NCBI RefSeq assembly: GCF_024582815.1 | Contig: NZ_CP102099.1 | Coordinates: forward strand, 2,790,001 to 2,854,000 | Source: Acinetobacter colistiniresistens | Lineage (GTDB): Bacteria > Pseudomonadota > Gammaproteobacteria > Pseudomonadales > Moraxellaceae | Length of the DNA stretch: 64,000 nucleotides | Reading direction: 5' to 3' | In this document: piece after piece, positions 1 through 64,000 of the stretch | Layout of the letters: every line of letters begins with the position of its first letter | How positions within the stretch are numbered: position 1 is the stretch's first letter | The notes under the pieces: generated by a model | Told to the model about the DNA's origin: nothing | Database searches by the model: none | The model's input: only the letters and a program-made list of their open reading frames with translations | Made by a program: the position numbers and the translations under genes

Positions 1-1095
<1,095 letters not shown>

Positions 1096-1128
1096 TTAAA
1101 CTTTCCCAGTTTATTTAAAACTCATTAC

Positions 1129-3127
<1,999 letters not shown>

Positions 3128-3610
3128 ATGGCGAATAAAAAACTTTTAATTTGTGCAGCATTTGCGACTGGTCTTTTATTAACTGCTTGTGTCAAAAAAG
3201 AAGAACCTAAAAACGAAGAGCAGCAAGAACAGGCAGCAACCGAGAGCCAAACTCAGCCTGAACCTGCAAAAATCCAAGAGTTTGAATCTTTAGAAAGTGT
3301 TGATAAACACGAAGCTCCAGCACCTGTTGTTGAAACAACGCGTGAACAAACTCCAAATACTACCACTGAAGTTCGTCGTGAAACTCGTCCAGCTCAAACA
3401 GAAAATCCAACTGCGACTGAGACTCCACGCACTGAAGAACCAAAACCAACTAAAACAGAGCAGCCAAAAACTGAACAAACTGTAAAAGCTGAGCAAAAAC
3501 CTGCGAAGACTGAACAAGTAAAAGCACCAAAATCTTCAGCACCAGCTCAAAGTGAAGATGATGCTGTCGCTGCTGCAATTGCTGCTGCAACCCCTGCGTT
3601 AAACAATTAA
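3128..3610 (+). CDS. Small Lys/Glu/Thr/Pro-rich lipoprotein, function unknown
   Basis: A 160-residue protein with a lipoprotein signal peptide: MANKK, a hydrophobic stretch, and the lipobox LTAC with Cys at residue 21. Everything after the Cys is low-complexity, dominated by repeats of K-T-E-Q-P type, for example KTEQPKTEQ and KTEQVKAPK, ending in an Ala-rich tail. No catalytic motif is visible. It is probably an envelope lipoprotein with a disordered linker that spans periplasm or peptidoglycan, but that is inference. It is a single-gene unit with an extended -10 promoter upstream and a strong hairpin terminator 14 bases after its stop. Confidence 0.85.
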   Translation: MANKKLLICAAFATGLLLTACVKKEEPKNEEQQEQAATESQTQPEPAKIQEFESLESVDKHEAPAPVVETTREQTPNTTTEVRRETRPAQTENPTATETPRTEEPKPTKTEQPKTEQTVKAEQKPAKTEQVKAPKSSAPAQSEDDAVAAAIAAATPALNN

Positions 3611-3623
3611 TCTTTTAATTGCA

Positions 3624-3656
3624 AAAAAGGCCAGTTCATTTCGACTGGCTTTTTTT
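3624..3656 (+). terminator. Factor-independent terminator after the lipoprotein gene
   Basis: Inverted arms GCCAGT and ACTGGC, extended by A-T pairs, are followed by a run of seven T on the plus strand. The A run on the other side means it may also stop minus-strand transcripts. Confidence 0.85.
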
Positions 3657-3668
3657 ATCTTAATCAAT

Positions 3669-4754
3669 TTAGTAATTCTTAAAAAAATCAGCCATCAAGC
3701 GTGAAGCCCAAGACTTCACACTGAAACTTTCATAAAAACCGCAATGACTTCCCTTTTTCGTCGTCACAACCGCAATATTTTCCATTTGCTGAATTGCACC
3801 TTTATAAGGTTCCAAGTTTTTGATTGAACAGACAGGATCATCTTCAGCATTCAAAATCATCAAGGGAACTTTAATATTCTCGAAGACATAAATTGGATTA
3901 ATTGCCTGACAATAACTTTGATAATCCTGAAACCCAGCCATTTCAAAATATTCTTTTTCAAAGTCTTCCAAGCTTGTTGTTGCCAACACCTTATTTACCG
4001 AAGCGACCTGCTGCCAAGTTTTTTGATAAGGGTAAATGAAATATTTAAATAACTTTTTGGTCATCATTTTACTGTAAAAAGGATGTACATTTTTAAAACC
4101 TATTTCGGTGTTATAGCCTGGGCACATTGCAAACGCAGCTTTAAATGGTGTATCCGATCCTTGCTCACCTAAATAGCGTACCAAGAGCCCCGTTCCCGCA
4201 GAAGAGCCAACGGCATATAAGTTTGATGATGGAAACAAATCTTGGATATGAGCTAGTTGCTCTTTGAGGTCACTGGTCGAACCAAACAGTGAAATCTGCG
4301 GTACGGGCATTGGTAAACCCGCATGACCACGGCGCAAACATAGTGCGATTCGCCAACCGGTATATTCATGTAAGTCTTTAACCAATTCGCGCATACTCTC
4401 GGGAGTGCCCGTAATGGTATGCATAATCACAACGGTGGGCGTGTCTGCTGGTAGATCATAACCATACCAAGCAATGGCAGTGATACCACCATCCTGCATT
4501 TTAAGTTGCTCAATACGATCATATTCAAGTTTAACCGTTTTCTTCCGAATCACATCGAAATAAAGGAGATGTACATGTGTATTACTGAGCCATGGGGTCG
4601 GGCGATATTTCTGCTTTAACTGCGGCAACTTTTCTAAAACATCTTTAATTTTCCCTTTCGGGTCATAATAGATTTTAGGCTGCTCTGCACCAAGTACCGA
4701 ATCAAATAGTTCTGAACCTAAGACTCTAATTTTATTTAAAGTAGATAAACTCAT
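3669..4754 (-). CDS. YheT-like alpha/beta hydrolase
   Basis: About 361 residues of the YheT/EMB8-like alpha/beta hydrolase family. It has WLSNTHVH near residue 58, the substrate-side LCLRRGHAG block, the nucleophile elbow GSSAGTG (Ser near residue 187), the acid-region ILNAEDDPVC and the late His in KGSHCGFYES. Substrate is unknown; relatives act on small esters or lipids. An in-frame TTG two codons upstream (4760) is an alternative start; both can use the AGAGGTGG element. It follows the SGNH esterase gene by about 15 bases and probably shares its transcript. Convergent with the upstream lipoprotein gene across a shared terminator. Confidence 0.85.
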   Translation of the reverse strand: MSLSTLNKIRVLGSELFDSVLGAEQPKIYYDPKGKIKDVLEKLPQLKQKYRPTPWLSNTHVHLLYFDVIRKKTVKLEYDRIEQLKMQDGGITAIAWYGYDLPADTPTVVIMHTITGTPESMRELVKDLHEYTGWRIALCLRRGHAGLPMPVPQISLFGSTSDLKEQLAHIQDLFPSSNLYAVGSSAGTGLLVRYLGEQGSDTPFKAAFAMCPGYNTEIGFKNVHPFYSKMMTKKLFKYFIYPYQKTWQQVASVNKVLATTSLEDFEKEYFEMAGFQDYQSYCQAINPIYVFENIKVPLMILNAEDDPVCSIKNLEPYKGAIQQMENIAVVTTKKGSHCGFYESFSVKSWASRLMADFFKNY

Positions 4755-4769
4755 ATTCAACCGCCACCT

Positions 4770-5435
4770 CTAAGGATGAGTAAATGTTTGTCGCACTAAA
4801 GCTGCGACTTGTTGCCCCCAAATGGCATAGATTTCTTTGCCTGGATGAAAACCATCACTTGCCATTGGCAAATCCAATGCCTGAAAAGTTTCAAGATCAT
4901 ATTGAATAAATTGAAACTGTGGCTGTGGTGCCAACCACTGTTGTAATGCCTGATTCATCTGTTCTGCATATCGCCCAAACAACCAAGCCAATGGATTAGG
5001 CAACGCTGGAAAATGCTGCATCGGCGGCACACCCGATACAATGATGAGTTTAGGTTGAAATTGGCTCTGTATATAGGTGAATAGCTGTTTTTGTTGTTTA
5101 ATCCACGATTTAACAGAGGTCAGTTTAGTCACATCATTGACACCAATTGAAGTGATTACAACATCATAGCACTGCTGTTCTAACTGTTGCACTGCCTGAA
5201 AAACCTGCTGTGTGGTATCACCTGTTTTAGCGTGTAGTTTCCATTGCAACAAATAGTCCTGCTGCAACTGGGAAATAATCGCTCCAGATAAAGCATCTTG
5301 CTGCGTTTCAACGCCAACCCCAGCCGCCGCTGAATCGCCAAGGATAAGTAATGAAAGTGGTTTACCATTGCCAACAGAACCCTCCCGATCACCACTGGCT
5401 TCTAAAAGACGAGGTGTATTCTTCCGAACTTTCAT
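4770..5435 (-). CDS. SGNH/GDSL-type esterase
   Basis: A 221-residue SGNH hydrolase. Block I is LLILGDSAAAGVGV (catalytic Ser near residue 34), block III is TSIGVNDVT, with the oxyanion-hole Asn, and block V is DGFHPG with the Asp and His. Family members are esterases or lysophospholipases. There is no signal peptide: the N-terminus is basic and polar, so it is probably cytoplasmic. It is the first gene of a two-gene unit with the YheT-like hydrolase, suggesting joint action on ester substrates, which is inference. Confidence 0.85.
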   Translation of the reverse strand: MKVRKNTPRLLEASGDREGSVGNGKPLSLLILGDSAAAGVGVETQQDALSGAIISQLQQDYLLQWKLHAKTGDTTQQVFQAVQQLEQQCYDVVITSIGVNDVTKLTSVKSWIKQQKQLFTYIQSQFQPKLIIVSGVPPMQHFPALPNPLAWLFGRYAEQMNQALQQWLAPQPQFQFIQYDLETFQALDLPMASDGFHPGKEIYAIWGQQVAALVRQTFTHP

Positions 5436-5502
5436 ACCTTGTATAAGAAGTATAGGAAGTAATGCAAAAGTTGAAAAGCTTTAACCACATTACAAGAGTC
5501 TC

Positions 5503-5524
5503 AATATTACTTAGGCTATTTTAG
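5503..5524. repeat. 22-bp repeat, left copy, at the edge of the fadH-padR block
   Basis: A 22-base sequence with the core CTTAGGCTATTTTAG matches 9624-9645 in the same orientation at 21 of 22 positions. This copy lies just outside the end of the NTF2-like gene; the other overlaps the stop of the hydrolase gene, so the pair brackets the four-gene divergent block. Confidence 0.6.
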
Positions 5525-5529
5525 CGAGA

Positions 5530-5937
5530 TTAGCTTGGCTGATATTTTGCAAATCTCGCACCCATTTTCTCAGCCAACGCAGCTAAACCACTCATTGGGC
5601 GAATCATCACTTCAAAATCAATGATTTTCCCTTGTTGGTTAAATCGAACCATATCAATGCCTTTGAGCGATTTTCCGCTAACATCGGCACTAAACTCCAA
5701 CACCACATTTTCCCCATCCTCAGTATAGAATTCGCGGTGATAGGTGAAATTTTCAAAAACCTGAATGACATTGGTCAAAATAAAGAAAACCACATGCTTT
5801 CCTTCATAAGGCTTATAAGCAACGGGAGAACGGAATACGACATCTTCAGCCAACAAATCATTTAAATTCGATAAGTCACCTGTTTTAATCATGTGATGCC
5901 AGTTTTCCAAAGCCTGTTTTGTTGTTTCGAGTGTCAT
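5530..5937 (-). CDS. NTF2-like / SnoaL-like fold protein
   Basis: A 135-residue protein with the NTF2-like cone-fold pattern: an opening helix (TTKQALENWHHMIKTGDL), LLAEDVVFRSP, then strands ending GKIIDFEVMIRPMSGL. Such proteins are small isomerase/hydrolase-like enzymes or ligand binders; no specific activity can be read. The frame is open upstream to 6006, but a clear AAGGAAAAATAAC element fixes the start at 5937. It lies 73 bases after fadH on the same strand, so it is likely co-transcribed and under the same two operators. Confidence 0.8.
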   Translation of the reverse strand: MTLETTKQALENWHHMIKTGDLSNLNDLLAEDVVFRSPVAYKPYEGKHVVFFILTNVIQVFENFTYHREFYTEDGENVVLEFSADVSGKSLKGIDMVRFNQQGKIIDFEVMIRPMSGLAALAEKMGARFAKYQPS

Positions 5938-6010
5938 TGTTATTTTTCCTTGTGATTTAATGGATCGGTTGATGAGCACCCCCTCCTGAAAAAGAATGCT
6001 CATCAAGATT

Positions 6011-8107
<2,097 letters not shown>

Positions 8108-8109
8108 TT

Positions 8110-8125
8110 ATGCAACATATTGCAT
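8110..8125. promoter_or_regulatory. Operator-like palindrome, padR-proximal copy
   Basis: ATGCAACATATTGCAT repeats the design of 8068-8083 with one arm mismatch. It lies 34 bases before the padR start, so binding here would fit autorepression. Two copies in phase on the helix suggest cooperative binding by two dimers. Confidence 0.65.
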
Positions 8126-8159
8126 AATTCTGGTGAGTCATTTTTTATTATGGAACATC

Positions 8160-8720
8160 ATGTCACTCGCCCATGTTTTATTGACCAGTCTACTCGAAAA
8201 ACCAAGTACAGGTTTCGAGTTGGCTCGTCGCTTTGACCGTTCAATGGGCTTCTTTTGGAATGCGACTCATCAGCAAATCTATCGAGAACTCAATGGGATG
8301 CTGAAAAAAGGATGGATTTCTACATTAGAAGAACAAGCTGCGAATAGCCGAAAAAAAACTTACCAAGTTGAGCAACTTGGAAGAATAGAACTCGCTGCAT
8401 GGATTGAACAACAAAGCGAACCCGCGCAATTACGCGATGACCTTATGGTGAGGTTAAGAGCGGAAGCTCAACTTGACGGTAATATCATTCTGCCGGAATT
8501 GGAACGTCATTTATCGATACATAAGGAAAAATTAAGCCTTTATCAAGCCATCCATGATAAAGATTTTAAAAATAGTGAACCAACCAACCGTGTCTTATTC
8601 ATTCATAAAATGATTCTCGAACTTGGTATCATTACAGAAAGTGAATGGATAAAATGGTTGGAACAAATGATTCCTCAGCTGAGAAAGTTTGAGGAAACGG
8701 ACAAGATTGGAGAAAAATAA
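8160..8720 (+). CDS. PadR-family transcriptional regulator
   Basis: About 186 residues. The winged-helix domain begins MSLAHVLLTSLLEKPSTGFEL, followed by the recognition-helix region FWNATHQQIYRELNGMLKKGWI, the PadR signature. The C-terminal half is a helical dimerisation segment. A GTG at 8133 is in frame, but the family N-terminus favours the ATG at 8160; neither has a strong ribosome-binding site. It is divergent from fadH and overlaps the following hydrolase gene by one base, so the regulator and hydrolase are translationally coupled. Likely represses both arms through the twin palindromes, which is inference. Confidence 0.85.
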   Translation: MSLAHVLLTSLLEKPSTGFELARRFDRSMGFFWNATHQQIYRELNGMLKKGWISTLEEQAANSRKKTYQVEQLGRIELAAWIEQQSEPAQLRDDLMVRLRAEAQLDGNIILPELERHLSIHKEKLSLYQAIHDKDFKNSEPTNRVLFIHKMILELGIITESEWIKWLEQMIPQLRKFEETDKIGEK

Positions 8721-9625
8721 TGCCATTTTATACCATGCCGGATCAGGAAAAATTATTTGTACGACGTGTCGGCGAAGGTGAACCTGTCTTGGTTTTATCG
8801 GGGTTGGGAATGCAAAGTTGGCAATGGCTCCCGTTCTTGTTTGCCAATCGTAAACAATATGAATTTATTATCCCTGATTGGCGTGGTTTCGGTGGTTCAA
8901 AAAATTGTGCCATCCCGGACTTGGATGCCATTTCAAGCCACTGGAATGATGTAGATGCACTGATCAAACAATTAAAGCTGGACCAATTTATTTTGATGGG
9001 TTATTCCATGGGCGCAACGACGGCAATGCATGGCATGAAACATGGCGGTTTAGCAGAAAAACTTAAGGCCTACTTGCATATTGATCAAACCCCTAAAATT
9101 GCGGTCGATGAATCTTGGCAATATGGTTTATTTGGTACCAAAAACTCTCAATTTAAAAAGCTGCTACTTGAGATTCAAACCTTATTGCTCAACTATAAAC
9201 ATGCCCAAAAGCTTGAAGATTTACCGAATGATATTCGCTACGATCTTGTAAGCTTATGGGGGGCATTCATTGAACTTCAAGGAAGTAATAATTATAGCCC
9301 CAAGATCTTTAAGCTTGCACTAAACCGCCCATTTTTACAGAAATATTTACTACCAATTCAACGCCTTGACTACTTACTTTGGTATGTCGAAAATTATCTC
9401 AACCATGATGAAGACTATCGTGAGGCTATCAGCCAGCTGAATTGCCCAACCACTTTCTTTATTGGTCGCGACTCTACACTCTACCCAGAAACTGGACAAA
9501 CCCTGATTGCCGAAAGCTTAGCGAATGCCACTGCAATTTATTTTGAACGCTCTGGGCATACACCACTGATTACCGAACCTAGAAAATTTAGCCAGGAAAT
9601 TGGTAAGTTTTTGCAAGAAGCTTAA
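8720..9625 (+). CDS. Alpha/beta hydrolase
   Basis: A 301-residue alpha/beta hydrolase. It shows the strand LVLSGLGMQSW with the oxyanion region, IIPDWRGFGGS, nucleophile elbow GYSMGATT (Ser near 95), the acid region FFIGRDSTLYPE and the catalytic His in RSGHTPL. No signal peptide, so cytoplasmic. It starts in the TAATG junction with padR and ends at the right 22-bp repeat. With a dienoyl-CoA reductase and an NTF2-like protein across the divergent promoter, the block may be an inducible catabolic unit for an unsaturated or aromatic acid ester; this is inference. Confidence 0.85.
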   Translation: MPFYTMPDQEKLFVRRVGEGEPVLVLSGLGMQSWQWLPFLFANRKQYEFIIPDWRGFGGSKNCAIPDLDAISSHWNDVDALIKQLKLDQFILMGYSMGATTAMHGMKHGGLAEKLKAYLHIDQTPKIAVDESWQYGLFGTKNSQFKKLLLEIQTLLLNYKHAQKLEDLPNDIRYDLVSLWGAFIELQGSNNYSPKIFKLALNRPFLQKYLLPIQRLDYLLWYVENYLNHDEDYREAISQLNCPTTFFIGRDSTLYPETGQTLIAESLANATAIYFERSGHTPLITEPRKFSQEIGKFLQEA

Positions 9626-9645
9626 TATTTCTTAGGCTATTTTAG
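9624..9645. repeat. 22-bp repeat, right copy
   Basis: Partner of 5503-5524, with one difference at the seventh base. It overlaps the stop codon of the hydrolase gene and the left arm of the following terminator hairpin. Confidence 0.6.
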
Positions 9646-9669
9646 GGCAAATTGTATTTGCCCTAAAAT
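9639..9669 (+). terminator. Hairpin after the padR-hydrolase unit
   Basis: ATTTTAGGGCAAA and TTTGCCCTAAAAT form a perfect 13-bp stem with a 5-base loop. There is no long T run afterwards. A second perfect 9-bp hairpin (AATTTGGAT/ATCCAAATT) follows at 9677-9700. Confidence 0.65.
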
Positions 9670-9824
9670 GAGATTCAATTTGGATTATTCCATCCAAATT
9701 ATTTCAACCTATACTTATTCTAAATTTTTCCATAAATTTCTATTTCTTCATTCTTAGACGCTGAACTTTTTAAGATAGTGATTTACTCAGCTTGTTTAGG
9801 CTAAGTGCAGACTTGATAAAATCT

Positions 9825-10639
9825 TTAGCCTTGTACCCAAATGCCATATTCACCGACAAAATAAGTATGGGTATTCACAATTTTCAGATTATAAACCGTC
9901 GTGGTTACATAACCCTCCCCCTCATCCCATTGGATAGTTTCTGGATTTACCCAATCACCCTGACTAAAACCATGAAAATGGGCATTGGCTCGGTCTTCTT
10001 CTGGAAGCTGCTCAAGCAAGTCTTCTTTCCAGTGTGTATTTTTATTATATAATTTCCTTAAATTCGGATTATCTTTAATCATCTCATTCCAAGAAATGAT
10101 ATTACCCGTAAATAAATCAACAGCAAATCCATAAAAACTAGATTCTGAACCGTAATTCGGTACCATGCCTATATTTTTATCAGAAGCTGTATAAATCTCA
10201 GCATGTGGTTTTGTATCATAACCATCAAAATTTAGACTATATTTATTTCCATTTTTATCTACAACTACATCCTGATTAGTAATTTGATCAGCAGCAACCC
10301 ATCCTTTCCCTTCTACCCAAAATGGATGTTCAGGAATAACAGTAAATTGTACTGATGGCAGTACAATACCACTAAGATTAAATTTTTTAATACCTCTTTT
10401 CTAATTTTCCTTCTTTCAAAGAAATCTAAGTTAGGATCAATCCAGTAATCAAACTCCATGAAAATCACAGACTGATTTTCTGTTTTTATGACTTTCATTA
10501 CAACTTGATAACTTTGCTGTCCTGTCACAGTATCAGCACTGAGTACCCGATCTCCGATTTGAATATCTTGTATTTGAACTAACCCACTCTCTGTATGCAC
10601 CAATGTACCGCCAACGAAACCAACTGCATCCTTTTTCAT
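9825..10639 (-). pseudogene. Remnant of a polymorphic-toxin Hint (intein-like) domain
   Basis: Two minus-strand frames together read as one Hint domain. The first (10639 down to about 10390) has GTLVHTESGLVQIQDIQIGDRVLS. The second, in another frame from about 10390 to 9825, has TVIPEHPFWVEGKGWVAADQ and ends NTHTYFVGEYGIWVQG. Canonical pretoxin Hint domains start with a catalytic Cys (CFVAGTLV) and end VHN. Here the Cys is Gly (VGFVGGTLV) and the end is VQG, so self-cleavage should be lost. The frames rejoin if one A is added to the run at 10383-10388. No upstream Rhs, RHS-like or secretion module and no downstream toxin is present. It is an orphan remnant, or could be a fragment shuffled from a larger toxin locus. 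Confidence 0.8.
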
Positions 10640-10812
10640 TTTTCCCCCATTTTTATAAAAACTTTATCAATGATTACGCGAACTAATGCTATATCTCATA
10701 TTACAGCAACAAATTTTCAATATGGCTTCATTTCTTCATATTGACTTTTAATGATTGGTTATTTTTGGCAAAAATTATATGTTAATACAGAGAAAAATCA
10801 AATAGCTCTAAT

Positions 10813-10841
10813 AAAAAACCCATGTAAATCATGGGTTTTTT
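10813..10841 (-). terminator. Terminator after the DAHP synthase gene
   Basis: AAAAAACCCATG, a TAAAT loop, and CATGGGTTTTTT form a symmetrical hairpin 18 bases beyond the stop codon, with T runs on both strands. Confidence 0.85.
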
Positions 10842-10858
10842 ATTGTCTTAGCGTGTAA

Positions 10859-11896
10859 TCAATTTCTCATCTGTTCAGCAACATCCAATAAGGCTTGAGC
10901 TGTTTTATCCCAACCCAGGCAACCATCCGTAACCGACTGGCCATAAGTCATATCACAGGAAATTTTTTGATTACCATCAACCAGATGGCTTTCAATCATC
11001 ACACCACGCACTTTAGATTCCGCACGTTCTGCAATAATTTGCTGTAAAACCTGTGGTTGCAGTAGTGGATCTTTACCGCTGTTACCATGACTACAATCAA
11101 TCACCAATGCCGGCAATTGCTTATGCTTGAAATGCATCGCTTGAATCGAAGCCAAATCATAGTTGGTACCCTGATTTGAGCCACGTAAAATTAAATGTGG
11201 TAATGGATTACCTTCACTATGCAAAATTGCAGGTAGACCTTGTTGAGTCATCCCCAAGAATTGATGGCCATGCAGTGCTGATTGAATTGCATCCAAAGCA
11301 ATCTGAATCGAGCCATCTGTACCATTCTTGAAGCCAATGCTGTATGGCATATGGCTTGCTATTTCACGATGAATTTGTGATTCACTGGTACGTGCTCCAA
11401 TTGCCCCCCAAGCCAATAGGTCGTCAAAATAACCTGTCGCCATTGGGCTTAAAATTTCACTGGCAATCGGTAAGCCTTTTTCAATCAGTTGTAAGTAAAG
11501 CTGACGCGATTTTTCTAAACCGAGTTGTAAGTCTGATGATCCATCTAAATTTGGATCGTATAAGAAACCTTTCCAACCCACCGTGGTACGCGGTTTTTCG
11601 ATATATGCACGCATAACAAGGAAAATCTGATCTTTAACCTGTTCTTGTAATTGTTGGAGGCGATCAGCATATTCTAGTACTGCGATAGGATCATGAATTG
11701 AGCAAGGACCTGTAATCACCATCAAGCGATGATCATGTCCTGATAAAATATTCTGAATCGTTTGACGATGTTTTGAAATTTGCTGCGCTAAAGTTGCAGA
11801 CAAGGGATACTGCGCTTTGAGTTGTGATGGCAAGCTAAGCATTGATTCTTTTGTATGTGTTTGTGGTTGTGTCAAAGCAGTATTTAAAGCATTCAT
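10859..11896 (-). CDS. aroG: 3-deoxy-7-phosphoheptulonate (DAHP) synthase, class I
   Basis: Condenses phosphoenolpyruvate and erythrose-4-phosphate, the first step of the shikimate pathway. The 345 residues fit the AroF/G/H type. Visible motifs are VITGPCSIHD (metal-binding Cys near 63), RAYIEKPRTTVGWKG, DLLAWGAIGARTSESQ, GFKNGTDG and IDCSHGNSGKD. The ATG at 11896 has AAAGGA seven bases upstream. I cannot say which aromatic amino acid inhibits it, so the symbol is a family label. It is a single gene preceded by about 300 bases of leader with two aromatic-rich short ORFs and a terminator, which points to control by attenuation. Confidence 0.93.
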   Translation of the reverse strand: MNALNTALTQPQTHTKESMLSLPSQLKAQYPLSATLAQQISKHRQTIQNILSGHDHRLMVITGPCSIHDPIAVLEYADRLQQLQEQVKDQIFLVMRAYIEKPRTTVGWKGFLYDPNLDGSSDLQLGLEKSRQLYLQLIEKGLPIASEILSPMATGYFDDLLAWGAIGARTSESQIHREIASHMPYSIGFKNGTDGSIQIALDAIQSALHGHQFLGMTQQGLPAILHSEGNPLPHLILRGSNQGTNYDLASIQAMHFKHKQLPALVIDCSHGNSGKDPLLQPQVLQQIIAERAESKVRGVMIESHLVDGNQKISCDMTYGQSVTDGCLGWDKTAQALLDVAEQMRN

Positions 11897-11909
11897 TTTC
11901 AATTCCTTT

Positions 11910-11931
11910 GGACTGGCCTTCTTCGCAGTCC
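11910..11931 (-). promoter_or_regulatory. Hairpin next to the aroG ribosome-binding site
   Basis: GGACTG and CAGTCC pair around a 10-base loop. The stem ends two bases before the AAGGA of aroG and begins six bases after the stop of the second aromatic short ORF. It lacks a T run, so an effect on translation initiation is more likely than termination. That role is inference. Confidence 0.5.
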
Positions 11932-11937
11932 TATCAT

Positions 11938-12030
11938 TTATTTGAGCAAGTGTGATCTAAGCGATGTTGATTTTTTTGCAAAGTAAAACCAAGAAATCTT
12001 GCTAAAATATGAATAGTTAAATGTGTACAT
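11938..12030 (-). CDS. Second aromatic-rich leader peptide before aroG (30 aa)
   Basis: A 30-codon ORF with an AGGAG element seven bases before its ATG, better than that of many genes here. The peptide begins MYTFNYSYFSKISWFYFAKK: ten of the first 17 residues are Tyr, Phe or Trp. It lies after the leader terminator and before aroG, so it is made only on read-through transcripts. Ribosomes stalling on Phe/Tyr/Trp codons here would cover the region upstream of the 11910-11931 hairpin. Leader-peptide function is inferred from composition and place; it could also be a tiny structural protein. Confidence 0.6.
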   Translation of the reverse strand: MYTFNYSYFSKISWFYFAKKSTSLRSHLLK

Positions 12031-12063
12031 GGTATTTCTCCTAAAATCTTGATTGTTAAAGCA

Positions 12064-12095
12064 TAAAAAAACCTGATCGGTGTTGCCGATCAGGT
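12064..12095 (-). terminator. Attenuator terminator in the aroG leader
   Basis: On the minus strand ACCTGATCGG, a 5-base loop, and CCGATCAGGT are followed by seven T. It lies between the aroG promoter and the gene, so it cannot serve an upstream gene and must act within the leader. Upstream segments GTTGCC and CCTGAT (about 12135-12146) could pair with GGCAAC and ATCAGG in the stem and act as an antiterminator. This matches the design of trp/phe-type attenuators. Confidence 0.75.
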
Positions 12096-12145
12096 ATTAA
12101 CTGGTTGGGCAACCTTTTTGCTGCCCGAAACGCATCAGGCAACGA

Positions 12146-12199
12146 TCAATATTGCCAAAAGTAAAAGTATGCGTTGGTGTTTACAGTATGCTTTAACAT
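12146..12199 (-). CDS. Aromatic leader peptide of the aroG attenuator (17 aa)
   Basis: A 17-codon ORF encoding MLKHTVNTNAYFYFWQY. Six of its last eight residues are aromatic, in the order Tyr-Phe-Tyr-Phe-Trp-Gln-Tyr, ending at TGA. The end lies 51 bases upstream of a strong terminator hairpin. It begins about 40 bases downstream of a good promoter. Control codons placed at the 3' end of a short ORF ahead of a terminator are the hallmark of ribosome-mediated attenuation in pheA, trp and his leaders. All three aromatic amino acids are represented, suggesting that starvation for any one relieves termination. The ribosome-binding site is weak, which lowers confidence a little. Confidence 0.7.
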   Translation of the reverse strand: MLKHTVNTNAYFYFWQY

Positions 12200-12237
12200 A
12201 TTTATTTCAAATATCTAAAAAACGGTGTCTAACTATT

Positions 12238-12266
12238 AAATTACGCACTATTTCAGCATTTGACAA
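12238..12266 (-). promoter_or_regulatory. Sigma-70-type promoter for the aroG leader
   Basis: On the minus strand TTGTCA (12261-12266) and TAATTT (12238-12243) are separated by 17 bases. Transcription would start near 12230, just before the first leader peptide. Confidence 0.6.
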
Positions 12267-12513
12267 GCACTTTTTATATTTTTTTAATCCTATCTTCAAA
12301 ACCTTAAAGTTTGACCTTTCGCCAGTTCCCCCATAGAATAGTGTAAAAATAAACCAATTTGAGATTACGCCAATGAAGTAAGTTCTATTTCCATCATCAA
12401 AGTTCATTTTTCTTTTTGATGTGCAAAATAGACTTAGCTATCGTTTAGCGCTTCCTTATTCTAAAACTTATCTCGATTTCTCTATTTTGCATATCCTGTT
12501 TATGAGGTTTCTT

Positions 12514-14088
12514 ATGACTCAACAGGCATGTATTATTTCCAACCTATCCCTTGAATTAGCCCAGCAAAAACTGTTTGATCGGCTTAGCTTTCAACTTCCA
12601 TTACATCAGTTCACAGGACTGGTCGGACGCAATGGTCAAGGCAAATCAGTATTGATGTCTCTTCTGCATGAACAGACAAAATTCAAGCTACCCTATTCAG
12701 GCCAAATTTCTTGGCAATGCCCACATCAATATTTAACTCAGCTTCAGCGCGTACAAGCAGATACTATCGCTCAAGCTTTACATATTGAAGATTTAAACGG
12801 ATGCTTTGAGCGAATCCAGCAAGGTACGGCAACTTTTACAGATTATGATCAGGTTGAAGGGCTTTGGCATTTACCCACAGAATGGCAGCAGCTTTTGCAA
12901 AGTGCAGGCTTACCTATAAATCTTGATACACCCATTCAGCATTTAAGCGAGGGTCAAAAAACCAAACTCGCGCTATGCCGTTTATTTTTACTCAAAGATC
13001 ATTATCTGCTGCTCGATGAACCAAGCAATCACTTAGATAACCAAGGACGTGAATGGCTGATCCAACAAATGTCTCAACACCGAATGGGTGGACTGATCAT
13101 TAGTCATGACCGACAATTATTGGCACATGTACAAGGCATTCTTGCTTTAAATCAGTTAGGTTTACACTATTACGGTGGTAATTATACGCTTTATCAACAG
13201 CAGCATCAGTTACAGGTCGAAGCCTTATCCCAAGCTGTTCAGCAAGAAAAACGCGAGTTAAAACAACTAAAAGAGCAACAGCATCAAAGCCAGATGAAAG
13301 CGCAGAAACGTCAAAAAGCTGGTGAAAAGTTAAGAGCCTCTGGATCTCAAGCCCCCATCTTACTAGATGCCAAGAAAGAACAATCCGAGCAATCTCTTTC
13401 TCACCTCAGAAAACAACAGAGCAAACAGCTTGCAGATGCCAAAGATGAGTTACAGCAAAAGCAAACGCAACTGGAACATCTTAAATCACAATTTTTTGAG
13501 TTTACCCAAAAGACGGTTAAATCAGGTGAGATTTTACGCTGCCAGCAATTACAACTTGCTTACGCAAAAACACAACCAATTGATCTAGCGCTATCGACTG
13601 GTGAAAAATTGCATTTAAGTGGCGCAAATGGTACCGGTAAGTCCACTTTACTCAAAACCCTTCAAGGCTTAATCCCGCCACTTGCAGGAGAGATTTATTG
13701 CAAAGTAAGCTCTGTTTATCTGGATCAGAATCTTTCATTACTCAATGAAAGTCTATCTGCCGTTGAATATTTATGTGGTATTAACCCCGATCTGACTGAG
13801 CAACAAGCACGCACCCTCTTGGGCAACTTACAAATTCGTAGAGATAAAGCCCTTAGCTCTATAAGAAATTTAAGTGGTGGTGAACGCTTAAAAGTCGCTT
13901 TGCTTGCGTTGAAACAACAAGCTGTTGAACTATTACTTTTAGATGAACCAGAAAACCATCTTGATATTGAATCTCGCGAGTTACTCGCTCAAGCTATTCA
14001 CTCATTTCATGGTGCAGTGATATTGGTATCCCATGATGAAAATTTTGTTGGAGAGTGTGGGATTACAGCATCGTATCTGTTGGGATAA
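12514..14088 (+). CDS. ABC-F family ATPase
   Basis: A 524-residue protein with two ABC ATPase domains and no membrane segment, the ABC-F layout of ribosome-associated factors. Domain 1 has Walker A GRNGQGKS, signature LSEGQKTKLAL and Walker B LLLDEPSNHLD. A charged coiled-coil linker rich in Gln and Lys (about residues 225-340) follows. Domain 2 has GANGTGKST, LSGGERLKVAL and LLLLDEPENHLD. The subfamily (Uup, YheS, or a resistance type) cannot be assigned by eye. The frame is open to 12421, but GAGG before the ATG at 12514 and the domain start there decide. It is a single gene, divergent from the aroG leader. Confidence 0.88.
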   Translation: MTQQACIISNLSLELAQQKLFDRLSFQLPLHQFTGLVGRNGQGKSVLMSLLHEQTKFKLPYSGQISWQCPHQYLTQLQRVQADTIAQALHIEDLNGCFERIQQGTATFTDYDQVEGLWHLPTEWQQLLQSAGLPINLDTPIQHLSEGQKTKLALCRLFLLKDHYLLLDEPSNHLDNQGREWLIQQMSQHRMGGLIISHDRQLLAHVQGILALNQLGLHYYGGNYTLYQQQHQLQVEALSQAVQQEKRELKQLKEQQHQSQMKAQKRQKAGEKLRASGSQAPILLDAKKEQSEQSLSHLRKQQSKQLADAKDELQQKQTQLEHLKSQFFEFTQKTVKSGEILRCQQLQLAYAKTQPIDLALSTGEKLHLSGANGTGKSTLLKTLQGLIPPLAGEIYCKVSSVYLDQNLSLLNESLSAVEYLCGINPDLTEQQARTLLGNLQIRRDKALSSIRNLSGGERLKVALLALKQQAVELLLLDEPENHLDIESRELLAQAIHSFHGAVILVSHDENFVGECGITASYLLG

Positions 14089-14104
14089 TTTTTAATTTTT
14101 TAAA

Positions 14105-14139
14105 ATTCAGGCATGGCAAAATAATGTTCATGCCTGAAT
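14105..14139 (-). terminator. Terminator, probably the original one of the TonB receptor gene
   Basis: ATTCAGGCATG and CATGCCTGAAT form an 11-bp stem; on the minus strand it is followed by TTTT and an A/T-rich tail. It lies 51 bases beyond the pre-insertion stop codon of the receptor (14190-14192). It may also end ABC-F transcripts from the other side. Confidence 0.65.
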
Positions 14140-14189
14140 GAAACAGTCACTTCAAACGACCTGATTGTTTTAAGATTTAAATAGCATCA

Positions 14190-14213
14190 TCAAAACTTAT
14201 AATTAAGGGTTGC
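14190..14213 (-). pseudogene. Detached 3' end of the TonB receptor gene
   Basis: Read on the minus strand and joined across the target duplication to the receptor on the far side of the IS, these bases give the codons for ATLNYKF and a stop. The joined end reads RNFMATLNYKF, an ideal outer-membrane barrel last strand with terminal Phe. The IS has cut it off. Confidence 0.85.
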
Positions 14214-14221
14214 CATAAAAT
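14214..14221. repeat. IS target-site duplication, left copy
   Basis: CATAAAAT directly before the left inverted repeat; matches 15539-15546. One more C on each side also matches, so a 9-base duplication is possible. Confidence 0.85.
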
Positions 14222-15538
14222 GGGACTGTTCTAAATTTTGTGTAAGTACTTAATTTTCATTTATCCTTCAGAGGATAATTACAAAAGGTACTTCACATGG
14301 ATGAAGCAACAATCAAAAGTATGGCTGCCGAATTGGCTAAAGGTCTAAAAACACCAGAAGACTTAAACCAAATGACAGCAGTCTTTAAAAAATTCATGAT
14401 TGAAACTGCACTCAATACTGAACTTTCAGACCATCTCGGTTATGAAAAGCATCAGTCCAGGAAAGGCTCAAATAGCCGTAATGGGTTTAGTTCTAAAACC
14501 ATTACAACTCAAGATGGACAACTGGCTTTAGATATTCCCCGTGATCGAGAAGGTTCATTTGAGCCACAAATTATCAAAAGCACCAAACACGCATCACCAG
14601 TATGGATGACCAAATCCTCTCACTGTATGCAAAAGGAATGACTAATAGGGAAATTGTAGCCTTCTTCAAAGAAATGTACGATGCCGATGTCTCAGCATCT
14701 CTCATCAGCAAAGTTACCGATGCTGTGATTGAGCAAGTGACTGAGTGGCAAAATAGAGCCTTAGATAGCCTTTATCCTGTTGTCTATCTTGACTGTATTG
14801 TTGTCAAAGTCCGTCAGCACTCCAATGTGATTAACAAGTCCGTATACCTTGCTTTAGGCATCAATATGGATGGACAAAAAGAATTACTGGGTATGTGGAT
14901 TGCTCAGACAGAAGGTGCCAAATTCTGGCTGTCAGTCATGACAGAGCTAAAAAATCGAGGAGTACAGGATATTCTTGTTGCCTGTGTAGATGGATTAAAA
15001 GGCTTTCCTGACGCGATAGCCTCCGTTTACCCTCATACTGATATTCAACTGTGTATCGTGCATGTTGTACGCAATAGCCTGAGATTTGTAAGCTGGAAAG
15101 ACTACAAGGCTGTTACCTCGGGTCTGAAAGCGATTTATCAGGCAAGTACAGAGGAAAATGCTTTAAAGTCCCTAGACATCTTCTGTGATCAATGGAATCA
15201 CCAGTATCCCAAAATTGGAGAATCCTGGCGGGCCAATTGGGAAAATATCCGAACGATCTTTAGCTATCCAGCCGAAATACGTCATGCAATTTATACAACA
15301 AATGCGATTGAGTCGTTGAATAGCGTAATACGCCATTCAACGAAGAAGAGGAAAATCTTTTCATCTGATGACTCAGTAAAGAAGGTCATTTACTTAGCAA
15401 CATCAAATGCTGCGAAGAAATGGACGATGCCAATTCAAAATTGGCGTTTAGCAATGAATTGGTTTACGATTCAGTTCGATGATCGATTAAAAGATCATTT
15501 ATAAAAAATGGAACTTACACAAAATAATTTACAGGCTC
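14222..15538 (+). mobile_element. IS256-family insertion sequence
   Basis: A 1317-base element with one transposase region, imperfect terminal inverted repeats that share CTGT and TTTTGTGTAAGT, and an 8-base target duplication CATAAAAT (14214-14221 and 15539-15546). The length, the repeats and the DDE transposase all fit the IS256 family; the duplication length is typical. The left end is close to the receptor's original 3' end, showing that the element jumped into the last codons of the receptor gene. Intact duplications mean insertion is recent or at least undisturbed. I do not name the isoform because that needs a search. Confidence 0.92.
14297..15504 (+). pseudogene. IS256-family transposase, interrupted by a frameshift
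   Basis: Two overlapping frames make one mutator-type transposase of about 402 residues. The first (14297-14641) begins MDEATIKSMAAELAKGLKTP and runs to REGSFEPQIIK. The second (from about 14580 to 15504) continues with MDDQILSLYAKGMTNREI. The catalytic residues look intact: Asp in VVYLDCIVVK, Asp in ACVDGLKGFPDA and Glu in TTNAIESLN. Adding one A to the run at 14576-14579 joins the frames as IIKKHQTRITSMDDQ, so a one-base deletion is the likely cause. No classical slippery heptamer is present and IS256 members do not normally use frameshifting, so this copy is probably inactive or the base call is wrong. Confidence 0.85.
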
Positions 15539-17698
15539 CATAAAATTACGTAGCTCCCCCCAAGTATTGATTGCCGTTCTTTTATAGACTGTATTTCCGA
15601 CATTATCAACATTGACCGCAATACTGAGATCTGGATTGATCTGATATTTCCCCATTAGATTCAATAAAGCATAGTCATCTTGTCGATTAAACTGAGTTGC
15701 TACGCCGCGTGCACGTGTATCAAAAATTTCACTTTGCCAATTCACCCCAGCCCCTAATGTCAATTTATCCCATTGATAGGTTGTGAACAATTTCAGCGTC
15801 TGTCGTGGAAGTGAACTTCCTGTAGCTGTTGTTAAGGTTTTTCCATCCCGATCTTTTGCATCTGTGTAAGTATATCCACCAGAAATATGCCAATAAGGGC
15901 TCAATTCACCAGCAACCGATAACTCTATGCCCTTTACCTTAGCGCCATTCACTGCAATATAAGCAAATTCACCATCAGTAGTAAACTTCTCACCATCTCT
16001 AACAGCAAAGTTATCTTGCTTGGTTTCGAAGTAAGCAAGGTTGGTATTTAAGCGTTGATTAAAGAATTCTGCTTTTAAGCCTATTTCTACACTATTTCCC
16101 TCTTCTGGGTCTAAGAATTGGCCTGTAACATTTTTTCGAGTAGATGGATTAAAAATAGAGGTATAGCTTGTATATGCAGAGATCTGATCATTTATATCTA
16201 AAATCAAACCTACATAAGGCGTATAAATATGACTTTGTTTTTGTTCAGCCCCTGTACTTTTGCGCTCCCAACTACTCAAACGTGAGCCTAAAATCAGTTT
16301 TACTGGATCTGCTAACTGTAGTTTGGCCGAGGCAAACCCACCAATCTGATATTCATCGGTTATCGTCCGCCCTATAGGAGTCAAATTGATATAGTCTCCC
16401 ACATCACCATGGTAGTCTTGGATCGGTCTAGATGAAAATTGCCAAACTTTATAAGCAGGATCATTGGCATTTACTTTGTATCCATTAATCCCAAAACTTA
16501 ATTCATGCTCACGACCAAGTGCTTGAAACCGCCCCGAAACAAAACTATCAATTGCATGAACTTCCGGTGTATTTATAAACTTACTCCCATGAATACTCAT
16601 TTCTCCCGGCTTTAAGATAATAGGGTTACCATCCCCGTCAGTACCGTTGACGACACCATTTTCATCTTGATAATTTAGAGTATAGCCTGCTATGTTTTTA
16701 ATTTGATCGCTGTCTGTCTTGGCATAACTATAGTTAATCGCCCCTTTCCAATCTGGACTAAATTGATGTTCTAAGCCCAGTACAACATATAAATTATCTA
16801 CTTTAAGATTTGAATCGTGAGTGGCTGGATTATCCCTTGGTCCAAATGTGGTTTGTTTCAAACCATCCCCACTCACAAATGGAAAACCATGTTGTGCGGC
16901 ATTGTAAATTTTATTTTGTTGCATACTCAGCGCGGTTGTTAGTGTCGTCTGATCGCTGAGATCATAATCTACCGTGCCATACAGTAAAGTAAAATCTTTA
17001 TGATAACGGTCTTGCTGATTACCTCCTGACGAATGTGCCGCAACCAATCGTCCTTTCAAAGTTTTATCTGTATTTAATCCACCCGATACATCAAATTGAC
17101 TACGGTATCGATCCCAACTTCCCGCCTGAACTTTAATCGAGCCTTGTGTATTTTCAGTCGCGCGTTTACGGATATAATTAATACTGGCACTTGGATTACC
17201 TGAACCACCCAACAGACCTGTAGCACCTTTTAAAATTTCGATACGGTCATAAATGGCCGTGTCCTCCAAACCAATGTTATAAGCTCCACCAAAAGATGCC
17301 GCACTGGTTGGAATACCATCGCGCATAAAATTATTGAGCTTAAAACCACGAGCGTAATAATCTGAAAAGCCAGCACCTTCTTGTCCATGCTGACTTTTAC
17401 TTACCCCAGGTGTTTCCTCTAAAACTCTGCTTATATCTGTTAGATTTTGATCCTCTATCTGCTGCTGCGTCAGCACTGTTAAGCTCTGTGGAGTATCTTT
17501 TAAATTTAAATCGAGTTTAGTTGAGCTTCGACTTGATTGAACAGTATAGCTCTCATGATTGTCTTCAGCTTTAACCGTTATTGTAGGCAATGTATTGGTT
17601 GTGTCGGCTGCCCACACATCTGAACCAATTACCAAGGAAATCGCTGATACTAAAATTCTGGGAGAAAATACACTTCTGTTGGAAACTAAGGATTCCAT
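15515..17698 (-). CDS. TonB-dependent siderophore receptor, C-terminus replaced by IS sequence
   Basis: An outer-membrane siderophore receptor of about 727 residues. It has a signal peptide ending near VWAAD, a TonB-box-like segment (LPTITVKA), a plug domain (DTPQSLTVLTQQQIEDQ, ILKGATGLLGG) and a 22-strand-type barrel with RQTLKLFTTYQ. The substrate is unknown. A Fur-box-like site lies just upstream, so iron repression is expected. The last eight codons come from the IS: the protein now ends FMEPVNYFV instead of FMATLNYKF. The terminal Phe that guides barrel assembly is lost, so folding may be impaired. The start at 17698 is chosen over a GTG two codons earlier because of the spacing to GAG. 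Confidence 0.9.
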   Translation of the reverse strand: MESLVSNRSVFSPRILVSAISLVIGSDVWAADTTNTLPTITVKAEDNHESYTVQSSRSSTKLDLNLKDTPQSLTVLTQQQIEDQNLTDISRVLEETPGVSKSQHGQEGAGFSDYYARGFKLNNFMRDGIPTSAASFGGAYNIGLEDTAIYDRIEILKGATGLLGGSGNPSASINYIRKRATENTQGSIKVQAGSWDRYRSQFDVSGGLNTDKTLKGRLVAAHSSGGNQQDRYHKDFTLLYGTVDYDLSDQTTLTTALSMQQNKIYNAAQHGFPFVSGDGLKQTTFGPRDNPATHDSNLKVDNLYVVLGLEHQFSPDWKGAINYSYAKTDSDQIKNIAGYTLNYQDENGVVNGTDGDGNPIILKPGEMSIHGSKFINTPEVHAIDSFVSGRFQALGREHELSFGINGYKVNANDPAYKVWQFSSRPIQDYHGDVGDYINLTPIGRTITDEYQIGGFASAKLQLADPVKLILGSRLSSWERKSTGAEQKQSHIYTPYVGLILDINDQISAYTSYTSIFNPSTRKNVTGQFLDPEEGNSVEIGLKAEFFNQRLNTNLAYFETKQDNFAVRDGEKFTTDGEFAYIAVNGAKVKGIELSVAGELSPYWHISGGYTYTDAKDRDGKTLTTATGSSLPRQTLKLFTTYQWDKLTLGAGVNWQSEIFDTRARGVATQFNRQDDYALLNLMGKYQINPDLSIAVNVDNVGNTVYKRTAINTWGELRNFMEPVNYFV
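15539..15546. repeat. IS target-site duplication, right copy
   Basis: CATAAAAT directly after the right inverted repeat, within the coding sequence of the TonB receptor (Phe-Met codons). Confidence 0.85.
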
Positions 17699-17721
17699 GA
17701 ACACACTCGATTGTAAAAAAT

Positions 17722-17740
17722 GAAAATAAAAATCATTATC
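17722..17740 (-). promoter_or_regulatory. Fur box
   Basis: On the minus strand GATAATGATTTTTATTTTC matches the 19-base Fur consensus well in its first half and by A/T content in the second. It lies 24 bases upstream of the receptor start codon. Confidence 0.7.
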
Positions 17741-17894
17741 AATCGTAGCAGTATTCTGTCAGCCTGATTTTCATAACAGGCCGTAAAAGTAGCCTCTTTG
17801 TGCCTAAATTCGGCTTATCATGGCCTCGCTTATTTAATTTGAATAATAAGCATAACCTAGTGCTTGGATGTTGTTTTACTTTTCTTGTTCAAAA

Positions 17895-17922
17895 ATTAAG
17901 CATGGTATATACCATGCTTAAT
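17895..17922 (-). terminator. Terminator of the clpA-ynfA unit
   Basis: A perfect palindrome with 13-bp arms ATTAAGCATGGTA/TACCATGCTTAAT, followed on the minus strand by TTTTT. Confidence 0.8.
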
Positions 17923-17926
17923 GAAA

Positions 17927-18289
17927 CTAACGCACTAAACCTTGCGGTTGCAAAATGATTAGACCTGCGCCACACAAAACAACGAAACCACCTAAAACAT
18001 CCCAACGTGTTAGCATGATTTGATCAACATAACGTAGCCACAATAATGCAGTAAATATATAAATTCCCCCATAAGCCGCATAAATACGACCTGATGCCGC
18101 AGGGTGCAAAGTCAGCAACCACACAAAGACCGCCAAGCTTAGTGCTGTGGGAATCCATAACCAATTTGACTTGCCTTGATTCAAAATTAAATAAGGGAAA
18201 TAACAACCAAGAATTTCAGCAATTGCTGTGACGAAAAATAACCCAAATACTTTAAGTACTTGGGTTATCGAGAAAGATAGTTCAAACAT
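17927..18289 (-). CDS. YnfA/UPF0060-family small membrane protein
   Basis: A 120-residue protein with four predicted membrane helices and the family motifs [27 protein letters not shown] and LWLR(Y)VD. YnfA proteins resemble small multidrug efflux pumps and are sometimes annotated as such; the substrate is unknown. Its ATG shares one base with the clpA stop (TAATG), so it is translationally coupled to clpA. The functional link with the protease is unclear. Confidence 0.9.
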
Positions 18290-20574
18290 TAAGCAGGTTC
18301 AGCACTCGGGTTAATATGATCTTCAAAGACTTCCAATTTTAAGCCGACTTCTTTGCCATTTTCTGTTTTTACAGAAACTGCCACATTACCACCATGCTCA
18401 GCAAGTTCACCAAACAAAATCATCTCAGCAAGCGGCTTTTTCAAATGTTCCTGAATCAGACGTTGCATTGGACGAGCCCCCATGAGACGGTCGTAGCCAT
18501 TGGCTGATAACCAGTCACGTGCACTTTGATCAACATCAAGTACCACCTGTTTTTCATCAAGCTGTGCTTGTAACTCAGTCAAGAATTTGTCTACCACTGA
18601 ATCGATGATCGTGGTCGGAAGTGCTTTAAATTGAATCACGCCATCCAAACGGTTACGGAATTCAGGCGAGAATGCACGTTTCATTGCATCTTGGTTATCT
18701 GCACTATGATCTTGCTCAGTGAAACCAATACTTGCACGGACAATACTCTCTGCGCCAATATTGGTGGTGAGCACAATAATCACATTTCTGAAGTCAGATT
18801 TGCGACCATTATTATCAGTCAAAGCACCATGATCCATGACTTGTAATAACAAGTTAAATACATCTGGGTGCGCCTTCTCGATTTCATCTAATAACAAGAC
18901 ACAATGCGGATTTTTATGAATCGCGTCGGTCAGTAAACCACCTTGATCATAACCAACATAACCCGGAGGCGCACCGATCAAACGAGAAACTGCATGACGT
19001 TCCATATACTCAGACATATCAAAACGAACCAGCTCTACACCTAACAACTTGGCAAGCTGTTTGGTCACTTCGGTTTTACCCACACCTGTTGGGCCAGCAA
19101 ACACAAAGCTGCCGACTGGTTTATCTGGTGCTTTTAAACCTGCCCGTGATAATTTGATCGCTGAAGCAAGCGCTGTAATCGCCTCATCCTGACCAAACAC
19201 CACACGTTTCAGATCACGTTCCAGATTTTCAAGTACCGACTTGTCATCTTTAGATACTGTTTTCGGTGGAATACGGGCAATCTTGGAAACAATATCTTCA
19301 ATATTTTCAACTGAAATCGTTGTGCCATCAATCTCAGCTTTTAAACGGCGTTGAGCCCCAGCCTCATCAATGACATCAATTGCTTTGTCTGGCAAGAAGC
19401 GATCATTGATAAATTTAGCTGATAACTCAACTGCAGCAACCAATGCTTTGTCATCATATTCGACATGATGGAAATCTTCGAACTTGTTTTTCAAACCACG
19501 CAAAATTTCAATCGTTTCATTAATGCTTGGTTCATTCACATCAATCTTTTGGAAACGGCGAGACAAGGCATGGTCTTTTTCGAATACCTGACGATATTCC
19601 TGGAAAGTTGTTGAACCGATGCAACGCAAGGTCCCATTCGCCAAAGCAGGTTTAATTAAATTCGATGCGTCCATTGTGCTACCCATACTCGAACCAGCAC
19701 CAATGATCATATGAATTTCATCGATAAATAAAATCGCATTTGGATTTTTTTTCAACGCATTCAAAAGCTGTTTTAAACGCTTTTCAAAGTCACCACGATA
19801 TTTAGTCCCTGCAACCAAGGCACCAATGTCTAAACTATAAACTTCTGCATTCGCCAATGGTTTTGGTGCTTTACCATTCACAATCAGCCATGCCAAACCT
19901 TCAGCAATCGAAGTTTTGCCTACACCAGGGTCACCCACTAAAAGTGGATTGTTTTTACGACGACGGCATAAGATTTGTGCTGCACGCTCAATTTCTTTCT
20001 CACGACCAATTAACGGATCCGTTTTGCCCTTTTGCGCTTCGACATTTAAGTTCAGCGTGTATTGTTCAAGTGGTCCAGCATTTGCTGAAGCTGCACTTTC
20101 GCCTTCAATATCTTCGACTTCTTCTTCTACTTGAATTTCGTCTTTTCGAGTGCCATGAGACAAGTATTGAGTCAAAGTTAAACGGTTAATTTGATGGCGT
20201 TTAAGCAAATAAACCGCAAATGAATCTCGTTCTGAATACATCGCAACTAAAACGTCAGCACCTTCAACCGTACGGTCACCGCCACTTGATTGAACATGGA
20301 AGATGGCACGCTGTAAAATTCGATCAAAACTCTCTGTTGGATGAGGGGCTTGTTCGCTATTATCACCAAGTTTTGGGGTATGTTGCTCTACATATTCCTC
20401 TAATTCTTTACGTAAAGTAACGATATCCGCGCCACATGCTTTTAATGCATTCACAGCAGAATCATTATCTAGCAAGGCAAGCAACAAATGTTCAACTGTC
20501 AGAAACTCATGTCTCTTTTGACGAGCCATGCTAACAGCCAAACGTAACGATACTTCTAATTGACGACTGAGCAT
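18289..20574 (-). CDS. clpA: ATP-dependent Clp protease ATP-binding subunit ClpA
   Basis: A 761-residue Hsp100 unfoldase that feeds substrates to ClpP. The Clp N-domain (residues 1-145, [14 protein letters not shown]) binds ClpS. D1 has Walker [10 protein letters not shown] and Walker [11 protein letters not shown]2 has [23 protein letters not shown] and sensor-2 GARPMQR. The acidic linker [11 protein letters not shown] (about 150-160) joins N-domain and D1. The ATG has AAGGGGG upstream. It lies downstream of clpS on the same strand, separated by about 600 bases that include a dead clpS-like copy. Confidence 0.97.
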
Positions 20575-20629
20575 GTAACCCCCTTATATCTTGGGCTTTC
20601 TCAAAAAAAAAGACACTTCTTTTAGTGAA

Positions 20630-20841
20630 AAAGCTGATTATTGACTTGATCCGCTGAGCTTCTCAAAGCGTAATTGAATATACGTCTACAAGCCTCTTTG
20701 CTTCATAATCTACTGTTAGCATTAGTTGAGTATCTTGGTCAAGATTCAAAACCAAGTATTGTTGTAAAAATTCAATTACAAAGAGAATAGGACTAATCCA
20801 ATTGTTCAAAAAGACAGCGAAATAGTTATTAATTTATGAAA
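20630..20841 (-). pseudogene. Decayed second clpS-like gene next to clpA
   Basis: On the minus strand one frame reads AVFLNNWISPILFVIEFLQQ, then LDQDTQLMLTVDYEAK, then SITL, a TGA stop (20663-20665) and EAQRIKS. It lines up without gaps with ClpS (AVVLMNDDYTPMDFVIEVLQ, FDQASQVMLTVHYEGK, RDI, AETKANQ). The nucleotides also align without gaps for more than 100 bases with the intact clpS about 500 bases away. There is no start codon, a stop lies just upstream, and the N-degron pocket residues are changed (NDD to NNW, the pocket His to Asp). It is a duplicated, mutated copy of clpS or a diverged paralogue that has died. Confidence 0.8.
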
Positions 20842-20930
20842 CCACATTAAACCTATGAAAAATTGTAATACTTTATAGCCTTGCCTAAAGCCTAACAAAT
20901 CATACATAGGTTTAACCTAGAAATACTCAG

Positions 20931-20965
20931 TATATTGTTTCATGTTTTTAGCATAAAACAATATA
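20931..20965. repeat. Inverted repeat in the clpS-clpA gap
   Basis: Arms TATATTGTTTCATG and CATAAAACAATATA pair at 13 of 14 positions around a 7-base T-rich loop. It lies downstream of clpS on the minus strand and could end or process its transcript. The rest of 20842-21057 shows nothing I can identify. Confidence 0.5.
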
Positions 20966-21057
20966 TGCTTTGAACCATCTTTATCTCGAAAGCTGAAATG
21001 AAAGTGATATTTCTTAACACTTTCACGCATAACATCTAAGCTATATTATGACGCAAG

Positions 21058-21183
21058 GTCTTGCGCATGAGGAATAATATTCCGCAAGTGCGTTGCTTTT
21101 CTTAACGCTTTTACTCGCAACTTAGTTGCTCGTCTTGCGCATGAGGAATAATATTCCGCAAGTGCGTTGCTTTTCTTAACGCT
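21058..21183. repeat. Tandem duplication at the 3' end of clpS
   Basis: A perfect 52-base direct repeat occupies 21058-21109 and 21132-21183, period 74 bases. The right copy includes the last codons and stop of clpS; the left copy is non-coding. Each unit contains the palindrome GGAATATTATTCC nested inside CTTGCG/CGCAAG arms and a second pair GCGTT/AACGC, so each can fold as a double hairpin. Identity is complete, so duplication is recent or maintained. Confidence 0.85.
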
Positions 21184-21589
21184 GCTCAGGTTCGATCTGA
21201 CATAGCAAAGGATGGCCTTGCGAACGGGCATAGTTATTCACTTGATTGGCTTTGGTCTCAGCAATATCCCGTGGGTAAATACCTGCTGTTCCTTTACCTT
21301 CGTAATGAACCGTAAGCATCACTTGACTGGCCTGATCAAAGTTCAGCCCAAAATAGCTTTGCAAAACTTCAATGACAAAATCCATTGGTGTGTAATCATC
21401 ATTCATTAACACAACCGCATATAAGGGCGGGCGTTTTAACTCTGGCGGGGCAGTTTGTACCACTACCTCACCGTCATGATCCTCTTGCGAATCACTTAAA
21501 CGTGGATTTAAGTGCCAATCGACATAACCTGATTGATGAAAAGAGTTTTTCACTTCACTTAAATTCATTTGGCGTTTGTATCTTCGCAT
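21176..21589 (-). CDS. clpS: ATP-dependent Clp protease adaptor ClpS
   Basis: A 137-residue adaptor that delivers N-degron substrates to ClpAP. The flexible N-terminal extension (residues 1-45) precedes the folded domain, with KRPPLYAVVLMNDDYTPMDF giving the N-degron pocket Asn-Asp-Asp and Met. VMLTVHYEGKG carries the pocket His, and GIYPRDIAETKANQV completes the fold. The N-terminal extension is longer than in E. coli; an internal Met (residue 8) is a possible alternative start. It is transcribed toward clpA, but a tandem repeat, an inverted repeat and a clpS-like pseudogene lie between them. Confidence 0.95.
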   Translation of the reverse strand: MRRYKRQMNLSEVKNSFHQSGYVDWHLNPRLSDSQEDHDGEVVVQTAPPELKRPPLYAVVLMNDDYTPMDFVIEVLQSYFGLNFDQASQVMLTVHYEGKGTAGIYPRDIAETKANQVNNYARSQGHPLLCQIEPEQR

Positions 21590-21612
21590 ATTGAGTTCTT
21601 AATCTAAAAAAA

Positions 21613-22362
21613 TTATTGAGCATTCGCTTCTGCTTGCGGGATTTCTGATACAAAAGCTGAACTTACATCCACAGGCTTACCACGCTGCCAGCTAAAACGT
21701 TTGATTACAGGTGTACCCGATCCTGTCAAACGTACTTCAATGAATTGAGGTGTAAAACCTTTAGGCATTGTCCAACGCCCAGTCAAACGCTCAAAATCTT
21801 CAAAGTTAAAGTTTCTGTCTTCTAAAGGTACGACTAAAACTTCAGTATCTTTAATCAGACGTAATTCAACCGAACCAGATGCACGGCGTTTATTTGGGCT
21901 AACTTGAACAAGATCAATCTGATATTCAAATGCATTTTCAGGTAATGATTTAATCGCCATATTTTGTATGGTTAAACTGACACCACCACGCTGCCTCAAG
22001 ATATCACGATAAATCGTATTCATTCCTTCAAACTGGGTTTTATCTGCATTGGCTTGGTTCACAGCCTTGAACAAGTCATCTGCATTACTCACAGCCATAT
22101 CTCGCTCTTGAACAGCCGCATTCAAACTTTTGCTAACTGAATCTAAAGCGGTTTTTTGCTTCTGAACAACATCAACCAACTGCTCAGCATCTGCATCATA
22201 TCCCACTACAGTTAAACCTTGACGGTGACCAACAGTATAACCAAGCATAAAACTGCTACCGATCAAAATCGTAGCGCCAATAATCAAAGGTAAATTCGTT
22301 TTTAAGAATTTATTTTTTTCAACGGAACTGTCTGGTGAAGTAGTCGGTTCAACGTTTTCCAT
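21613..22362 (-). CDS. DUF6776-like inner-membrane protein with coiled coil
   Basis: About 249 residues: a short cytoplasmic tail, one membrane helix (LPLIIGATILIGSSFMLGYTVG, cut here by its flanks, near residues 25-45), a periplasmic coiled coil (about 60-115) and a beta-rich C-terminal domain ending FSWQRGKPV. Similar proteins sit near argC in other gammaproteobacteria and are of unknown function; the DUF6776 label is from memory. Three ATG codons occur in a row; the third (22362) has AGAG at a usable distance. Two upstream in-frame starts (to 22401) lack a ribosome-binding site. It lies between argC and clpS on the same strand. Confidence 0.75.
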   Translation of the reverse strand: MENVEPTTSPDSSVEKNKFLKTNLPLIIGATILIGSSFMLGYTVGHRQGLTVVGYDADAEQLVDVVQKQKTALDSVSKSLNAAVQERDMAVSNADDLFKAVNQANADKTQFEGMNTIYRDILRQRGGVSLTIQNMAIKSLPENAFEYQIDLVQVSPNKRRASGSVELRLIKDTEVLVVPLEDRNFNFEDFERLTGRWTMPKGFTPQFIEVRLTGSGTPVIKRFSWQRGKPVDVSSAFVSEIPQAEANAQ

Positions 22363-22443
22363 CATCATCTCTATCGTTATGATCTGCATCAAAGCACACA
22401 TTAAAATCGAAATTTAAATGTGTGTGAAGTAAAAAAGAGTTTT

Positions 22444-23493
22444 TTATGGTAATAAACCAATACCTTCCAAGCCTGCTGCTTCATCAAAACCAAACATTAA
22501 GTTCATATTTTGAACCGCCTGACCTGCTGCACCTTTCACCAAGTTATCTTGCGCAACCAGAATGATCAGTTTATTTGGTTGTGGGCGATAGAGAGCGATT
22601 CTGAGTTCATTGGCACCACGAACACTACGTGTTTCTGGTGAACTATTCGCAGGCATAACATCTACAAATCTTTCATTTTTATAAAAATCTTCATAATGAG
22701 TTTGTAAATCAATTTGCTGACCTTGCTCAGTTAAGTCCACATAAATTGTACTCAGCATACCGCGAATCATAGGCACTAAATGCGGAACAAAAATAAGCTG
22801 ATCAAACTGTCCTTTTTGCCCAGAAATATTTTCCAGCGCTTCAACAATTTCTGGATGATGGCGATGCCCAGCAACACCATACGCTTTAAAATTATCAGCA
22901 TTCTCACTGTAAATCATACCAAGGCTTGCTTTACGACCTGCACCAGATACGCCTGATTTTGCATCCACAATAATACTTTGTGTATTAATAAGCGGACTTG
23001 ATGTTTTAAGTAATGGTGCCAGACCCAGTTGCACTGTGGTTGGATAGCATCCTGGATTACCAATAACTTGTGCTTGTTTGATTTTTTCGCGATTTAATTC
23101 AGTTAAACCATATACAGAATCTTTTAACATAGCTGGACAACTATGTTGCATACCATACCATTTTTCAAACTGGGCCAAGTTTTGTAAACGGAAATCAGCT
23201 GCAAGATCAATCACTTTAGTACCAGCAGCGACCAGTTTTTCTGCATGTTGCATTGCAACACCATGTGGAGTAGCAAAAAATACAACATCACATTGCGCTA
23301 ATTGATCTAAATCCAGATCTGAAAACTCAAGTGTTGTATGTCCGCGCAAACTCGGAAACATATCTGCAACGCGCTTTCCTGCTTCTGTACGAGAAGTGAG
23401 AATACGAACCTGAACTTGTGAATGTCTTAACAAAAGACGTAATAGCTCAACCCCAGTGTATCCAGTTCCACCAACAATACCAACAGAAATCAC
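22444..23493 (-). CDS. argC: N-acetyl-gamma-glutamyl-phosphate reductase
   Basis: Reduces N-acetylglutamyl phosphate to the semialdehyde in arginine synthesis; argD, the next enzyme, is at 53 kb. The 349 residues show the NADP-binding [26 protein letters not shown], the catalytic Cys in GNPGCYPT and [14 protein letters not shown] at 23493 with GAGG eight bases upstream is favoured, giving the family N-terminus; another in-frame GTG lies three codons earlier. It is the first gene of the argC-DUF6776-clpS run. No convincing ArgR box was seen. Confidence 0.93.
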
Positions 23494-23766
23494 GTGTGAC
23501 ACCTCAAGCGTTCATTTAGGTAAATAGTATGGCAGTTTGCCGAATTTTACACAATCTTCAAGTGCCTAACTTTTAAGAAAATAAAAATGTTATCTAGCCA
23601 CATTAATCAGCCATAAGCCGACACATGAAGATCAATAACTACATTATATTTGAAGTGATTTTACCATTGGTCAAGAAATACTATTGAATCATTTCACTAT
23701 TCGAATAGAATAAAAAATTGCGGTAATAATAAATTTCATGGATGCAAAATTTTTTGGAGAGCTGGA

Positions 23767-25284
23767 ATGCCTTCTTTGATGTCAAAACAAAGATTACATC
23801 ATCATATCTGCTTAGGACTAAGCACCCTTCTACTCAGCTCTGCGTTAATTGGCTGTGGAAGTGGTGAAAGTAGTGCAAAAGTAGAAACAACACCAACAGT
23901 TACTGAACCCAAACCCAAAAGCTTCAATATCATTGCTGCAGTTGAAATGCGAGATGTTGTGCTTAGAATCTTTGATAATTTTGATAATACTCTTGTTCTG
24001 GAACAAAACTTAAGTACAACGTCGGACATTAATATCACTCTACCGCGTGTTCTAAATAAAGAACGGTTATACCGCATTGAGATCTCAACGACTCCGAATT
24101 CATTGGTGTTCAACTTTCAAAATAGTCAATATCAAAATGTTTCTATGACATTGCATAGTCTGGTTGAAGTCAATACCAATAGTCTTACGCAAACGATTTA
24201 TATTAATCCAGGTTCAGAAGCAATTTATCAACGTGCCTTGGTTCGTTCTGGCTCTCTGCCAACAGATATCAATATCAACCCAACAAAAGTGAGTGCTTCT
24301 CAATTAAATCTGGCCACTGCCGATGTAAATTCAGCTTTAACTAGTGCGTTTTATCAATTAGATATCCCAAATCTAAGCTCTTCCTCTGTTCTAAAAGTAT
24401 TTTCCCCCCAAGATGCCACATTAAACCTGAATTCATACGTGAACACCTATCTCAGTTTTGGTTTTATTCAGCAATGGGCAAATCTTTATCCCAACAATAA
24501 CTTTGCTGAATTTACCAAAAATCTGGCAGTAGATTTAAGAGACGGTTATCTTGATGCGAAAAAATTACGCGGCGATCAAAGTACGCTTACGTCATTAGTC
24601 ACTGCAACTCCGAACAATATTGATCCCTCCAAGAACAATCTCTTATTCATTGCCGCAAATCAGAAAAATGCCAGAGACACTTTTGCTGCTTCATTAAAAC
24701 AGGCAGTATTACAACTGGCCGATAGTTATCGTCAAGCAGCCTTAAACCCACAAGGTTATAGCTTCCTGCAACAAAAATCCTATGCTGGTAATGGCCCTAT
24801 AAATAATACGGCAGATGCTTTCCGCGTTGTTGGTGCTGGTGATTACCGCCGTGCTGTTGGATTCACTGATACAACTGAAACATGCAATGGCTCTATTTAC
24901 CCGTGTAAACAAGGTATTACAGGAATTAATATTGTCAGTGCTAGCTTACCATCCATTGAATATTTGATTGGCAATTACAAAGACCCAAACAGTAACTGTC
25001 AACTTAATATCCGTGGTGATGGCCAGTTAGAGTTAGTAAAAGATGGGCAAACTTTTAGCTCAAAACTGGATGGTGATAGTACAGATAACTTGTTACAGGT
25101 TGATAAAGCCAATTCTGAATATTTATTAAATAGTAGCTCAACACAACCCAACAACAGTACGCTTCAGTACAATTTCATTCAATTAAGAATCAAGCAGAAT
25201 CAAGTCCTCAGTGCAAGCGCAGGCTTGGATAGCCGTAAAGCCCCAGATCAACTCCAGACAACTCAATTACAATGTAATTTCTAA
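23767..25284 (+). CDS. Large lipoprotein of unknown function
   Basis: A 505-residue secreted lipoprotein. The signal peptide has a long hydrophobic core and lipobox LIGC (Cys near residue 30), then a Thr/Pro/Glu linker. The mature part is rich in Asn, Ser and Thr, with no recognised catalytic motif; Cys pairs near CNGSIYPC and the C-terminal LQCNF suggest disulphides. GGAGAGCTGGA precedes the ATG. It is followed by an alkaline phosphatase lipoprotein on the same strand after a hairpin. I do not recognise the family. Confidence 0.85.
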   Translation: MPSLMSKQRLHHHICLGLSTLLLSSALIGCGSGESSAKVETTPTVTEPKPKSFNIIAAVEMRDVVLRIFDNFDNTLVLEQNLSTTSDINITLPRVLNKERLYRIEISTTPNSLVFNFQNSQYQNVSMTLHSLVEVNTNSLTQTIYINPGSEAIYQRALVRSGSLPTDININPTKVSASQLNLATADVNSALTSAFYQLDIPNLSSSSVLKVFSPQDATLNLNSYVNTYLSFGFIQQWANLYPNNNFAEFTKNLAVDLRDGYLDAKKLRGDQSTLTSLVTATPNNIDPSKNNLLFIAANQKNARDTFAASLKQAVLQLADSYRQAALNPQGYSFLQQKSYAGNGPINNTADAFRVVGAGDYRRAVGFTDTTETCNGSIYPCKQGITGINIVSASLPSIEYLIGNYKDPNSNCQLNIRGDGQLELVKDGQTFSSKLDGDSTDNLLQVDKANSEYLLNSSSTQPNNSTLQYNFIQLRIKQNQVLSASAGLDSRKAPDQLQTTQLQCNF

Positions 25285-25296
25285 TATCTACACGTT

Positions 25297-25332
25297 ATTC
25301 AGGCTATGGAAGCTAAGCTTCATAGCCTGAAT
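25297..25332 (+). terminator. Strong hairpin after the lipoprotein gene
   Basis: ATTCAGGCTATG and CATAGCCTGAAT with an inner GAAGC/GCTTC pair form a stem of about 17 bp with one bulge. There is no T run, so it may protect the 3' end or rely on other factors rather than be a classic terminator. Confidence 0.55.
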
Positions 25333-25428
25333 GAGCAATAAATTAAAGAAATTCAAAATATAATTTTAACCAAAATTTCACATTTAATTATTACTATCAT
25401 TTTCAACTATTTTTCAAGTTGAAATCAC

Positions 25429-26913
25429 GTGAAATTTAAACTATTACTTTTACCTGCTGTTATTTCTCTCTTGGTCGCTTGCGGCAATGATCACGACTCT
25501 TCTTCTAAGCAACCTCAACCAACACCACAACCGCCTCCAACCACAGAGCTGCCAACACCATCACCCAATACACAACTTGGTGAATTACTTGAAGCTGGCG
25601 CCAGTGGGGATATCCGTCAATTTGGTGGTGCAACCCGTTTAAAGAAAGAGCGAACACAAGCGGTGAAAGATTCTTTAAGCGACAAAACTGTAAAAAATAT
25701 CATTTTATTTATTGGAGATGGGACGAGCGATTCAGAAATCACTGCTGCACGTAATTATGCGGAAGGTGCGGCTGGTTATTTTAAAGGCTTAGATGTATTA
25801 CCATTCACAGGGAGTTATACAACCTATGCACTCGATAAAAATGGCAATATTGATTATGTAACAGATTCAGCCGCTTCTGCAACAGCATGGGCTTCAGGGA
25901 TTAAAACCTATAATAATGCGCTCGGTTTAGATATCTACAAAAAGCATCATGCTACAATTTTAGAACTGGCCAAAAAAGCAGGATTTGCAACAGGTAATGT
26001 CACGACAACTGAATTGCAGGATGCCACACCCGCTGCTTTAGTTGCTCACATCAGTTCACGTAAATGCTATGGTCCAAATGAAACCTCAGCAAATTGTACC
26101 GATAGTGCGCTTGAAAATGGCGGTCTCGGTTCAATTACCGAACAACTTTTATCAGCCCGTGCAGATGTAACTTTAGGCGGTGGTAGAAAAAGTTTTTATC
26201 AAGTTGCCAAAGCAGGCCCTTTCCAAGGCAAAACATTACTTGAACGTGCCAAATTAGAAAACTATCGGATTGTTGAAGATCTTAACTCACTTAAAGCAGT
26301 CAATTTTGCTGATCAAAACCAACCTCTTCTAGGTTTATTTGCTGACGGTAATCTCCCTGTCATTTGGAGTGGCCCGAACACACAACTGAATGGTCATAAA
26401 AAAGAAGCGGAAAGCTGTAGAGACAATACTGCATTTACCACTTCAACTCCTCGTTTAGCACAAATGACCGAGAAAGCGCTTGAGCTCCTAAAACCCAATC
26501 CCAAAGGCTTCTTCTTACAAGTTGAAAGTGGTTCAATTGATAAACGGAACCATGCAGCAGATCCGTGTGGCCAAATTGGTGAAACTGTACAGCTGGATGA
26601 GGCTATTCAAGTTGCACTTAAATTCGCCAAAGCGTATGGTGACACCTTGATTATTGTTACTGGTGATCATGCACATACCAGCCAGATCATTCCAATTAAA
26701 GGTGAGAGCCCAGGTCAAACAGCAGCATTAAAAACCAAAGATGGTGTTACAATGGCAATCAATTATGGCACAGCACCAGAAGGTTCAAGTCAACATCATA
26801 CTGGATCCCAAGTGCGTATTGCTGCTTATGGACCTCGTGCTGCTAATGTATCAGGATTACTTGATCAAACAGATTTGTTCTTCATCATGAAAGATGCTTT
26901 AGGTATTCAATAA
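25429..26913 (+). CDS. Alkaline phosphatase (PhoA family) with lipoprotein signal
   Basis: A 494-residue phosphatase. It has a signal peptide with lipobox LVAC (Cys at 18) and a Pro/Gln/Thr-rich linker to about residue 48. The metal-site motif is [13 protein letters not shown], the nucleophile Ser is in [15 protein letters not shown], and other metal ligands are in [21 protein letters not shown] and [10 protein letters not shown]. Most PhoA enzymes are soluble periplasmic proteins, so lipid anchoring is noteworthy. The start is a GTG with a weak ribosome-binding site. No Pho box was seen in the 145-base gap upstream. Confidence 0.92.
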
Positions 26914-26930
26914 TATTGAACATGTCTTTG

Positions 26931-26963
26931 AACAACAGCCTCTCGTTAGGCTGTTGTTTTTTA
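26931..26963 (+). terminator. Terminator after the alkaline phosphatase gene
   Basis: AACAACAGCCT and AGGCTGTTGTT pair around a 6-base loop, followed by TTTT on the plus strand. Confidence 0.88.
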
Positions 26964-27040
26964 TATAATATGTTACTTTTAGTCTTATTAATTATTATCG
27001 CCTGCTATACTTTCAGCACATCTTTTATGCTGCTTATTTA

Positions 27041-27652
27041 ATGCCTTTAAAACATCAAATCCCGACTTTACTTATCTATTCCAGATTGGTGCTGGGTTTT
27101 CTTATTGTTGCTGTCACCCTACTTCAGCCTAACTTCTATGCTATTTTTACCGTGATCTTTCTGACGCTCGGACTGCTGAGTGATATTTTTGATGGCATCA
27201 TTGCCAGACGCCTAGGCATATCAAGCGAAAAATTACGCCGATTAGACTCTAACATTGACCAAGTTTTTTTTATTTGTGCAATTGCTTCAATTTATTTACA
27301 ACAACCCGATTTTTTTAAACAATATTTCTGGCCCATCATTATTCTGACGCTATTTGAAGTTGCAATTTACCTTGTGAGTTTTATTAAGTTCCGTAAAGAA
27401 GTGGCCACCCATAGCCTCGGCGCAAAAATTTGGACCTTATTTCTCTTCGCTTTGTTGGTACAAGTCACGCTCACAGGACAAGGCCAAATTTTATTCTGGA
27501 TCGTTTTTTGGTTAGGTGTTTTAACCCGAACTGAAATCATTGCCATCATTCTAGTCCTCAAACAATGGCAAAATGATGTTCCTAGCCTCAAACAAGCTTT
27601 ACGTATCAGAAAAGGTTTAAGCGTCCAGCAGAATCGTCTTTTTAATGGTTAA
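27041..27652 (+). CDS. CDP-alcohol phosphatidyltransferase-family membrane protein
   Basis: A 203-residue integral membrane protein with about six helices. The family motif lies near residues 47-75: SDIFDGIIARR followed by LRRLDSNID. It keeps all four Asp residues and the DG and AR of the consensus D-x2-DG-x2-AR-x8-G-x3-D-x3-D, but the middle Gly is Leu. Family members transfer a phospho-alcohol head group to or from CDP-lipids; the substrate cannot be read here. It is convergent with the metallopeptidase gene, 17 bases apart. Confidence 0.85.
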   Translation: MPLKHQIPTLLIYSRLVLGFLIVAVTLLQPNFYAIFTVIFLTLGLLSDIFDGIIARRLGISSEKLRRLDSNIDQVFFICAIASIYLQQPDFFKQYFWPIIILTLFEVAIYLVSFIKFRKEVATHSLGAKIWTLFLFALLVQVTLTGQGQILFWIVFWLGVLTRTEIIAIILVLKQWQNDVPSLKQALRIRKGLSVQQNRLFNG

Positions 27653-27669
27653 ACCATTTATATAGAACA

Positions 27670-28365
27670 TTAATCTTTTTTAAAGTACCAAGCAGGCAAT
27701 TGAATTTGTTTTAACTGCTTTCGATGCGCAAGATAACAGGGATCATGCTTTTCAACTTCACCCCAGAAAGCTGCACTATGATCAAAATGTTTGGTATGCG
27801 CTAACTCATGCACACAAACAGATCGTACAATATGTTCAGGCATAAGCACCAATGCAGCATTTAACATGATGTCGTGTTTGCAACTACAACTACCCCAACG
27901 CGTTTTCGGTCTCCGGATATTGCATTGCTGATATGACAGGCTGATTTGCTGACTCACTTGAGTCAAATATTCAGGTAAAAACTGCTTTGCATAAGCCAAG
28001 ACAGCTGCCTGCAAAGCCTGCTCTGGCTGCCCATCATTTATCCAGACCAGATGCTGATCAAAATCAAATTTAAACAGAGGCCGCTGCTGTTGCAGGATAA
28101 TTTGGAAAGGTTGCGAATGGAAAAATAGCGCTAATTGTTCAGGAAATACTGCAACCTGATTTAATTGCTGTTGTTGTTTAGCCCATGTCTCGACCAACCA
28201 TTGTTCTGATTGATGCAAAAATTGCTGAATCTGTCGTTTACTACAGAATAAAGGAACGGTTAAACGAATACCTGTCGGCTCGACACGCAAGCGCAAATTT
28301 CTTGCTCTTGCATGCCGAACGACTTTAATGTCAGGTAATCGCGTTTCCAATGAAACAGATTGCAT
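27670..28365 (-). CDS. YgjP-like zinc metallopeptidase
   Basis: A 231-residue protein of the YgjP/DUF45 (SprT-like) metallopeptidase group. The zinc motif HELAHTKHFDHSAAFW (HExxH plus downstream His) is near residues 186-201, preceded by RPKTRWGSCSCK, the family's WGSC block. The N-terminal half is a basic, beta-rich domain. Its ATG overlaps the rpiA stop by one base, so it is translationally coupled to rpiA. Substrate unknown. Confidence 0.88.
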   Translation of the reverse strand: MQSVSLETRLPDIKVVRHARARNLRLRVEPTGIRLTVPLFCSKRQIQQFLHQSEQWLVETWAKQQQQLNQVAVFPEQLALFFHSQPFQIILQQQRPLFKFDFDQHLVWINDGQPEQALQAAVLAYAKQFLPEYLTQVSQQISLSYQQCNIRRPKTRWGSCSCKHDIMLNAALVLMPEHIVRSVCVHELAHTKHFDHSAAFWGEVEKHDPCYLAHRKQLKQIQLPAWYFKKD

Positions 28366-29036
28366 TACTGCGCTGTACGTTCTTCAATACCACTGTCAGT
28401 TGCAACAACTGCAATTGTTGCTGGATTCAATGCAAAAATACCATTGGTCACAACACCAGGAATATTATTCAAGGTTCTTTCTAGTTCAAGTGCATTTAAA
28501 ATATTTAAATTAAAAACATCTAAAATCACATTGCCATTATCAGTCACCACACCTTCGCGATAAACTGGGTCACCACCTAAAGCCACAATCTTACGTGCTA
28601 CTGCAGAACGTGCCATAGGAATCACTTCAACAGGAAGCGGAAAATCACGTCCTAATTGATCAACCCATTTTGAGTCATCCACGATACAGACGAATTTTTT
28701 CGCAATAGATGCAACAATTTTTTCACGGGTTAAGGCAGCACCACCACCTTTAATCATATGCATATGGCGATCGATTTCATCTGCACCATCTACATAAGCA
28801 TCCAAGCCACCGACCGAGTTCATATCTACAACTTCGATACCCAACTTCTTTAAACGCTCAGCAGTTGCATTTGAACTGGCAACAGCCGCTTCTAATTGCA
28901 ATTCAGGCAATAAATCAATTAAAAAATTAACGGTACTTCCTGTTCCTACGCCCAAAATGCCGCCTTTAGGCAAATGTTTCAAAGCTGCTTTGGCGGCAGC
29001 TTGTTTTTTTTCATCTTGGCTTGCATATAGACTCAT
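28365..29036 (-). CDS. rpiA: Ribose-5-phosphate isomerase A
   Basis: Interconverts ribose-5-phosphate and ribulose-5-phosphate in the pentose phosphate pathway. The 223 residues have [19 protein letters not shown], the catalytic-site [20 protein letters not shown] and [10 protein letters not shown]. The ATG at 29036 is chosen; an in-frame TTG four codons earlier extends the frame but is less likely. It is divergent from ilvA across about 100 bases. Confidence 0.95.
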
Positions 29037-29139
29037 GACTTCACTCAACTATTTTGACATTTGCTATAAAAAACAGCGCAAATGCACGGGGGTTTGCTAC
29101 AATGATTGTCTATTTTAAACTGTTATAGGGAAGAAGAAC

Positions 29140-30678
29140 ATGCTGTCTCGTGTGGTACGACAAATTTTACAAGCAACGGTTTATGATGTTGCAATTGAAA
29201 CACCGCTTGAAGCAGCTCCACGAATTAGTCAAAGAATTAATAATAACATTCGATTTAAGCGTGAAGATTTACAACCTGTATTCTCTTTTAAGCTACGCGG
29301 TGCGTACAACCGCATTAGCCAACTTCCTAAAGATCAACTCGAGCGTGGTGTAATTTGTGCATCTGCGGGTAACCATGCACAAGGCGTTGCATTATCTGGG
29401 AAGAAACTGGGTATTCACGCTATTATTGTGATGCCAAGCACGACACCGGACATTAAAGTCCAAGCGGTGAAAAGCTTGGGTGGTCAAGTGGTACTGCATG
29501 GCGATAGCTTCGATGTTGCCAACAAATATGCGAAACAACGTGCCGAAGATGAAGGTTTGGTTTTTATTCCGCCTTATGACGATGAATTGGTTATTGCAGG
29601 TCAAGGTACCATCGCCAATGAATTAATCCGTCAATGGCGCGATGTTGAATACGTTTTTGTTGCCGTTGGTGGTGGAGGTCTGATCGCAGGCGTCGCAGCG
29701 TATTTGGGTGAAGTGGCTCCACATGTAAAAGTGATTGGAGTTGAATACGAAGAATCTGCTTGTTTAAAAGCAGCACTTGAAGTCAATGAACGTGTCGTGT
29801 TACAGCATGTCGGTTTATTTGCAGATGGTACCGCAGTCGCACAAATTGGCGAATTACCTTTCGACATCATTCGCTTACGTAAATCAGATAATTCAGGCCC
29901 TATTGTTGATCCTGAGATCGTCACCGTCAATACCGATGAAATCTGTGCAGCGATCAAAGACACCTTTGATGAAAATCGCAGTATCGTTGAACCATCAGGT
30001 GCGATGGCCTTGGCTGGGATCAAAAAATATGTCGCTGAGCATCAAGTAACAGGCAAAAATATGGTGTCCATTGTTTGTGGCGCCAACATGAACTTTGACC
30101 GCCTACGTTATATTGCGGAGCGTACTGAGCTTGGTGAACGTCGTGAAGCCATTTATGCAGTGACAATTCCTGAGCAAAAAGGTGCTTTCTTAAACTTCTG
30201 TCGAGCACTTCAAGGTCGCAATATTACAGAATTTAACTATCGCGCCAGTCATAGTAACCTTGCACAAGTCTTTGTCGGGATTAGTCTCAAAGGTGGTGAA
30301 ACCGAACGACATGAAATTCATGAAATACTGAAACAACAATATGAAGTAGATGATCTCTCTGATGATGAAGTCGCCAAACTGCATATTCGCTACCTCATTG
30401 GTGGTCATGCCAATATTGAAAATGAGCGTTTGTTCCGTGTCGAGTTCCCTGAACGTCCAGGTGCACTGCTTACTTTCTTGGAGCGCTTAGGCCCTACACA
30501 CAATATTACCCTGTTCCATTACCGCAATCATGGTGCAGCTGAAGGTCGCGTTCTGGTCGGACTAGAAGCAACTGATGCGAAACAGAATCCAGATGGTTTG
30601 GTCGAAACTTTGGAGAAAATCACCTATCCATATGCTGAGATCAGCGACAATATTGGATATCAGCGCTTTCTTAAATAA
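29140..30678 (+). CDS. ilvA: Threonine ammonia-lyase (threonine dehydratase), biosynthetic
   Basis: Deaminates threonine to 2-oxobutanoate, the first step to isoleucine. The 512 residues have an N-terminal PLP domain with the Lys in VFSFKLRGAYNR (near 50), CASAGNHAQGV and the glycine loop VGGGGLIAGVA. Two C-terminal ACT-like regulatory domains (about 325-505) mark the biosynthetic, isoleucine-inhibited form, with RVEFPERPGALL in the second. GGGAAGAAG precedes the ATG. It is a single gene with a clear terminator. Confidence 0.96.
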   Translation: MLSRVVRQILQATVYDVAIETPLEAAPRISQRINNNIRFKREDLQPVFSFKLRGAYNRISQLPKDQLERGVICASAGNHAQGVALSGKKLGIHAIIVMPSTTPDIKVQAVKSLGGQVVLHGDSFDVANKYAKQRAEDEGLVFIPPYDDELVIAGQGTIANELIRQWRDVEYVFVAVGGGGLIAGVAAYLGEVAPHVKVIGVEYEESACLKAALEVNERVVLQHVGLFADGTAVAQIGELPFDIIRLRKSDNSGPIVDPEIVTVNTDEICAAIKDTFDENRSIVEPSGAMALAGIKKYVAEHQVTGKNMVSIVCGANMNFDRLRYIAERTELGERREAIYAVTIPEQKGAFLNFCRALQGRNITEFNYRASHSNLAQVFVGISLKGGETERHEIHEILKQQYEVDDLSDDEVAKLHIRYLIGGHANIENERLFRVEFPERPGALLTFLERLGPTHNITLFHYRNHGAAEGRVLVGLEATDAKQNPDGLVETLEKITYPYAEISDNIGYQRFLK

Positions 30679-30686
30679 AATACGAT

Positions 30687-30722
30687 AAAATAAAGCCGAT
30701 GAAGATGTCGGCTTTATTTTTA
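30687..30722 (+). terminator. Terminator after ilvA
   Basis: AAAATAAAGCCGA and TCGGCTTTATTTT form a long stem with an 8-base loop and T tail. Confidence 0.88.
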
Positions 30723-30835
30723 ATTGATGATTTTGATGTTCTCCATACTGCTGCAAACAAAATCATTACAAATAGAAAATTATTACAACTTAAAATGGAT
30801 AAAAACAGATTTTTATCATTTAGTTAAGGACAGTT

Positions 30836-31486
30836 ATGGCACAGTTTGCAGTCATTGGTTTAGGTAGTTTTGGGGCAACTGTTGCATTGGAACTCACCAA
30901 ACTTAATCATGACGTCATTGGACTTGATACCCTCAAACGCAATGTCGAAAATTTGGCTGATCGGATTACCCATGCAGTAATTGCCGATGCCACCGATGAA
31001 CATGTTTTGGAAGAACTGAATATCCAGAATTGTGATGCAGTTGTGGTTGCCATTGGTGAAGATATTGAAGCCAGTATTCTATGTGTTTTAAATCTAAAAA
31101 ATCTTGGCGTTGAAAAAATTTTGGTCAAAGCCAAGACCAAGGCTCATCACACCATCCTTTCTCATTTAAATGTCAGTAAAATTATACATCCTGAAGAAGA
31201 TATGGGCGTTCGTGTAGCGCAAGCCTTAAATTATCCAATGGTGAGTCGTTATATGGCACTGGATGATGATCACTATATTGTAAAAGTCCCTGTTAATGAA
31301 AAACTCAACCAAGTCAATTTATCAGGCATCTTAAAACAAGAACCGAATATCAAATTGTTATTACTCAAGAGAGATCAACAGATTCTCTATGAAACAGATG
31401 CCAATTTCACGCTAAAAACGGATGATGTTCTGATTCTAGAAGGCTCTCTCAGTCATCTTAGAAAATTTTCAGGATGCTTTGTATAA
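30836..31486 (+). CDS. ktrA: TrkA/KtrA-type potassium channel regulatory subunit
   Basis: A 216-residue cytoplasmic RCK protein. RCK_N has the nucleotide-binding FAVIGLGSFGATVA and the acidic DTLKRNVENL; RCK_C (about 135-216) binds ligand such as c-di-AMP or divalent ions in relatives. It gates the membrane subunit encoded next, whose ATG is one base after this stop. AAGGACAGTT gives a good ribosome-binding site. Together they form a Na+- or ATP-regulated K+ uptake system. Confidence 0.92.
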   Translation: MAQFAVIGLGSFGATVALELTKLNHDVIGLDTLKRNVENLADRITHAVIADATDEHVLEELNIQNCDAVVVAIGEDIEASILCVLNLKNLGVEKILVKAKTKAHHTILSHLNVSKIIHPEEDMGVRVAQALNYPMVSRYMALDDDHYIVKVPVNEKLNQVNLSGILKQEPNIKLLLLKRDQQILYETDANFTLKTDDVLILEGSLSHLRKFSGCFV

Positions 31487-31487
31487 T

Positions 31488-32825
31488 ATGGCATTTAAAA
31501 TAAACCCCCAGAAGACATTTAACCTAAGCCCACCTTCTTTGCTCGCGATTGGTTTTTTGAGTTTTATTATTATTGGTACAATTTTACTTAAACTTCCCAT
31601 CGCAAATAAAGGCAATGTCAGCTGGATGGATGCTCTGTTTACAGCTACTTCAGCTGTAACTATTACTGGTTTATCCGTAGTAAACCTGAATGATTCTTTC
31701 AATCATTTTGGACAGTTCATTATTTTATTACTGATTCAGTCGGGTGGCTTGGGCTTTATGACCTTTGCCATTTTAGCTGCACTAAGTTTAGCCCCCAAAT
31801 TGGGTCTGAAACAGCAAATGATGGCCCAAGATAGCCTAGGACAAACCAGCCTGTCTAAAGTTACTTTTGTTGCCAAAGGCGTAGTACTCTATACCGTGTT
31901 CTTTGAACTGATTGGGGTCATTATTCTGACCGCCTCCTTTGCCCCCATCTATGGTTTTGCTCGAGGATTGTACTATGCCGTCTTTTATAGTGTCTCGGCC
32001 TTCAATAACGCTGGGTTTTCATTATTTGAAAACAGCCTCATCAGCTTTCAAAGTCATTATCTGATTTGTTTAACCATCAGCATTCTATACACATTGGGCG
32101 GGATTGGCTTTTTAGTCTTGATCGATGTAAAACAAAATAAGCGTTGGAGCAAACTGACACCAAACAGCAAATTAATCCTGAGTACTATCGCAATTTTAAA
32201 TCTGGTCGCTTTTGTACTCATCTGGCTTTTGGAGTCAAACAACCCTCTCACACTCGGCTCAATGAGTTTAGGCGAACAGGCCATGAATGCCTGGTTTCAA
32301 GCCACCGTACCACGCTCTTCAGGATTTAATACCATCGACACTGGTTCGATGGAACACAGTACTGCCTTACTGACCATGCTTTTGATGTTTATTGGTGGTG
32401 GATCACTCAGTACTGCTGGCGGGATTAAAGTTGGTACTTTCGTCATTTTATTGCTGTGTGTAATTTCTTTTTTAAGGCGCAATGAAGAAATTCGTATTTT
32501 TAATCACTCCGTCTCTCAAGAAACGACATATAAAGCACTTGCTGTTGCAGCGATTACCGGTATGTTGGTCTTTGTAGGTTGCTTTATTCTTTTTCTGCTT
32601 GAACCCAAGCTCGATGTACTCGATCTGATGTTTGAAGTGGTGTCTGCTGCCTGTACAGTTGGCCTGTCACGTGGCGTAACAGGCCAACTGCATGACGGTA
32701 GCTTATTTGTCCTGAGCCTACTAATGTTTACAGGTCGATTAGGACCACTGACACTGGCCTATTTAATTGCGACCCCCAAAAAGAGTCGCTTAAAACATGC
32801 CAATGCCAATATTCAAATCGGATGA
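31488..32825 (+). CDS. ktrB: KtrB/TrkH-type potassium transporter membrane subunit
   Basis: A 445-residue membrane protein with four repeated M1-P-M2 units. Selectivity-filter segments are visible at ATSAVTITGLSVV, YSVSAFNNAGFSL, ATVPRSSGFNT and VSAACTVGLSRG. It forms the K+ pore with the RCK subunit upstream. The ATG at 31488 is one base after the ktrA stop; an in-frame TTG at 31479 is less likely. Its 3' end overlaps the convergent C39-like gene by 13 bases. Confidence 0.93.
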   Translation: MAFKINPQKTFNLSPPSLLAIGFLSFIIIGTILLKLPIANKGNVSWMDALFTATSAVTITGLSVVNLNDSFNHFGQFIILLLIQSGGLGFMTFAILAALSLAPKLGLKQQMMAQDSLGQTSLSKVTFVAKGVVLYTVFFELIGVIILTASFAPIYGFARGLYYAVFYSVSAFNNAGFSLFENSLISFQSHYLICLTISILYTLGGIGFLVLIDVKQNKRWSKLTPNSKLILSTIAILNLVAFVLIWLLESNNPLTLGSMSLGEQAMNAWFQATVPRSSGFNTIDTGSMEHSTALLTMLLMFIGGGSLSTAGGIKVGTFVILLLCVISFLRRNEEIRIFNHSVSQETTYKALAVAAITGMLVFVGCFILFLLEPKLDVLDLMFEVVSAACTVGLSRGVTGQLHDGSLFVLSLLMFTGRLGPLTLAYLIATPKKSRLKHANANIQIG

Positions 32826-33340
32826 TGATCTAGCGGTTGCTCAATCACTATCGCTTGTCGACAAATACCTTCGGCTTGGCGTTGCTGCTCAAACTGGGCT
32901 TTAGACATCACATCAAAATGATCACAGAAACTAATCTCCTGTTTATCAATTGAATAAATCAGAGATTGGTTTCCAATGCCCTGTAAAGTGTCATAAAACA
33001 CAATAACAAAGTTACCCTCTTCAAAAGCCTGCTGAATTCCGGCATAAGCTAAAGCCGCATTCACCGGAATCTGCAAAGCTTGTGCATCGAGATAACTCTG
33101 CTTTTCATTTTCATCAATATAGGGATCGGGATCTGTATAAAAAGACACATTAAAGCCCAGTCTTTTCAACGCCACAGCCAAAGCAATGGTAAAGGTTCCC
33201 TCTTTTCGATCATGGCGACATAGTTGGATCAGGTCAGCAATATCAATATGGCTATGATATTGCTTTAAGATTAACCACGTTGCAAATACCCCACAATTTG
33301 CTTCAAGCTGTAATAAAGGTTCTGGAATATTTAAACTCAT
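32813..33340 (-). CDS. C39-like cysteine peptidase family protein
   Basis: A 175-residue protein resembling C39 peptidases. LEANCGVFATWLILKQY holds the presumed Cys (near 16), preceded by Gln-like position Glu. The His region is unusual: GIGNQSLIYSIDKQEISFCDHF has no clear GH before the strand, so catalysis is doubtful. Its ATG follows the pldA stop with no gap (TAAATG), indicating one transcript with the outer-membrane phospholipase. No signal peptide, so cytoplasmic. Confidence 0.7.
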   Translation of the reverse strand: MSLNIPEPLLQLEANCGVFATWLILKQYHSHIDIADLIQLCRHDRKEGTFTIALAVALKRLGFNVSFYTDPDPYIDENEKQSYLDAQALQIPVNAALAYAGIQQAFEEGNFVIVFYDTLQGIGNQSLIYSIDKQEISFCDHFDVMSKAQFEQQRQAEGICRQAIVIEQPLDHHPI

Positions 33341-34510
33341 TTAGTACCAATTCATTAATGAGACACCCAAGCCGACATAGGTTGCTCGGTGGTTATAATC
33401 AATCAGACTTTCGCCATAGCCATCAAATATTTGTAAATGACCACGCAATTTATCTTTAATAGGAAAAGCCCAGTCAAACTGCACTGCACCATGCGAACGA
33501 TCGCCACCTTTTAATGAATGGCGCAGCATCAAGGAAAAGTCGTTATCACCTTTACGATAGAATGCAGTTAAATCACCACGACCAATATAATCCTTAATAT
33601 CTGGATTATTATCATCTTTGGCTTCTTCCTCTATGCGGTACCAAGGGCGAACCATCAAGGCAAAATTATCTTTCTCGAAGCCTAGATTAAAAATCACTCG
33701 GTTCCAGCTACGAGAGAGTGGATCTGAACGTCCATTAGATTGATGGTTCAATGTCACACCAAGCAAACGTGCATTCAGACCTAAAATTTCATAATTGGTT
33801 CGAAACATCAAACTTGCTTCAGGCTCATAATTAGTCTCACGGAACGGGCGAGATTCTTTCGAATTATACACCTGCCAACGTGAAGACTGAGTATAACCCA
33901 ACCAAAGATCACCATTGTCACCAAAGATATTTTCCCAAGCTTTGGTCTTAAACGAAAGCTGAAATTTAGCCTCACTTGAGGTGAGATCCTGCTTTTGTTT
34001 TACCGTGTTTTCAGGATTTGGACTACTTGGAAACTCATTTTTATCGCTAGTCCAAAATACTGGCAGCAAGTAAACTGGTTGATACGCACGGATATTCCAG
34101 ACACCCAGTTTACTCTCCTCTGAAAGCTCCCAACGACGATCTAACAAAGACACATTCGGATCAAATTTAGGTGCTGCCCCTAAAATATTTAAATCACTGA
34201 CCTTTTGCACCACTTTATCTTTAAAAGACTCAGGCTTGGCTTTTTCATTTGCTTCAGCCGCAGGCATCGCTGCTGCAAGCATAGGTGCAGCATCCGTCTG
34301 CACTTGTGTTGGGATAATGGTCGGTGCTTTAAAAAGACTATCATAACAAGCCAAACGTTCAGCATTTGCTGCCAGAGCTACACACGCATCTACGGTGGCT
34401 GGACTTGTTGGTGCTGTTGATTGCGCATGTGCTAACGCTGTCGTTAAAGAGCCGAGTATCGCGAGGATACTCAGCTCCAAATGACTACGTTCAAAAGACT
34501 TGAACGCCAT
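33341..34510 (-). CDS. pldA: Outer-membrane phospholipase A
   Basis: A 389-residue OMPLA-type outer-membrane barrel that hydrolyses phospholipids misplaced in the outer leaflet. It has a signal peptide ending AHAQS near residue 30 and a periplasmic N-terminal part with CVALAANAERLACYDSLF. The barrel carries the active-site block TLNHQSNGRSDPLSRSWNR, matching the His-Ser-Asn triad of E. coli OMPLA. It ends in VSLMNWY with a terminal aromatic. The activity needs dimerisation and Ca2+ in relatives. First gene of a pair with the C39-like protein; 23 bases after the PreP-like protease gene. Confidence 0.92.
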   Translation of the reverse strand: MAFKSFERSHLELSILAILGSLTTALAHAQSTAPTSPATVDACVALAANAERLACYDSLFKAPTIIPTQVQTDAAPMLAAAMPAAEANEKAKPESFKDKVVQKVSDLNILGAAPKFDPNVSLLDRRWELSEESKLGVWNIRAYQPVYLLPVFWTSDKNEFPSSPNPENTVKQKQDLTSSEAKFQLSFKTKAWENIFGDNGDLWLGYTQSSRWQVYNSKESRPFRETNYEPEASLMFRTNYEILGLNARLLGVTLNHQSNGRSDPLSRSWNRVIFNLGFEKDNFALMVRPWYRIEEEAKDDNNPDIKDYIGRGDLTAFYRKGDNDFSLMLRHSLKGGDRSHGAVQFDWAFPIKDKLRGHLQIFDGYGESLIDYNHRATYVGLGVSLMNWY

Positions 34511-34533
34511 ACATTTCTCCGATTTTTATTTTA

Positions 34534-37473
34534 TTAATTAACTTGCTGGATATTAAATCCAAGTTTCTGCAATTCTTCACGTTTCGCAAATGGCGCAACC
34601 ACTGCTTTTACAGGTTTTTGAGCCAATAAATATTGCTTCGCCACACGCTGTATATCCTCTAGGTTGACGTTCAATAAACGTTCACGCAAAATTTTACGGA
34701 ATTTCGGCGTGCGTGAATGCAACAATGCATAACATGCGGTAATTGCTTCCCCTGCCGGTGAACCTGGCTTATCCATACTTGCAACCAAACCAAGAATTGC
34801 TTCTTCTAATTGATGTGGTTGTTGTTCAGTATTTAATAACCACTGTACACTGGCTTCAAAATCATTAAATGTTTCCGCTAAACGTGGATCACGGTAGCTG
34901 TAGAAACGGAATGAACACGCATTTCCATCATAACTTGCGCCACCACCATAAGCACCACCTTTTTCACGAATGGCACTATGTAAAAAACCATTACGCAAGT
35001 AAGCCGCCAATACCATCAAGGGAGCTGCATCTGGATGTGCAACATCAACCGCTTGATAAGCAGAAGAACAGAATTGAACATTGGCCTGAATCAACCATGC
35101 TTCATCGTCATTGGTATTGACTTGATCCACTTGTGTCAAAGTCACAGGAGCTTGATCAACCGCTAACTTATCCCAGACATTTTGGACTTCTTCAACCAAA
35201 CGATCCGATTGATGCTCTTCACACACCAACAAGAACTGTTTTGGCGCTTGCATTAACTTGCGGTGAATCGCCTGTAATTCAGTAATCAATGCTTGATAAG
35301 CTGTATCATCTTGATCAATCTTGTTCACCAAGTCTGTAAGCCAATTTAGCGCGCCTAAACCTGTATTATGATAATCACGGCGAGCCAATGCACTCATTTG
35401 ACGAGATGCAGCCTGCATGGCATAGCTATGACCAGAACCGGATAAACGTGACTGCCAACGGGTCTTACGTTGTTGTAACAATTCGATAATACGATCTTTT
35501 TCATCAAAACGAAGCTGCTCAAAAGCAAGTTTAAGCAGTTGAATTGCATCCAACTTTTGTGTCAAAGATTTCGTTGTTAAGGTTAACCATGCACTGATAC
35601 GGTCTTTATCATCCACCTTACTGCGTAAAGATGCTCCCATACCCAGACCACCGCTGACAGCCGTTTGGATTTGTTGCAATTGAAGATAGTCGTATTCACC
35701 AGCACCTACTTCGCCCATCAGAATTGAAAGCAAATTAAAGTAAGGCGATTGTACGATTTCATCAGGAATCTGAATCAGCACCTGTTGATAGTAAATCCCA
35801 TTGGTACCCGCATGATAAAGATTCAACGGCGTATCTAAACCATTGCAGATAATTTCGCGCAATTGCCCTTGTACAATCTGCAATTCTGCTGGGATATCTT
35901 CCAAACCGACTTTTGGTAACAACTCAAGATCGTCTGGCGTATCTTGACGCTTTTTCAAAGCTTCTGTTTTTTCCTGAATTTCAACTTTCTGAAGCTCAGT
36001 CAAATTGGCCGTAATCTCAGCCAAACGCGCCTGCTCAGCTTGCTGTTCTTTGACTGATTTGGTTGCATCTGGCACCAAGGTCATTTGCACACGATGCGGG
36101 TTATCCAATAAATGTGTTTGAATTAAATTGGACAACCACATTGGGTCTTTGAGTTCTTCTTTAACTTGCTCAATCGCAGAGTCAACATCCCAAACATGAA
36201 TTGGATCATTATGATGGATGGCACTGCCTAAACCGTTCAAGATCAGGCTCAGACCATACGGTGTACCATCACCATTAATTTCACGTTGATGCAATTCAAT
36301 CTGATGAAGAATCGCATCCACCAGATCGGTATCAACTGGTTTAGCTGCAACGTCTGTTAAAATGCTTAAAACACCTTGTTTAAAGGTATCGGCATGTTCT
36401 GCATTTGAACCTTGTACACCACAATAGAAAGTCATTTCAAAGTTGCTGTCATCAACCCCCATCAGTGGGCCTGTTGATTGTGCATAACCACAGGTTTCTA
36501 AATACTGGCGTAAAGGTGAAGCAGAGTTTTCCAATAAAATACCTTCAACCAGACGCATACCTAAGCGTAGTTTAATATCACTGGTTTCTGGCAATAACCA
36601 AGACATCACATGATAGGTTTTATCTTTTAGGTCTTCGCTATCCACTGCATAGCTTTCCGTCACTTCCACGGGTGCTGTCAAACGCTTTTCTGGCGTTGAG
36701 TACAAGGTTGTACCTTGTGAGAATTTATGTAGAGCTAATCTTTCAAATTGCTCTTGCAGATCATAAGCACTCTGATTACCGAAAGTCATAAACACCGCAT
36801 TACTTGGATGATAATGGGTTTTATAAAAGTCGACGAGTTGTTCATAACTTAAATCAGGAATGTCTTTTGGATCGCCACCAGAATTATAGTGATAGGTCGT
36901 TTCAGGGAATAAATGATGCGCCAACTGGTGATACAACTGATCTGTTGGGGAGCTCATCGCGCCCTTCATTTCATTGAACACCACCCCTTTGTAAACGGCT
37001 TGATCGTTTTCCAGTTCAATACGAATACCTTCTTGCGCAAAATCTAGAGGATTCAAATTTGCGGCAAAAGCGGCGTCTAAATACACCGACAAGAGGTTCT
37101 GAAAGTCTTTTTTATTCTGCGTTGCAAATGGATACGCCGTCCAGTCTGCTGCCGTAAAAGCATTCATAAACGTATTTAAAGAACGACGAATCATTAAAAA
37201 GAAGGGATCTCGTACCGGAAACTTTTCAGAACCACATAGCGCCGTGTGCTCTAAAATATGTGCAGTTCCTTTTGAATCCATAGGTTGGGTTCTAAAAGCC
37301 ACCAAAAACACATTTTCTTCATGGCTTGTGGCTAAGTGGTAGTGAACTGCACCAGTCACTTTGTGCTTATATTCTAAAACTTGAATATCGAGTGCTTCTA
37401 CATGGTGTTGACGTAATAGCTGAAACGCGGGATGAGTTGTTTGGGTAATGCTTTCAGTAACATCTACAGTCAT
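34534..37473 (-). CDS. M16C (PreP-like) zinc metalloprotease
   Basis: A 979-residue insulinase-family protease of the single-chain presequence-protease type. The inverted zinc motif HILEHTALCG (HxxEH near residue 71) is in the first domain, with the downstream Glu in ELENDQAVYKGVVFNEMKGA. The C-terminal half has GGAYGGGASYDG. There is no signal peptide, so it should degrade peptides in the cytoplasm. It lies upstream of pldA on the same strand with a 23-base gap and may be co-transcribed. Confidence 0.9.
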   Translation of the reverse strand: MTVDVTESITQTTHPAFQLLRQHHVEALDIQVLEYKHKVTGAVHYHLATSHEENVFLVAFRTQPMDSKGTAHILEHTALCGSEKFPVRDPFFLMIRRSLNTFMNAFTAADWTAYPFATQNKKDFQNLLSVYLDAAFAANLNPLDFAQEGIRIELENDQAVYKGVVFNEMKGAMSSPTDQLYHQLAHHLFPETTYHYNSGGDPKDIPDLSYEQLVDFYKTHYHPSNAVFMTFGNQSAYDLQEQFERLALHKFSQGTTLYSTPEKRLTAPVEVTESYAVDSEDLKDKTYHVMSWLLPETSDIKLRLGMRLVEGILLENSASPLRQYLETCGYAQSTGPLMGVDDSNFEMTFYCGVQGSNAEHADTFKQGVLSILTDVAAKPVDTDLVDAILHQIELHQREINGDGTPYGLSLILNGLGSAIHHNDPIHVWDVDSAIEQVKEELKDPMWLSNLIQTHLLDNPHRVQMTLVPDATKSVKEQQAEQARLAEITANLTELQKVEIQEKTEALKKRQDTPDDLELLPKVGLEDIPAELQIVQGQLREIICNGLDTPLNLYHAGTNGIYYQQVLIQIPDEIVQSPYFNLLSILMGEVGAGEYDYLQLQQIQTAVSGGLGMGASLRSKVDDKDRISAWLTLTTKSLTQKLDAIQLLKLAFEQLRFDEKDRIIELLQQRKTRWQSRLSGSGHSYAMQAASRQMSALARRDYHNTGLGALNWLTDLVNKIDQDDTAYQALITELQAIHRKLMQAPKQFLLVCEEHQSDRLVEEVQNVWDKLAVDQAPVTLTQVDQVNTNDDEAWLIQANVQFCSSAYQAVDVAHPDAAPLMVLAAYLRNGFLHSAIREKGGAYGGGASYDGNACSFRFYSYRDPRLAETFNDFEASVQWLLNTEQQPHQLEEAILGLVASMDKPGSPAGEAITACYALLHSRTPKFRKILRERLLNVNLEDIQRVAKQYLLAQKPVKAVVAPFAKREELQKLGFNIQQVN

Positions 37474-38001
37474 GTGATCTCCAATTTATCTCTATTAAAT
37501 TCATTACAATTGATTATAGAGAGTCTACCGAAGAATACGTATCGATATCCATGTAAATTACTCTATTTTTGTAGAAAAAAGCAGCGCCCAAGCCCAAACA
37601 GTGTTTTAGAAAATTTTATAGAAATTACTGCGCACTAGCACAAAGGCCGATTCCCCGACTGTGATAAAAATGAGCCGTCTATATCGTATCCGTGAATCAG
37701 TTCATCACACCAAAAATAAATCTGTGCTATTGTTCGTTTCAATCGAATAAACACATGCCAGCGCTTTTACAGCGCTACACTAGATGGAACTGAAGCGGCA
37801 TATCTTAAATTGTGAATATCGAATCAGAATATCAATTTGCGTAAGAATTCCAGACTTCTTTTAATTTTAATTAGATATTGCTCCGCGACATTACCTCATT
37901 TCAAGATTGTGCAACGGTTTGCTGAATTTTCTTCAACAACCTACTGTAATCCGTAGCATTCGTGTAAACTTTACTTTTTGATTTTTACTGTGATGACAAA
38001 C
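37474..38001. promoter_or_regulatory. 528-base divergent gap with a candidate kinase promoter
   Basis: The region separates the PreP-like gene from the kinase gene. TTGCTG (37919-37924) and TACTGT (37942-37947), 17 bases apart, could be the kinase promoter. A small palindrome AGCGCT-TTTAC-AGCGCT lies at 37760-37776. Otherwise I see no coding sequence or RNA gene. Confidence 0.35.
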
Positions 38002-39015
38002 ATGGCAACTGTTGATCTTTTTGCAATTGGTAATGCACTCATTGACCAAGAATTTAAGGTTTCAAATGAGTTTTTAACGCAACAGGCGTTGCAAAAAGGC
38101 ACGATGCAGTTGGCCGATGGTGAAACACAGGCAAATCTATATCAAAAATTACAAGCAACTCAAACTTATAAAGGCCAGGCCAGCGGCGGTTCAGCAGCCA
38201 ATACTACCGTTGCTTTTAGTGCATTGGGTGGTACTGCATTTTATGGCTGTCGCGTGGGTAATGATGAACTTGGTAGAATTTACCTAGACGGCTTAAACGA
38301 AGCAGGCATCAGCACCGCAACTCAATCGATTAGTGAAGGTGTAACAGGCACCTGTATGGTTCTGATCAGTCCAGATTCAGAACGCACCATGCAAACTTAC
38401 CTCGGTATTACTGCTGAATTATCGACTGAACAGATTGATCTTGAGCCGCTTAAAACTGCAAAATGGCTGTATATCGAAGGTTATTTATCAACTAGCGATA
38501 CCGCACGTGTTGCGGTTAAACAAGCACGTGAACTTGCAAAAGCACAGGGTGTAAAAATTGCCTTATCGCTGTCTGACCCAGCCATGGTGCAATATGCACG
38601 GCAAGGTCTGGAAGAACTTCTAGATGACGGTGTTGACTTGTTATTCTGTAATGAACAAGAAGCGTTGATGTTTACTGAAACAGATAACCTTGAAGCTTCG
38701 ATTGCACGTCTAAGCTTAAAAAATAAACAAGTGGTCATTACGCAAGGCGCTAAAGGTGCTGTGATTGTAGATGGTGCACACCACTTCCACGTTAATGGCC
38801 GTGCTGTTGAAGCAGTCGACACCAATGGCGCAGGTGATGCATTTTCAGGTGCATTCTTATATGCAATGAATGCAGGTTTAAGCTTGGAAGCTGCGGCACA
38901 ACTTGCTATTTTGATCTCAAGCGAGGTCGTTGCTCAGTATGGACCACGTTTAAGTGTAGAGAACTACGCTAAACTTTTCGAACAATTCCAAAAAGCTCAG
39001 CAGGAATGTGCGTAA
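38002..39015 (+). CDS. PfkB-family sugar/adenosine kinase
   Basis: A 337-residue ribokinase-like enzyme. Signature 1 is GGSAANTTVAFSALGG and signature 2 is DTNGAGDAFSGAFLYAM, with the catalytic Asp and anion hole. The start MATVDLFAIGNALID at 38002 is the usual one; ATG at 37993 and TTG at 37978 are alternatives. Relatives are often called adenosine kinase, but sugar specificity cannot be read. It leads a plus-strand run with the Rieske and OB-fold genes. Confidence 0.88.
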   Translation: MATVDLFAIGNALIDQEFKVSNEFLTQQALQKGTMQLADGETQANLYQKLQATQTYKGQASGGSAANTTVAFSALGGTAFYGCRVGNDELGRIYLDGLNEAGISTATQSISEGVTGTCMVLISPDSERTMQTYLGITAELSTEQIDLEPLKTAKWLYIEGYLSTSDTARVAVKQARELAKAQGVKIALSLSDPAMVQYARQGLEELLDDGVDLLFCNEQEALMFTETDNLEASIARLSLKNKQVVITQGAKGAVIVDGAHHFHVNGRAVEAVDTNGAGDAFSGAFLYAMNAGLSLEAAAQLAILISSEVVAQYGPRLSVENYAKLFEQFQKAQQECA

Positions 39016-39016
39016 T

Positions 39017-39337
39017 ATGGAAAAGATTTGCATGACCGAGGAAGTCCCTGAACGTGAGTCTCGTGCATACGACACCATGAAAGGAACCACGATTTTCATT
39101 ACTCAAAAAGATGGCAACTTCTATGCCTATCAGAATGTTTGCCCACATTTGCAAACTGAACTTGAATATTTAGAAAATCAATTCTTAGACCAAGACCGAG
39201 AATACATTCAGTGCTCTACTCACGGCGCGCTGTTTTCAGTCGAAACAGGCGAATGTATTTCTGGACCATGTTTGGGTGAATTTCTTGAAAAAGTAAATTT
39301 GGAAGTCCACTCAGATGGTGGTATCTATATTGATTAA
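39017..39337 (+). CDS. Rieske 2Fe-2S ferredoxin-like protein
   Basis: A 106-residue small Rieske protein. The cluster ligands are in NVCPHL (CxH) and CSTHGALF (CxxH), about 27 residues apart, a slightly long spacer. It is soluble and stand-alone, like the ferredoxins of oxygenases or NirD-type proteins; no oxygenase gene is nearby. Its ATG starts one base after the kinase stop. Confidence 0.88.
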   Translation: MEKICMTEEVPERESRAYDTMKGTTIFITQKDGNFYAYQNVCPHLQTELEYLENQFLDQDREYIQCSTHGALFSVETGECISGPCLGEFLEKVNLEVHSDGGIYID

Positions 39338-39347
39338 CACCTAGATC

Positions 39348-39971
39348 ATGAATTCTGCAATGACTGAATTTTTCCTCAATTATTACCTTATGCCATTTCA
39401 TATGAGTGTTGTGGCTTTAATTGTGCTCAGCATTGCAGAAACCATCGGAATTGTGATTGGTTTACGGCCCAGCCATTTGGTGAAAAAGCTGACGCCTGAA
39501 TGGTTACTCAATTCTCCGTTGCTTGACGTCAAATTTTCTAAATATCTCATCTTTGTATTCCTATTAATCAACTTTAGTTTCGCGGGTTATTTTTTAGAGC
39601 TCTCATTCTTTGCTTTACAACACTATTTCATTTCACCTTATTATTTATTTGTTCCTGCTTTAATCATCGATATTTTCTTTACCGTATTTATGATTCATTG
39701 CCTAGATCAGGTAATTAAGCCTAAAGTCATTCATACCCATACTAATTTGGTTGGCCGTTTAGCCACTATTTCGACTGGCAATGCACGTCCAGGATTTTCA
39801 GCACAAGCACGTGTCCGTGATGAGTTTGGACAGCTGTATTATGTACAAGTCGAGCCAGAATACGGCGAGCTCGAATTACAATCACAAGTGTTGTTGATTA
39901 GTCAAAAATCGAACTCACATTATCTCGCAAAGAAAATCTCGCTTTCAAATAATTTGTTTACACCAGACTAA
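39348..39971 (+). CDS. OB-fold (YqiJ-like) membrane protein
   Basis: A 207-residue protein with three to four N-terminal membrane helices (about residues 13-125) and a C-terminal OB-like domain with NLVGRLATISTGNARPGF and YVQVEPEYGELELQSQVLLI. This resembles YqiJ/DUF1449 proteins, often next to flotillin-like genes; none is present here. Starts 11 bases after the Rieske stop, so part of the same unit. Confidence 0.8.
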   Translation: MNSAMTEFFLNYYLMPFHMSVVALIVLSIAETIGIVIGLRPSHLVKKLTPEWLLNSPLLDVKFSKYLIFVFLLINFSFAGYFLELSFFALQHYFISPYYLFVPALIIDIFFTVFMIHCLDQVIKPKVIHTHTNLVGRLATISTGNARPGFSAQARVRDEFGQLYYVQVEPEYGELELQSQVLLISQKSNSHYLAKKISLSNNLFTPD

Positions 39972-40524
39972 ATTTTCACTCAAAAAGCTCTTTTCTGCAT
40001 TAAAAACCCAGAAAATTACATTTTATTACAAATGTATGGGGTAAAAGTTTTGAATTAGGCTCTTCCCTTCTTCTGGTTTTTATGATCTCACTGGCACCAA
40101 AAGCACGACAGTGAAATCCATCACATTTTTTAAAATAATCTTTAGCTATACACTAGGTTTTACCATGACTTCATTCTAAAAATTATTTAATTGTGGAAGT
40201 AAATTTATAACCCACTGTATATATTATAAATTTTATATTCATACTATTTTAGTTGGTTTAACATTTTTTTAATTCACTATAAACCATATCTTTTTAATCG
40301 GATATAAAAATGCAAATACAACTATTTTAATCAGATTTTAAAATTAATTCCTATTATTTTAGTTGGATAAAATATTTATTTTAAAATATTTAAAATAACA
40401 AACATAAATAATTGATAAATAACAACTAAATCAATAATTATTATTTTAAAACCCTAAAGGTTTATTTTTAATGAATTTTATTTAATAATGTTTTACATCT
40501 TCTTTAAATATGAGGCTGGGTTCA
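39972..40524. promoter_or_regulatory. AT-rich 553-base region upstream of the cyd operon
   Basis: Very A/T-rich, no ORF. The sequence TATTTTAGTTGG occurs near 40244-40256 and again near 40354-40366. An inverted pair ATTGAT and ATCAAT lies 13 bases apart at about 40410-40435; it is wider than an FNR/ANR site (TTGAT-N4-ATCAA), so I do not call one. The cyd promoter must be here. Confidence 0.35.
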
Positions 40525-40716
40525 ATGAACACGAGTTCTCAAGATCCAAATCGGCGGCTCATCAGAGAAATCACGATTATTCTTATTATTAAAGTTGTCC
40601 TTCTCTTGGTGATTAAACACATCTGGTTTGATGCGCCAACGATTCCAAAAGATTTTAACAATGAAGTTGCCGAGCGTATTGCTGGTGACATGTCCAAAAC
40701 TCAGGAGACACGTTGA
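40525..40716 (+). CDS. cydP: Cytochrome oxidase putative small subunit CydP
   Basis: A 63-residue protein with one membrane helix ([20 protein letters not shown]) between basic and acidic ends. Small proteins of this kind precede cydA in Acinetobacter and relatives and are called CydP, a putative accessory subunit. GAGG lies nine bases before the ATG at 40525; an upstream ATG at 40510 is less likely. Its TGA overlaps the cydA ATG. Confidence 0.8.
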
Positions 40717-42293
40717 TGATTTCTGAAAGCGTGGTCGATCTTTCGCGGTTCCAATTTGCAATGACCGCAATGTATCACTTTCTTTTCGTCCCTCTAACTT
40801 TAGGTCTGGCTTTTATTCTTGCCATTATGGAAACCACGTATGTGATTTCTGGTAAAGAAATCTATAAAGACATGACCAAATTCTGGGGGAAACTCTTCGG
40901 GATTAACTTTGCCCTAGGTGTAACCACTGGTTTAACCATGGAATTCCAGTTTGGTACCAACTGGGCCTATTATTCCCACTATGTAGGCGATATTTTCGGG
41001 GCGCCACTTGCCATTGAAGGTTTGATGGCCTTCTTCCTTGAATCAACCTTTATCGGTTTGTTCTTCTTTGGGTGGGATCGCCTATCTAAAGTCCAACATT
41101 TAGGCGTGACGTGGTTAGTCGCAATTGGTTCGAATATGTCTGCCTTGTGGATTCTGATCGCAAACGGTTGGATGCAAAACCCAGTTGGTGCTGCATTTAA
41201 CTACGAAACCATGCGTATGGAACTGGTTGATTTCGGTGCATTGATCTTCAACCCTGTTGCTCAGGTGAAGTTTGTACATACGGTTTCTGCGGGTTATGTC
41301 ACAGGTGCGATCTTCGTTCTTGCGATCTCAAGCTACTATCTACTAAAGAAACGTGACTTACCTTTTGCGCGTCGTTCATTCGCAATTGCTGCCATCTTCG
41401 GTTTAGCTTCAACACTTTCTGTGATTTTGCTTGGTGATGAATCTGGTTATGAACTCGGTGATGTTCAAAAAACCAAACTTGCTGCAATCGAAGCTGAATG
41501 GCATACCGAACCTGCGCCTGCTGCATTTACCTTATTTGGTCTCCCAAATCAGCAGGAAATGCGCACCGATTATGCAATTAAGATTCCTTATGTGATGGGG
41601 ATTATTGCAACGCGTTCTACAGACAAAGAAGTGACCGGTTTACGCGACTTGATGAAAGAACATGAAGTGCGTATCCGTAACGGTATGGTGGCTTATAGCG
41701 AGTTAGAAAAACTTCGTGCGGGCGACCGTTCTCCAGACTTATTGGCTTCATTTGAGAAAAATCAAAAAGACTTAGGTTATGGCCTACTCTTGAAAAAATA
41801 TTCTCCAAATGTGGTTGATGCAACTGAAGAACATATTCAGGCGGCAACTAAAGACACCATTCCAAATGTAGCGGCTCTATTCTTCTCATTCCGTGCAATG
41901 GTGGCTTCTGGCTTCCTGATGTTATTGCTATTCCTTCTTGCAACATGGTCAGTGGCAAAACGTAATGCCGAAGATAAGCCTTGGTTACTCAAATTTGCTT
42001 TGCTTGCTCTCCCACTCCCATGGATTGCAGCTCAAACAGGTTGGTATGTGGCTGAAGGTGGCCGTCAACCCTGGTCGATTGGTGAAATTCTACCAACACA
42101 CCTCTCAGCATCTAGCGTAAGTACTGGTGATGTGTGGGGTTCAATTATTGCACTTGCCGCGTTCTATACTGTACTGCTCATTATTGAAATGTATTTAATG
42201 ATCAAATTTGCTCGTTTAGGTCCAAGCTCTTTGCATACTGGTAAATATCACTTTGAAAAACTAGAAGCAAAAGCTGGGGAGGCTCAATCATGA
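40716..42293 (+). CDS. cydA: Cytochrome bd ubiquinol oxidase subunit I
   Basis: A 525-residue inner-membrane subunit that carries the three hemes. The heme b595/b558 region starts [20 protein letters not shown] with the axial His; [32 protein letters not shown] (given in part: [11 protein letters not shown]) is the quinol-binding Q-loop, of the short type. The conserved GRQPW is in [16 protein letters not shown]. It couples quinol oxidation to oxygen reduction with high affinity. Co-transcribed with cydP and cydB: one-base and four-base overlaps. Confidence 0.96.
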
Positions 42294-43435
42294 TCGAATA
42301 TGAACTCCTAAAAATCATCTGGTGGGTACTGGTTGGTGTACTACTGATTGGCTTTGCCCTCACCGATGGTTTCGATATGGGCTCAATGGCACTGATGCCA
42401 TTCGTGGGTAAAACTGACTCTGAACGCCGTGCAGCAATCAATACCATTGCACCGCACTGGGACGGTAACCAAGTCTGGTTTATTACAGCTGGTGGTGCAC
42501 TATTTGCTGCTTGGCCAATGGTCTATGCGGTGGCCTTCTCTGGCATGTATTGGGCCTTACTGCTGGTTCTATTTGCCCTGTTCCTGCGACCCGTCGGTTT
42601 CGACTATCGCTCTAAATTAGCGAATACCCAATGGCGTACCTCTTGGGACTGGGGACTATGTATCGGTGGCGCTGTTCCTGCACTGGTGTTTGGCGTAGCC
42701 TTTGGTAACTTGTTCCTCGGTGTACCCTTTAGCTTAGACGACACGTTACGTTCGCAATATACAGGTAGCTTCTTTGCACTCTTAAATCCGTTTGCACTGA
42801 TTTGCGGTCTTGTTAGCCTATCAATGTTATGTGCACATGGTGGTGCTTGGCTGATGCTGCGTACCGATGGCAATTTGCATAACCGTTCTGCCAAAGCTAC
42901 ACAGATCATGGCAATCGTGTTCCTTGTGTGCTTCTTGGCTGCGGGTGCATGGTTAGCCTTTGGCAATATCTCCGGTTATAGCTATGCCACTACGGTCAAT
43001 ACCAATGCTGCGCTTAACCCACTTGCGAAAGATGTGGTGACCAATGCCAATCATGGTTGGTTAAACAACTATACAACGTACCCGATCACCATGGCTGCAC
43101 CAATCGCTGCAATCTTGGGGGCATTATTGGTAATTGTTAGTGCCGCGAAACATAAAGCAGCTGTGAGTTTTACCGGTACAAGTCTGATGATTGTTGGTGC
43201 AATCCTGACTGCCGGTTTTGCCTTGTTCCCATTCTTATTACCATCAAGCATTGACCCAACCTCAAGCTTGACCATGTGGGATGCTGTTTCTAGTCATAAA
43301 ACCCTTGGTGTAATGACCGTTGCTGCATGTATCTTCGTTCCACTCATTTTGATCTACACCTCTTGGTCGTATTACAAAATGTGGGGTGTCATCACCAACA
43401 AACATATTGAAGAAAATTCACATAGTTTGTATTAA
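42290..43435 (+). CDS. cydB: Cytochrome bd ubiquinol oxidase subunit II
   Basis: A 381-residue membrane subunit with eight or nine helices. Visible family motifs are [17 protein letters not shown] and [21 protein letters not shown]. It pairs with CydA to hold heme d at the interface. Its ATG overlaps the cydA stop (ATGA), typical coupling for subunits made in equal amounts. The next gene, cydX, begins 14 bases downstream. Confidence 0.96.
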
Positions 43436-43449
43436 TCAGGAGATATAAC

Positions 43450-43551
43450 ATGTGGTATTTTGCATGGATTCTAGGCATTTTGATGGCGTGCTTTGCAGGT
43501 GTACTCAGTGCACTGTATATCGAACACCATCAAAATTTAGATGAGGAATAA
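43450..43551 (+). CDS. cydX: Cytochrome bd small subunit CydX
   Basis: A 33-residue single-helix protein starting MWYFAWILG and ending NLDEE. The family signature W-Y-F-x-W-x-L-G is present, and it directly follows cydB with an AGGAG element. CydX is needed for stability and activity of cytochrome bd-I. It is too short for many gene finders. Confidence 0.93.
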   Translation: MWYFAWILGILMACFAGVLSALYIEHHQNLDEE

Positions 43552-43555
43552 TAAA

Positions 43556-43852
43556 ATGGCTGAAGCAATGACAACACCGAAGAATAGTAAAGCGCAAGTA
43601 TTTGCAATGACCGTTTCGTTTTTGTTGGCATTGCCCCTTGCTGCTATTTTACTGATACACCCATCCCTGATGTTGGATGCAAACGGACATTACAATCATA
43701 GCTTGCTCATGTTGGTAATGATTGGAATTTCTGGTGGCTTCGTGCATGGCGTTGGGTTTATACCCAGATTCTGGTTATGGAAATGGTTATTTAGTCCCTA
43801 CATCGCCTGGCCTTTAATGCTGTTAGGGTATTTTATTTGGGTCGGCAACTAA
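43556..43852 (+). CDS. ybgE: Cyd operon protein YbgE
   Basis: A 98-residue membrane protein with three helices and the family motif GGFVHGVGFIPRFWLWKWLFSP. YbgE follows cydX in many cyd operons; its role in bd oxidase assembly is uncertain. GAGG lies nine bases before the ATG at 43556; the frame is open from 43541. Last gene of cydPABX-ybgE. Confidence 0.87.
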   Translation: MAEAMTTPKNSKAQVFAMTVSFLLALPLAAILLIHPSLMLDANGHYNHSLLMLVMIGISGGFVHGVGFIPRFWLWKWLFSPYIAWPLMLLGYFIWVGN

Positions 43853-43867
43853 ATCCCTCCTCACCAT

Positions 43868-43901
43868 AAAAAAGCTGCTGGTTGATCTGGCAGCTTTTTT
43901 A
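43868..43901 (+). terminator. Terminator of the cyd operon
   Basis: AAAAAAGCTGC and GCAGCTTTTTT form a perfect stem with an 11-base loop; the A/T runs allow action in both directions. Confidence 0.88.
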
Positions 43902-43954
43902 TTTAGTGTAGTTTAGAATAAAACCAAACTAAATTTGATCGATCTTGAAATAAT

Positions 43955-44790
43955 TTAATCTACTTTACTCGATGGTTGAATCTCATCACCACTTTCACGC
44001 TGGTCAATTTGAGCTTGTACAGTTTGCTCGGTAACTATTGTATCGCTAACTTCTTCTTCAGTATTTTGTTCTAACTGATTCGGCTTATCAATCATTTGCT
44101 GATACTTAGATACGGCACTCTCTTTTAAATTCTGGACTTGCTCACTCTCGAGGATGCGCTTACTGGTATCTAACGCTTTATTAGCAAGTGTTTTGGAACC
44201 ATCAAGCAAACTAGTTTTCGCAGAACCCAAAAGTGCTGTTAAATGCTCAGCACTATCGGTATGAAAATCTTTTAGAATGTGTTGTTCCGTATTTTCAACT
44301 GAAAAATCCAAATAGGGTGCTTCAGAAAATTTAAGTGCATTCGCAATAAAAACGGTGGGGATGGAACCACGTTTGGTATTATATTCTCGAACATAATGAT
44401 TGAATGTTTCACGTTGATGTCCAATTTCATCCTCAACAGCCTTTATACTCTGCATTAGACTCTGGTATTGTTCATTTGCTTTAAGATCAGGATAACGCTG
44501 AACCAAACCTTGAATTCCCATCAAAGCTACTTGTGACTCACGCTGCCCAGAAACAATTTCATTTGCTTTAGTTACATCTTTAGAAATAGTCAGATGTAAA
44601 AGTTGCTCGCCATCTTGATAATTTTTAACTACATCAATTAATTGATTAATCAGATTCACTTTTTTTGCAACGATACAGAAATATTAGACAGACTAGATTT
44701 AATAAACTCTGCTTTTGCTTGCAAAGTATTATACGCTTTGAGCAGCAGATACATCACAATCAAAAAAATGAAAAATATAATCCAAAACAT
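43955..44790 (-). pseudogene. LemA-family protein gene, frameshifted in a poly-A run
   Basis: LemA proteins have one N-terminal membrane helix and a four-helix bundle. The 5' part (44790 down to 44660) encodes MFWIIFFIFLIVMYLLLKAY, then NTLQAKAEF, and LSNISVSLQKK before TGA. The rest, in another frame, continues NLINQLIDVVKNYQDGEQ and holds the bundle (RYPDLKANEQYQ, ETFNHYVREYNTK) and an acidic tail. Together they match the LemA order, including the dLinqLv-like block after the helix. One more A in the 7-base run at 44660-44666 would join the frames. A GAGGGTGAT element precedes the ATG at 44790. The 3' frame alone could start at GTG 44659 without the helix. Confidence 0.8.
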
Positions 44791-45464
44791 ATCACCCTCA
44801 AATCATTTTCTCATTATTTAGAAGCTTGGAATAGCTTCCGTCAATTGAATCAATATTTTAAATATTTATAAGTATGTTAAATGAAGCCAGATCAAAAAAC
44901 CATCTGATACATTCGTACAGCATAGAGCCAGTTCCATTTCAAAAAACTCAAACAACAAACTTAAACTATTGAATTAATATACTTTACTAACCGCATCTGG
45001 CATCAAAAAAATTAAAACCAAGACTATTTAAAATCAAAATTCATGAAAAAAGTCCTATAATGTAAAATAAAATCCAACTTAATATTTATATTTGATAATA
45101 TTTTATATAACAGATTTATCAAATCTGATAAGCGTTTTCATTTTAAATCTATAATTAAAAACATAGTACCAACTGCAATAGCAATATGATCCAAGCTTGA
45201 CTAAAAATGAGCCTGACCAAGATTCGAATCTTTCTTATAAAATTTTACTTTAAAACCCGCCTCATAGCAGTATCTCAATACTGTATCAGACATCTTATAG
45301 CTAAAATTACGATAATTTTGACATAAGAAAATAAAATAAGACATGAGAGATAGTGCTATGGCAAAAGTAATCTCAGCAAAAGAAGTTAAGTCCGTGGGCA
45401 AGATATTTGCTTTCATCGTTTAATAGTTAAGATAACAGCATTAATCATTATCTCGATTGATTGA

Positions 45465-45782
45465 TGCTATCATGTCATACCATTGCAATTACAAAGTCAT
45501 CATAATGTAGTTATCTATAGCTACTACTCTGTATTTTTGCCTATATTTCATACATTTTATCATTGGTGAGCAAAAGCCCTACCACAACTTTTATCGGCAA
45601 TTACCACGATTTTATTTCTGATTCCCCTGACCTCAGCACTTGCTTATTTATTCCCAAGCCAAGAGCTTTGGTTTCCAACTAACATTTTTGTTCGAATCTA
45701 CTTCACCGCTTTGGTGTTTATACGTTTTACTAACAGTACAAAGATCGAACATACTAGGCTTGTACTCACCACCAAACAATAA
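45465..45782 (+). pseudogene. Fragment of a membrane-protein gene with an internal stop
   Basis: One plus-strand frame stays open from 45465 to a TAA at 45780-45782, apart from a TGA at about 45567. It reads YSYYSVFLPIFHTFYHW, stop, AKALPQLLSAITTILFLIPL, then AYLFPSQELWFPTNIFVRI. The amino-acid pattern looks like membrane helices, not random A/T-rich sequence, and a good terminator follows at once. No start codon with a ribosome-binding site is visible. I cannot name the family. Chance openness is possible. The rest of 44791-45464 shows nothing I can support. Confidence 0.4.
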
Positions 45783-45812
45783 AAAAGCCGATGATGACAT
45801 CAGCTTTTTTAT
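45781..45812. terminator. Bidirectional terminator
   Basis: AAAAAAGC and GCTTTTTT enclose GATG/CATC with one mismatch. It lies between the membrane-gene remnant and the convergent DUF2057 gene and has T runs on both strands. Confidence 0.8.
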
Positions 45813-45823
45813 CATATTATAAA

Positions 45824-46489
45824 TTAGTTCGTTTGACCTGCGAGCCAAGCCATAAACTTTTGACGTTCAGCTTTAGACGCTTTTTGCCATAATTCAGCTA
45901 GCTGTTGATCAGTGGTTTTTCCTGCTCCTGTAGCAGTGGTAGTTACTGCTACAGGTACGGCAGCGTGTGCTGCATAAACAGGTGCTGGTTGATTTATAGT
46001 ATTGTTTTTGTTCTTTTGTGTCAGGTCTAAGGTACGACTTAACAAATTATTCCCAGAGAACCACGGTTGTGCTTCATTGTTTGCACCTGTTTGTTGAACA
46101 ACAAGCTTTTTATTTTGATCATATAAAGCAACCGTCGGTTGATCTGCATATTTTTTTGCAGCTTCAAAGCTTTTTGGCGCATTTACAAGCCCTAAACTAT
46201 ACGACTGGTTATCTTTTAAGTTGGAAGCTTGCAGGGTTACCACACCAGATTTAAGGATGTCATGTTCACCACTCAAGTGCTCAAAGTATTCACGATAGCG
46301 CACATTAACGGTTAAATCACCTGGATCAACCTGATAGGTACTCTTCTTTGAAGGAATCAAACCATTATTTACTTCTTGACCATTTACAGCAAGAATCACG
46401 ATTTCTTCAGGTGCAGTGATTGTAACTGCTGAAAAAACTGAACTACTTAATAATAAACCGACAGCAGCAACACCAACTCTTAAAGACAT
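45824..46489 (-). CDS. YccT/DUF2057-family periplasmic protein
   Basis: A 221-residue exported protein. The signal peptide runs to SSSVFSA (cleavage near residue 21). The first half matches the YccT type: ITAPEEIVILAVNGQEV, then YQVDPGDLTVNVRYREYF. The second half has an Ala/Thr-rich linker and a C-terminal helix LAELWQKASKAERQKFMAWL. E. coli YccT (CsgI) inhibits curli assembly, but no curli genes are seen here, so the role is open. Single gene. Confidence 0.8.
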   Translation of the reverse strand: MSLRVGVAAVGLLLSSSVFSAVTITAPEEIVILAVNGQEVNNGLIPSKKSTYQVDPGDLTVNVRYREYFEHLSGEHDILKSGVVTLQASNLKDNQSYSLGLVNAPKSFEAAKKYADQPTVALYDQNKKLVVQQTGANNEAQPWFSGNNLLSRTLDLTQKNKNNTINQPAPVYAAHAAVPVAVTTTATGAGKTTDQQLAELWQKASKAERQKFMAWLAGQTN

Positions 46490-46793
46490 TAGACTCTTCT
46501 CGATATAAACATTTTTATGAAATCGTATGCACTATGCAACGCGATTGTGACCATTTTATGACAATATTTTTAATTATAACAAAAACAATATTTTACAATT
46601 GATTGATGTAGAACTGGTGTTTTGGCAATTCTCTACAATGATAAAACCTTTATGTTATAAATCCTTTTATCGTCAATTTCTTTTGGTAATTTACTATGAA
46701 ACACCACAGGCCACAACCGCTCGAATCTAAACCTTAAACGACTTTTCTTATGCTGATATCATAAAAAAGAAAATGCAGGTTTCTACACTCAAG
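46490..46793. other. 304-base gap without a gene
   Basis: A/T-rich sequence upstream of the DUF2057 gene and downstream of the lysozyme gene. ACAATATTTT is repeated (about 46560 and 46588). No ORF, terminator or RNA gene was recognised. Confidence 0.3.
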
Positions 46794-47378
46794 CTACTTT
46801 TTTAAAAATAGTGCCCGCTCTGTTTCACGGCGCCGAACCAAACCTCTTAACATTTTACCTCCGCCACGGTTCCAGACAAGGAACTGATCGGCTGCTCCGT
46901 CATAGTCCTCTGCATTGAGCTTTTTAAGCAGTGTAGAGCGCTTAAATGCGCTTTGACCAATATTATATGTCAGTGATATCAAGGCATCGAATTGATTTTG
47001 ATTAATTACGACGTTAACAGCTTGATTGACTGTTGCCTCGAAGCGCCTCAAGTCTTGTTGAAAAAAGGACTTGGCCTGCTCCACTGTGCAACGATCTCCC
47101 CGTTTCACTCTAAGACCATTTGGGTAAATTGTCGTACCAAAACCAATTGTCCAGATGCCTACACCATCGTCATAAGCATTTAGTTTTAAATCTTCAAAGC
47201 TTGTAATCAGATTTATACCGACACTACTGGTCAATTTTTCCGAATCAGTAGCTACACCAATACTCTCAACAACATCATAAGCAGTTGCCACATCAAAAGA
47301 TGGATTCGTTGTACTGGCCTTCTTCCGCATTGATTGATTGCCCGTTAACGTTTTCAAGAAATCTAATATTGCTTTCAT
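46794..47378 (-). CDS. Phage-type lysozyme (glycoside hydrolase family 24)
   Basis: A 194-residue endolysin-like muramidase. The catalytic Glu is in ITSFEDLKLNAYDDGVGIWT, followed by IGFGTT, giving the E-x8-D-x5-T pattern of T4/lambdoid lysozymes; QNQFDALISLTYNIG and LLKKLNAEDYDGAADQF complete the fold. There is no clear signal peptide but a 50-residue N-terminal extension. No holin, spanin or other phage gene is next to it. It may be the last piece of a prophage or a domesticated lysin. GGGAGTGATAG precedes the ATG. Confidence 0.9.
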   Translation of the reverse strand: MKAILDFLKTLTGNQSMRKKASTTNPSFDVATAYDVVESIGVATDSEKLTSSVGINLITSFEDLKLNAYDDGVGIWTIGFGTTIYPNGLRVKRGDRCTVEQAKSFFQQDLRRFEATVNQAVNVVINQNQFDALISLTYNIGQSAFKRSTLLKKLNAEDYDGAADQFLVWNRGGGKMLRGLVRRRETERALFLKK

Positions 47379-47540
47379 CTATCACTCCCGCTTCTCCCTT
47401 ATATCACTTTTGCCTTTTAATGTGTTGGATGATATTCAAGGCTGTCTTAACTTCTTGTCGATGAATCAGGCATAGTCTGATTGGACGAATATCTATTTAA
47501 TAACACGCCAACCAAACAGTTAATCTAAATTGTGTCATCA

Positions 47541-47566
47541 TAAAAAACCCACCGAATGGGTGGGTA
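47541..47566 (-). terminator. Terminator after the 152-residue secreted protein gene
   Basis: ACCCACC and GGTGGGT pair around a 5-base loop, with six T on the minus strand. Confidence 0.8.
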
Positions 47567-47607
47567 TATTTTTCAAATATTCATCTGCAAAACAATATCC
47601 AATCTGC

Positions 47608-48066
47608 TCACTCCCCAATCGGGATTGATAGTCTAAGTTGATTGCTTCTCTGCTCTGAAGGAAACGAAGGTTGCTGCAGAATTTTTTGTTGATAGTCCTG
47701 TTCTGAAATTACACCTTTATTTCGTGCTTTTTGCATTAAGTTAAACTGCTGCTCCTGACCATACGCATTCAAAGCATCAAAATGTCGATGTTCCAAAAGG
47801 TATTGGGATTTGTCATGAGGACTCATATTCGAAGTATTGGCTTGAATTTCATGTTGTTTTTCTAAGTTGTAATGGCGTTGATTGATACGGTCTTGTTCTT
47901 GTTGTTTGAATGACTCAAAGAAATCAAAACGATCGCCACTCTTCTCATATTGAGGCTCTTCTTTTTTCAGAATTAAAAAAGATTGAGGCTTCTTAAACAA
48001 ATCATCGGCACTATATGCAGAACCACAAACTAAGCTACTTATCAGGAGAATTAATATTTTTTTCAC
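47608..48066 (-). CDS. Small exported protein of unknown function
   Basis: About 152 residues with a signal peptide (KKILILLISSLVCGSAYS, then A). The mature protein is rich in Gln, Glu, His and Asp with long helices (FFESFKQQEQDRINQRHYN) and no Cys or catalytic motif. The GTG at 48066 gives a clean signal peptide and has GAG eight bases upstream; another GTG at 48075 adds three residues. I do not recognise the family. Single gene with its own terminator. Confidence 0.75.
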   Translation of the reverse strand: MKKILILLISSLVCGSAYSADDLFKKPQSFLILKKEEPQYEKSGDRFDFFESFKQQEQDRINQRHYNLEKQHEIQANTSNMSPHDKSQYLLEHRHFDALNAYGQEQQFNLMQKARNKGVISEQDYQQKILQQPSFPSEQRSNQLRLSIPIGE

Positions 48067-48311
48067 AATATACACTCAATACAAAACAAACAAAGACAAG
48101 TGTATATTTTATAATTTATGCACAAAAATTCAAATTTAATGTTACAAAACAAAATCTTATGATAATTTCACTTAATCATAACCTATACTTTCCAGCGATG
48201 AAGACCGACTCTATTCTAGCACCTCATTTTATTCTGTTTATTCTTCTATAGCATGAAAGCAGACTATTTATTCTGGAGCTTATAAAGCTTCGGGGAATCA
48301 TTTTATTGCAA

Positions 48312-48338
48312 TAAAAAAAGAGCACTAAAAGTGCCCTT
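48312..48338 (-). terminator. Terminator after the nitroreductase gene
   Basis: On the minus strand AAAGGGCAC, TTTTA, and GTGCTCTTT are followed by a T run. Confidence 0.8.
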
Positions 48339-48357
48339 TCTTGATACTCGTTTAAAC

Positions 48358-48954
48358 TTAGTTAAAAGTTTTAAAGCGAGCCGTATCATCCATATAGGTT
48401 TTTTCGCCTGCTGCTGCTTCGATAGAACCAAATACAAGCTGAGCACGTAATTTCCAGTTTGCAGGAATCTCAAAAGTTTCAGCAACTTCTTCATCGATAA
48501 TTGGGTTGTAGTGCTGTAAAGATGCACCCACACCGATTTCAGATAAAGCCGTCCAAGTCGCGAACTGAGCAATCGCACTTGAGTGTTCAGACCAAACCGG
48601 GAAGTTATCTGCATACAATGCAAATTGCTCTTGCAGACCTTTTACAACATCTTGATCTTCATAAAATAATGCAGTACCAAAACCTGCTGCAAAACTATCA
48701 ATTTTTGCACTTGTATTCGCAAACGCTTCTGCTGGTATCATTTTACGTAAAGTTTCACGTACGATTTCCCAAAATTTAACGTGTGAGTTCCCATACAAAG
48801 TTACAACACGTGAAGTTTGTGAATTAAATGATGATGGGCTATGTTTAACAGCCTCACGAATCGTTTCTTCAACCTTTTCTTGGTCAACCGTAAGGTTTTT
48901 ACCAATGGCATAAATAGTACGGCGTGATTTGATGCTATTTAAAAAATTGCTCAT
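48358..48954 (-). CDS. Nitroreductase-family oxidoreductase
   Basis: A 198-residue FMN-dependent nitroreductase-like enzyme of the short type. The N-terminal FLNSIKSRRTIYAIG and KHSPSSFNSQTSRVV match the FMN-binding RRxxR and PSSFNxQ motifs; ALSEIGVGASLQHYNPIID is the second FMN block. Such enzymes reduce nitro compounds or quinones with NAD(P)H. The physiological substrate is unknown. Single gene between two terminators. Confidence 0.9.
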   Translation of the reverse strand: MSNFLNSIKSRRTIYAIGKNLTVDQEKVEETIREAVKHSPSSFNSQTSRVVTLYGNSHVKFWEIVRETLRKMIPAEAFANTSAKIDSFAAGFGTALFYEDQDVVKGLQEQFALYADNFPVWSEHSSAIAQFATWTALSEIGVGASLQHYNPIIDEEVAETFEIPANWKLRAQLVFGSIEAAAGEKTYMDDTARFKTFN

Positions 48955-49091
48955 GTTGTTATTCCTACCTTGTGCCCTTAGGGCGTTATCTTGGATTGAA
49001 TGTAGTGTATAACGATGTATTTTTTAGGAACAGCCTAAAAAATATGACAGATCGTTTTATTTTTGAAACAGTCTTATTCTTTATTCAAAAT

Positions 49092-49119
49092 AAAAACTCC
49101 ACATCTGGTGGAGTTTTTT
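49092..49119 (-). terminator. Terminator after ftsY
   Basis: AAAAACTCCAC and GTGGAGTTTTTT form a perfect stem 13 bases beyond the ftsY stop. Confidence 0.88.
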
Positions 49120-49131
49120 ATCATAATTTAA

Positions 49132-50238
49132 TTACTTATCAGTTTCAAATAATGCTGCAACAAATGATTTTGCCGAGAAAGGACGCAAATCATCAATCTT
49201 CTCACCCACACCAATATAACGAATTGGTACATGTGTACGGCTTGCAATATTAAATAGCACACCACCTTTTGCTGTACCATCAAGCTTGGTAATGGTAATA
49301 CCCGTTAAACCTACGGCTTCATCAAAAAGTTGTACTTGGTTAATTGCGTTCTGCCCTGTACCCGCATCAACAATCAACATAATTTCGTGTGGTGCAGTCG
49401 CATCAATCTTTTGCATTACACGTTTTACTTTTTTCAGCTCTTCCATCAAATTCGCTTTATTCTGTAAACGCCCTGCTGTATCGGCAATCAAGACATCAAT
49501 CCCTTTAGCACGTGCACTTTCAAATGCATCAAAAATAACTGAAGCACTATCGGCGCCATGGCCTTGAGCAACAACTGGGATATCATTACGCTCACCCCAA
49601 ATTTGTAACTGCTCAGTAGCTGCTGCACGGAATGTATCACCCGCAGCCAACATCACTTTCTTACCTTCACCTTGTAAACGCTTCGCCAGTTTACCAATGG
49701 TTGTGGTTTTACCTACACCATTTACACCAACCATTAAAATTACATAAGGCGATTTATTCGGATCAATATGCAATGGCTTAACGCGTGGCGCAAGCAAGGC
49801 CACCAACTCTTCTTGCAGTGCTTTATACAAGGCATGTGAATAAATCAAATCACCACGCGCTGTTCTTTCAGTCAAATTCGCAATAATTGTTTTGGTTGCA
49901 TCAACCCCAATATCTGCGACCAGTAACTGCTCTTCAACTTCTTCTAACAGTTCATCGTCAATCTCTTTACCACCGATCAAAATGTTGACCATGCCATCCG
50001 TAAAACTACGACGGGTTTTAGTCAGACCATCTTTCATACGACCAAAAAAGCCTGTTGATTTGACTTCTTCCTCAACAGCAGCGGTCGAAGTAGCTGGTGT
50101 TGGTGTTTCTACAACCTTTTGTACTTCAGGCTCAATAATGGGAACATCGACTGCAGGTAAACTCGGCAATGTGACATCATCATCACCGATGTCCTCATTG
50201 ATCAAGAATTTATTTTGCATATTCGATTGCTGTTGCAT
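49132..50238 (-). CDS. ftsY: Signal recognition particle receptor FtsY
   Basis: The 368-residue membrane-associated SRP receptor GTPase. The acidic A-domain (residues 1-60, with many Glu/Asp/Pro) is short compared with E. coli. The N-domain follows. The G-domain has GVNGVGKTTTIGKLA (P-loop), DTFRAAATEQL, DTAGRLQ and TKLDGTAKGG. It docks ribosome-SRP complexes at the inner membrane. The ATG at 50238 has AAGGA; Met7 is a weaker alternative. Confidence 0.96.
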   Translation of the reverse strand: MQQQSNMQNKFLINEDIGDDDVTLPSLPAVDVPIIEPEVQKVVETPTPATSTAAVEEEVKSTGFFGRMKDGLTKTRRSFTDGMVNILIGGKEIDDELLEEVEEQLLVADIGVDATKTIIANLTERTARGDLIYSHALYKALQEELVALLAPRVKPLHIDPNKSPYVILMVGVNGVGKTTTIGKLAKRLQGEGKKVMLAAGDTFRAAATEQLQIWGERNDIPVVAQGHGADSASVIFDAFESARAKGIDVLIADTAGRLQNKANLMEELKKVKRVMQKIDATAPHEIMLIVDAGTGQNAINQVQLFDEAVGLTGITITKLDGTAKGGVLFNIASRTHVPIRYIGVGEKIDDLRPFSAKSFVAALFETDK

Positions 50239-50356
50239 GTCGATTCCTTGAGATTAAAGCGGCTTTTAAAAAGATGGTCAGTCTAGCATAAATTCATTTG
50301 GTTTTCCCGATCAGGACAACCCATTCATTTATTGATAGAAATGAGTCGTTTAAAAC

Positions 50357-50686
50357 TCATTCATCTTCTTTTGCCATTGCTGGGTATTGCTTAATCCGTT
50401 TCGATTCAAATTGATATGCATTTAAAAGCTTTAAGTAGTCAAGGCGGCGGATGGAAGCATGGCTAAGTACCTCTTGAGCCAAATGCTGCGTTCTTGGATG
50501 ACTTGCTTGATGTGCATACTGAAGAATTTTTTGATATTGCAATGTATTGATCGGGCGCAGTAAGCCGTTATACGCGAGTATAAAAATAGACAAAATAATA
50601 AGACTAACCAAAACATTATAGAATTGGTCTAATTTGAATCCTAATCTGGATTGCATCAGTTTATGCTTAGAAAGTATAGACAACAT
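50357..50686 (-). CDS. Small single-helix membrane protein, unknown function
   Basis: A 109-residue protein with one membrane helix (NVLVSLIILSIFILAYNGLL, about 24-43) and a helical, basic cytoplasmic or periplasmic part. No known motif was seen. GAGG lies six bases before the ATG, which supports a real gene. It is 110 bases downstream of another small membrane-protein gene on the same strand. Confidence 0.7.
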   Translation of the reverse strand: MLSILSKHKLMQSRLGFKLDQFYNVLVSLIILSIFILAYNGLLRPINTLQYQKILQYAHQASHPRTQHLAQEVLSHASIRRLDYLKLLNAYQFESKRIKQYPAMAKEDE

Positions 50687-50742
50687 AACTTACCTCGAAT
50701 TAGAGGTAGTGTATGTCTCTGATTCACTTAGAACAAGTACAA

Positions 50743-50778
50743 CGTTCAATAAGTCACAATTCCACAACTTATTGAACG
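50743..50778. repeat. Long perfect hairpin between two small membrane-protein genes
   Basis: CGTTCAATAAGT and ACTTATTGAACG form a 12-bp perfect stem with a 12-base loop, 19 bases beyond the stop of the upstream gene. It has no T run, so it may be a processing or stabilising structure. Confidence 0.6.
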
Positions 50779-50796
50779 CACATAACTTTACTGCAA

Positions 50797-51156
50797 TTAA
50801 CTAATTAATGAGCGTACAAAGGAAAAATACAGAATAAAAGCAATGATGACCAGAGTAATAAAAATAGCAAACATACCCACACCACTTTCAGCATCGGCAG
50901 GATGCAAATCATCATCATCCGCAATATTTTTCAGTTCTCCATCATAAATCATATAGAACCTATCTTTTTGTTCTGGACTCAAATGGCTGGCAAAATCATA
51001 GACACGTTTACGCTGAGCCAAGCAATAATCACCCAAGTGAATTTCTTGATGAAAAATCGCTTCATCAAGTAATTTACGGTGATGATGCGCTAAAGCAATA
51101 ATTTGGCTCTCCAATGGTGGAACATCCACAGTTACGCCATCAATGACATTTGACAT
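50797..51156 (-). CDS. Small tail-anchored-like membrane protein, unknown function
   Basis: A 119-residue protein with a soluble helical N-terminal part (LESQIIALAHHHRKLLDEA, LAQRKRVYDFASHLSPEQKD), an acidic linker with DDDDLHPADAE and a C-terminal membrane helix (MFAIFITLVIIAFILYFSFV). AAGGAG before the ATG at 51156 fixes the start. Function is unknown. Confidence 0.78.
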   Translation of the reverse strand: MSNVIDGVTVDVPPLESQIIALAHHHRKLLDEAIFHQEIHLGDYCLAQRKRVYDFASHLSPEQKDRFYMIYDGELKNIADDDDLHPADAESGVGMFAIFITLVIIAFILYFSFVRSLIS

Positions 51157-51382
51157 GTTATTCTCCTTTTCTATTATTCTCACTTTGATTTTACTTAAAA
51201 TTATTTGTGGTTAATGTTTAATCGTGTAAGCTTTTATTTACGCAAAGATACTTAATATATTTGACATTTCCAGCAATTTGTCATATTACTTTAATAATTC
51301 AAAGTTAAAGTAGCTTAAATTCAAAGTAGAGTATCTTTGAATAGAATGTGCGGTAATCATAATTAAAATAAGGAGTTATTAT

Positions 51383-51616
51383 ATGATTCAACAATTTACA
51401 CATCATGAACTAGAACATGTTTATGCCAACGCGGTTAACACCATTCAATCGCAAAAAAACTTCCAAGATGCAGTAAAAGAGCTAGAGGAAGTTGCTAAAG
51501 CAGGCCACGGTAAAGCGGCGTTATTTTTAGCAGAATTGTATTACCAAGGCTTCCGAGTTGAAAGAGATTCCTTGAAGGCACAGTATTGGCAGAAGATGGC
51601 AACCTTGCAAGCATAA
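51383..51616 (+). CDS. Short Sel1-repeat-like protein
   Basis: A 77-residue helical protein with one Sel1/TPR-like repeat: ELEEVAKAGHGKAALFLAEL and YYQGFRVERDSLKAQYWQKM, showing the typical A-G-x2-A-x3-L and Y-G-x-D pattern. Sel1 proteins are interaction scaffolds. AAGGAG precedes the ATG. A hairpin with T run follows its stop, then tandem repeats. Confidence 0.8.
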   Translation: MIQQFTHHELEHVYANAVNTIQSQKNFQDAVKELEEVAKAGHGKAALFLAELYYQGFRVERDSLKAQYWQKMATLQA

Positions 51617-52036
51617 TCAAACGTCACTTAGGTGGCGTTTTTTAATACCTACATAAACTCTATTAACACTCCTCTTCCCTATTGCCTAACTTGCGCTGCC
51701 TCAAAGCTTAGTCGCTTTGTCTTGCTCAGGTGGCGTTTTTTAATACCTACATACCCCCTATTAACACTATTCTCCCTATTGCTTGACTTGCACTGCATCA
51801 AAGCTTAGTCGCTTTGCCTTGCTCAGCTGGCGTTTTGAATACTTAAAAATTCATACAAGTATTATCCCAATAAATACTGCGTGCTTAGTTCGTCTTGGGC
51901 TGTATCAAATTTTTATTCAATCGCCCTGAGCATGGACTCACAATATTTGCTTACGATTTAGATCAATTGTTTAAACATAACTGCCATCTATATTTCTTAT
52001 AATAAACCATAAGTTTAAGAATATTAGTTCAATAAA
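51617..52036. repeat. Tandem repeats of about 98 bases after the Sel1-like gene
   Basis: The terminator ACGTCAC-TTA-GGTGGCGTTTTTT (51621-51646) begins the region. From GGTGGCGTTTTTT at 51631 a unit of 98 bases repeats at 51729, and a third partial copy starts at 51826 (GCTGGCG). The copies are similar, not identical, and share TAATACCTACATA and AAAGCTTAGTCGCTTTG, itself able to form AAAGC/GCTTT. From 51850 to 52036 I see nothing I can identify. Confidence 0.75.
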
Positions 52037-52414
52037 ATGTACCGTTTTAACCATTTCCAACCTGTCTCACGTGAGTTGATGATTAAAATTTCAATTCTAA
52101 AAACAATGATGTATTGCGGCGTGCTTTGGGGTTTATACCATCAAGGATGGGCGATTAAATCTGATCAAGACGGTCACGTATTTCCATTTTGGCTCAACGG
52201 CGTACAAGCTCATCGCTATGCCAAAGCACATTGGAAGCATTACACACCACGCAAAATCACGCCTAAAGATTTTCATGAATCATTACTTCCGACCTTAACA
52301 CGTTTACAGGTCGAGCCAGCCTTATTTAACTCTTCACATCGAAAATTTAAACTTTCAACCCAGCAAATGCAGCATTTCTTCTTTATGCCACAGCAAACTG
52401 CGGTGACGATTTAG
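52037..52414 (+). CDS. DUF2750-like protein
   Basis: A 125-residue protein. MMYCGVLWGLYHQGWAIKSD, then HVFPFWLN and AHRYAKAHWKHYTPRKIT, match the DUF2750 pattern (GW-A, FP-W, Y-A, W-y-P-x-I). Function is unknown. The ribosome-binding site is weak. Single gene. Confidence 0.75.
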   Translation: MYRFNHFQPVSRELMIKISILKTMMYCGVLWGLYHQGWAIKSDQDGHVFPFWLNGVQAHRYAKAHWKHYTPRKITPKDFHESLLPTLTRLQVEPALFNSSHRKFKLSTQQMQHFFFMPQQTAVTI

Positions 52415-52552
52415 TTATTTATGTCATCTCAATGATGACTTTTTAGACATTCATGAGAAAAAGTTATCATTGGAAAGAAATTAGGGCTTTGCAATTAAAA
52501 AAAATACCGTTAAGTTAAATGAAAATGACAATACAACACAGGTGGATAAACA

Positions 52553-52984
52553 ATGACAATCGTTGCTCAAGTCATCAAGAATAAAGCAGTACAATCAATT
52601 TTCACCATTTCACCGAATGCGACTGTACTTGAAGCAATTAAGATTATGGCAGACAAAGGAGTTGGTGCTTTAGTCGTTGCTGAAGACGAAAAAGTCGTCG
52701 GCATTTTCTCTGAACGTGACTATACACGTAAAATTGCCTTGATGGAGCGCTCTTCAAACAACACGCCTGTGGCTGACATTATGACGTCAAAAGTAATCTC
52801 GGTGAGTTTAAACCACACGGTAGAAGAATGCCTTAATCTCATGACTGATCGCCATTTGCGTCATTTACCTGTACTCGATCAAGAAAAACTTGTCGGTTTT
52901 ATCTCCATTGGTGATTTGGTTAAAGCTGCGATGGATGACCAACGTATTCTGATTGAACAACTTCAGCAATATATCTCTGGTTAA
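52553..52984 (+). CDS. Two-CBS-domain protein
   Basis: A 143-residue protein made only of a CBS pair. First CBS has VLEAIKIMADKGVGALVV and VGIFSERDYTRKI; the second has VEECLNLMTDRHLRHLPV and LVGFISIGDLVKA. Such stand-alone CBS proteins bind adenine nucleotides and regulate partners; the partner is unknown. The ATG follows an AGGTGG element. A terminator follows. Confidence 0.88.
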   Translation: MTIVAQVIKNKAVQSIFTISPNATVLEAIKIMADKGVGALVVAEDEKVVGIFSERDYTRKIALMERSSNNTPVADIMTSKVISVSLNHTVEECLNLMTDRHLRHLPVLDQEKLVGFISIGDLVKAAMDDQRILIEQLQQYISG

Positions 52985-53000
52985 ACATTTATCTGAATAT

Positions 53001-53033
53001 AAAAAAAGGGCAAATAGATTGCCCTTTTTTATT
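53001..53033. terminator. Bidirectional terminator between the CBS gene and argD
   Basis: AAAAAAAGGGCAA and TTGCCCTTTTTT form a strong stem with A/T runs on both sides. Confidence 0.88.
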
Positions 53034-53046
53034 AGCAGTTATTTAG

Positions 53047-54261
53047 TTAAGCTTTGAGAAAATTTTGAATGGCAGGCACAAGGCGTTTTAGCAATTCATC
53101 TGCTTGTACTTGAGTCATATTCAATGGTGGTAATAAACGAACCACTGAACCTGCGGTGACATTGACAATCAATTGATACTCATCACGTGCAATCGCAACC
53201 AGTTCCGCACAGTCTTTTGGCAATTGAATCCCGATCATCATCCCAAAACCACGTACTTGCACATTGTAATCAGCCAATTGAGCTCTTAATTGATCAACAA
53301 TATAAGCCCCAACGGTTGCTGCATTTTCAACTGCATTCTCTTTCTCAAGCGTATCCAGTACGGTATATACCACACGTGAACCTAAAACAGTTCCGCCATA
53401 GGTCGAACCATGACTACCCGCACCAAGTAAACCAACAGCTTTACCTTGAGTCATCACCGCGCCAATTGGGAAACCATTGCCTAAGCCTTTGGCTGTCGTC
53501 ATTACATCAGGAATAATATTGGTATGTTGATATGCAAAGTATTTACCAGTACGCCCATTACCAGTCTGGATTTCATCCAGCATCATCAACCAGTTATGCT
53601 GGTTACATAGGCCACGTAGCTCTTCCAGATAACTAAAACCTTGTGGCGCTGTATTGACGCCCCCTTCACCCTGAATCGGTTCAATCAAGATCGCAACAAT
53701 CTCAGGATGATTGATCGCGGCTTCTTGAATTGCTTCGACATCACCAAATGGCACACGAATAAAGCCTTCAACCAAAGGTGCAAAGCCTTCCTGAACTTTT
53801 TTATTGCCTGTTGCAGACAAGGTTGCCAACGTACGGCCATGGAATGACTGTTCAGCCACTAAAATTTTAGGGTTGGCAATGCCTTGTTGTGCACCAAACT
53901 TACGTGCAATTTTAATTGCACCTTCATTTGATTCTGCACCACTGTTTGAGAAGAAAATTTCTTCCATACCTGAAACTTCAGCCAATTTTTGTGCTGCTGC
54001 TGTTTGCCAAGGAATCTCAAAGAGATTACTGGTATGCACCAATGTCGCAGCCTGCTCAGCAATTGCTTCCGCGATTACCGGATGTGCATGTCCTAACCCG
54101 CATACCGCAATTCCAGTAAGTGCATCTAAATATTCCGTTCCATCGGCCGTATATAAATATGCCCCTCGCCCTCGTACAAAGCTGATCGCTTGGCGACCAT
54201 AAGTTGCCATAAGGTGTGATGGTTGATCAGGTTGTACAGGAGCCAGAGTGATATTAGTCAT
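53047..54261 (-). CDS. argD: Acetylornithine aminotransferase
   Basis: A 404-residue class-III PLP aminotransferase that makes N-acetylornithine in arginine synthesis and can act in lysine synthesis. Visible are LTGIAVCGLGHAHP, FFSNSGAESNEGAIKIAR, SFHGRTLATLS, the Asp in LDEIQTGNGRTG and the PLP Lys in TTAKGLGNGFPIG. It complements argC at 23 kb. A catabolic succinylornithine form (AstC) is possible, but no ast genes are near. Confidence 0.9.
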   Translation of the reverse strand: MTNITLAPVQPDQPSHLMATYGRQAISFVRGRGAYLYTADGTEYLDALTGIAVCGLGHAHPVIAEAIAEQAATLVHTSNLFEIPWQTAAAQKLAEVSGMEEIFFSNSGAESNEGAIKIARKFGAQQGIANPKILVAEQSFHGRTLATLSATGNKKVQEGFAPLVEGFIRVPFGDVEAIQEAAINHPEIVAILIEPIQGEGGVNTAPQGFSYLEELRGLCNQHNWLMMLDEIQTGNGRTGKYFAYQHTNIIPDVMTTAKGLGNGFPIGAVMTQGKAVGLLGAGSHGSTYGGTVLGSRVVYTVLDTLEKENAVENAATVGAYIVDQLRAQLADYNVQVRGFGMMIGIQLPKDCAELVAIARDEYQLIVNVTAGSVVRLLPPLNMTQVQADELLKRLVPAIQNFLKA

Positions 54262-54424
54262 AACAAACTCAATCTATCAGTAGTCGTGTGGAAAAAAGTT
54301 ATATAAGCAAAAACTTGCATAGATTGAAAGTGTAAAGTCACATTTATATAAGAAAAATCTTTTGCAATCCTCCGCCACGCCTTTTTTTAGGTATAATGCA
54401 GGGAGATTAGTAGAGGATCTATCT

Positions 54425-54766
54425 ATGACGGAACAAGCGCGTGATACAGTAGCGTTAATTCGTGATCAAATTGCGAAACACCCTGTTTTACTTTACATGA
54501 AAGGCACTCCACAATTTCCGCAATGTGGTTTTTCTGCTCGTGCAGTAGAAGCACTTAGCCAAATTGGTCGTCCATTTGCCTATGTAAATATTTTGGAAAA
54601 TCAAGATATTCGTGCGACTTTACCACAAATTGCCAACTGGCCTACTTTCCCACAATTATGGATTAATGGCGAGTTAATTGGTGGTAGCGACATCATGCTT
54701 GAAATGTTCCAAAATGGCGAGTTAAAGCCATTAGTTGAACAGTACAGTCCTGCTCCTGAAGCATAA
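54425..54766 (+). CDS. grxD: Monothiol glutaredoxin (Grx4 type)
   Basis: A 113-residue CGFS glutaredoxin for iron-sulfur cluster transfer. The motif is PQFPQCGFSARAVEAL (Cys near 37), with YMKGTPQFP before it and the GSH-binding WPTFPQLWINGELIGGSDI after it. The frame is open to 54362 but GAGG eight bases before the ATG at 54425 sets the start. Single gene with a terminator. Confidence 0.94.
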   Translation: MTEQARDTVALIRDQIAKHPVLLYMKGTPQFPQCGFSARAVEALSQIGRPFAYVNILENQDIRATLPQIANWPTFPQLWINGELIGGSDIMLEMFQNGELKPLVEQYSPAPEA

Positions 54767-54776
54767 GCTGTAAAGT

Positions 54777-54805
54777 AAAAAGCCAATCAAATGATTGGCT
54801 TTTTT
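54777..54805. terminator. Terminator between grxD and the convergent zinc-motif protein gene
   Basis: AAAAGCCAATCA and TGATTGGCTTTTT pair around a very short loop, with A/T runs on both sides. Confidence 0.87.
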
Positions 54806-54817
54806 ATTGGATTCATT

Positions 54818-55141
54818 TTAGTGCTGACTAAAACCGACATAGCGAAACATCCCTTCTACGCCCAAATCTGCTTTATAAATCTGTAAATCTGGATAATTCA
54901 CCTGTGTCACACTGGCAAAAATATTCATGTTTGGATCTTCATGAATTTCATCGACAGATTGTGGTAAAACTTCTTCGAAGCGATCTGCAATAAACTCAAA
55001 GCCCAAGTCCATCGCCATAAACAAAGTATGCTCACACGGTTGAATATATTGCTCCTGATTCCAGTCTAAAACGGCATGTTGGCAATAAGGACATACAATG
55101 TTTTGGGTCGAATCGGCAATAGTGATGAGTTGATATGACAT
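54818..55141 (-). CDS. Small putative zinc-binding protein, unknown function
   Basis: A 107-residue protein with CPYCQHAVLDW near residue 16 and PCEHTLF near residue 35, a CxxC...CxH set that could bind zinc. The rest is acidic and without a known motif. The start at 55141 (MSYQLI) is preferred to an upstream in-frame Met at 55165. It is divergent from the HD hydrolase gene. Confidence 0.75.
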   Translation of the reverse strand: MSYQLITIADSTQNIVCPYCQHAVLDWNQEQYIQPCEHTLFMAMDLGFEFIADRFEEVLPQSVDEIHEDPNMNIFASVTQVNYPDLQIYKADLGVEGMFRYVGFSQH

Positions 55142-55219
55142 AATGATAAAACGTAAAAATTTCAATCAGTTTAAAAGAATATTATGCACTAATCTATCTT
55201 CTATCGGAGGATTTAGCTG

Positions 55220-55648
55220 ATGGCAACCCTAGAACAAGCCATTGCATTCGCAGCACAACAACATGCGGGGCAAGTCGATAAAGCCAATGCGCCTTATATT
55301 CTACATCCCTTAAGGGTGATGCTGAATGTTCCCGACCTTGAGCACAAAATTGTCGCTGTTTTGCATGATATCTTGGAAGATACCGATACAAGCACTGGAG
55401 ATTTATATGCTTTAGGATTTCAAACGCATATTGTTGAAGCTATTGTTGCCTTGACTAAGAAGCAAGGTGAATCTCGCCTACAGGCTGTACAAAGAACAGT
55501 ACAAAACCCGATTGCACGTGTTGTGAAATTAGCTGATATCACAGACAATATGGACTTGTCTCGAATTCCAGAGCCGACGCGCAAAGACTTTGAGCGTTTA
55601 AACGAATATAAACAAGTTCGAGATATCCTATTGGCCCAAAATGTTTAA
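55220..55648 (+). CDS. Small HD-domain (SpoT-hydrolase-like) phosphohydrolase
   Basis: A 142-residue HD protein resembling the hydrolase domain of RelA/SpoT. Visible are AAQQHAGQVDKA, PYILHPLRVML (metal His), VAVLHDILEDT (HD) and VVKLADITDNMD (Asp, Asn). Domains of this size include small alarmone hydrolases that remove (p)ppGpp, or other nucleotide pyrophosphohydrolases. No synthetase domain is present. GGAGG precedes the ATG. Confidence 0.85.
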   Translation: MATLEQAIAFAAQQHAGQVDKANAPYILHPLRVMLNVPDLEHKIVAVLHDILEDTDTSTGDLYALGFQTHIVEAIVALTKKQGESRLQAVQRTVQNPIARVVKLADITDNMDLSRIPEPTRKDFERLNEYKQVRDILLAQNV

Positions 55649-55703
55649 TAATCTCATTGATACTCATTTAACTTGATCACAAAAAGCTGGAGCTTATAGC
55701 GTA

Positions 55704-56624
55704 ATGCTAACGGATTTAGATGACTTTTATTGCTTTGCGCTTGTTGTAGAACACGGTGGCTTCAGTGCCGCAGAACGTGCGACGGACATCCCTAAATCTA
55801 AACTCAGCCGCAGAGTTTATAATCTTGAAGAACAACTCGGTGTGCGTCTAATTCAACGCAGTTCACGTCATTTTGCTGTGACTGACATTGGTATGGATGT
55901 CTATCGCCATGCACAAGTTATGATGAATGCAGCGCAAGCAGCACATGATGTGGTGAACCATCTCAGTAGCCAGCCACGTGGCGTAATCAAAGTGAGTGTG
56001 CCTGTAGATATTGCACAGAATCAAATGGCTAAAATCCTACCCGCCTTCATGAAAAAGTATCCTGAAGTTCGTATACAAATGATGATCAGCAATCGCCGGG
56101 TCGATGTGATCAATGAAGGGATTGATTTGGCTCTACGTGTCCGCTCCAAGCTGGATGATGATCCAAATCTGGTGCTACGCCAATTCGAAGCGATTGAACA
56201 GCGATTGTTTGCAAGTCAGGCCTATCTAAATGAATTTGGTAATATTAGTACACCAGAACAATTAGCGGAACACCGCATTATCAGTATGGCTGAAGATCAT
56301 CTCGATCAACAATTCCTGCTTACAGGACCAGAGCATCAACAGAAAAAGATCAAAGTAAATCCAGTCATTATGGGTTCAAATCTATTAATGCTGGCAGAAC
56401 TAGCGACCCAGAATTGTGGTGTTGCCTTATTACCCGACAGTATTGCCCAAGATTTTGTCAAGTCAGGACAACTTGTAACCGTTTTACCAGAATGGACTGC
56501 GCCTCACGGTATTTTCCATGCTGTTTATCCATCACGACGTGGTTTGTTACCAGCGGTACGTGTTTTTATTGACTATCTTGTTGAAGAACTCACACAATGT
56601 TCAACTAAAAAAAAGCGCGATTAA
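55704..56624 (+). CDS. LysR-family transcriptional regulator
   Basis: A 306-residue LTTR. The N-terminal helix-turn-helix reads DDFYCFALVVEHGGFSAAER and PKSKLSRRVYNLEEQLGVRL. The C-terminal part is the substrate-binding-protein-like effector domain. It follows the HD hydrolase by 55 bases on the same strand; its own target is not evident. It ends in the left arm of a terminator. Confidence 0.92.
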   Translation: MLTDLDDFYCFALVVEHGGFSAAERATDIPKSKLSRRVYNLEEQLGVRLIQRSSRHFAVTDIGMDVYRHAQVMMNAAQAAHDVVNHLSSQPRGVIKVSVPVDIAQNQMAKILPAFMKKYPEVRIQMMISNRRVDVINEGIDLALRVRSKLDDDPNLVLRQFEAIEQRLFASQAYLNEFGNISTPEQLAEHRIISMAEDHLDQQFLLTGPEHQQKKIKVNPVIMGSNLLMLAELATQNCGVALLPDSIAQDFVKSGQLVTVLPEWTAPHGIFHAVYPSRRGLLPAVRVFIDYLVEELTQCSTKKKRD

Positions 56625-56637
56625 AAAATCGCGTTTT
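56611..56637 (+). terminator. Terminator overlapping the LysR-gene stop
   Basis: CGCGATT and AATCGCG form the stem with an AAAA loop, followed by TTTT. The last coding bases are part of the left arm. Confidence 0.8.
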
Positions 56638-56653
56638 AAATCATGAAACAAGC

Positions 56654-57448
56654 TTAAACTGCGGCATAAGACCCTGTACCATTTGGCCACGGGGTCAATA
56701 ATTCAAAACCATCATCGGTGACTGCAACCATATGCTCCCATTGGGCTGACCATGACTTATCTAGTGTCACCACAGTCCAGCCATCCTTCAACTCTTTTAC
56801 ATATCTTTTTCCTGCATTTACCATTGGTTCAATCGTAAACACCATGCCTTTTTTCAAGACCATACCTTGGCCTTTTTGCCCATAGTGTAAAATATTAGGT
56901 TGCTCATGATAAATACGGCCAATTCCATGCCCACAGTATTCACGAACAATGCTATAACCTTGGGCTTGTGCAACTGATTGAATTGCATAGCCTATATCCC
57001 CCAATGTCGCGCCTGGTTTTACTGCATGTATTCCAGCTAACATTGCATCATACGTCGTTTCAACCAGTTTCTTCGCCTCTGGGCTCGGTTCACCCACAAA
57101 ATACATGCGGCTGGTATCACCAAAATAACCATCTTTAATAACCGCAACATCGATATTTAGAATATCCCCTTCTTGCAAGATCTTTTTCGCAGAAGGAATC
57201 GCATGGCAAACTTCTTCATTGACCGAAATACATGTGGTTTTGGTAAAACCGTGGTATCCCACATTGGCAGGAATAACCTGCAAGGTATTCACAATAAAAT
57301 CATTGCAGATATCATCTAAATATTCAGTTGAAATGCCCGGCTTGATATAAGCGCCAATCATTTCCAACACTTGTGCCGCTAAACGACCCGAAATTCTTAA
57401 CTTTTCCAGATCATGTTCAGTCTTAATGGTCACAGTAGAAGCTCTCAT
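56654..57448 (-). CDS. map: Methionine aminopeptidase, type I
   Basis: Removes the N-terminal Met from new proteins. The 264 residues have NVGYHGFTKTTCISVNEEVCH, metal ligands Asp in NIDVAVIKDGYFGDTS, His in EYCGHGIGRIYHE, Glu in FTIEPM and Glu in QWEHMV. It is a second-type or sole copy; it is not next to rpsB here, so another map may exist elsewhere. AAGGGAT lies upstream of the ATG. Confidence 0.94.
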   Translation of the reverse strand: MRASTVTIKTEHDLEKLRISGRLAAQVLEMIGAYIKPGISTEYLDDICNDFIVNTLQVIPANVGYHGFTKTTCISVNEEVCHAIPSAKKILQEGDILNIDVAVIKDGYFGDTSRMYFVGEPSPEAKKLVETTYDAMLAGIHAVKPGATLGDIGYAIQSVAQAQGYSIVREYCGHGIGRIYHEQPNILHYGQKGQGMVLKKGMVFTIEPMVNAGKRYVKELKDGWTVVTLDKSWSAQWEHMVAVTDDGFELLTPWPNGTGSYAAV

Positions 57449-57805
57449 TCGAGATATCCCTTATTTATGGATTAGATTAAAATCACACGCAGAAAAATAT
57501 ATATGTGGTCTGCATCAAGTATTTCAATATTTGTACGCCTTCGCCTTCAAATCTTCAATCATTTTAAGACTAAATGATCATTTTTATTTCATCTTGAATT
57601 TCGATCTGAACCAAAGAAAAAAATACAGATGCTGCACATTTACCAAGTTTTAAAAACTTTTCAATACATTAGCTTTACCAATGCTAATTATATGATTTTC
57701 ATAATTTCTTTTTAGTCAAAAACAAACAGTTTTCACATAAAATTAGTTTCAAAAGAATGTATTTTTGTTTTAAAATTCGCACTTTTATTTTATGCCTCCC
57801 TTGTT
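57449..57805. other. 357-base divergent gap between map and brnQ
   Basis: A/T-rich, no ORF with a ribosome-binding site. It must hold promoters for map and brnQ; I could not choose convincing -35/-10 boxes. Confidence 0.3.
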
Positions 57806-59107
57806 ATGAATCAACTTCGTACAGGAGATATCATTGCTTTAGGTTTTATGACCTTTGCGTTATTCATTGGCGCAGGCAATATTATCTTTCCTCCAATCGT
57901 TGCTCAGCAGGCTGGCGAACATGTTTGGCTTGCTGCTTTCGGTTTCTTAATCACTGCAGTTGGTTTGCCTGTGATTACGATTATGGCCTTATCTCGCATG
58001 AAAGGTTCGATCGAAATCATTAGCTCTCCTTTAGGACGCTTTTTTAGCTTACTCCTGACTATTGTTTGCTATTTATCTGTAGGGCCACTATTTGCAACCC
58101 CACGTACCGCAACCGTTTCTTATGAAATAGGTTTCGCACCTTATTTTGGTACATCTGGCAGTAGTCTCTTTATCTATAGTATTATTTATTTTGCTTTTGT
58201 GACCGCAGTTTCACTGTATCCAAACAAACTACTCGATACTGTTGGTCATGTACTGGCACCACTAAAAATTATTGCACTTGCAATTTTAGGTATCGCTGCA
58301 TTTGCCATTCCAACAGGCATGATTTCACCTGCTGTAAATAATTATGTGAGCAGCCCAGTATCTGAAGGTTTTGTGAGTGGTTATTTAACCATGGACACTT
58401 TAGGTGCTTTGGTATTCGGTATTGTGATTATTCAAGCGATTCAATCTCGTGGAGTCACAGATACTAAACTCATTACCAAATATGCGATTATCGCGAGTTT
58501 GATCGCTGGTGTAGGACTAACTCTAGTCTATATTAGTTTGTTCAAACTTGGCCTAGGCAGTCATGAAGTCGCTCCAAACGCAGCCAATGGTGCAATCATT
58601 CTACATGCCTATGTTCAGCATGCTTTTGGTGATTACGGTTCATATTTCCTAACTTGCCTAATCTTCCTTGCATGTATGGTCACTGCAATTGGCTTAACCT
58701 GTGCATGTGCTGAATATTTCAATGAGTTAACAGGTTTATCTTATAAATTGCTGGTTTTCATCCTGACTGGTTTTTCATTATTGATTTCCAATTTAGGTTT
58801 AACCAAGCTGATTGCGTTTTCGGTTCCGGTTTTAAGTGCCATTTATCCGCCTGCAATTGTTGTCATTATGCTGAGCTTTTTCTGGAAACGCTGGAATAAT
58901 CCATCGATTGTTGTTGGTTCAGTGACGGCTATTGCCTTTCTATTCGGTATTATTGAAGCGATTAAAGCAGCTGGCTTTACTCAACAATTACCGACTTTTA
59001 TTCAGCATTTACCTTTGAATGAACAAAATCTTGCATGGTTACTTCCATCAATTATTGTTCTTGTGATTGCAATTTTGATTGATCGGGTATCGTCGTCTAA
59101 GAAATAA
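57806..59107 (+). CDS. brnQ: Branched-chain amino acid transporter BrnQ (LIV-II)
   Basis: A 433-residue sodium-coupled carrier with about 12 helices for Leu, Ile and Val. The family start is DIIALGFMTFALFIGAGNII, followed by FPPIVAQQAG; later GPLFATPRTATVSYEIG and SRGVTD. The ribosome-binding site is weak. A single gene followed by a long inverted repeat. Confidence 0.93.
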   Translation: MNQLRTGDIIALGFMTFALFIGAGNIIFPPIVAQQAGEHVWLAAFGFLITAVGLPVITIMALSRMKGSIEIISSPLGRFFSLLLTIVCYLSVGPLFATPRTATVSYEIGFAPYFGTSGSSLFIYSIIYFAFVTAVSLYPNKLLDTVGHVLAPLKIIALAILGIAAFAIPTGMISPAVNNYVSSPVSEGFVSGYLTMDTLGALVFGIVIIQAIQSRGVTDTKLITKYAIIASLIAGVGLTLVYISLFKLGLGSHEVAPNAANGAIILHAYVQHAFGDYGSYFLTCLIFLACMVTAIGLTCACAEYFNELTGLSYKLLVFILTGFSLLISNLGLTKLIAFSVPVLSAIYPPAIVVIMLSFFWKRWNNPSIVVGSVTAIAFLFGIIEAIKAAGFTQQLPTFIQHLPLNEQNLAWLLPSIIVLVIAILIDRVSSSKK

Positions 59108-59506
59108 AATGATTTGTCGTTAAAATGATGTTTTACCCAAACATGATTTTAGCTATACGAAAAATGTTCTTTTATCCAATGTTCATTTTTTGTTTACGAC
59201 AAATCTTTCTTTTCAAACAACAAAATCACTCCGTCCCAGTCAAATCAGGCATTGGAAACCAACCATTCCTATTCAATAAACTTATTCAATCGTTTTTCAA
59301 AATGTAAAAATAATAGCCATTATTTAACTAAAAATAGTATAAATCACTATAAAAATACTTTAAATCTATATAAATCAATACATTCAAAAATTTATTTTCA
59401 AAATACCCCTTGTCCCTATTGAAATGCTCAGAAAATAGCAGTACAACTTAAAAAAGAATTCAGACAAAAACACATGGTTTTGTCGTCACAACAAGGAGGG
59501 ATGGAG
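59108..59506. repeat. Gap with a widely spaced inverted repeat after brnQ
   Basis: GATTTGTCGT at 59111-59120 is the exact complement of ACGACAAATC at 59196-59205. Inside, TAAAATGA and TCATTTTT could extend the pairing and ATGTTT/AAACAT forms a small hairpin, giving a structure of about 95 bases. It could end brnQ transcripts, be a small RNA, or be a worn mobile repeat. From 59210 to 59490 the sequence is A/T-rich without recognised features. Confidence 0.45.
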
Positions 59507-59767
59507 ATGTTATCAATACATTTCAACAAGCAAGTCTTCATTAACACTCTGAAGGCTAATGATTCAATCGTATATGCAACAACAACACTTGCCTTAATGG
59601 TTACGTTGTTATTTCAAGGCACAATTAAAGGTAATTTAAAACCTGAATATTTTGCATATGCATTGGTTGTATCGCTGGCCTTTTGTATGTGGGCGATTGT
59701 TGATCGAAAGTTTCGACAGCTAAGTGTAGCTCGACAGAAAAATACTTTAGGAAAAATGGATGAGTAA
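59507..59767 (+). CDS. Small two-helix membrane protein, unknown function
   Basis: An 86-residue protein with two membrane helices (VYATTTLALMVTLLFQG and YFAYALVVSLAFCMWAIV) and a basic C-terminus. A near-perfect AAGGAGGG seven bases before the ATG at 59507 is the best ribosome-binding site in this part, so the start is secure. Function is unknown. Its stop lies in a terminator stem. Confidence 0.75.
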   Translation: MLSIHFNKQVFINTLKANDSIVYATTTLALMVTLLFQGTIKGNLKPEYFAYALVVSLAFCMWAIVDRKFRQLSVARQKNTLGKMDE

Positions 59768-59780
59768 TCATCCATTTTTT
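59752..59780. terminator. Terminator overlapping the small membrane-protein stop
   Basis: AAAAATGGATGA and TCATCCATTTTT form a perfect 12-bp stem with a GTAA loop; works for both convergent genes. Confidence 0.87.
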
Positions 59781-60234
59781 AATTCCAGAATCGGCCAATT
59801 GTACCCAATAACAAAATTGTCGTAGCGCCCAGCTCGACAACAATTAAACTGAGCATCATCAACGTCATACACCATGCAGGTAAAGTCCAACGCCCAACCT
59901 GATGCGGCTGTTTAAATTGATTGGTTGTATCCTTTAATAAGCCGTGCAAAATGTAAATTAAAATCGACATTGTAAAAAAGAATAAATTCGCAACAACGCA
60001 AAACAAAACCAGTGAATCTGATAGCACCGTAAAGAAGCTTAATGCAGCGAGAATCAAACTGGCAGAGGCATAAAGCAAACTACTCCGATGTGCAATATCA
60101 ACATAATAATGTGCCCGAGCAAGTTCCGTATGTCTGATTTGATAATACTTCCAAACCCCAGTTGACATCCCCATCCACAAAAAAATCCCACTAAATATAA
60201 TTGCAAGTTGTGTCGCACTATTTAAAACCAACAT
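59779..60234 (-). CDS. Four-helix membrane protein, unknown function
   Basis: About 151 residues with four hydrophobic segments (LAIIFSGIFLWMGM, LLYASASLILAALSF, LVLFCVVANLFFFTMSILIY, LMMLSLIVVELGATTILLLG). No motif is recognised. The start at 60234 is preferred because GGGGA lies upstream; an ATG six codons earlier is possible. Confidence 0.75.
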   Translation of the reverse strand: MLVLNSATQLAIIFSGIFLWMGMSTGVWKYYQIRHTELARAHYYVDIAHRSSLLYASASLILAALSFFTVLSDSLVLFCVVANLFFFTMSILIYILHGLLKDTTNQFKQPHQVGRWTLPAWCMTLMMLSLIVVELGATTILLLGTIGRFWN

Positions 60235-60345
60235 ATATTTCCCCGAAAACAATCTATTCCTTTTGTGCGTTTATATTACATAAAATTTGACTTTTAAGTC
60301 ATTTTTTAAACGAGTTTCTTTTTGGAACTTGTGTAAAGTAGAACG

Positions 60346-61227
60346 ATGCGAATACACGAGTATGTTTTAATGAATCGCTCTGAGTCTTTTTGGATCAATT
60401 GTCAAGATAACTATCAACTTGCTGCCCAGTTTTATCCTGCACAAGGCAATAGCAAGCCATACCCTATCTTGATTTGTCCAGCAACAGGGATTACCAAAAA
60501 TTTCTATCACGCTTTTGCCGACTGGCTTAGCCAGCAAGGCTATGATGTTTTAAGCTTTGATTTTAGGGGGATTGGCGAATCGTTGCACGGTGCCCTTAAG
60601 AATTCCAATGCCAGCATTAGCGATTGGGGGACCTATGATATTCCAGCTGCCATCGAAACCTTATTAAATCGTAGCCAAGCTGAAAAAGTCATCATGATTG
60701 GCCACAGTGCAGGTGGACAGTTACTCGGTATTACCCCCAACTACAATAAAGTTGCTAAAGTCTTGGCAATTGCAGGTTCAACAGGGCATGTCAAAGGTTT
60801 AAAAGGAAAGACTAAAATTCTTGCACCCGTGATGTTTAATATTATTTTTCCAATTTCCAGCTTTTTCAAAGGCTATGGCGCAACTCAATTTATTGGGATG
60901 GGAGAAAATCTGCCCAAGAATGTTGCCAGACAGTGGGCCGAGTTTTGCAGCAAACCTGGTTATGTGATGAATGCGATTGGTAAGACCATTTTTGAAGACT
61001 ATCACCAACAAATTCAATGCCCAATCACCTCTTTCTGGGCAAGCGATGACGAAATTGCTACACAGGAAAATGTGCAAGATCTTTTACGTTTATATCCAAA
61101 TGCCCCAACCAAATTGATTGAATTGAATCCACAACAACATGGTTATAAGCATATTGGGCACATGCTAATGTTTAAAAAATCCCATCAAAAATTATGGCCA
61201 CTCATAGAAAGTGAATTGCGTATTTAA
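60346..61227 (+). CDS. Alpha/beta hydrolase
   Basis: A 293-residue alpha/beta hydrolase. CPATGITKNFYHAFADWL holds the oxyanion region; DVLSFDFRGIGES, nucleophile elbow GHSAGGQ (Ser near 122), FWASDDEIAT (acid) and the His in HGYKHIGHMLMF follow. No signal peptide. The layout is like serine-hydrolases of the KANL3/Tex30 or dienelactone-like type; substrate unknown. An ATG at residue 9 is an alternative start. Confidence 0.85.
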   Translation: MRIHEYVLMNRSESFWINCQDNYQLAAQFYPAQGNSKPYPILICPATGITKNFYHAFADWLSQQGYDVLSFDFRGIGESLHGALKNSNASISDWGTYDIPAAIETLLNRSQAEKVIMIGHSAGGQLLGITPNYNKVAKVLAIAGSTGHVKGLKGKTKILAPVMFNIIFPISSFFKGYGATQFIGMGENLPKNVARQWAEFCSKPGYVMNAIGKTIFEDYHQQIQCPITSFWASDDEIATQENVQDLLRLYPNAPTKLIELNPQQHGYKHIGHMLMFKKSHQKLWPLIESELRI

Positions 61228-61253
61228 ACATACGTATTCTCTCTGATTGTTGA

Positions 61254-61300
61254 TACTTTACGCATCTCAACCTGTAATCCTGTTCAGATGCGCCTTTTTT
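61254..61300 (+). terminator. Terminator after the alpha/beta hydrolase
   Basis: CGCATCT and AGATGCG form the stem around an 18-base loop and are followed by six T. Confidence 0.7.
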
Positions 61301-61918
61301 ATCTTAAATATCCCATCAGCTTAGCATTTTGTTTTTCACTCGTATTCATTAACTACAATCATCACGTTCCATCACTGTTAGCTCAAACGAGCTGATTCCA
61401 GTGAATTTCAAGCAATCAATGATAAAATTTCATCAGAAAAATGTGATAAAGAATGTATTTATTCAACTTTTTAATTTTTTGATATGTTATATTTTAACCA
61501 ATTGATTAATACAAGCATTTGTATTCTCTATTTTTAAGCATTATTTATTTTTTAAATATATTGATTTTCTATATTTATGACATTTTAGACAGAAATTATT
61601 ATAAAAATGTCACGTCAAAAATCGTATTTTTTTCTACAATATGATTATTCTACAGATGAGCAAGAATTAAAAACTTGAGCATAATCTGCAAAGGAATGAC
61701 GACTGGATAGTACATCATTAATAGCTGATTTATGTGAATTTTATGATGACTTATTCATTTAGAATTAAGATAATTCCAGCATTATCTTTAGATAAAAGTG
61801 TTAAAAAATGGAATGCTAAAAAAATCTAGAAATTGATTTTTTAACAGGAAAGTTAGAGACATTTCATGGAATCTAGGAGCAGCAAAATATTGCTCCTTGT
61901 GCAAGCAGGAAATAAGTG
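61301..61918. promoter_or_regulatory. Long A/T-rich gap upstream of a MarR regulator
   Basis: About 620 bases without a credible ORF. Near the gene, GGAGCA and TGCTCC (61876-61896) form a palindrome and CTTGTGCAAG (61895-61904) a smaller one; they lie 15-40 bases before the MarR start and could be its operator. The rest shows nothing I can identify. Confidence 0.4.
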
Positions 61919-62383
61919 ATGCCAAAAAAATATGCGCGTTTTTTACCTACAGCCGATTCATTTAACCTAGAAGACTTCCCTTTTTACTGGATTTCTCAAG
62001 TAAATGCTCAATACGTCCAAAACATTGACAACGTACTTAAAAAATATGGTCTAGACAATTCTCGTCGTCGTATTTTAATCGCCTTACATGTCAAACCACA
62101 TGCAAGTGTGTCAGAGCTTTCAGACATGGTTATTTCAAAAATGTCTACTACCACCAAAATCGTTTATCGCCTTAAAGATGAAGGCTATATCGATACCTAT
62201 TCATGTAAAGAAGATGGCCGTATAACACGTGTTTTTCTGACAGAAAAAGGCCAAGAGATGATCACAAAAATCAATGATCTTACCGCCATCATCTTAGAGC
62301 AATCTTTTGATGGTCTTACGCCTTTGCAAATTGAAAAGACGATGGAAATTCTGCGTCATATGTTTAAGAATCTTGCGCGTTAA
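61919..62383 (+). CDS. MarR-family transcriptional regulator
   Basis: A 154-residue winged-helix dimer. The DNA-binding part is VSELSDMVISKMSTTTKIVY, then RLKDEGYI and the wing KEDGRITRVFLTEKG. Flanking helices form the dimer interface. The start at 61919 has AGGA eight bases upstream; GTG one codon earlier is less likely. The target genes are not evident, since the neighbours are convergent or distant. Confidence 0.9.
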   Translation: MPKKYARFLPTADSFNLEDFPFYWISQVNAQYVQNIDNVLKKYGLDNSRRRILIALHVKPHASVSELSDMVISKMSTTTKIVYRLKDEGYIDTYSCKEDGRITRVFLTEKGQEMITKINDLTAIILEQSFDGLTPLQIEKTMEILRHMFKNLAR

Positions 62384-62395
62384 TAAGCAGAGATA

Positions 62396-62422
62396 AAAAA
62401 GGCTTCAACATTGAAGCCTTTG
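62396..62422. terminator. Terminator between the MarR and SRAP genes
   Basis: AAAGGCTTCAA and TTGAAGCCTTT pair around a 2-base loop; A/T flanks on both sides. Confidence 0.85.
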
Positions 62423-62437
62423 TCTTTATTGTCAAAA

Positions 62438-63103
62438 TTACAAGTCAAACATATTGAGTTGTGGGGTTATTTTTTCGAGCCTTGCTTTCGGTACATGCGA
62501 ACATTCAAATTCCTCTACGGGAAAACCATTCATAAACCCATAGAGTTGATGGGGTTGCTTCAGGCTTAACCACTCATCCAAGCGTTGATGTGGAATAACC
62601 ACCACGGATCGCTTCACATTACCCGGTTCATGGAAATCTTTCATCATCGGGTGGTCTATCGCGTCCATAGTCAGCATGGTTGCTGAACGAACAGTGTGTT
62701 CATTCAATTTACAAATCTCATAAAGTGCTGCAATATAAAACGCCTGCCCATCTTTACGGCGTACACCCCAGCGTTGTGGTTTATTATCGATATACTTACT
62801 TTCATAGAACTCTGAAACAGGAATCACGCCAAACTTGCATTTAGATGCTGCTTCAAGAAAACTGGGTTTCTGAAAGATAGTTTCATGTCTTGCATTATAA
62901 GTATGCTTAGAAATATTGGTATCTTCTGACCACTTCGGTACTAAACCAAATAATACTTCGCGCCACTCTAGCCCCTGCTCCGATTTAAACAGCAAAGATG
63001 TTTTATAGCTTGGGTAAACCTCATCCACATATTCAAACGGAATCAAAGGCAATTTTAGCTGTTTGGCTTGTTCAACCGTCAAAGGTTTATAGTTAGCACA
63101 CAT
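62438..63103 (-). CDS. SRAP-domain protein (HMCES/YedK type)
   Basis: A 221-residue SOS-response-associated peptidase-family protein. Cys2 directly after Met (MCANYKP) is the residue that forms a covalent bond with abasic sites in single-stranded DNA after Met removal. TYNARHETI, VIPVSEFYESK (catalytic Glu) and HPMMKDF (His) complete the active site. It protects abasic sites. No LexA box is expected in Acinetobacter and none was looked for in detail. Single gene. Confidence 0.92.
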   Translation of the reverse strand: MCANYKPLTVEQAKQLKLPLIPFEYVDEVYPSYKTSLLFKSEQGLEWREVLFGLVPKWSEDTNISKHTYNARHETIFQKPSFLEAASKCKFGVIPVSEFYESKYIDNKPQRWGVRRKDGQAFYIAALYEICKLNEHTVRSATMLTMDAIDHPMMKDFHEPGNVKRSVVVIPHQRLDEWLSLKQPHQLYGFMNGFPVEEFECSHVPKARLEKITPQLNMFDL

Positions 63104-63138
63104 AAGCAGATCAGTACGTATCTCTAAAAAATAAAGTT

Positions 63139-63166
63139 AAAAAAGGAGGCATCACCCCTCCTTTTT
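63139..63166 (-). terminator. Terminator after the 2OG-Fe(II) oxygenase gene
   Basis: AAGGAGG and CCTCCTT form the stem with T runs on both strands. Confidence 0.82.
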
Positions 63167-63180
63167 ATTCTTAGATCAAA

Positions 63181-63801
63181 TTAACCAAATAATTTTTTCA
63201 TCTTCGCACTTAAGCCGTGGATAAAACGATGTTTCGCATTGGCTTTATCACTGGTTAAGAAGTTAATCTGGATCGATTGACGTTGCCCTTCAAAAGGTAC
63301 ATATCCATGCCAACCATTATCTGTCACCTTAAATGCAACAAGGGTTCCTGGTCCAGCATCAATCTCTGCAACATAGTCATCCATATTCTTTTCATCATTC
63401 AAGATACGTAAACGACCTGTCGGTGCATCCCAAGATTCATTTAAATAAATCAAAATGGTCAACAACTTGGTTTTCGAGTCGGAATGGATACGACCATCCT
63501 TTTGACGTGAATAACCACGTAATGTGATCATCATCGGATGTTCCATCACATCAACATCAAATTTTTCAGTCAAGATTTGACGAAATTCCTTGGTATCTAA
63601 CGACTTTAAGAAACGATCAAAATTAGGTTTAATCTCAACATCTTCGATATTATAGCTACCACCTTGCTGGATTTTTGGAAAATCCTGAATAACAGCTTTT
63701 ACTTCACTGTCCACAATTGAGTTTTCTACAACAAAGTAAGGGTATGGTGAGGTAGAAACTTGCGCTTGTTTTAAAGCATCTAATTTTAAAATTTGTGACA
63801 T
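63181..63801 (-). CDS. 2-oxoglutarate/Fe(II)-dependent dioxygenase
   Basis: A 206-residue double-stranded-beta-helix enzyme. Iron ligands are His and Asp in DGRIHSDSKTKLLTILIYLN and the distal His in NGWHGYVPF; Arg in EGQRQSIQINF binds 2-oxoglutarate. It is like small prolyl-hydroxylase-type enzymes; substrate unknown. A basic C-terminal tail ends KMKKLFG. Single gene. Confidence 0.87.
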   Translation of the reverse strand: MSQILKLDALKQAQVSTSPYPYFVVENSIVDSEVKAVIQDFPKIQQGGSYNIEDVEIKPNFDRFLKSLDTKEFRQILTEKFDVDVMEHPMMITLRGYSRQKDGRIHSDSKTKLLTILIYLNESWDAPTGRLRILNDEKNMDDYVAEIDAGPGTLVAFKVTDNGWHGYVPFEGQRQSIQINFLTSDKANAKHRFIHGLSAKMKKLFG

Positions 63802-63920
63802 CGCTATGATTCGACTAAATGATCAAACTGTAGCAATTATAGCAAAAATTTGATCAAGATAATGCTTAATCCTGTTTTAGATCTATTTATCAATCAAAGC
63901 TTCCTTTAAACCACGGAAAT

Positions 63921-63948
63921 AAAAAAAGCCTCCGAAGAGGCTTTTTTT
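63921..63948 (-). terminator. Terminator of the gene at the right edge
   Basis: AAAAAAAGCCTC, CGAA loop and GAGGCTTTTTTT form a perfect stem 12 bases beyond the stop of the partial right-edge gene. Confidence 0.88.
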
Positions 63949-63959
63949 ATTAGATGAGC

Positions 63960-64000
63960 TTAATCACCTGTATAACCTTTTAACTTTAAACGTGCAGCAT
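63960..64000 (-). CDS. C-terminal end of an unidentified protein
   Basis: On the minus strand the last codons read ARLKLKGYTGD then TAA, directly before a strong terminator. This spacing is what is expected for a real gene end. Thirteen codons are too few to name the protein. Confidence 0.55.
   Translation of the reverse strand, partial: AARLKLKGYTGD

What the first reader, a model, noticed from the sequence alone, without database searches (positions are those of the whole stretch)
12064..12266. Attenuator with an aromatic leader peptide upstream of a DAHP synthase gene
Seen: promoter TTGTCA-17-TAATTT, a 17-codon ORF ending AYFYFWQY, then a perfect 10-bp hairpin with seven T, all ahead of aroG on the minus strand. 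Segments GTTGCC and CCTGAT after the ORF can pair with the terminator stem. Known: pheA, trp and his leaders work by ribosome stalling on control codons. Inference: shikimate entry is tuned by charged tRNA-Tyr, -Phe and -Trp together, not by one amino acid. Such a triple-aromatic leader for a DAHP synthase gene is, to my knowledge, uncommon.
Basis: partly seen in the sequence, partly recalled or inferred. Interest (0 to 1): 0.75.

Follow-up and report, generated by a model that had tools for sequence, protein, structure and literature searches.

The report
Double aromatic leader before DAHP synthase
Before the gene that starts aromatic amino-acid synthesis, these bacteria carry two short peptide genes packed with tyrosine, phenylalanine and tryptophan codons, apparently a two-step switch that turns the gene on when those amino acids run low, and a Pseudomonas RNA filed as an 'sRNA' looks like the same switch.

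Summary
The window has a promoter, a 17-codon ORF (MLKHTVNTNAYFYFWQY) and a 10-bp terminator ahead of a type I DAHP synthase gene. The element recurs in every Acinetobacter locus that I read (67 of 67) and scores in 169 of 175 Acinetobacter genomes; in the six others only a ~50% identical DAHP synthase was found. Tyr, Phe and Trp codons are kept by synonymous change. Mutually exclusive pairings fit a classical ribosome-mediated attenuator.

First, a second aromatic ORF (11938-12030, MYTFNYSYFSKISWFYFAKKSTSLRSHLLK, strong Shine-Dalgarno) lies between terminator and gene; it is intact in 66 of 67 loci and followed by a conserved hairpin directly before the aroG Shine-Dalgarno. Second, the element looks like the counterpart of Rfam RF00627 'P15', a Pseudomonas sRNA: all 14 P15 hits in 194 genomes of the order lie directly upstream of a DAHP synthase, 11 of 14 with a second aromatic ORF. 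Leader-bearing and leaderless DAHP synthases fall on the two sides of one branch (100/100).

Stage 1 is well supported. Stage 2, probably acting on aroG translation, is a hypothesis; its sign and mechanism are not shown. No experiment was available. New variant of a known kind.

The parts
12238..12266 (-). promoter: TTGTCA (12261-12266), 17-nt spacer, TAATTT (12238-12243)
   Evidence: pattern conserved in 59 of 67 loci
12146..12199 (-). leader ORF1, MLKHTVNTNAYFYFWQY, stop TGA; no clear Shine-Dalgarno
   Evidence: no SD-like motif in 56 of 67 loci
12152..12175 (-). segment 0 inside ORF1: AACGCAT (12169-12175) and GGCAA (12152-12156, Trp-Gln codons), can pair with segment 1
12129..12143 (-). 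segment 1: GTTGCCTGA (12135-12143) with loop ATGCGTT (12129-12135), pairs with segment 0 or segment 2
12120..12128 (-). segment 2: TCGGGCAGC, pairs with segment 1 or segment 3
12107..12114 (-). segment 3: GGTTGCCC, pairs with segment 2 or with GGCAAC of the terminator (antiterminator)
12082..12087 (-). segment 4: GGCAAC, part of the terminator 5' arm and loop, partner of segment 3
12065..12095 (-). intrinsic terminator: 10-bp stem (12071-12095) and T run
   Evidence: C-G to U-A change on both sides in 5 of 49 rows
12038..12042 (-). Shine-Dalgarno AGGAG of ORF2
   Evidence: SD motif in 67 of 67 loci
11910..11931 (-). hairpin GGACTG...CAGTCC between ORF2 stop and aroG Shine-Dalgarno
   Evidence: a stem found in 62 of 63 loci; 6 nt after the stop in 55 of 62, 3 nt before GGA in 53 of 62
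11904..11909 (-). Shine-Dalgarno AAAGGA of aroG
10859..11896 (-). aroG-type DAHP synthase (type I, 345 aa)

Best explanation
A two-stage, translation-read switch for one DAHP synthase isozyme. Stage 1 (supported by comparative anatomy, not by experiment): a ribosome translating ORF1 stalls at Tyr, Phe or Trp codons when their charged tRNAs are scarce. It covers segment 0, so 1 pairs with 2 and 3 with 4, the terminator cannot form and aroG is transcribed. When the ribosome reaches the ORF1 stop it covers segment 1; 2 pairs with 3, the terminator forms, and a short leader RNA is released. Stage 2 (inferred): transcripts that pass the terminator carry ORF2, a second aromatic-codon ORF that ends next to, or inside, the aroG start. 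Ribosomes on ORF2 then set aroG translation, most likely so that stalling at its aromatic codons leaves the hairpin folded and the aroG start open. The same amino-acid signal would be read twice, first for transcription and then for translation. The unit is old: Rfam 'P15' appears to be the terminated leader of the orthologous gene in other Pseudomonadales.
For: Stage 1: ORF1 plus terminator in 67 of 67 loci; pN/pS 0.19 in frame; both exclusive structures are kept (98.3% and 87.1% of cells paired, 0 and 1 of 500 shuffles at least as high, slid versions at most 45.5% and 50%); with a ribosome placed on the Y, F or W codon the antiterminator forms in 64, 64 and 63 of 67, with it at the stop in 26 of 67; the loop part of GGCAAC in the terminator is kept in at least 90% of 49 rows although a terminator does not need it. 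Model hits in 169 of 175 Acinetobacter genomes (one each, but for a weak second hit in two), and none in the six where this gene was not found. Stage 2: ORF2 intact in 66 of 67 with SD in 67 of 67; aromatic codons 8.74 of 30 against 4.26 shuffled, n 66; pN/pS 0.36 against 1.23 and 1.09 in other frames; hairpin geometry fixed; in six genomes with a longer ORF2 the stop is exactly 22 nt inside aroG; stall-state SD more open than stop-state in 50 of 60, less in 4; the same ORF2-hairpin-SD order in 7 of 7 family-f21 loci. Family link: 14 of 14 RF00627 hits precede a DAHP synthase; the Acinetobacter model finds 12 of the 14 P15 loci at the same place; one-branch split 100/100, with the leaderless rows checked.
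Against: No transcript, reporter or starvation data. Equilibrium folds without a ribosome give the antiterminator in 45 of 67, and at the stop still in 26 of 67, so the off state is not cleanly reproduced. Much of the pairing is invariant; the measures that count pairs or pair types do not stand out from shuffles (93 and 93 of 500; 14 and 415 of 500). The outer part of the 0:1 pairing is formed in only 56.7% of aligned cells. ORF1 has no clear Shine-Dalgarno in 56 of 67 loci. For stage 2, native ORF2 does not hide the aroG SD better than shuffled ORF2 (0.52 against 0.47 accessible; native lower in 26 of 60); the stall-minus-stop difference beats shuffles only weakly (0.138 against 0.065, 23 of 34, p 0.014 on related sequences); the six overlap genomes show no trend between free and stalled. 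RNAalifold found no consensus structure on the ORF2 alignment. P15 scores 21.3 bits on the window, far below its gathering score of 70, was not found at E up to 1 in a scan of eight other Acinetobacter loci, and the Acinetobacter model, at strict filters, had found none of the P15 loci in the order.
Confidence: 0.7

Rival explanations
1. Only stage 1 regulates; ORF2 is a translational-coupling cistron whose ribosomes hand over to aroG (termination and re-initiation). Its aromatic codons would then damp, not raise, aroG under starvation, or matter little.
For: ORF2 ends close to the aroG start in the forms seen: across a hairpin of fixed spacing, 29 nt before the ATG in L152-L154 and 2 nt before it in L165, or 22 nt inside aroG in six genomes.
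Against: Aromatic enrichment of ORF2 is kept in diverged peptides, which is hard to explain if stalling there lowers the enzyme that is needed.
Confidence: 0.25
2. ORF2 works at transcription through Rho: a ribosome stalled or moving in ORF2 hides or exposes a Rho site before aroG.
For: A second ORF without a second intrinsic terminator fits Rho-type leaders in general (recalled); one search lists no other minus-strand terminator in 11000-12700.
Against: No Rho site was tested for. The fixed geometry between ORF2 stop, hairpin and aroG SD points to translation initiation.
Confidence: 0.12
3. ORF2 is an arrest peptide of the TnaC kind that senses a free aromatic amino acid through the nascent chain.
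For: Non-aromatic residues are also kept in much of Acinetobacter (YFSN or YFSK, tail with R and LK).
Against: In other lineages mainly aromatic density is kept, and the distance from the aromatic block to the stop varies (ORF2 lengths 27-34 aa in the named loci, the frameshifted L079 apart).
Confidence: 0.1
4. The region is a small RNA gene (as 'P15' is filed) and the ORFs are incidental.
For: P15 is listed as an sRNA in Rfam and counted among sRNAs detected by Livny et al. (passage of PMC2375449).
Against: Frame-specific codon conservation, position before DAHP synthase in 14 of 14 and exclusive pairings.
Confidence: 0.03

Closest known systems
trp, phe and his leaders of enterobacteria (ribosome-mediated transcription attenuation; recalled, trp and phe also in a passage of PMC11802643)
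   Same: leader ORF with control codons, chain of exclusive hairpins, intrinsic terminator
   Different: three aromatic amino acids at once; gene is DAHP synthase; a second aromatic ORF follows the terminator
Corynebacterium glutamicum aroR leader of aroF (Neshat 2014, seen only as described in passages of PMC11802643 and PMC4046766)
   Same: leader-peptide attenuator of a DAHP synthase gene
   Different: Phe-Tyr-Phe codons, responds to Phe and not to Tyr; different phylum; no second leader mentioned in the passages read
uORFC-13-1 of Acholeplasma (passages of PMC8632094)
   Same: uORF before a terminator and aroF, proposed attenuator
   Different: phenylalanine leader; one uORF in the passages read
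Rfam RF00627 P15 (Pseudomonas sRNA)
   Same: same place before the orthologous DAHP synthase, aromatic ORF1, terminator, an aromatic ORF2 in 11 of 14
   Different: window scores 21.3 bits against a gathering score of 70; P15 loci are GC-rich and their ORF1 is longer
Salmonella mgtCBR tandem attenuators (abstract of PMC3641672)
   Same: two leader ORFs in one transcript
   Different: there the two ORFs read different signals (ATP, proline); here both would read aromatic supply
mgtQ (abstract of PMC8092293) and two-leader ermB (search listing of PMC8274638)
   Same: short ORF upstream controls expression of the next gene, for mgtQ its translation
   Different: mgtQ has 8 codons with ribosome-destabilising residues; ermB responds to erythromycin

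Membership tests
ribosome-mediated transcription attenuator (trp/phe/his type) | translated leader ORF with codons of the pathway's end products | tested here: met
   all three aromatics in the ORF1 core in 67 of 67; pN/pS 0.19. Conservation implies translation; it was not measured
ribosome-mediated transcription attenuator (trp/phe/his type) | intrinsic terminator before a gene of that pathway | tested here: met
ribosome-mediated transcription attenuator (trp/phe/his type) | mutually exclusive antiterminator set by ribosome position | tested here: met
   model only, and the off state is imperfect in 26 of 67
ribosome-mediated transcription attenuator (trp/phe/his type) | readthrough rises on starvation for the coded amino acids | not testable with these tools
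   no expression data reachable
Rfam RF00627 P15 | score at or above the gathering score of 70 bits | tested here: not met
   21.3 bits on the window; none at E up to 1 in eight other Acinetobacter loci. Not filed as a P15 member; the relationship rests on gene, place and layout
Rfam RF00627 P15 | position upstream of the orthologous DAHP synthase | tested here: met
   14 of 14 hits, 10 of them over the gathering score; tree
translational attenuator (erm type), for ORF2 | downstream start sequestered, freed when the ribosome stalls in the leader | tested here: inconclusive
tandem attenuators (mgtCBR type) | two leader ORFs that both regulate | tested here: inconclusive
   two conserved ORFs are present; regulation by the second is not shown
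metabolite riboswitch | match to a described aptamer family | tested here: not met
   no Rfam match at gathering score in the window

The most novel reading that the evidence does not exclude
A dual-lock attenuator, ancient in Pseudomonadales: the same aromatic-tRNA charge signal is read twice in one mRNA, first by ORF1 for transcription termination and then by ORF2 for translation of the same DAHP synthase, and the orphan 'sRNA' P15 is the discarded product of the first lock.
Probability: 0.45. Interest if true: 0.75.

Novelty: new variant of a known kind. Interest (0 to 1): 0.6.

Why it matters
It would assign a function to an Rfam family (P15) that the two papers in which I found it named describe only as an sRNA or a possible riboswitch (passages of PMC2375449 and PMC2527527), and would show how bacteria of this order set entry into the shikimate pathway. 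A leader whose two ORFs read the same signal at two levels would be a rare design; PMC3641672's abstract calls the mgtCBR case, with two different signals, singular. It is directly testable in the harmless laboratory strain Acinetobacter baylyi ADP1 and is of use for aromatic-compound engineering.

Tried and rejected
Considered and rejected: riboswitch (no Rfam match at gathering score); a second intrinsic terminator after ORF2 (the hairpin has no T run; one search lists none there); further copies of the element in the genome (weak second hits in G039 and G131 look like ordinary terminators; in its own genome the other hits have E of 0.3 or more). RNAalifold on the ORF2 alignment gave no structure, probably through misaligned indels; the hairpin was therefore counted per sequence. 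The idea that ORF2 codons hide the aroG SD by direct pairing, seen by eye in the A. baumannii-calcoaceticus group, did not hold across the genus. The genus-wide ORF2 pattern search matched 147 of 175 genomes, but some matches lie elsewhere in the genome, so it is not used as a count; instead the leader was read in 20 genomes that had no match to that pattern at the leader, with positions taken. One search's look upstream of the paralogues used the wrong side for L080 and L088; one search repeats it with the right strand and adds the leaderless rows of the tree that had not been scanned. Literature: ten searches listed no paper on an attenuator of an Acinetobacter DAHP synthase or on P15 as one; word finds in PMC11472050 and PMC5094136 (A. 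baumannii RNA papers; no aroG or leader peptide) and in PMC3460626 and PMC3349714 (P. aeruginosa transcriptomes; no P15 or PA1750) gave nothing. Supplements and most subscription papers were out of reach. Rows dropped before counts: 13 non-Acinetobacter loci (L066-L078); alignments A1, A2 and A3 use 49, 48 and 29 of the 67 sequences, near-duplicates and some hard cases left out by me; ORF2 statistics leave out L055, L061, L062, L063, L065 or L079 where frame, alignment or start is unclear (the n is given each time).

Full report
What is in the window. On the minus strand, a sigma-70-like promoter (TTGTCA-17-TAATTT) is followed by a 17-codon ORF ending NAYFYFWQY, a run of complementary segments, and a perfect 10-bp terminator. 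The next gene is a type I DAHP synthase that passes the curated cut-offs of TIGR00034 and NF009395. After its stop comes a hairpin, GGACTG...CAGTCC, directly before the aroG Shine-Dalgarno.

Conservation in Acinetobacter. A search for the gene returned 79 loci, 66 of them Acinetobacter. With the window, 67 loci were read. ORF1 and terminator are in 67 of 67 (66 by pattern, L038 placed by hand). ORF2 is intact in 66 of 67; L079 has a frameshift. The promoter pattern is in 59 of 67. A covariance model of ORF1's end to the terminator hits 169 of 175 Acinetobacter genomes. In the six others only a DAHP synthase 49-51% identical to this one was found (four of the six are 65-91% complete, two 99-100%). 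Leader and gene thus occur together. In the other 243 genomes drawn from the order this model found nothing at strict filters.

Coding evidence. In the ORF1 core pN/pS is 0.19, against 5.28 and 0.61 in the other frames. For the ORF2 core it is 0.36, against 1.23 and 1.09 (distinct rows only, 30 of 67 and 33 of 62). Tyr, Phe and Trp are each in the ORF1 core in 67 of 67. In ORF2, Tyr and Phe are in 62 of 62 and Trp in 61 of 62 of the loci that were aligned; L061, L062, L063, L065 and L079 were left out, and one search shows no Trp in L061, L063 and L065. Both ORFs carry more aromatic codons than their base composition gives (5.94 against 2.54, n 67, and 8.74 against 4.26, n 66).

Switch anatomy of stage 1. 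Five segments can pair in a chain: 0 (inside ORF1) with 1, 1 with 2, 2 with 3, 3 with the terminator's own GGCAAC. In the antiterminator arrangement (1:2 and 3:4) 98.3% of cells pair, against at most 45.5% when slid. In the terminator arrangement (0:1, 2:3, terminator) 87.1% pair, against at most 50% (49 of the 67 sequences). Much of this is invariant sequence, which says nothing for or against pairing, and the counts of varying pairs and of pair types do not stand out from shuffles. Changes on both sides occur in helix 1:2 (7 cells), in the terminator (C-G to U-A in 5 of 49 rows) and in the outer 0:1 helix (22 cells). That outer helix, between the loop of 1:2 and ORF1's AACGCAT region, forms in only 56.7% of cells at fixed columns. 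Searched without fixed columns, a loop complements its own ORF1 better than swapped ones do (27 distinct loops, mean score 14.85 against 12.54; 0 of 20,000 permutations); relatedness of the sequences inflates this. With a model ribosome on the Tyr, Phe or Trp codon the antiterminator forms in 64, 64 and 63 of 67; at the stop codon in 26 of 67; with no ribosome in 45 of 67. The direction fits, but the fully off state is not cleanly predicted by equilibrium folding.

Stage 2. The ORF2 stop, the hairpin and the aroG Shine-Dalgarno have fixed spacing: a stem was found in 62 of 63 loci, 6 nt from the stop in 55 and 3 nt from GGA in 53 of these. The hairpin keeps its pairs through changes such as GGGCTG/CAGCCC and GGGT/ACCC. 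I then read 20 genomes in which the strict ORF2 pattern gave no match at the leader, plus L082 and L083. ORF1 was found in 22 of 22 and an aromatic ORF2 of at most 50 codons in 19 of 22, the frameshifted L115 among them. The other three (L116, L124, L126) have a 55-codon aromatic ORF2. In these three and in L111, L128 and L129 ORF2 runs out of frame into aroG, and its stop is exactly 22 nt inside the gene each time. ORF2 is therefore tied in place to the start of aroG translation. How it acts is not shown. Folding gives a more open aroG start with a stalled ribosome than with one at the ORF2 stop (0.50 against 0.36; 42 of 63 up, 9 down; for the SD alone 50 of 60 up, 4 down). But native ORF2 hides the SD no better than shuffled ORF2, the excess over shuffles is small, and the six overlap genomes show no trend.

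Relation to P15. An Rfam scan at low threshold put RF00627, 'Pseudomonas sRNA P15', over 12070-12170 at full length: 21.3 bits, gathering score 70, E 0.011 to 0.027. Its consensus can be read as Tyr-Tyr-Phe-Gly-Tyr-Trp codons, then hairpins, then a terminator. RF00627 hits 14 of 194 genomes of the order, 10 over the gathering score, and in 14 of 14 a DAHP synthase match begins 98-323 nt downstream on the same strand. Reading these loci shows ORF1 forms such as ...GYFFYGYWFSQRRA and, in 11 of 14, an ORF2 such as MNTTYYRYYRNSDWRFSS... (not found in L155, L156 and L157). In 7 of 7 family-f21 loci ORF2 stops 44-48 nt before the ATG, with a predicted hairpin and then the Shine-Dalgarno, as in Acinetobacter. 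L165, outside the P15 hits, has both ORFs, the second ending 2 nt before the ATG; in L158, L159, L162 and L167 no ORF2 was found. In reverse, the Acinetobacter model finds 12 of the 14 P15 loci at the same place: the best 11 matches, E 0.002 to 0.09, and L141 at E 2.8. A tree of 40 DAHP synthases splits leader-bearing (25) from leaderless (15) by one branch with 100/100 support. I assigned the labels; one search confirms that none of the 15 shows an aromatic ORF together with a terminator, though some have an aromatic ORF alone. The deepest forks are weak, the rows are those nearest to the window's protein, and the family-f20 leaders rest alone. The families carry no names in this tool; P15 was described in Pseudomonas. 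P15 was counted among sRNAs detected by Livny et al. (passage of PMC2375449), which fits a released short leader. PMC2527527 (passage) suggested a riboswitch.

Known background. Attenuators of DAHP synthase genes are known or proposed in C. glutamicum and Acholeplasma (passages of PMC11802643, PMC4046766, PMC8632094). Tandem leader ORFs are known for mgtCBR, reading two different signals (abstract of PMC3641672). What appears new here is the triple-aromatic leader in Acinetobacter and its relatives, the second leader for the same signal, and the reading of P15. My ten paper searches listed none of these, but they cover open-licence full text only.

Verdict. The finding is larger than reported: an old leader shared across five families, with a second aromatic ORF in at least four of them (f1, f21, f36, f43). 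Stage 2's function is the open, testable question.

Noticed in passing
window 12070-12170 (-); L130-L143: Rfam RF00627 'P15 sRNA' appears to be the terminated leader of a DAHP synthase attenuator in other Pseudomonadales.
   Followed up: yes
L111, L116, L124, L126, L128, L129: In six Acinetobacter genomes ORF2 overlaps the aroG start out of frame, with the stop always 22 nt inside the gene.
   Followed up: partly
window about 11938-11955 and 11885-11896: The usual ORF2 tail in the genus (AACGCTCAAATAAAT) resembles the first aroG codons of the overlap lineages (NAQIN in another frame), as if the aroG start had been duplicated or moved. By eye only.
   Followed up: no
G000:C1:2614853-2615884 (L080): The genome has a second TIGR00034 DAHP synthase, about 50% identical, with no aromatic ORF or terminator seen upstream; in the six leaderless Acinetobacter genomes and six other genomes of the family only this kind was found.
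   Followed up: partly
window 12146-12199 against L130, L132, L135, L136: ORF1 lacks a clear Shine-Dalgarno in 56 of 67 Acinetobacter loci but several P15 loci have GGAG before it, so basal leader translation may differ.
   Followed up: no
L079 (also L115): One Acinetobacter genome has a frameshift in ORF2 while ORF1 and terminator are intact; real change or assembly error not known.
   Followed up: no
window 12421-14088 (+): Divergent gene for an ABC-F ATPase-like protein, below the curated cut-off of each of the 25 families shown, shares the upstream region.
   Followed up: no
window 14297-15504 (+): Two overlapping frames that look like one broken insertion-sequence transposase (naming from recall).
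   Followed up: no
window 10313-10639 (-): Short ORF that looks like part of a HINT/pretoxin-type domain (naming from recall), just downstream of aroG.
   Followed up: no
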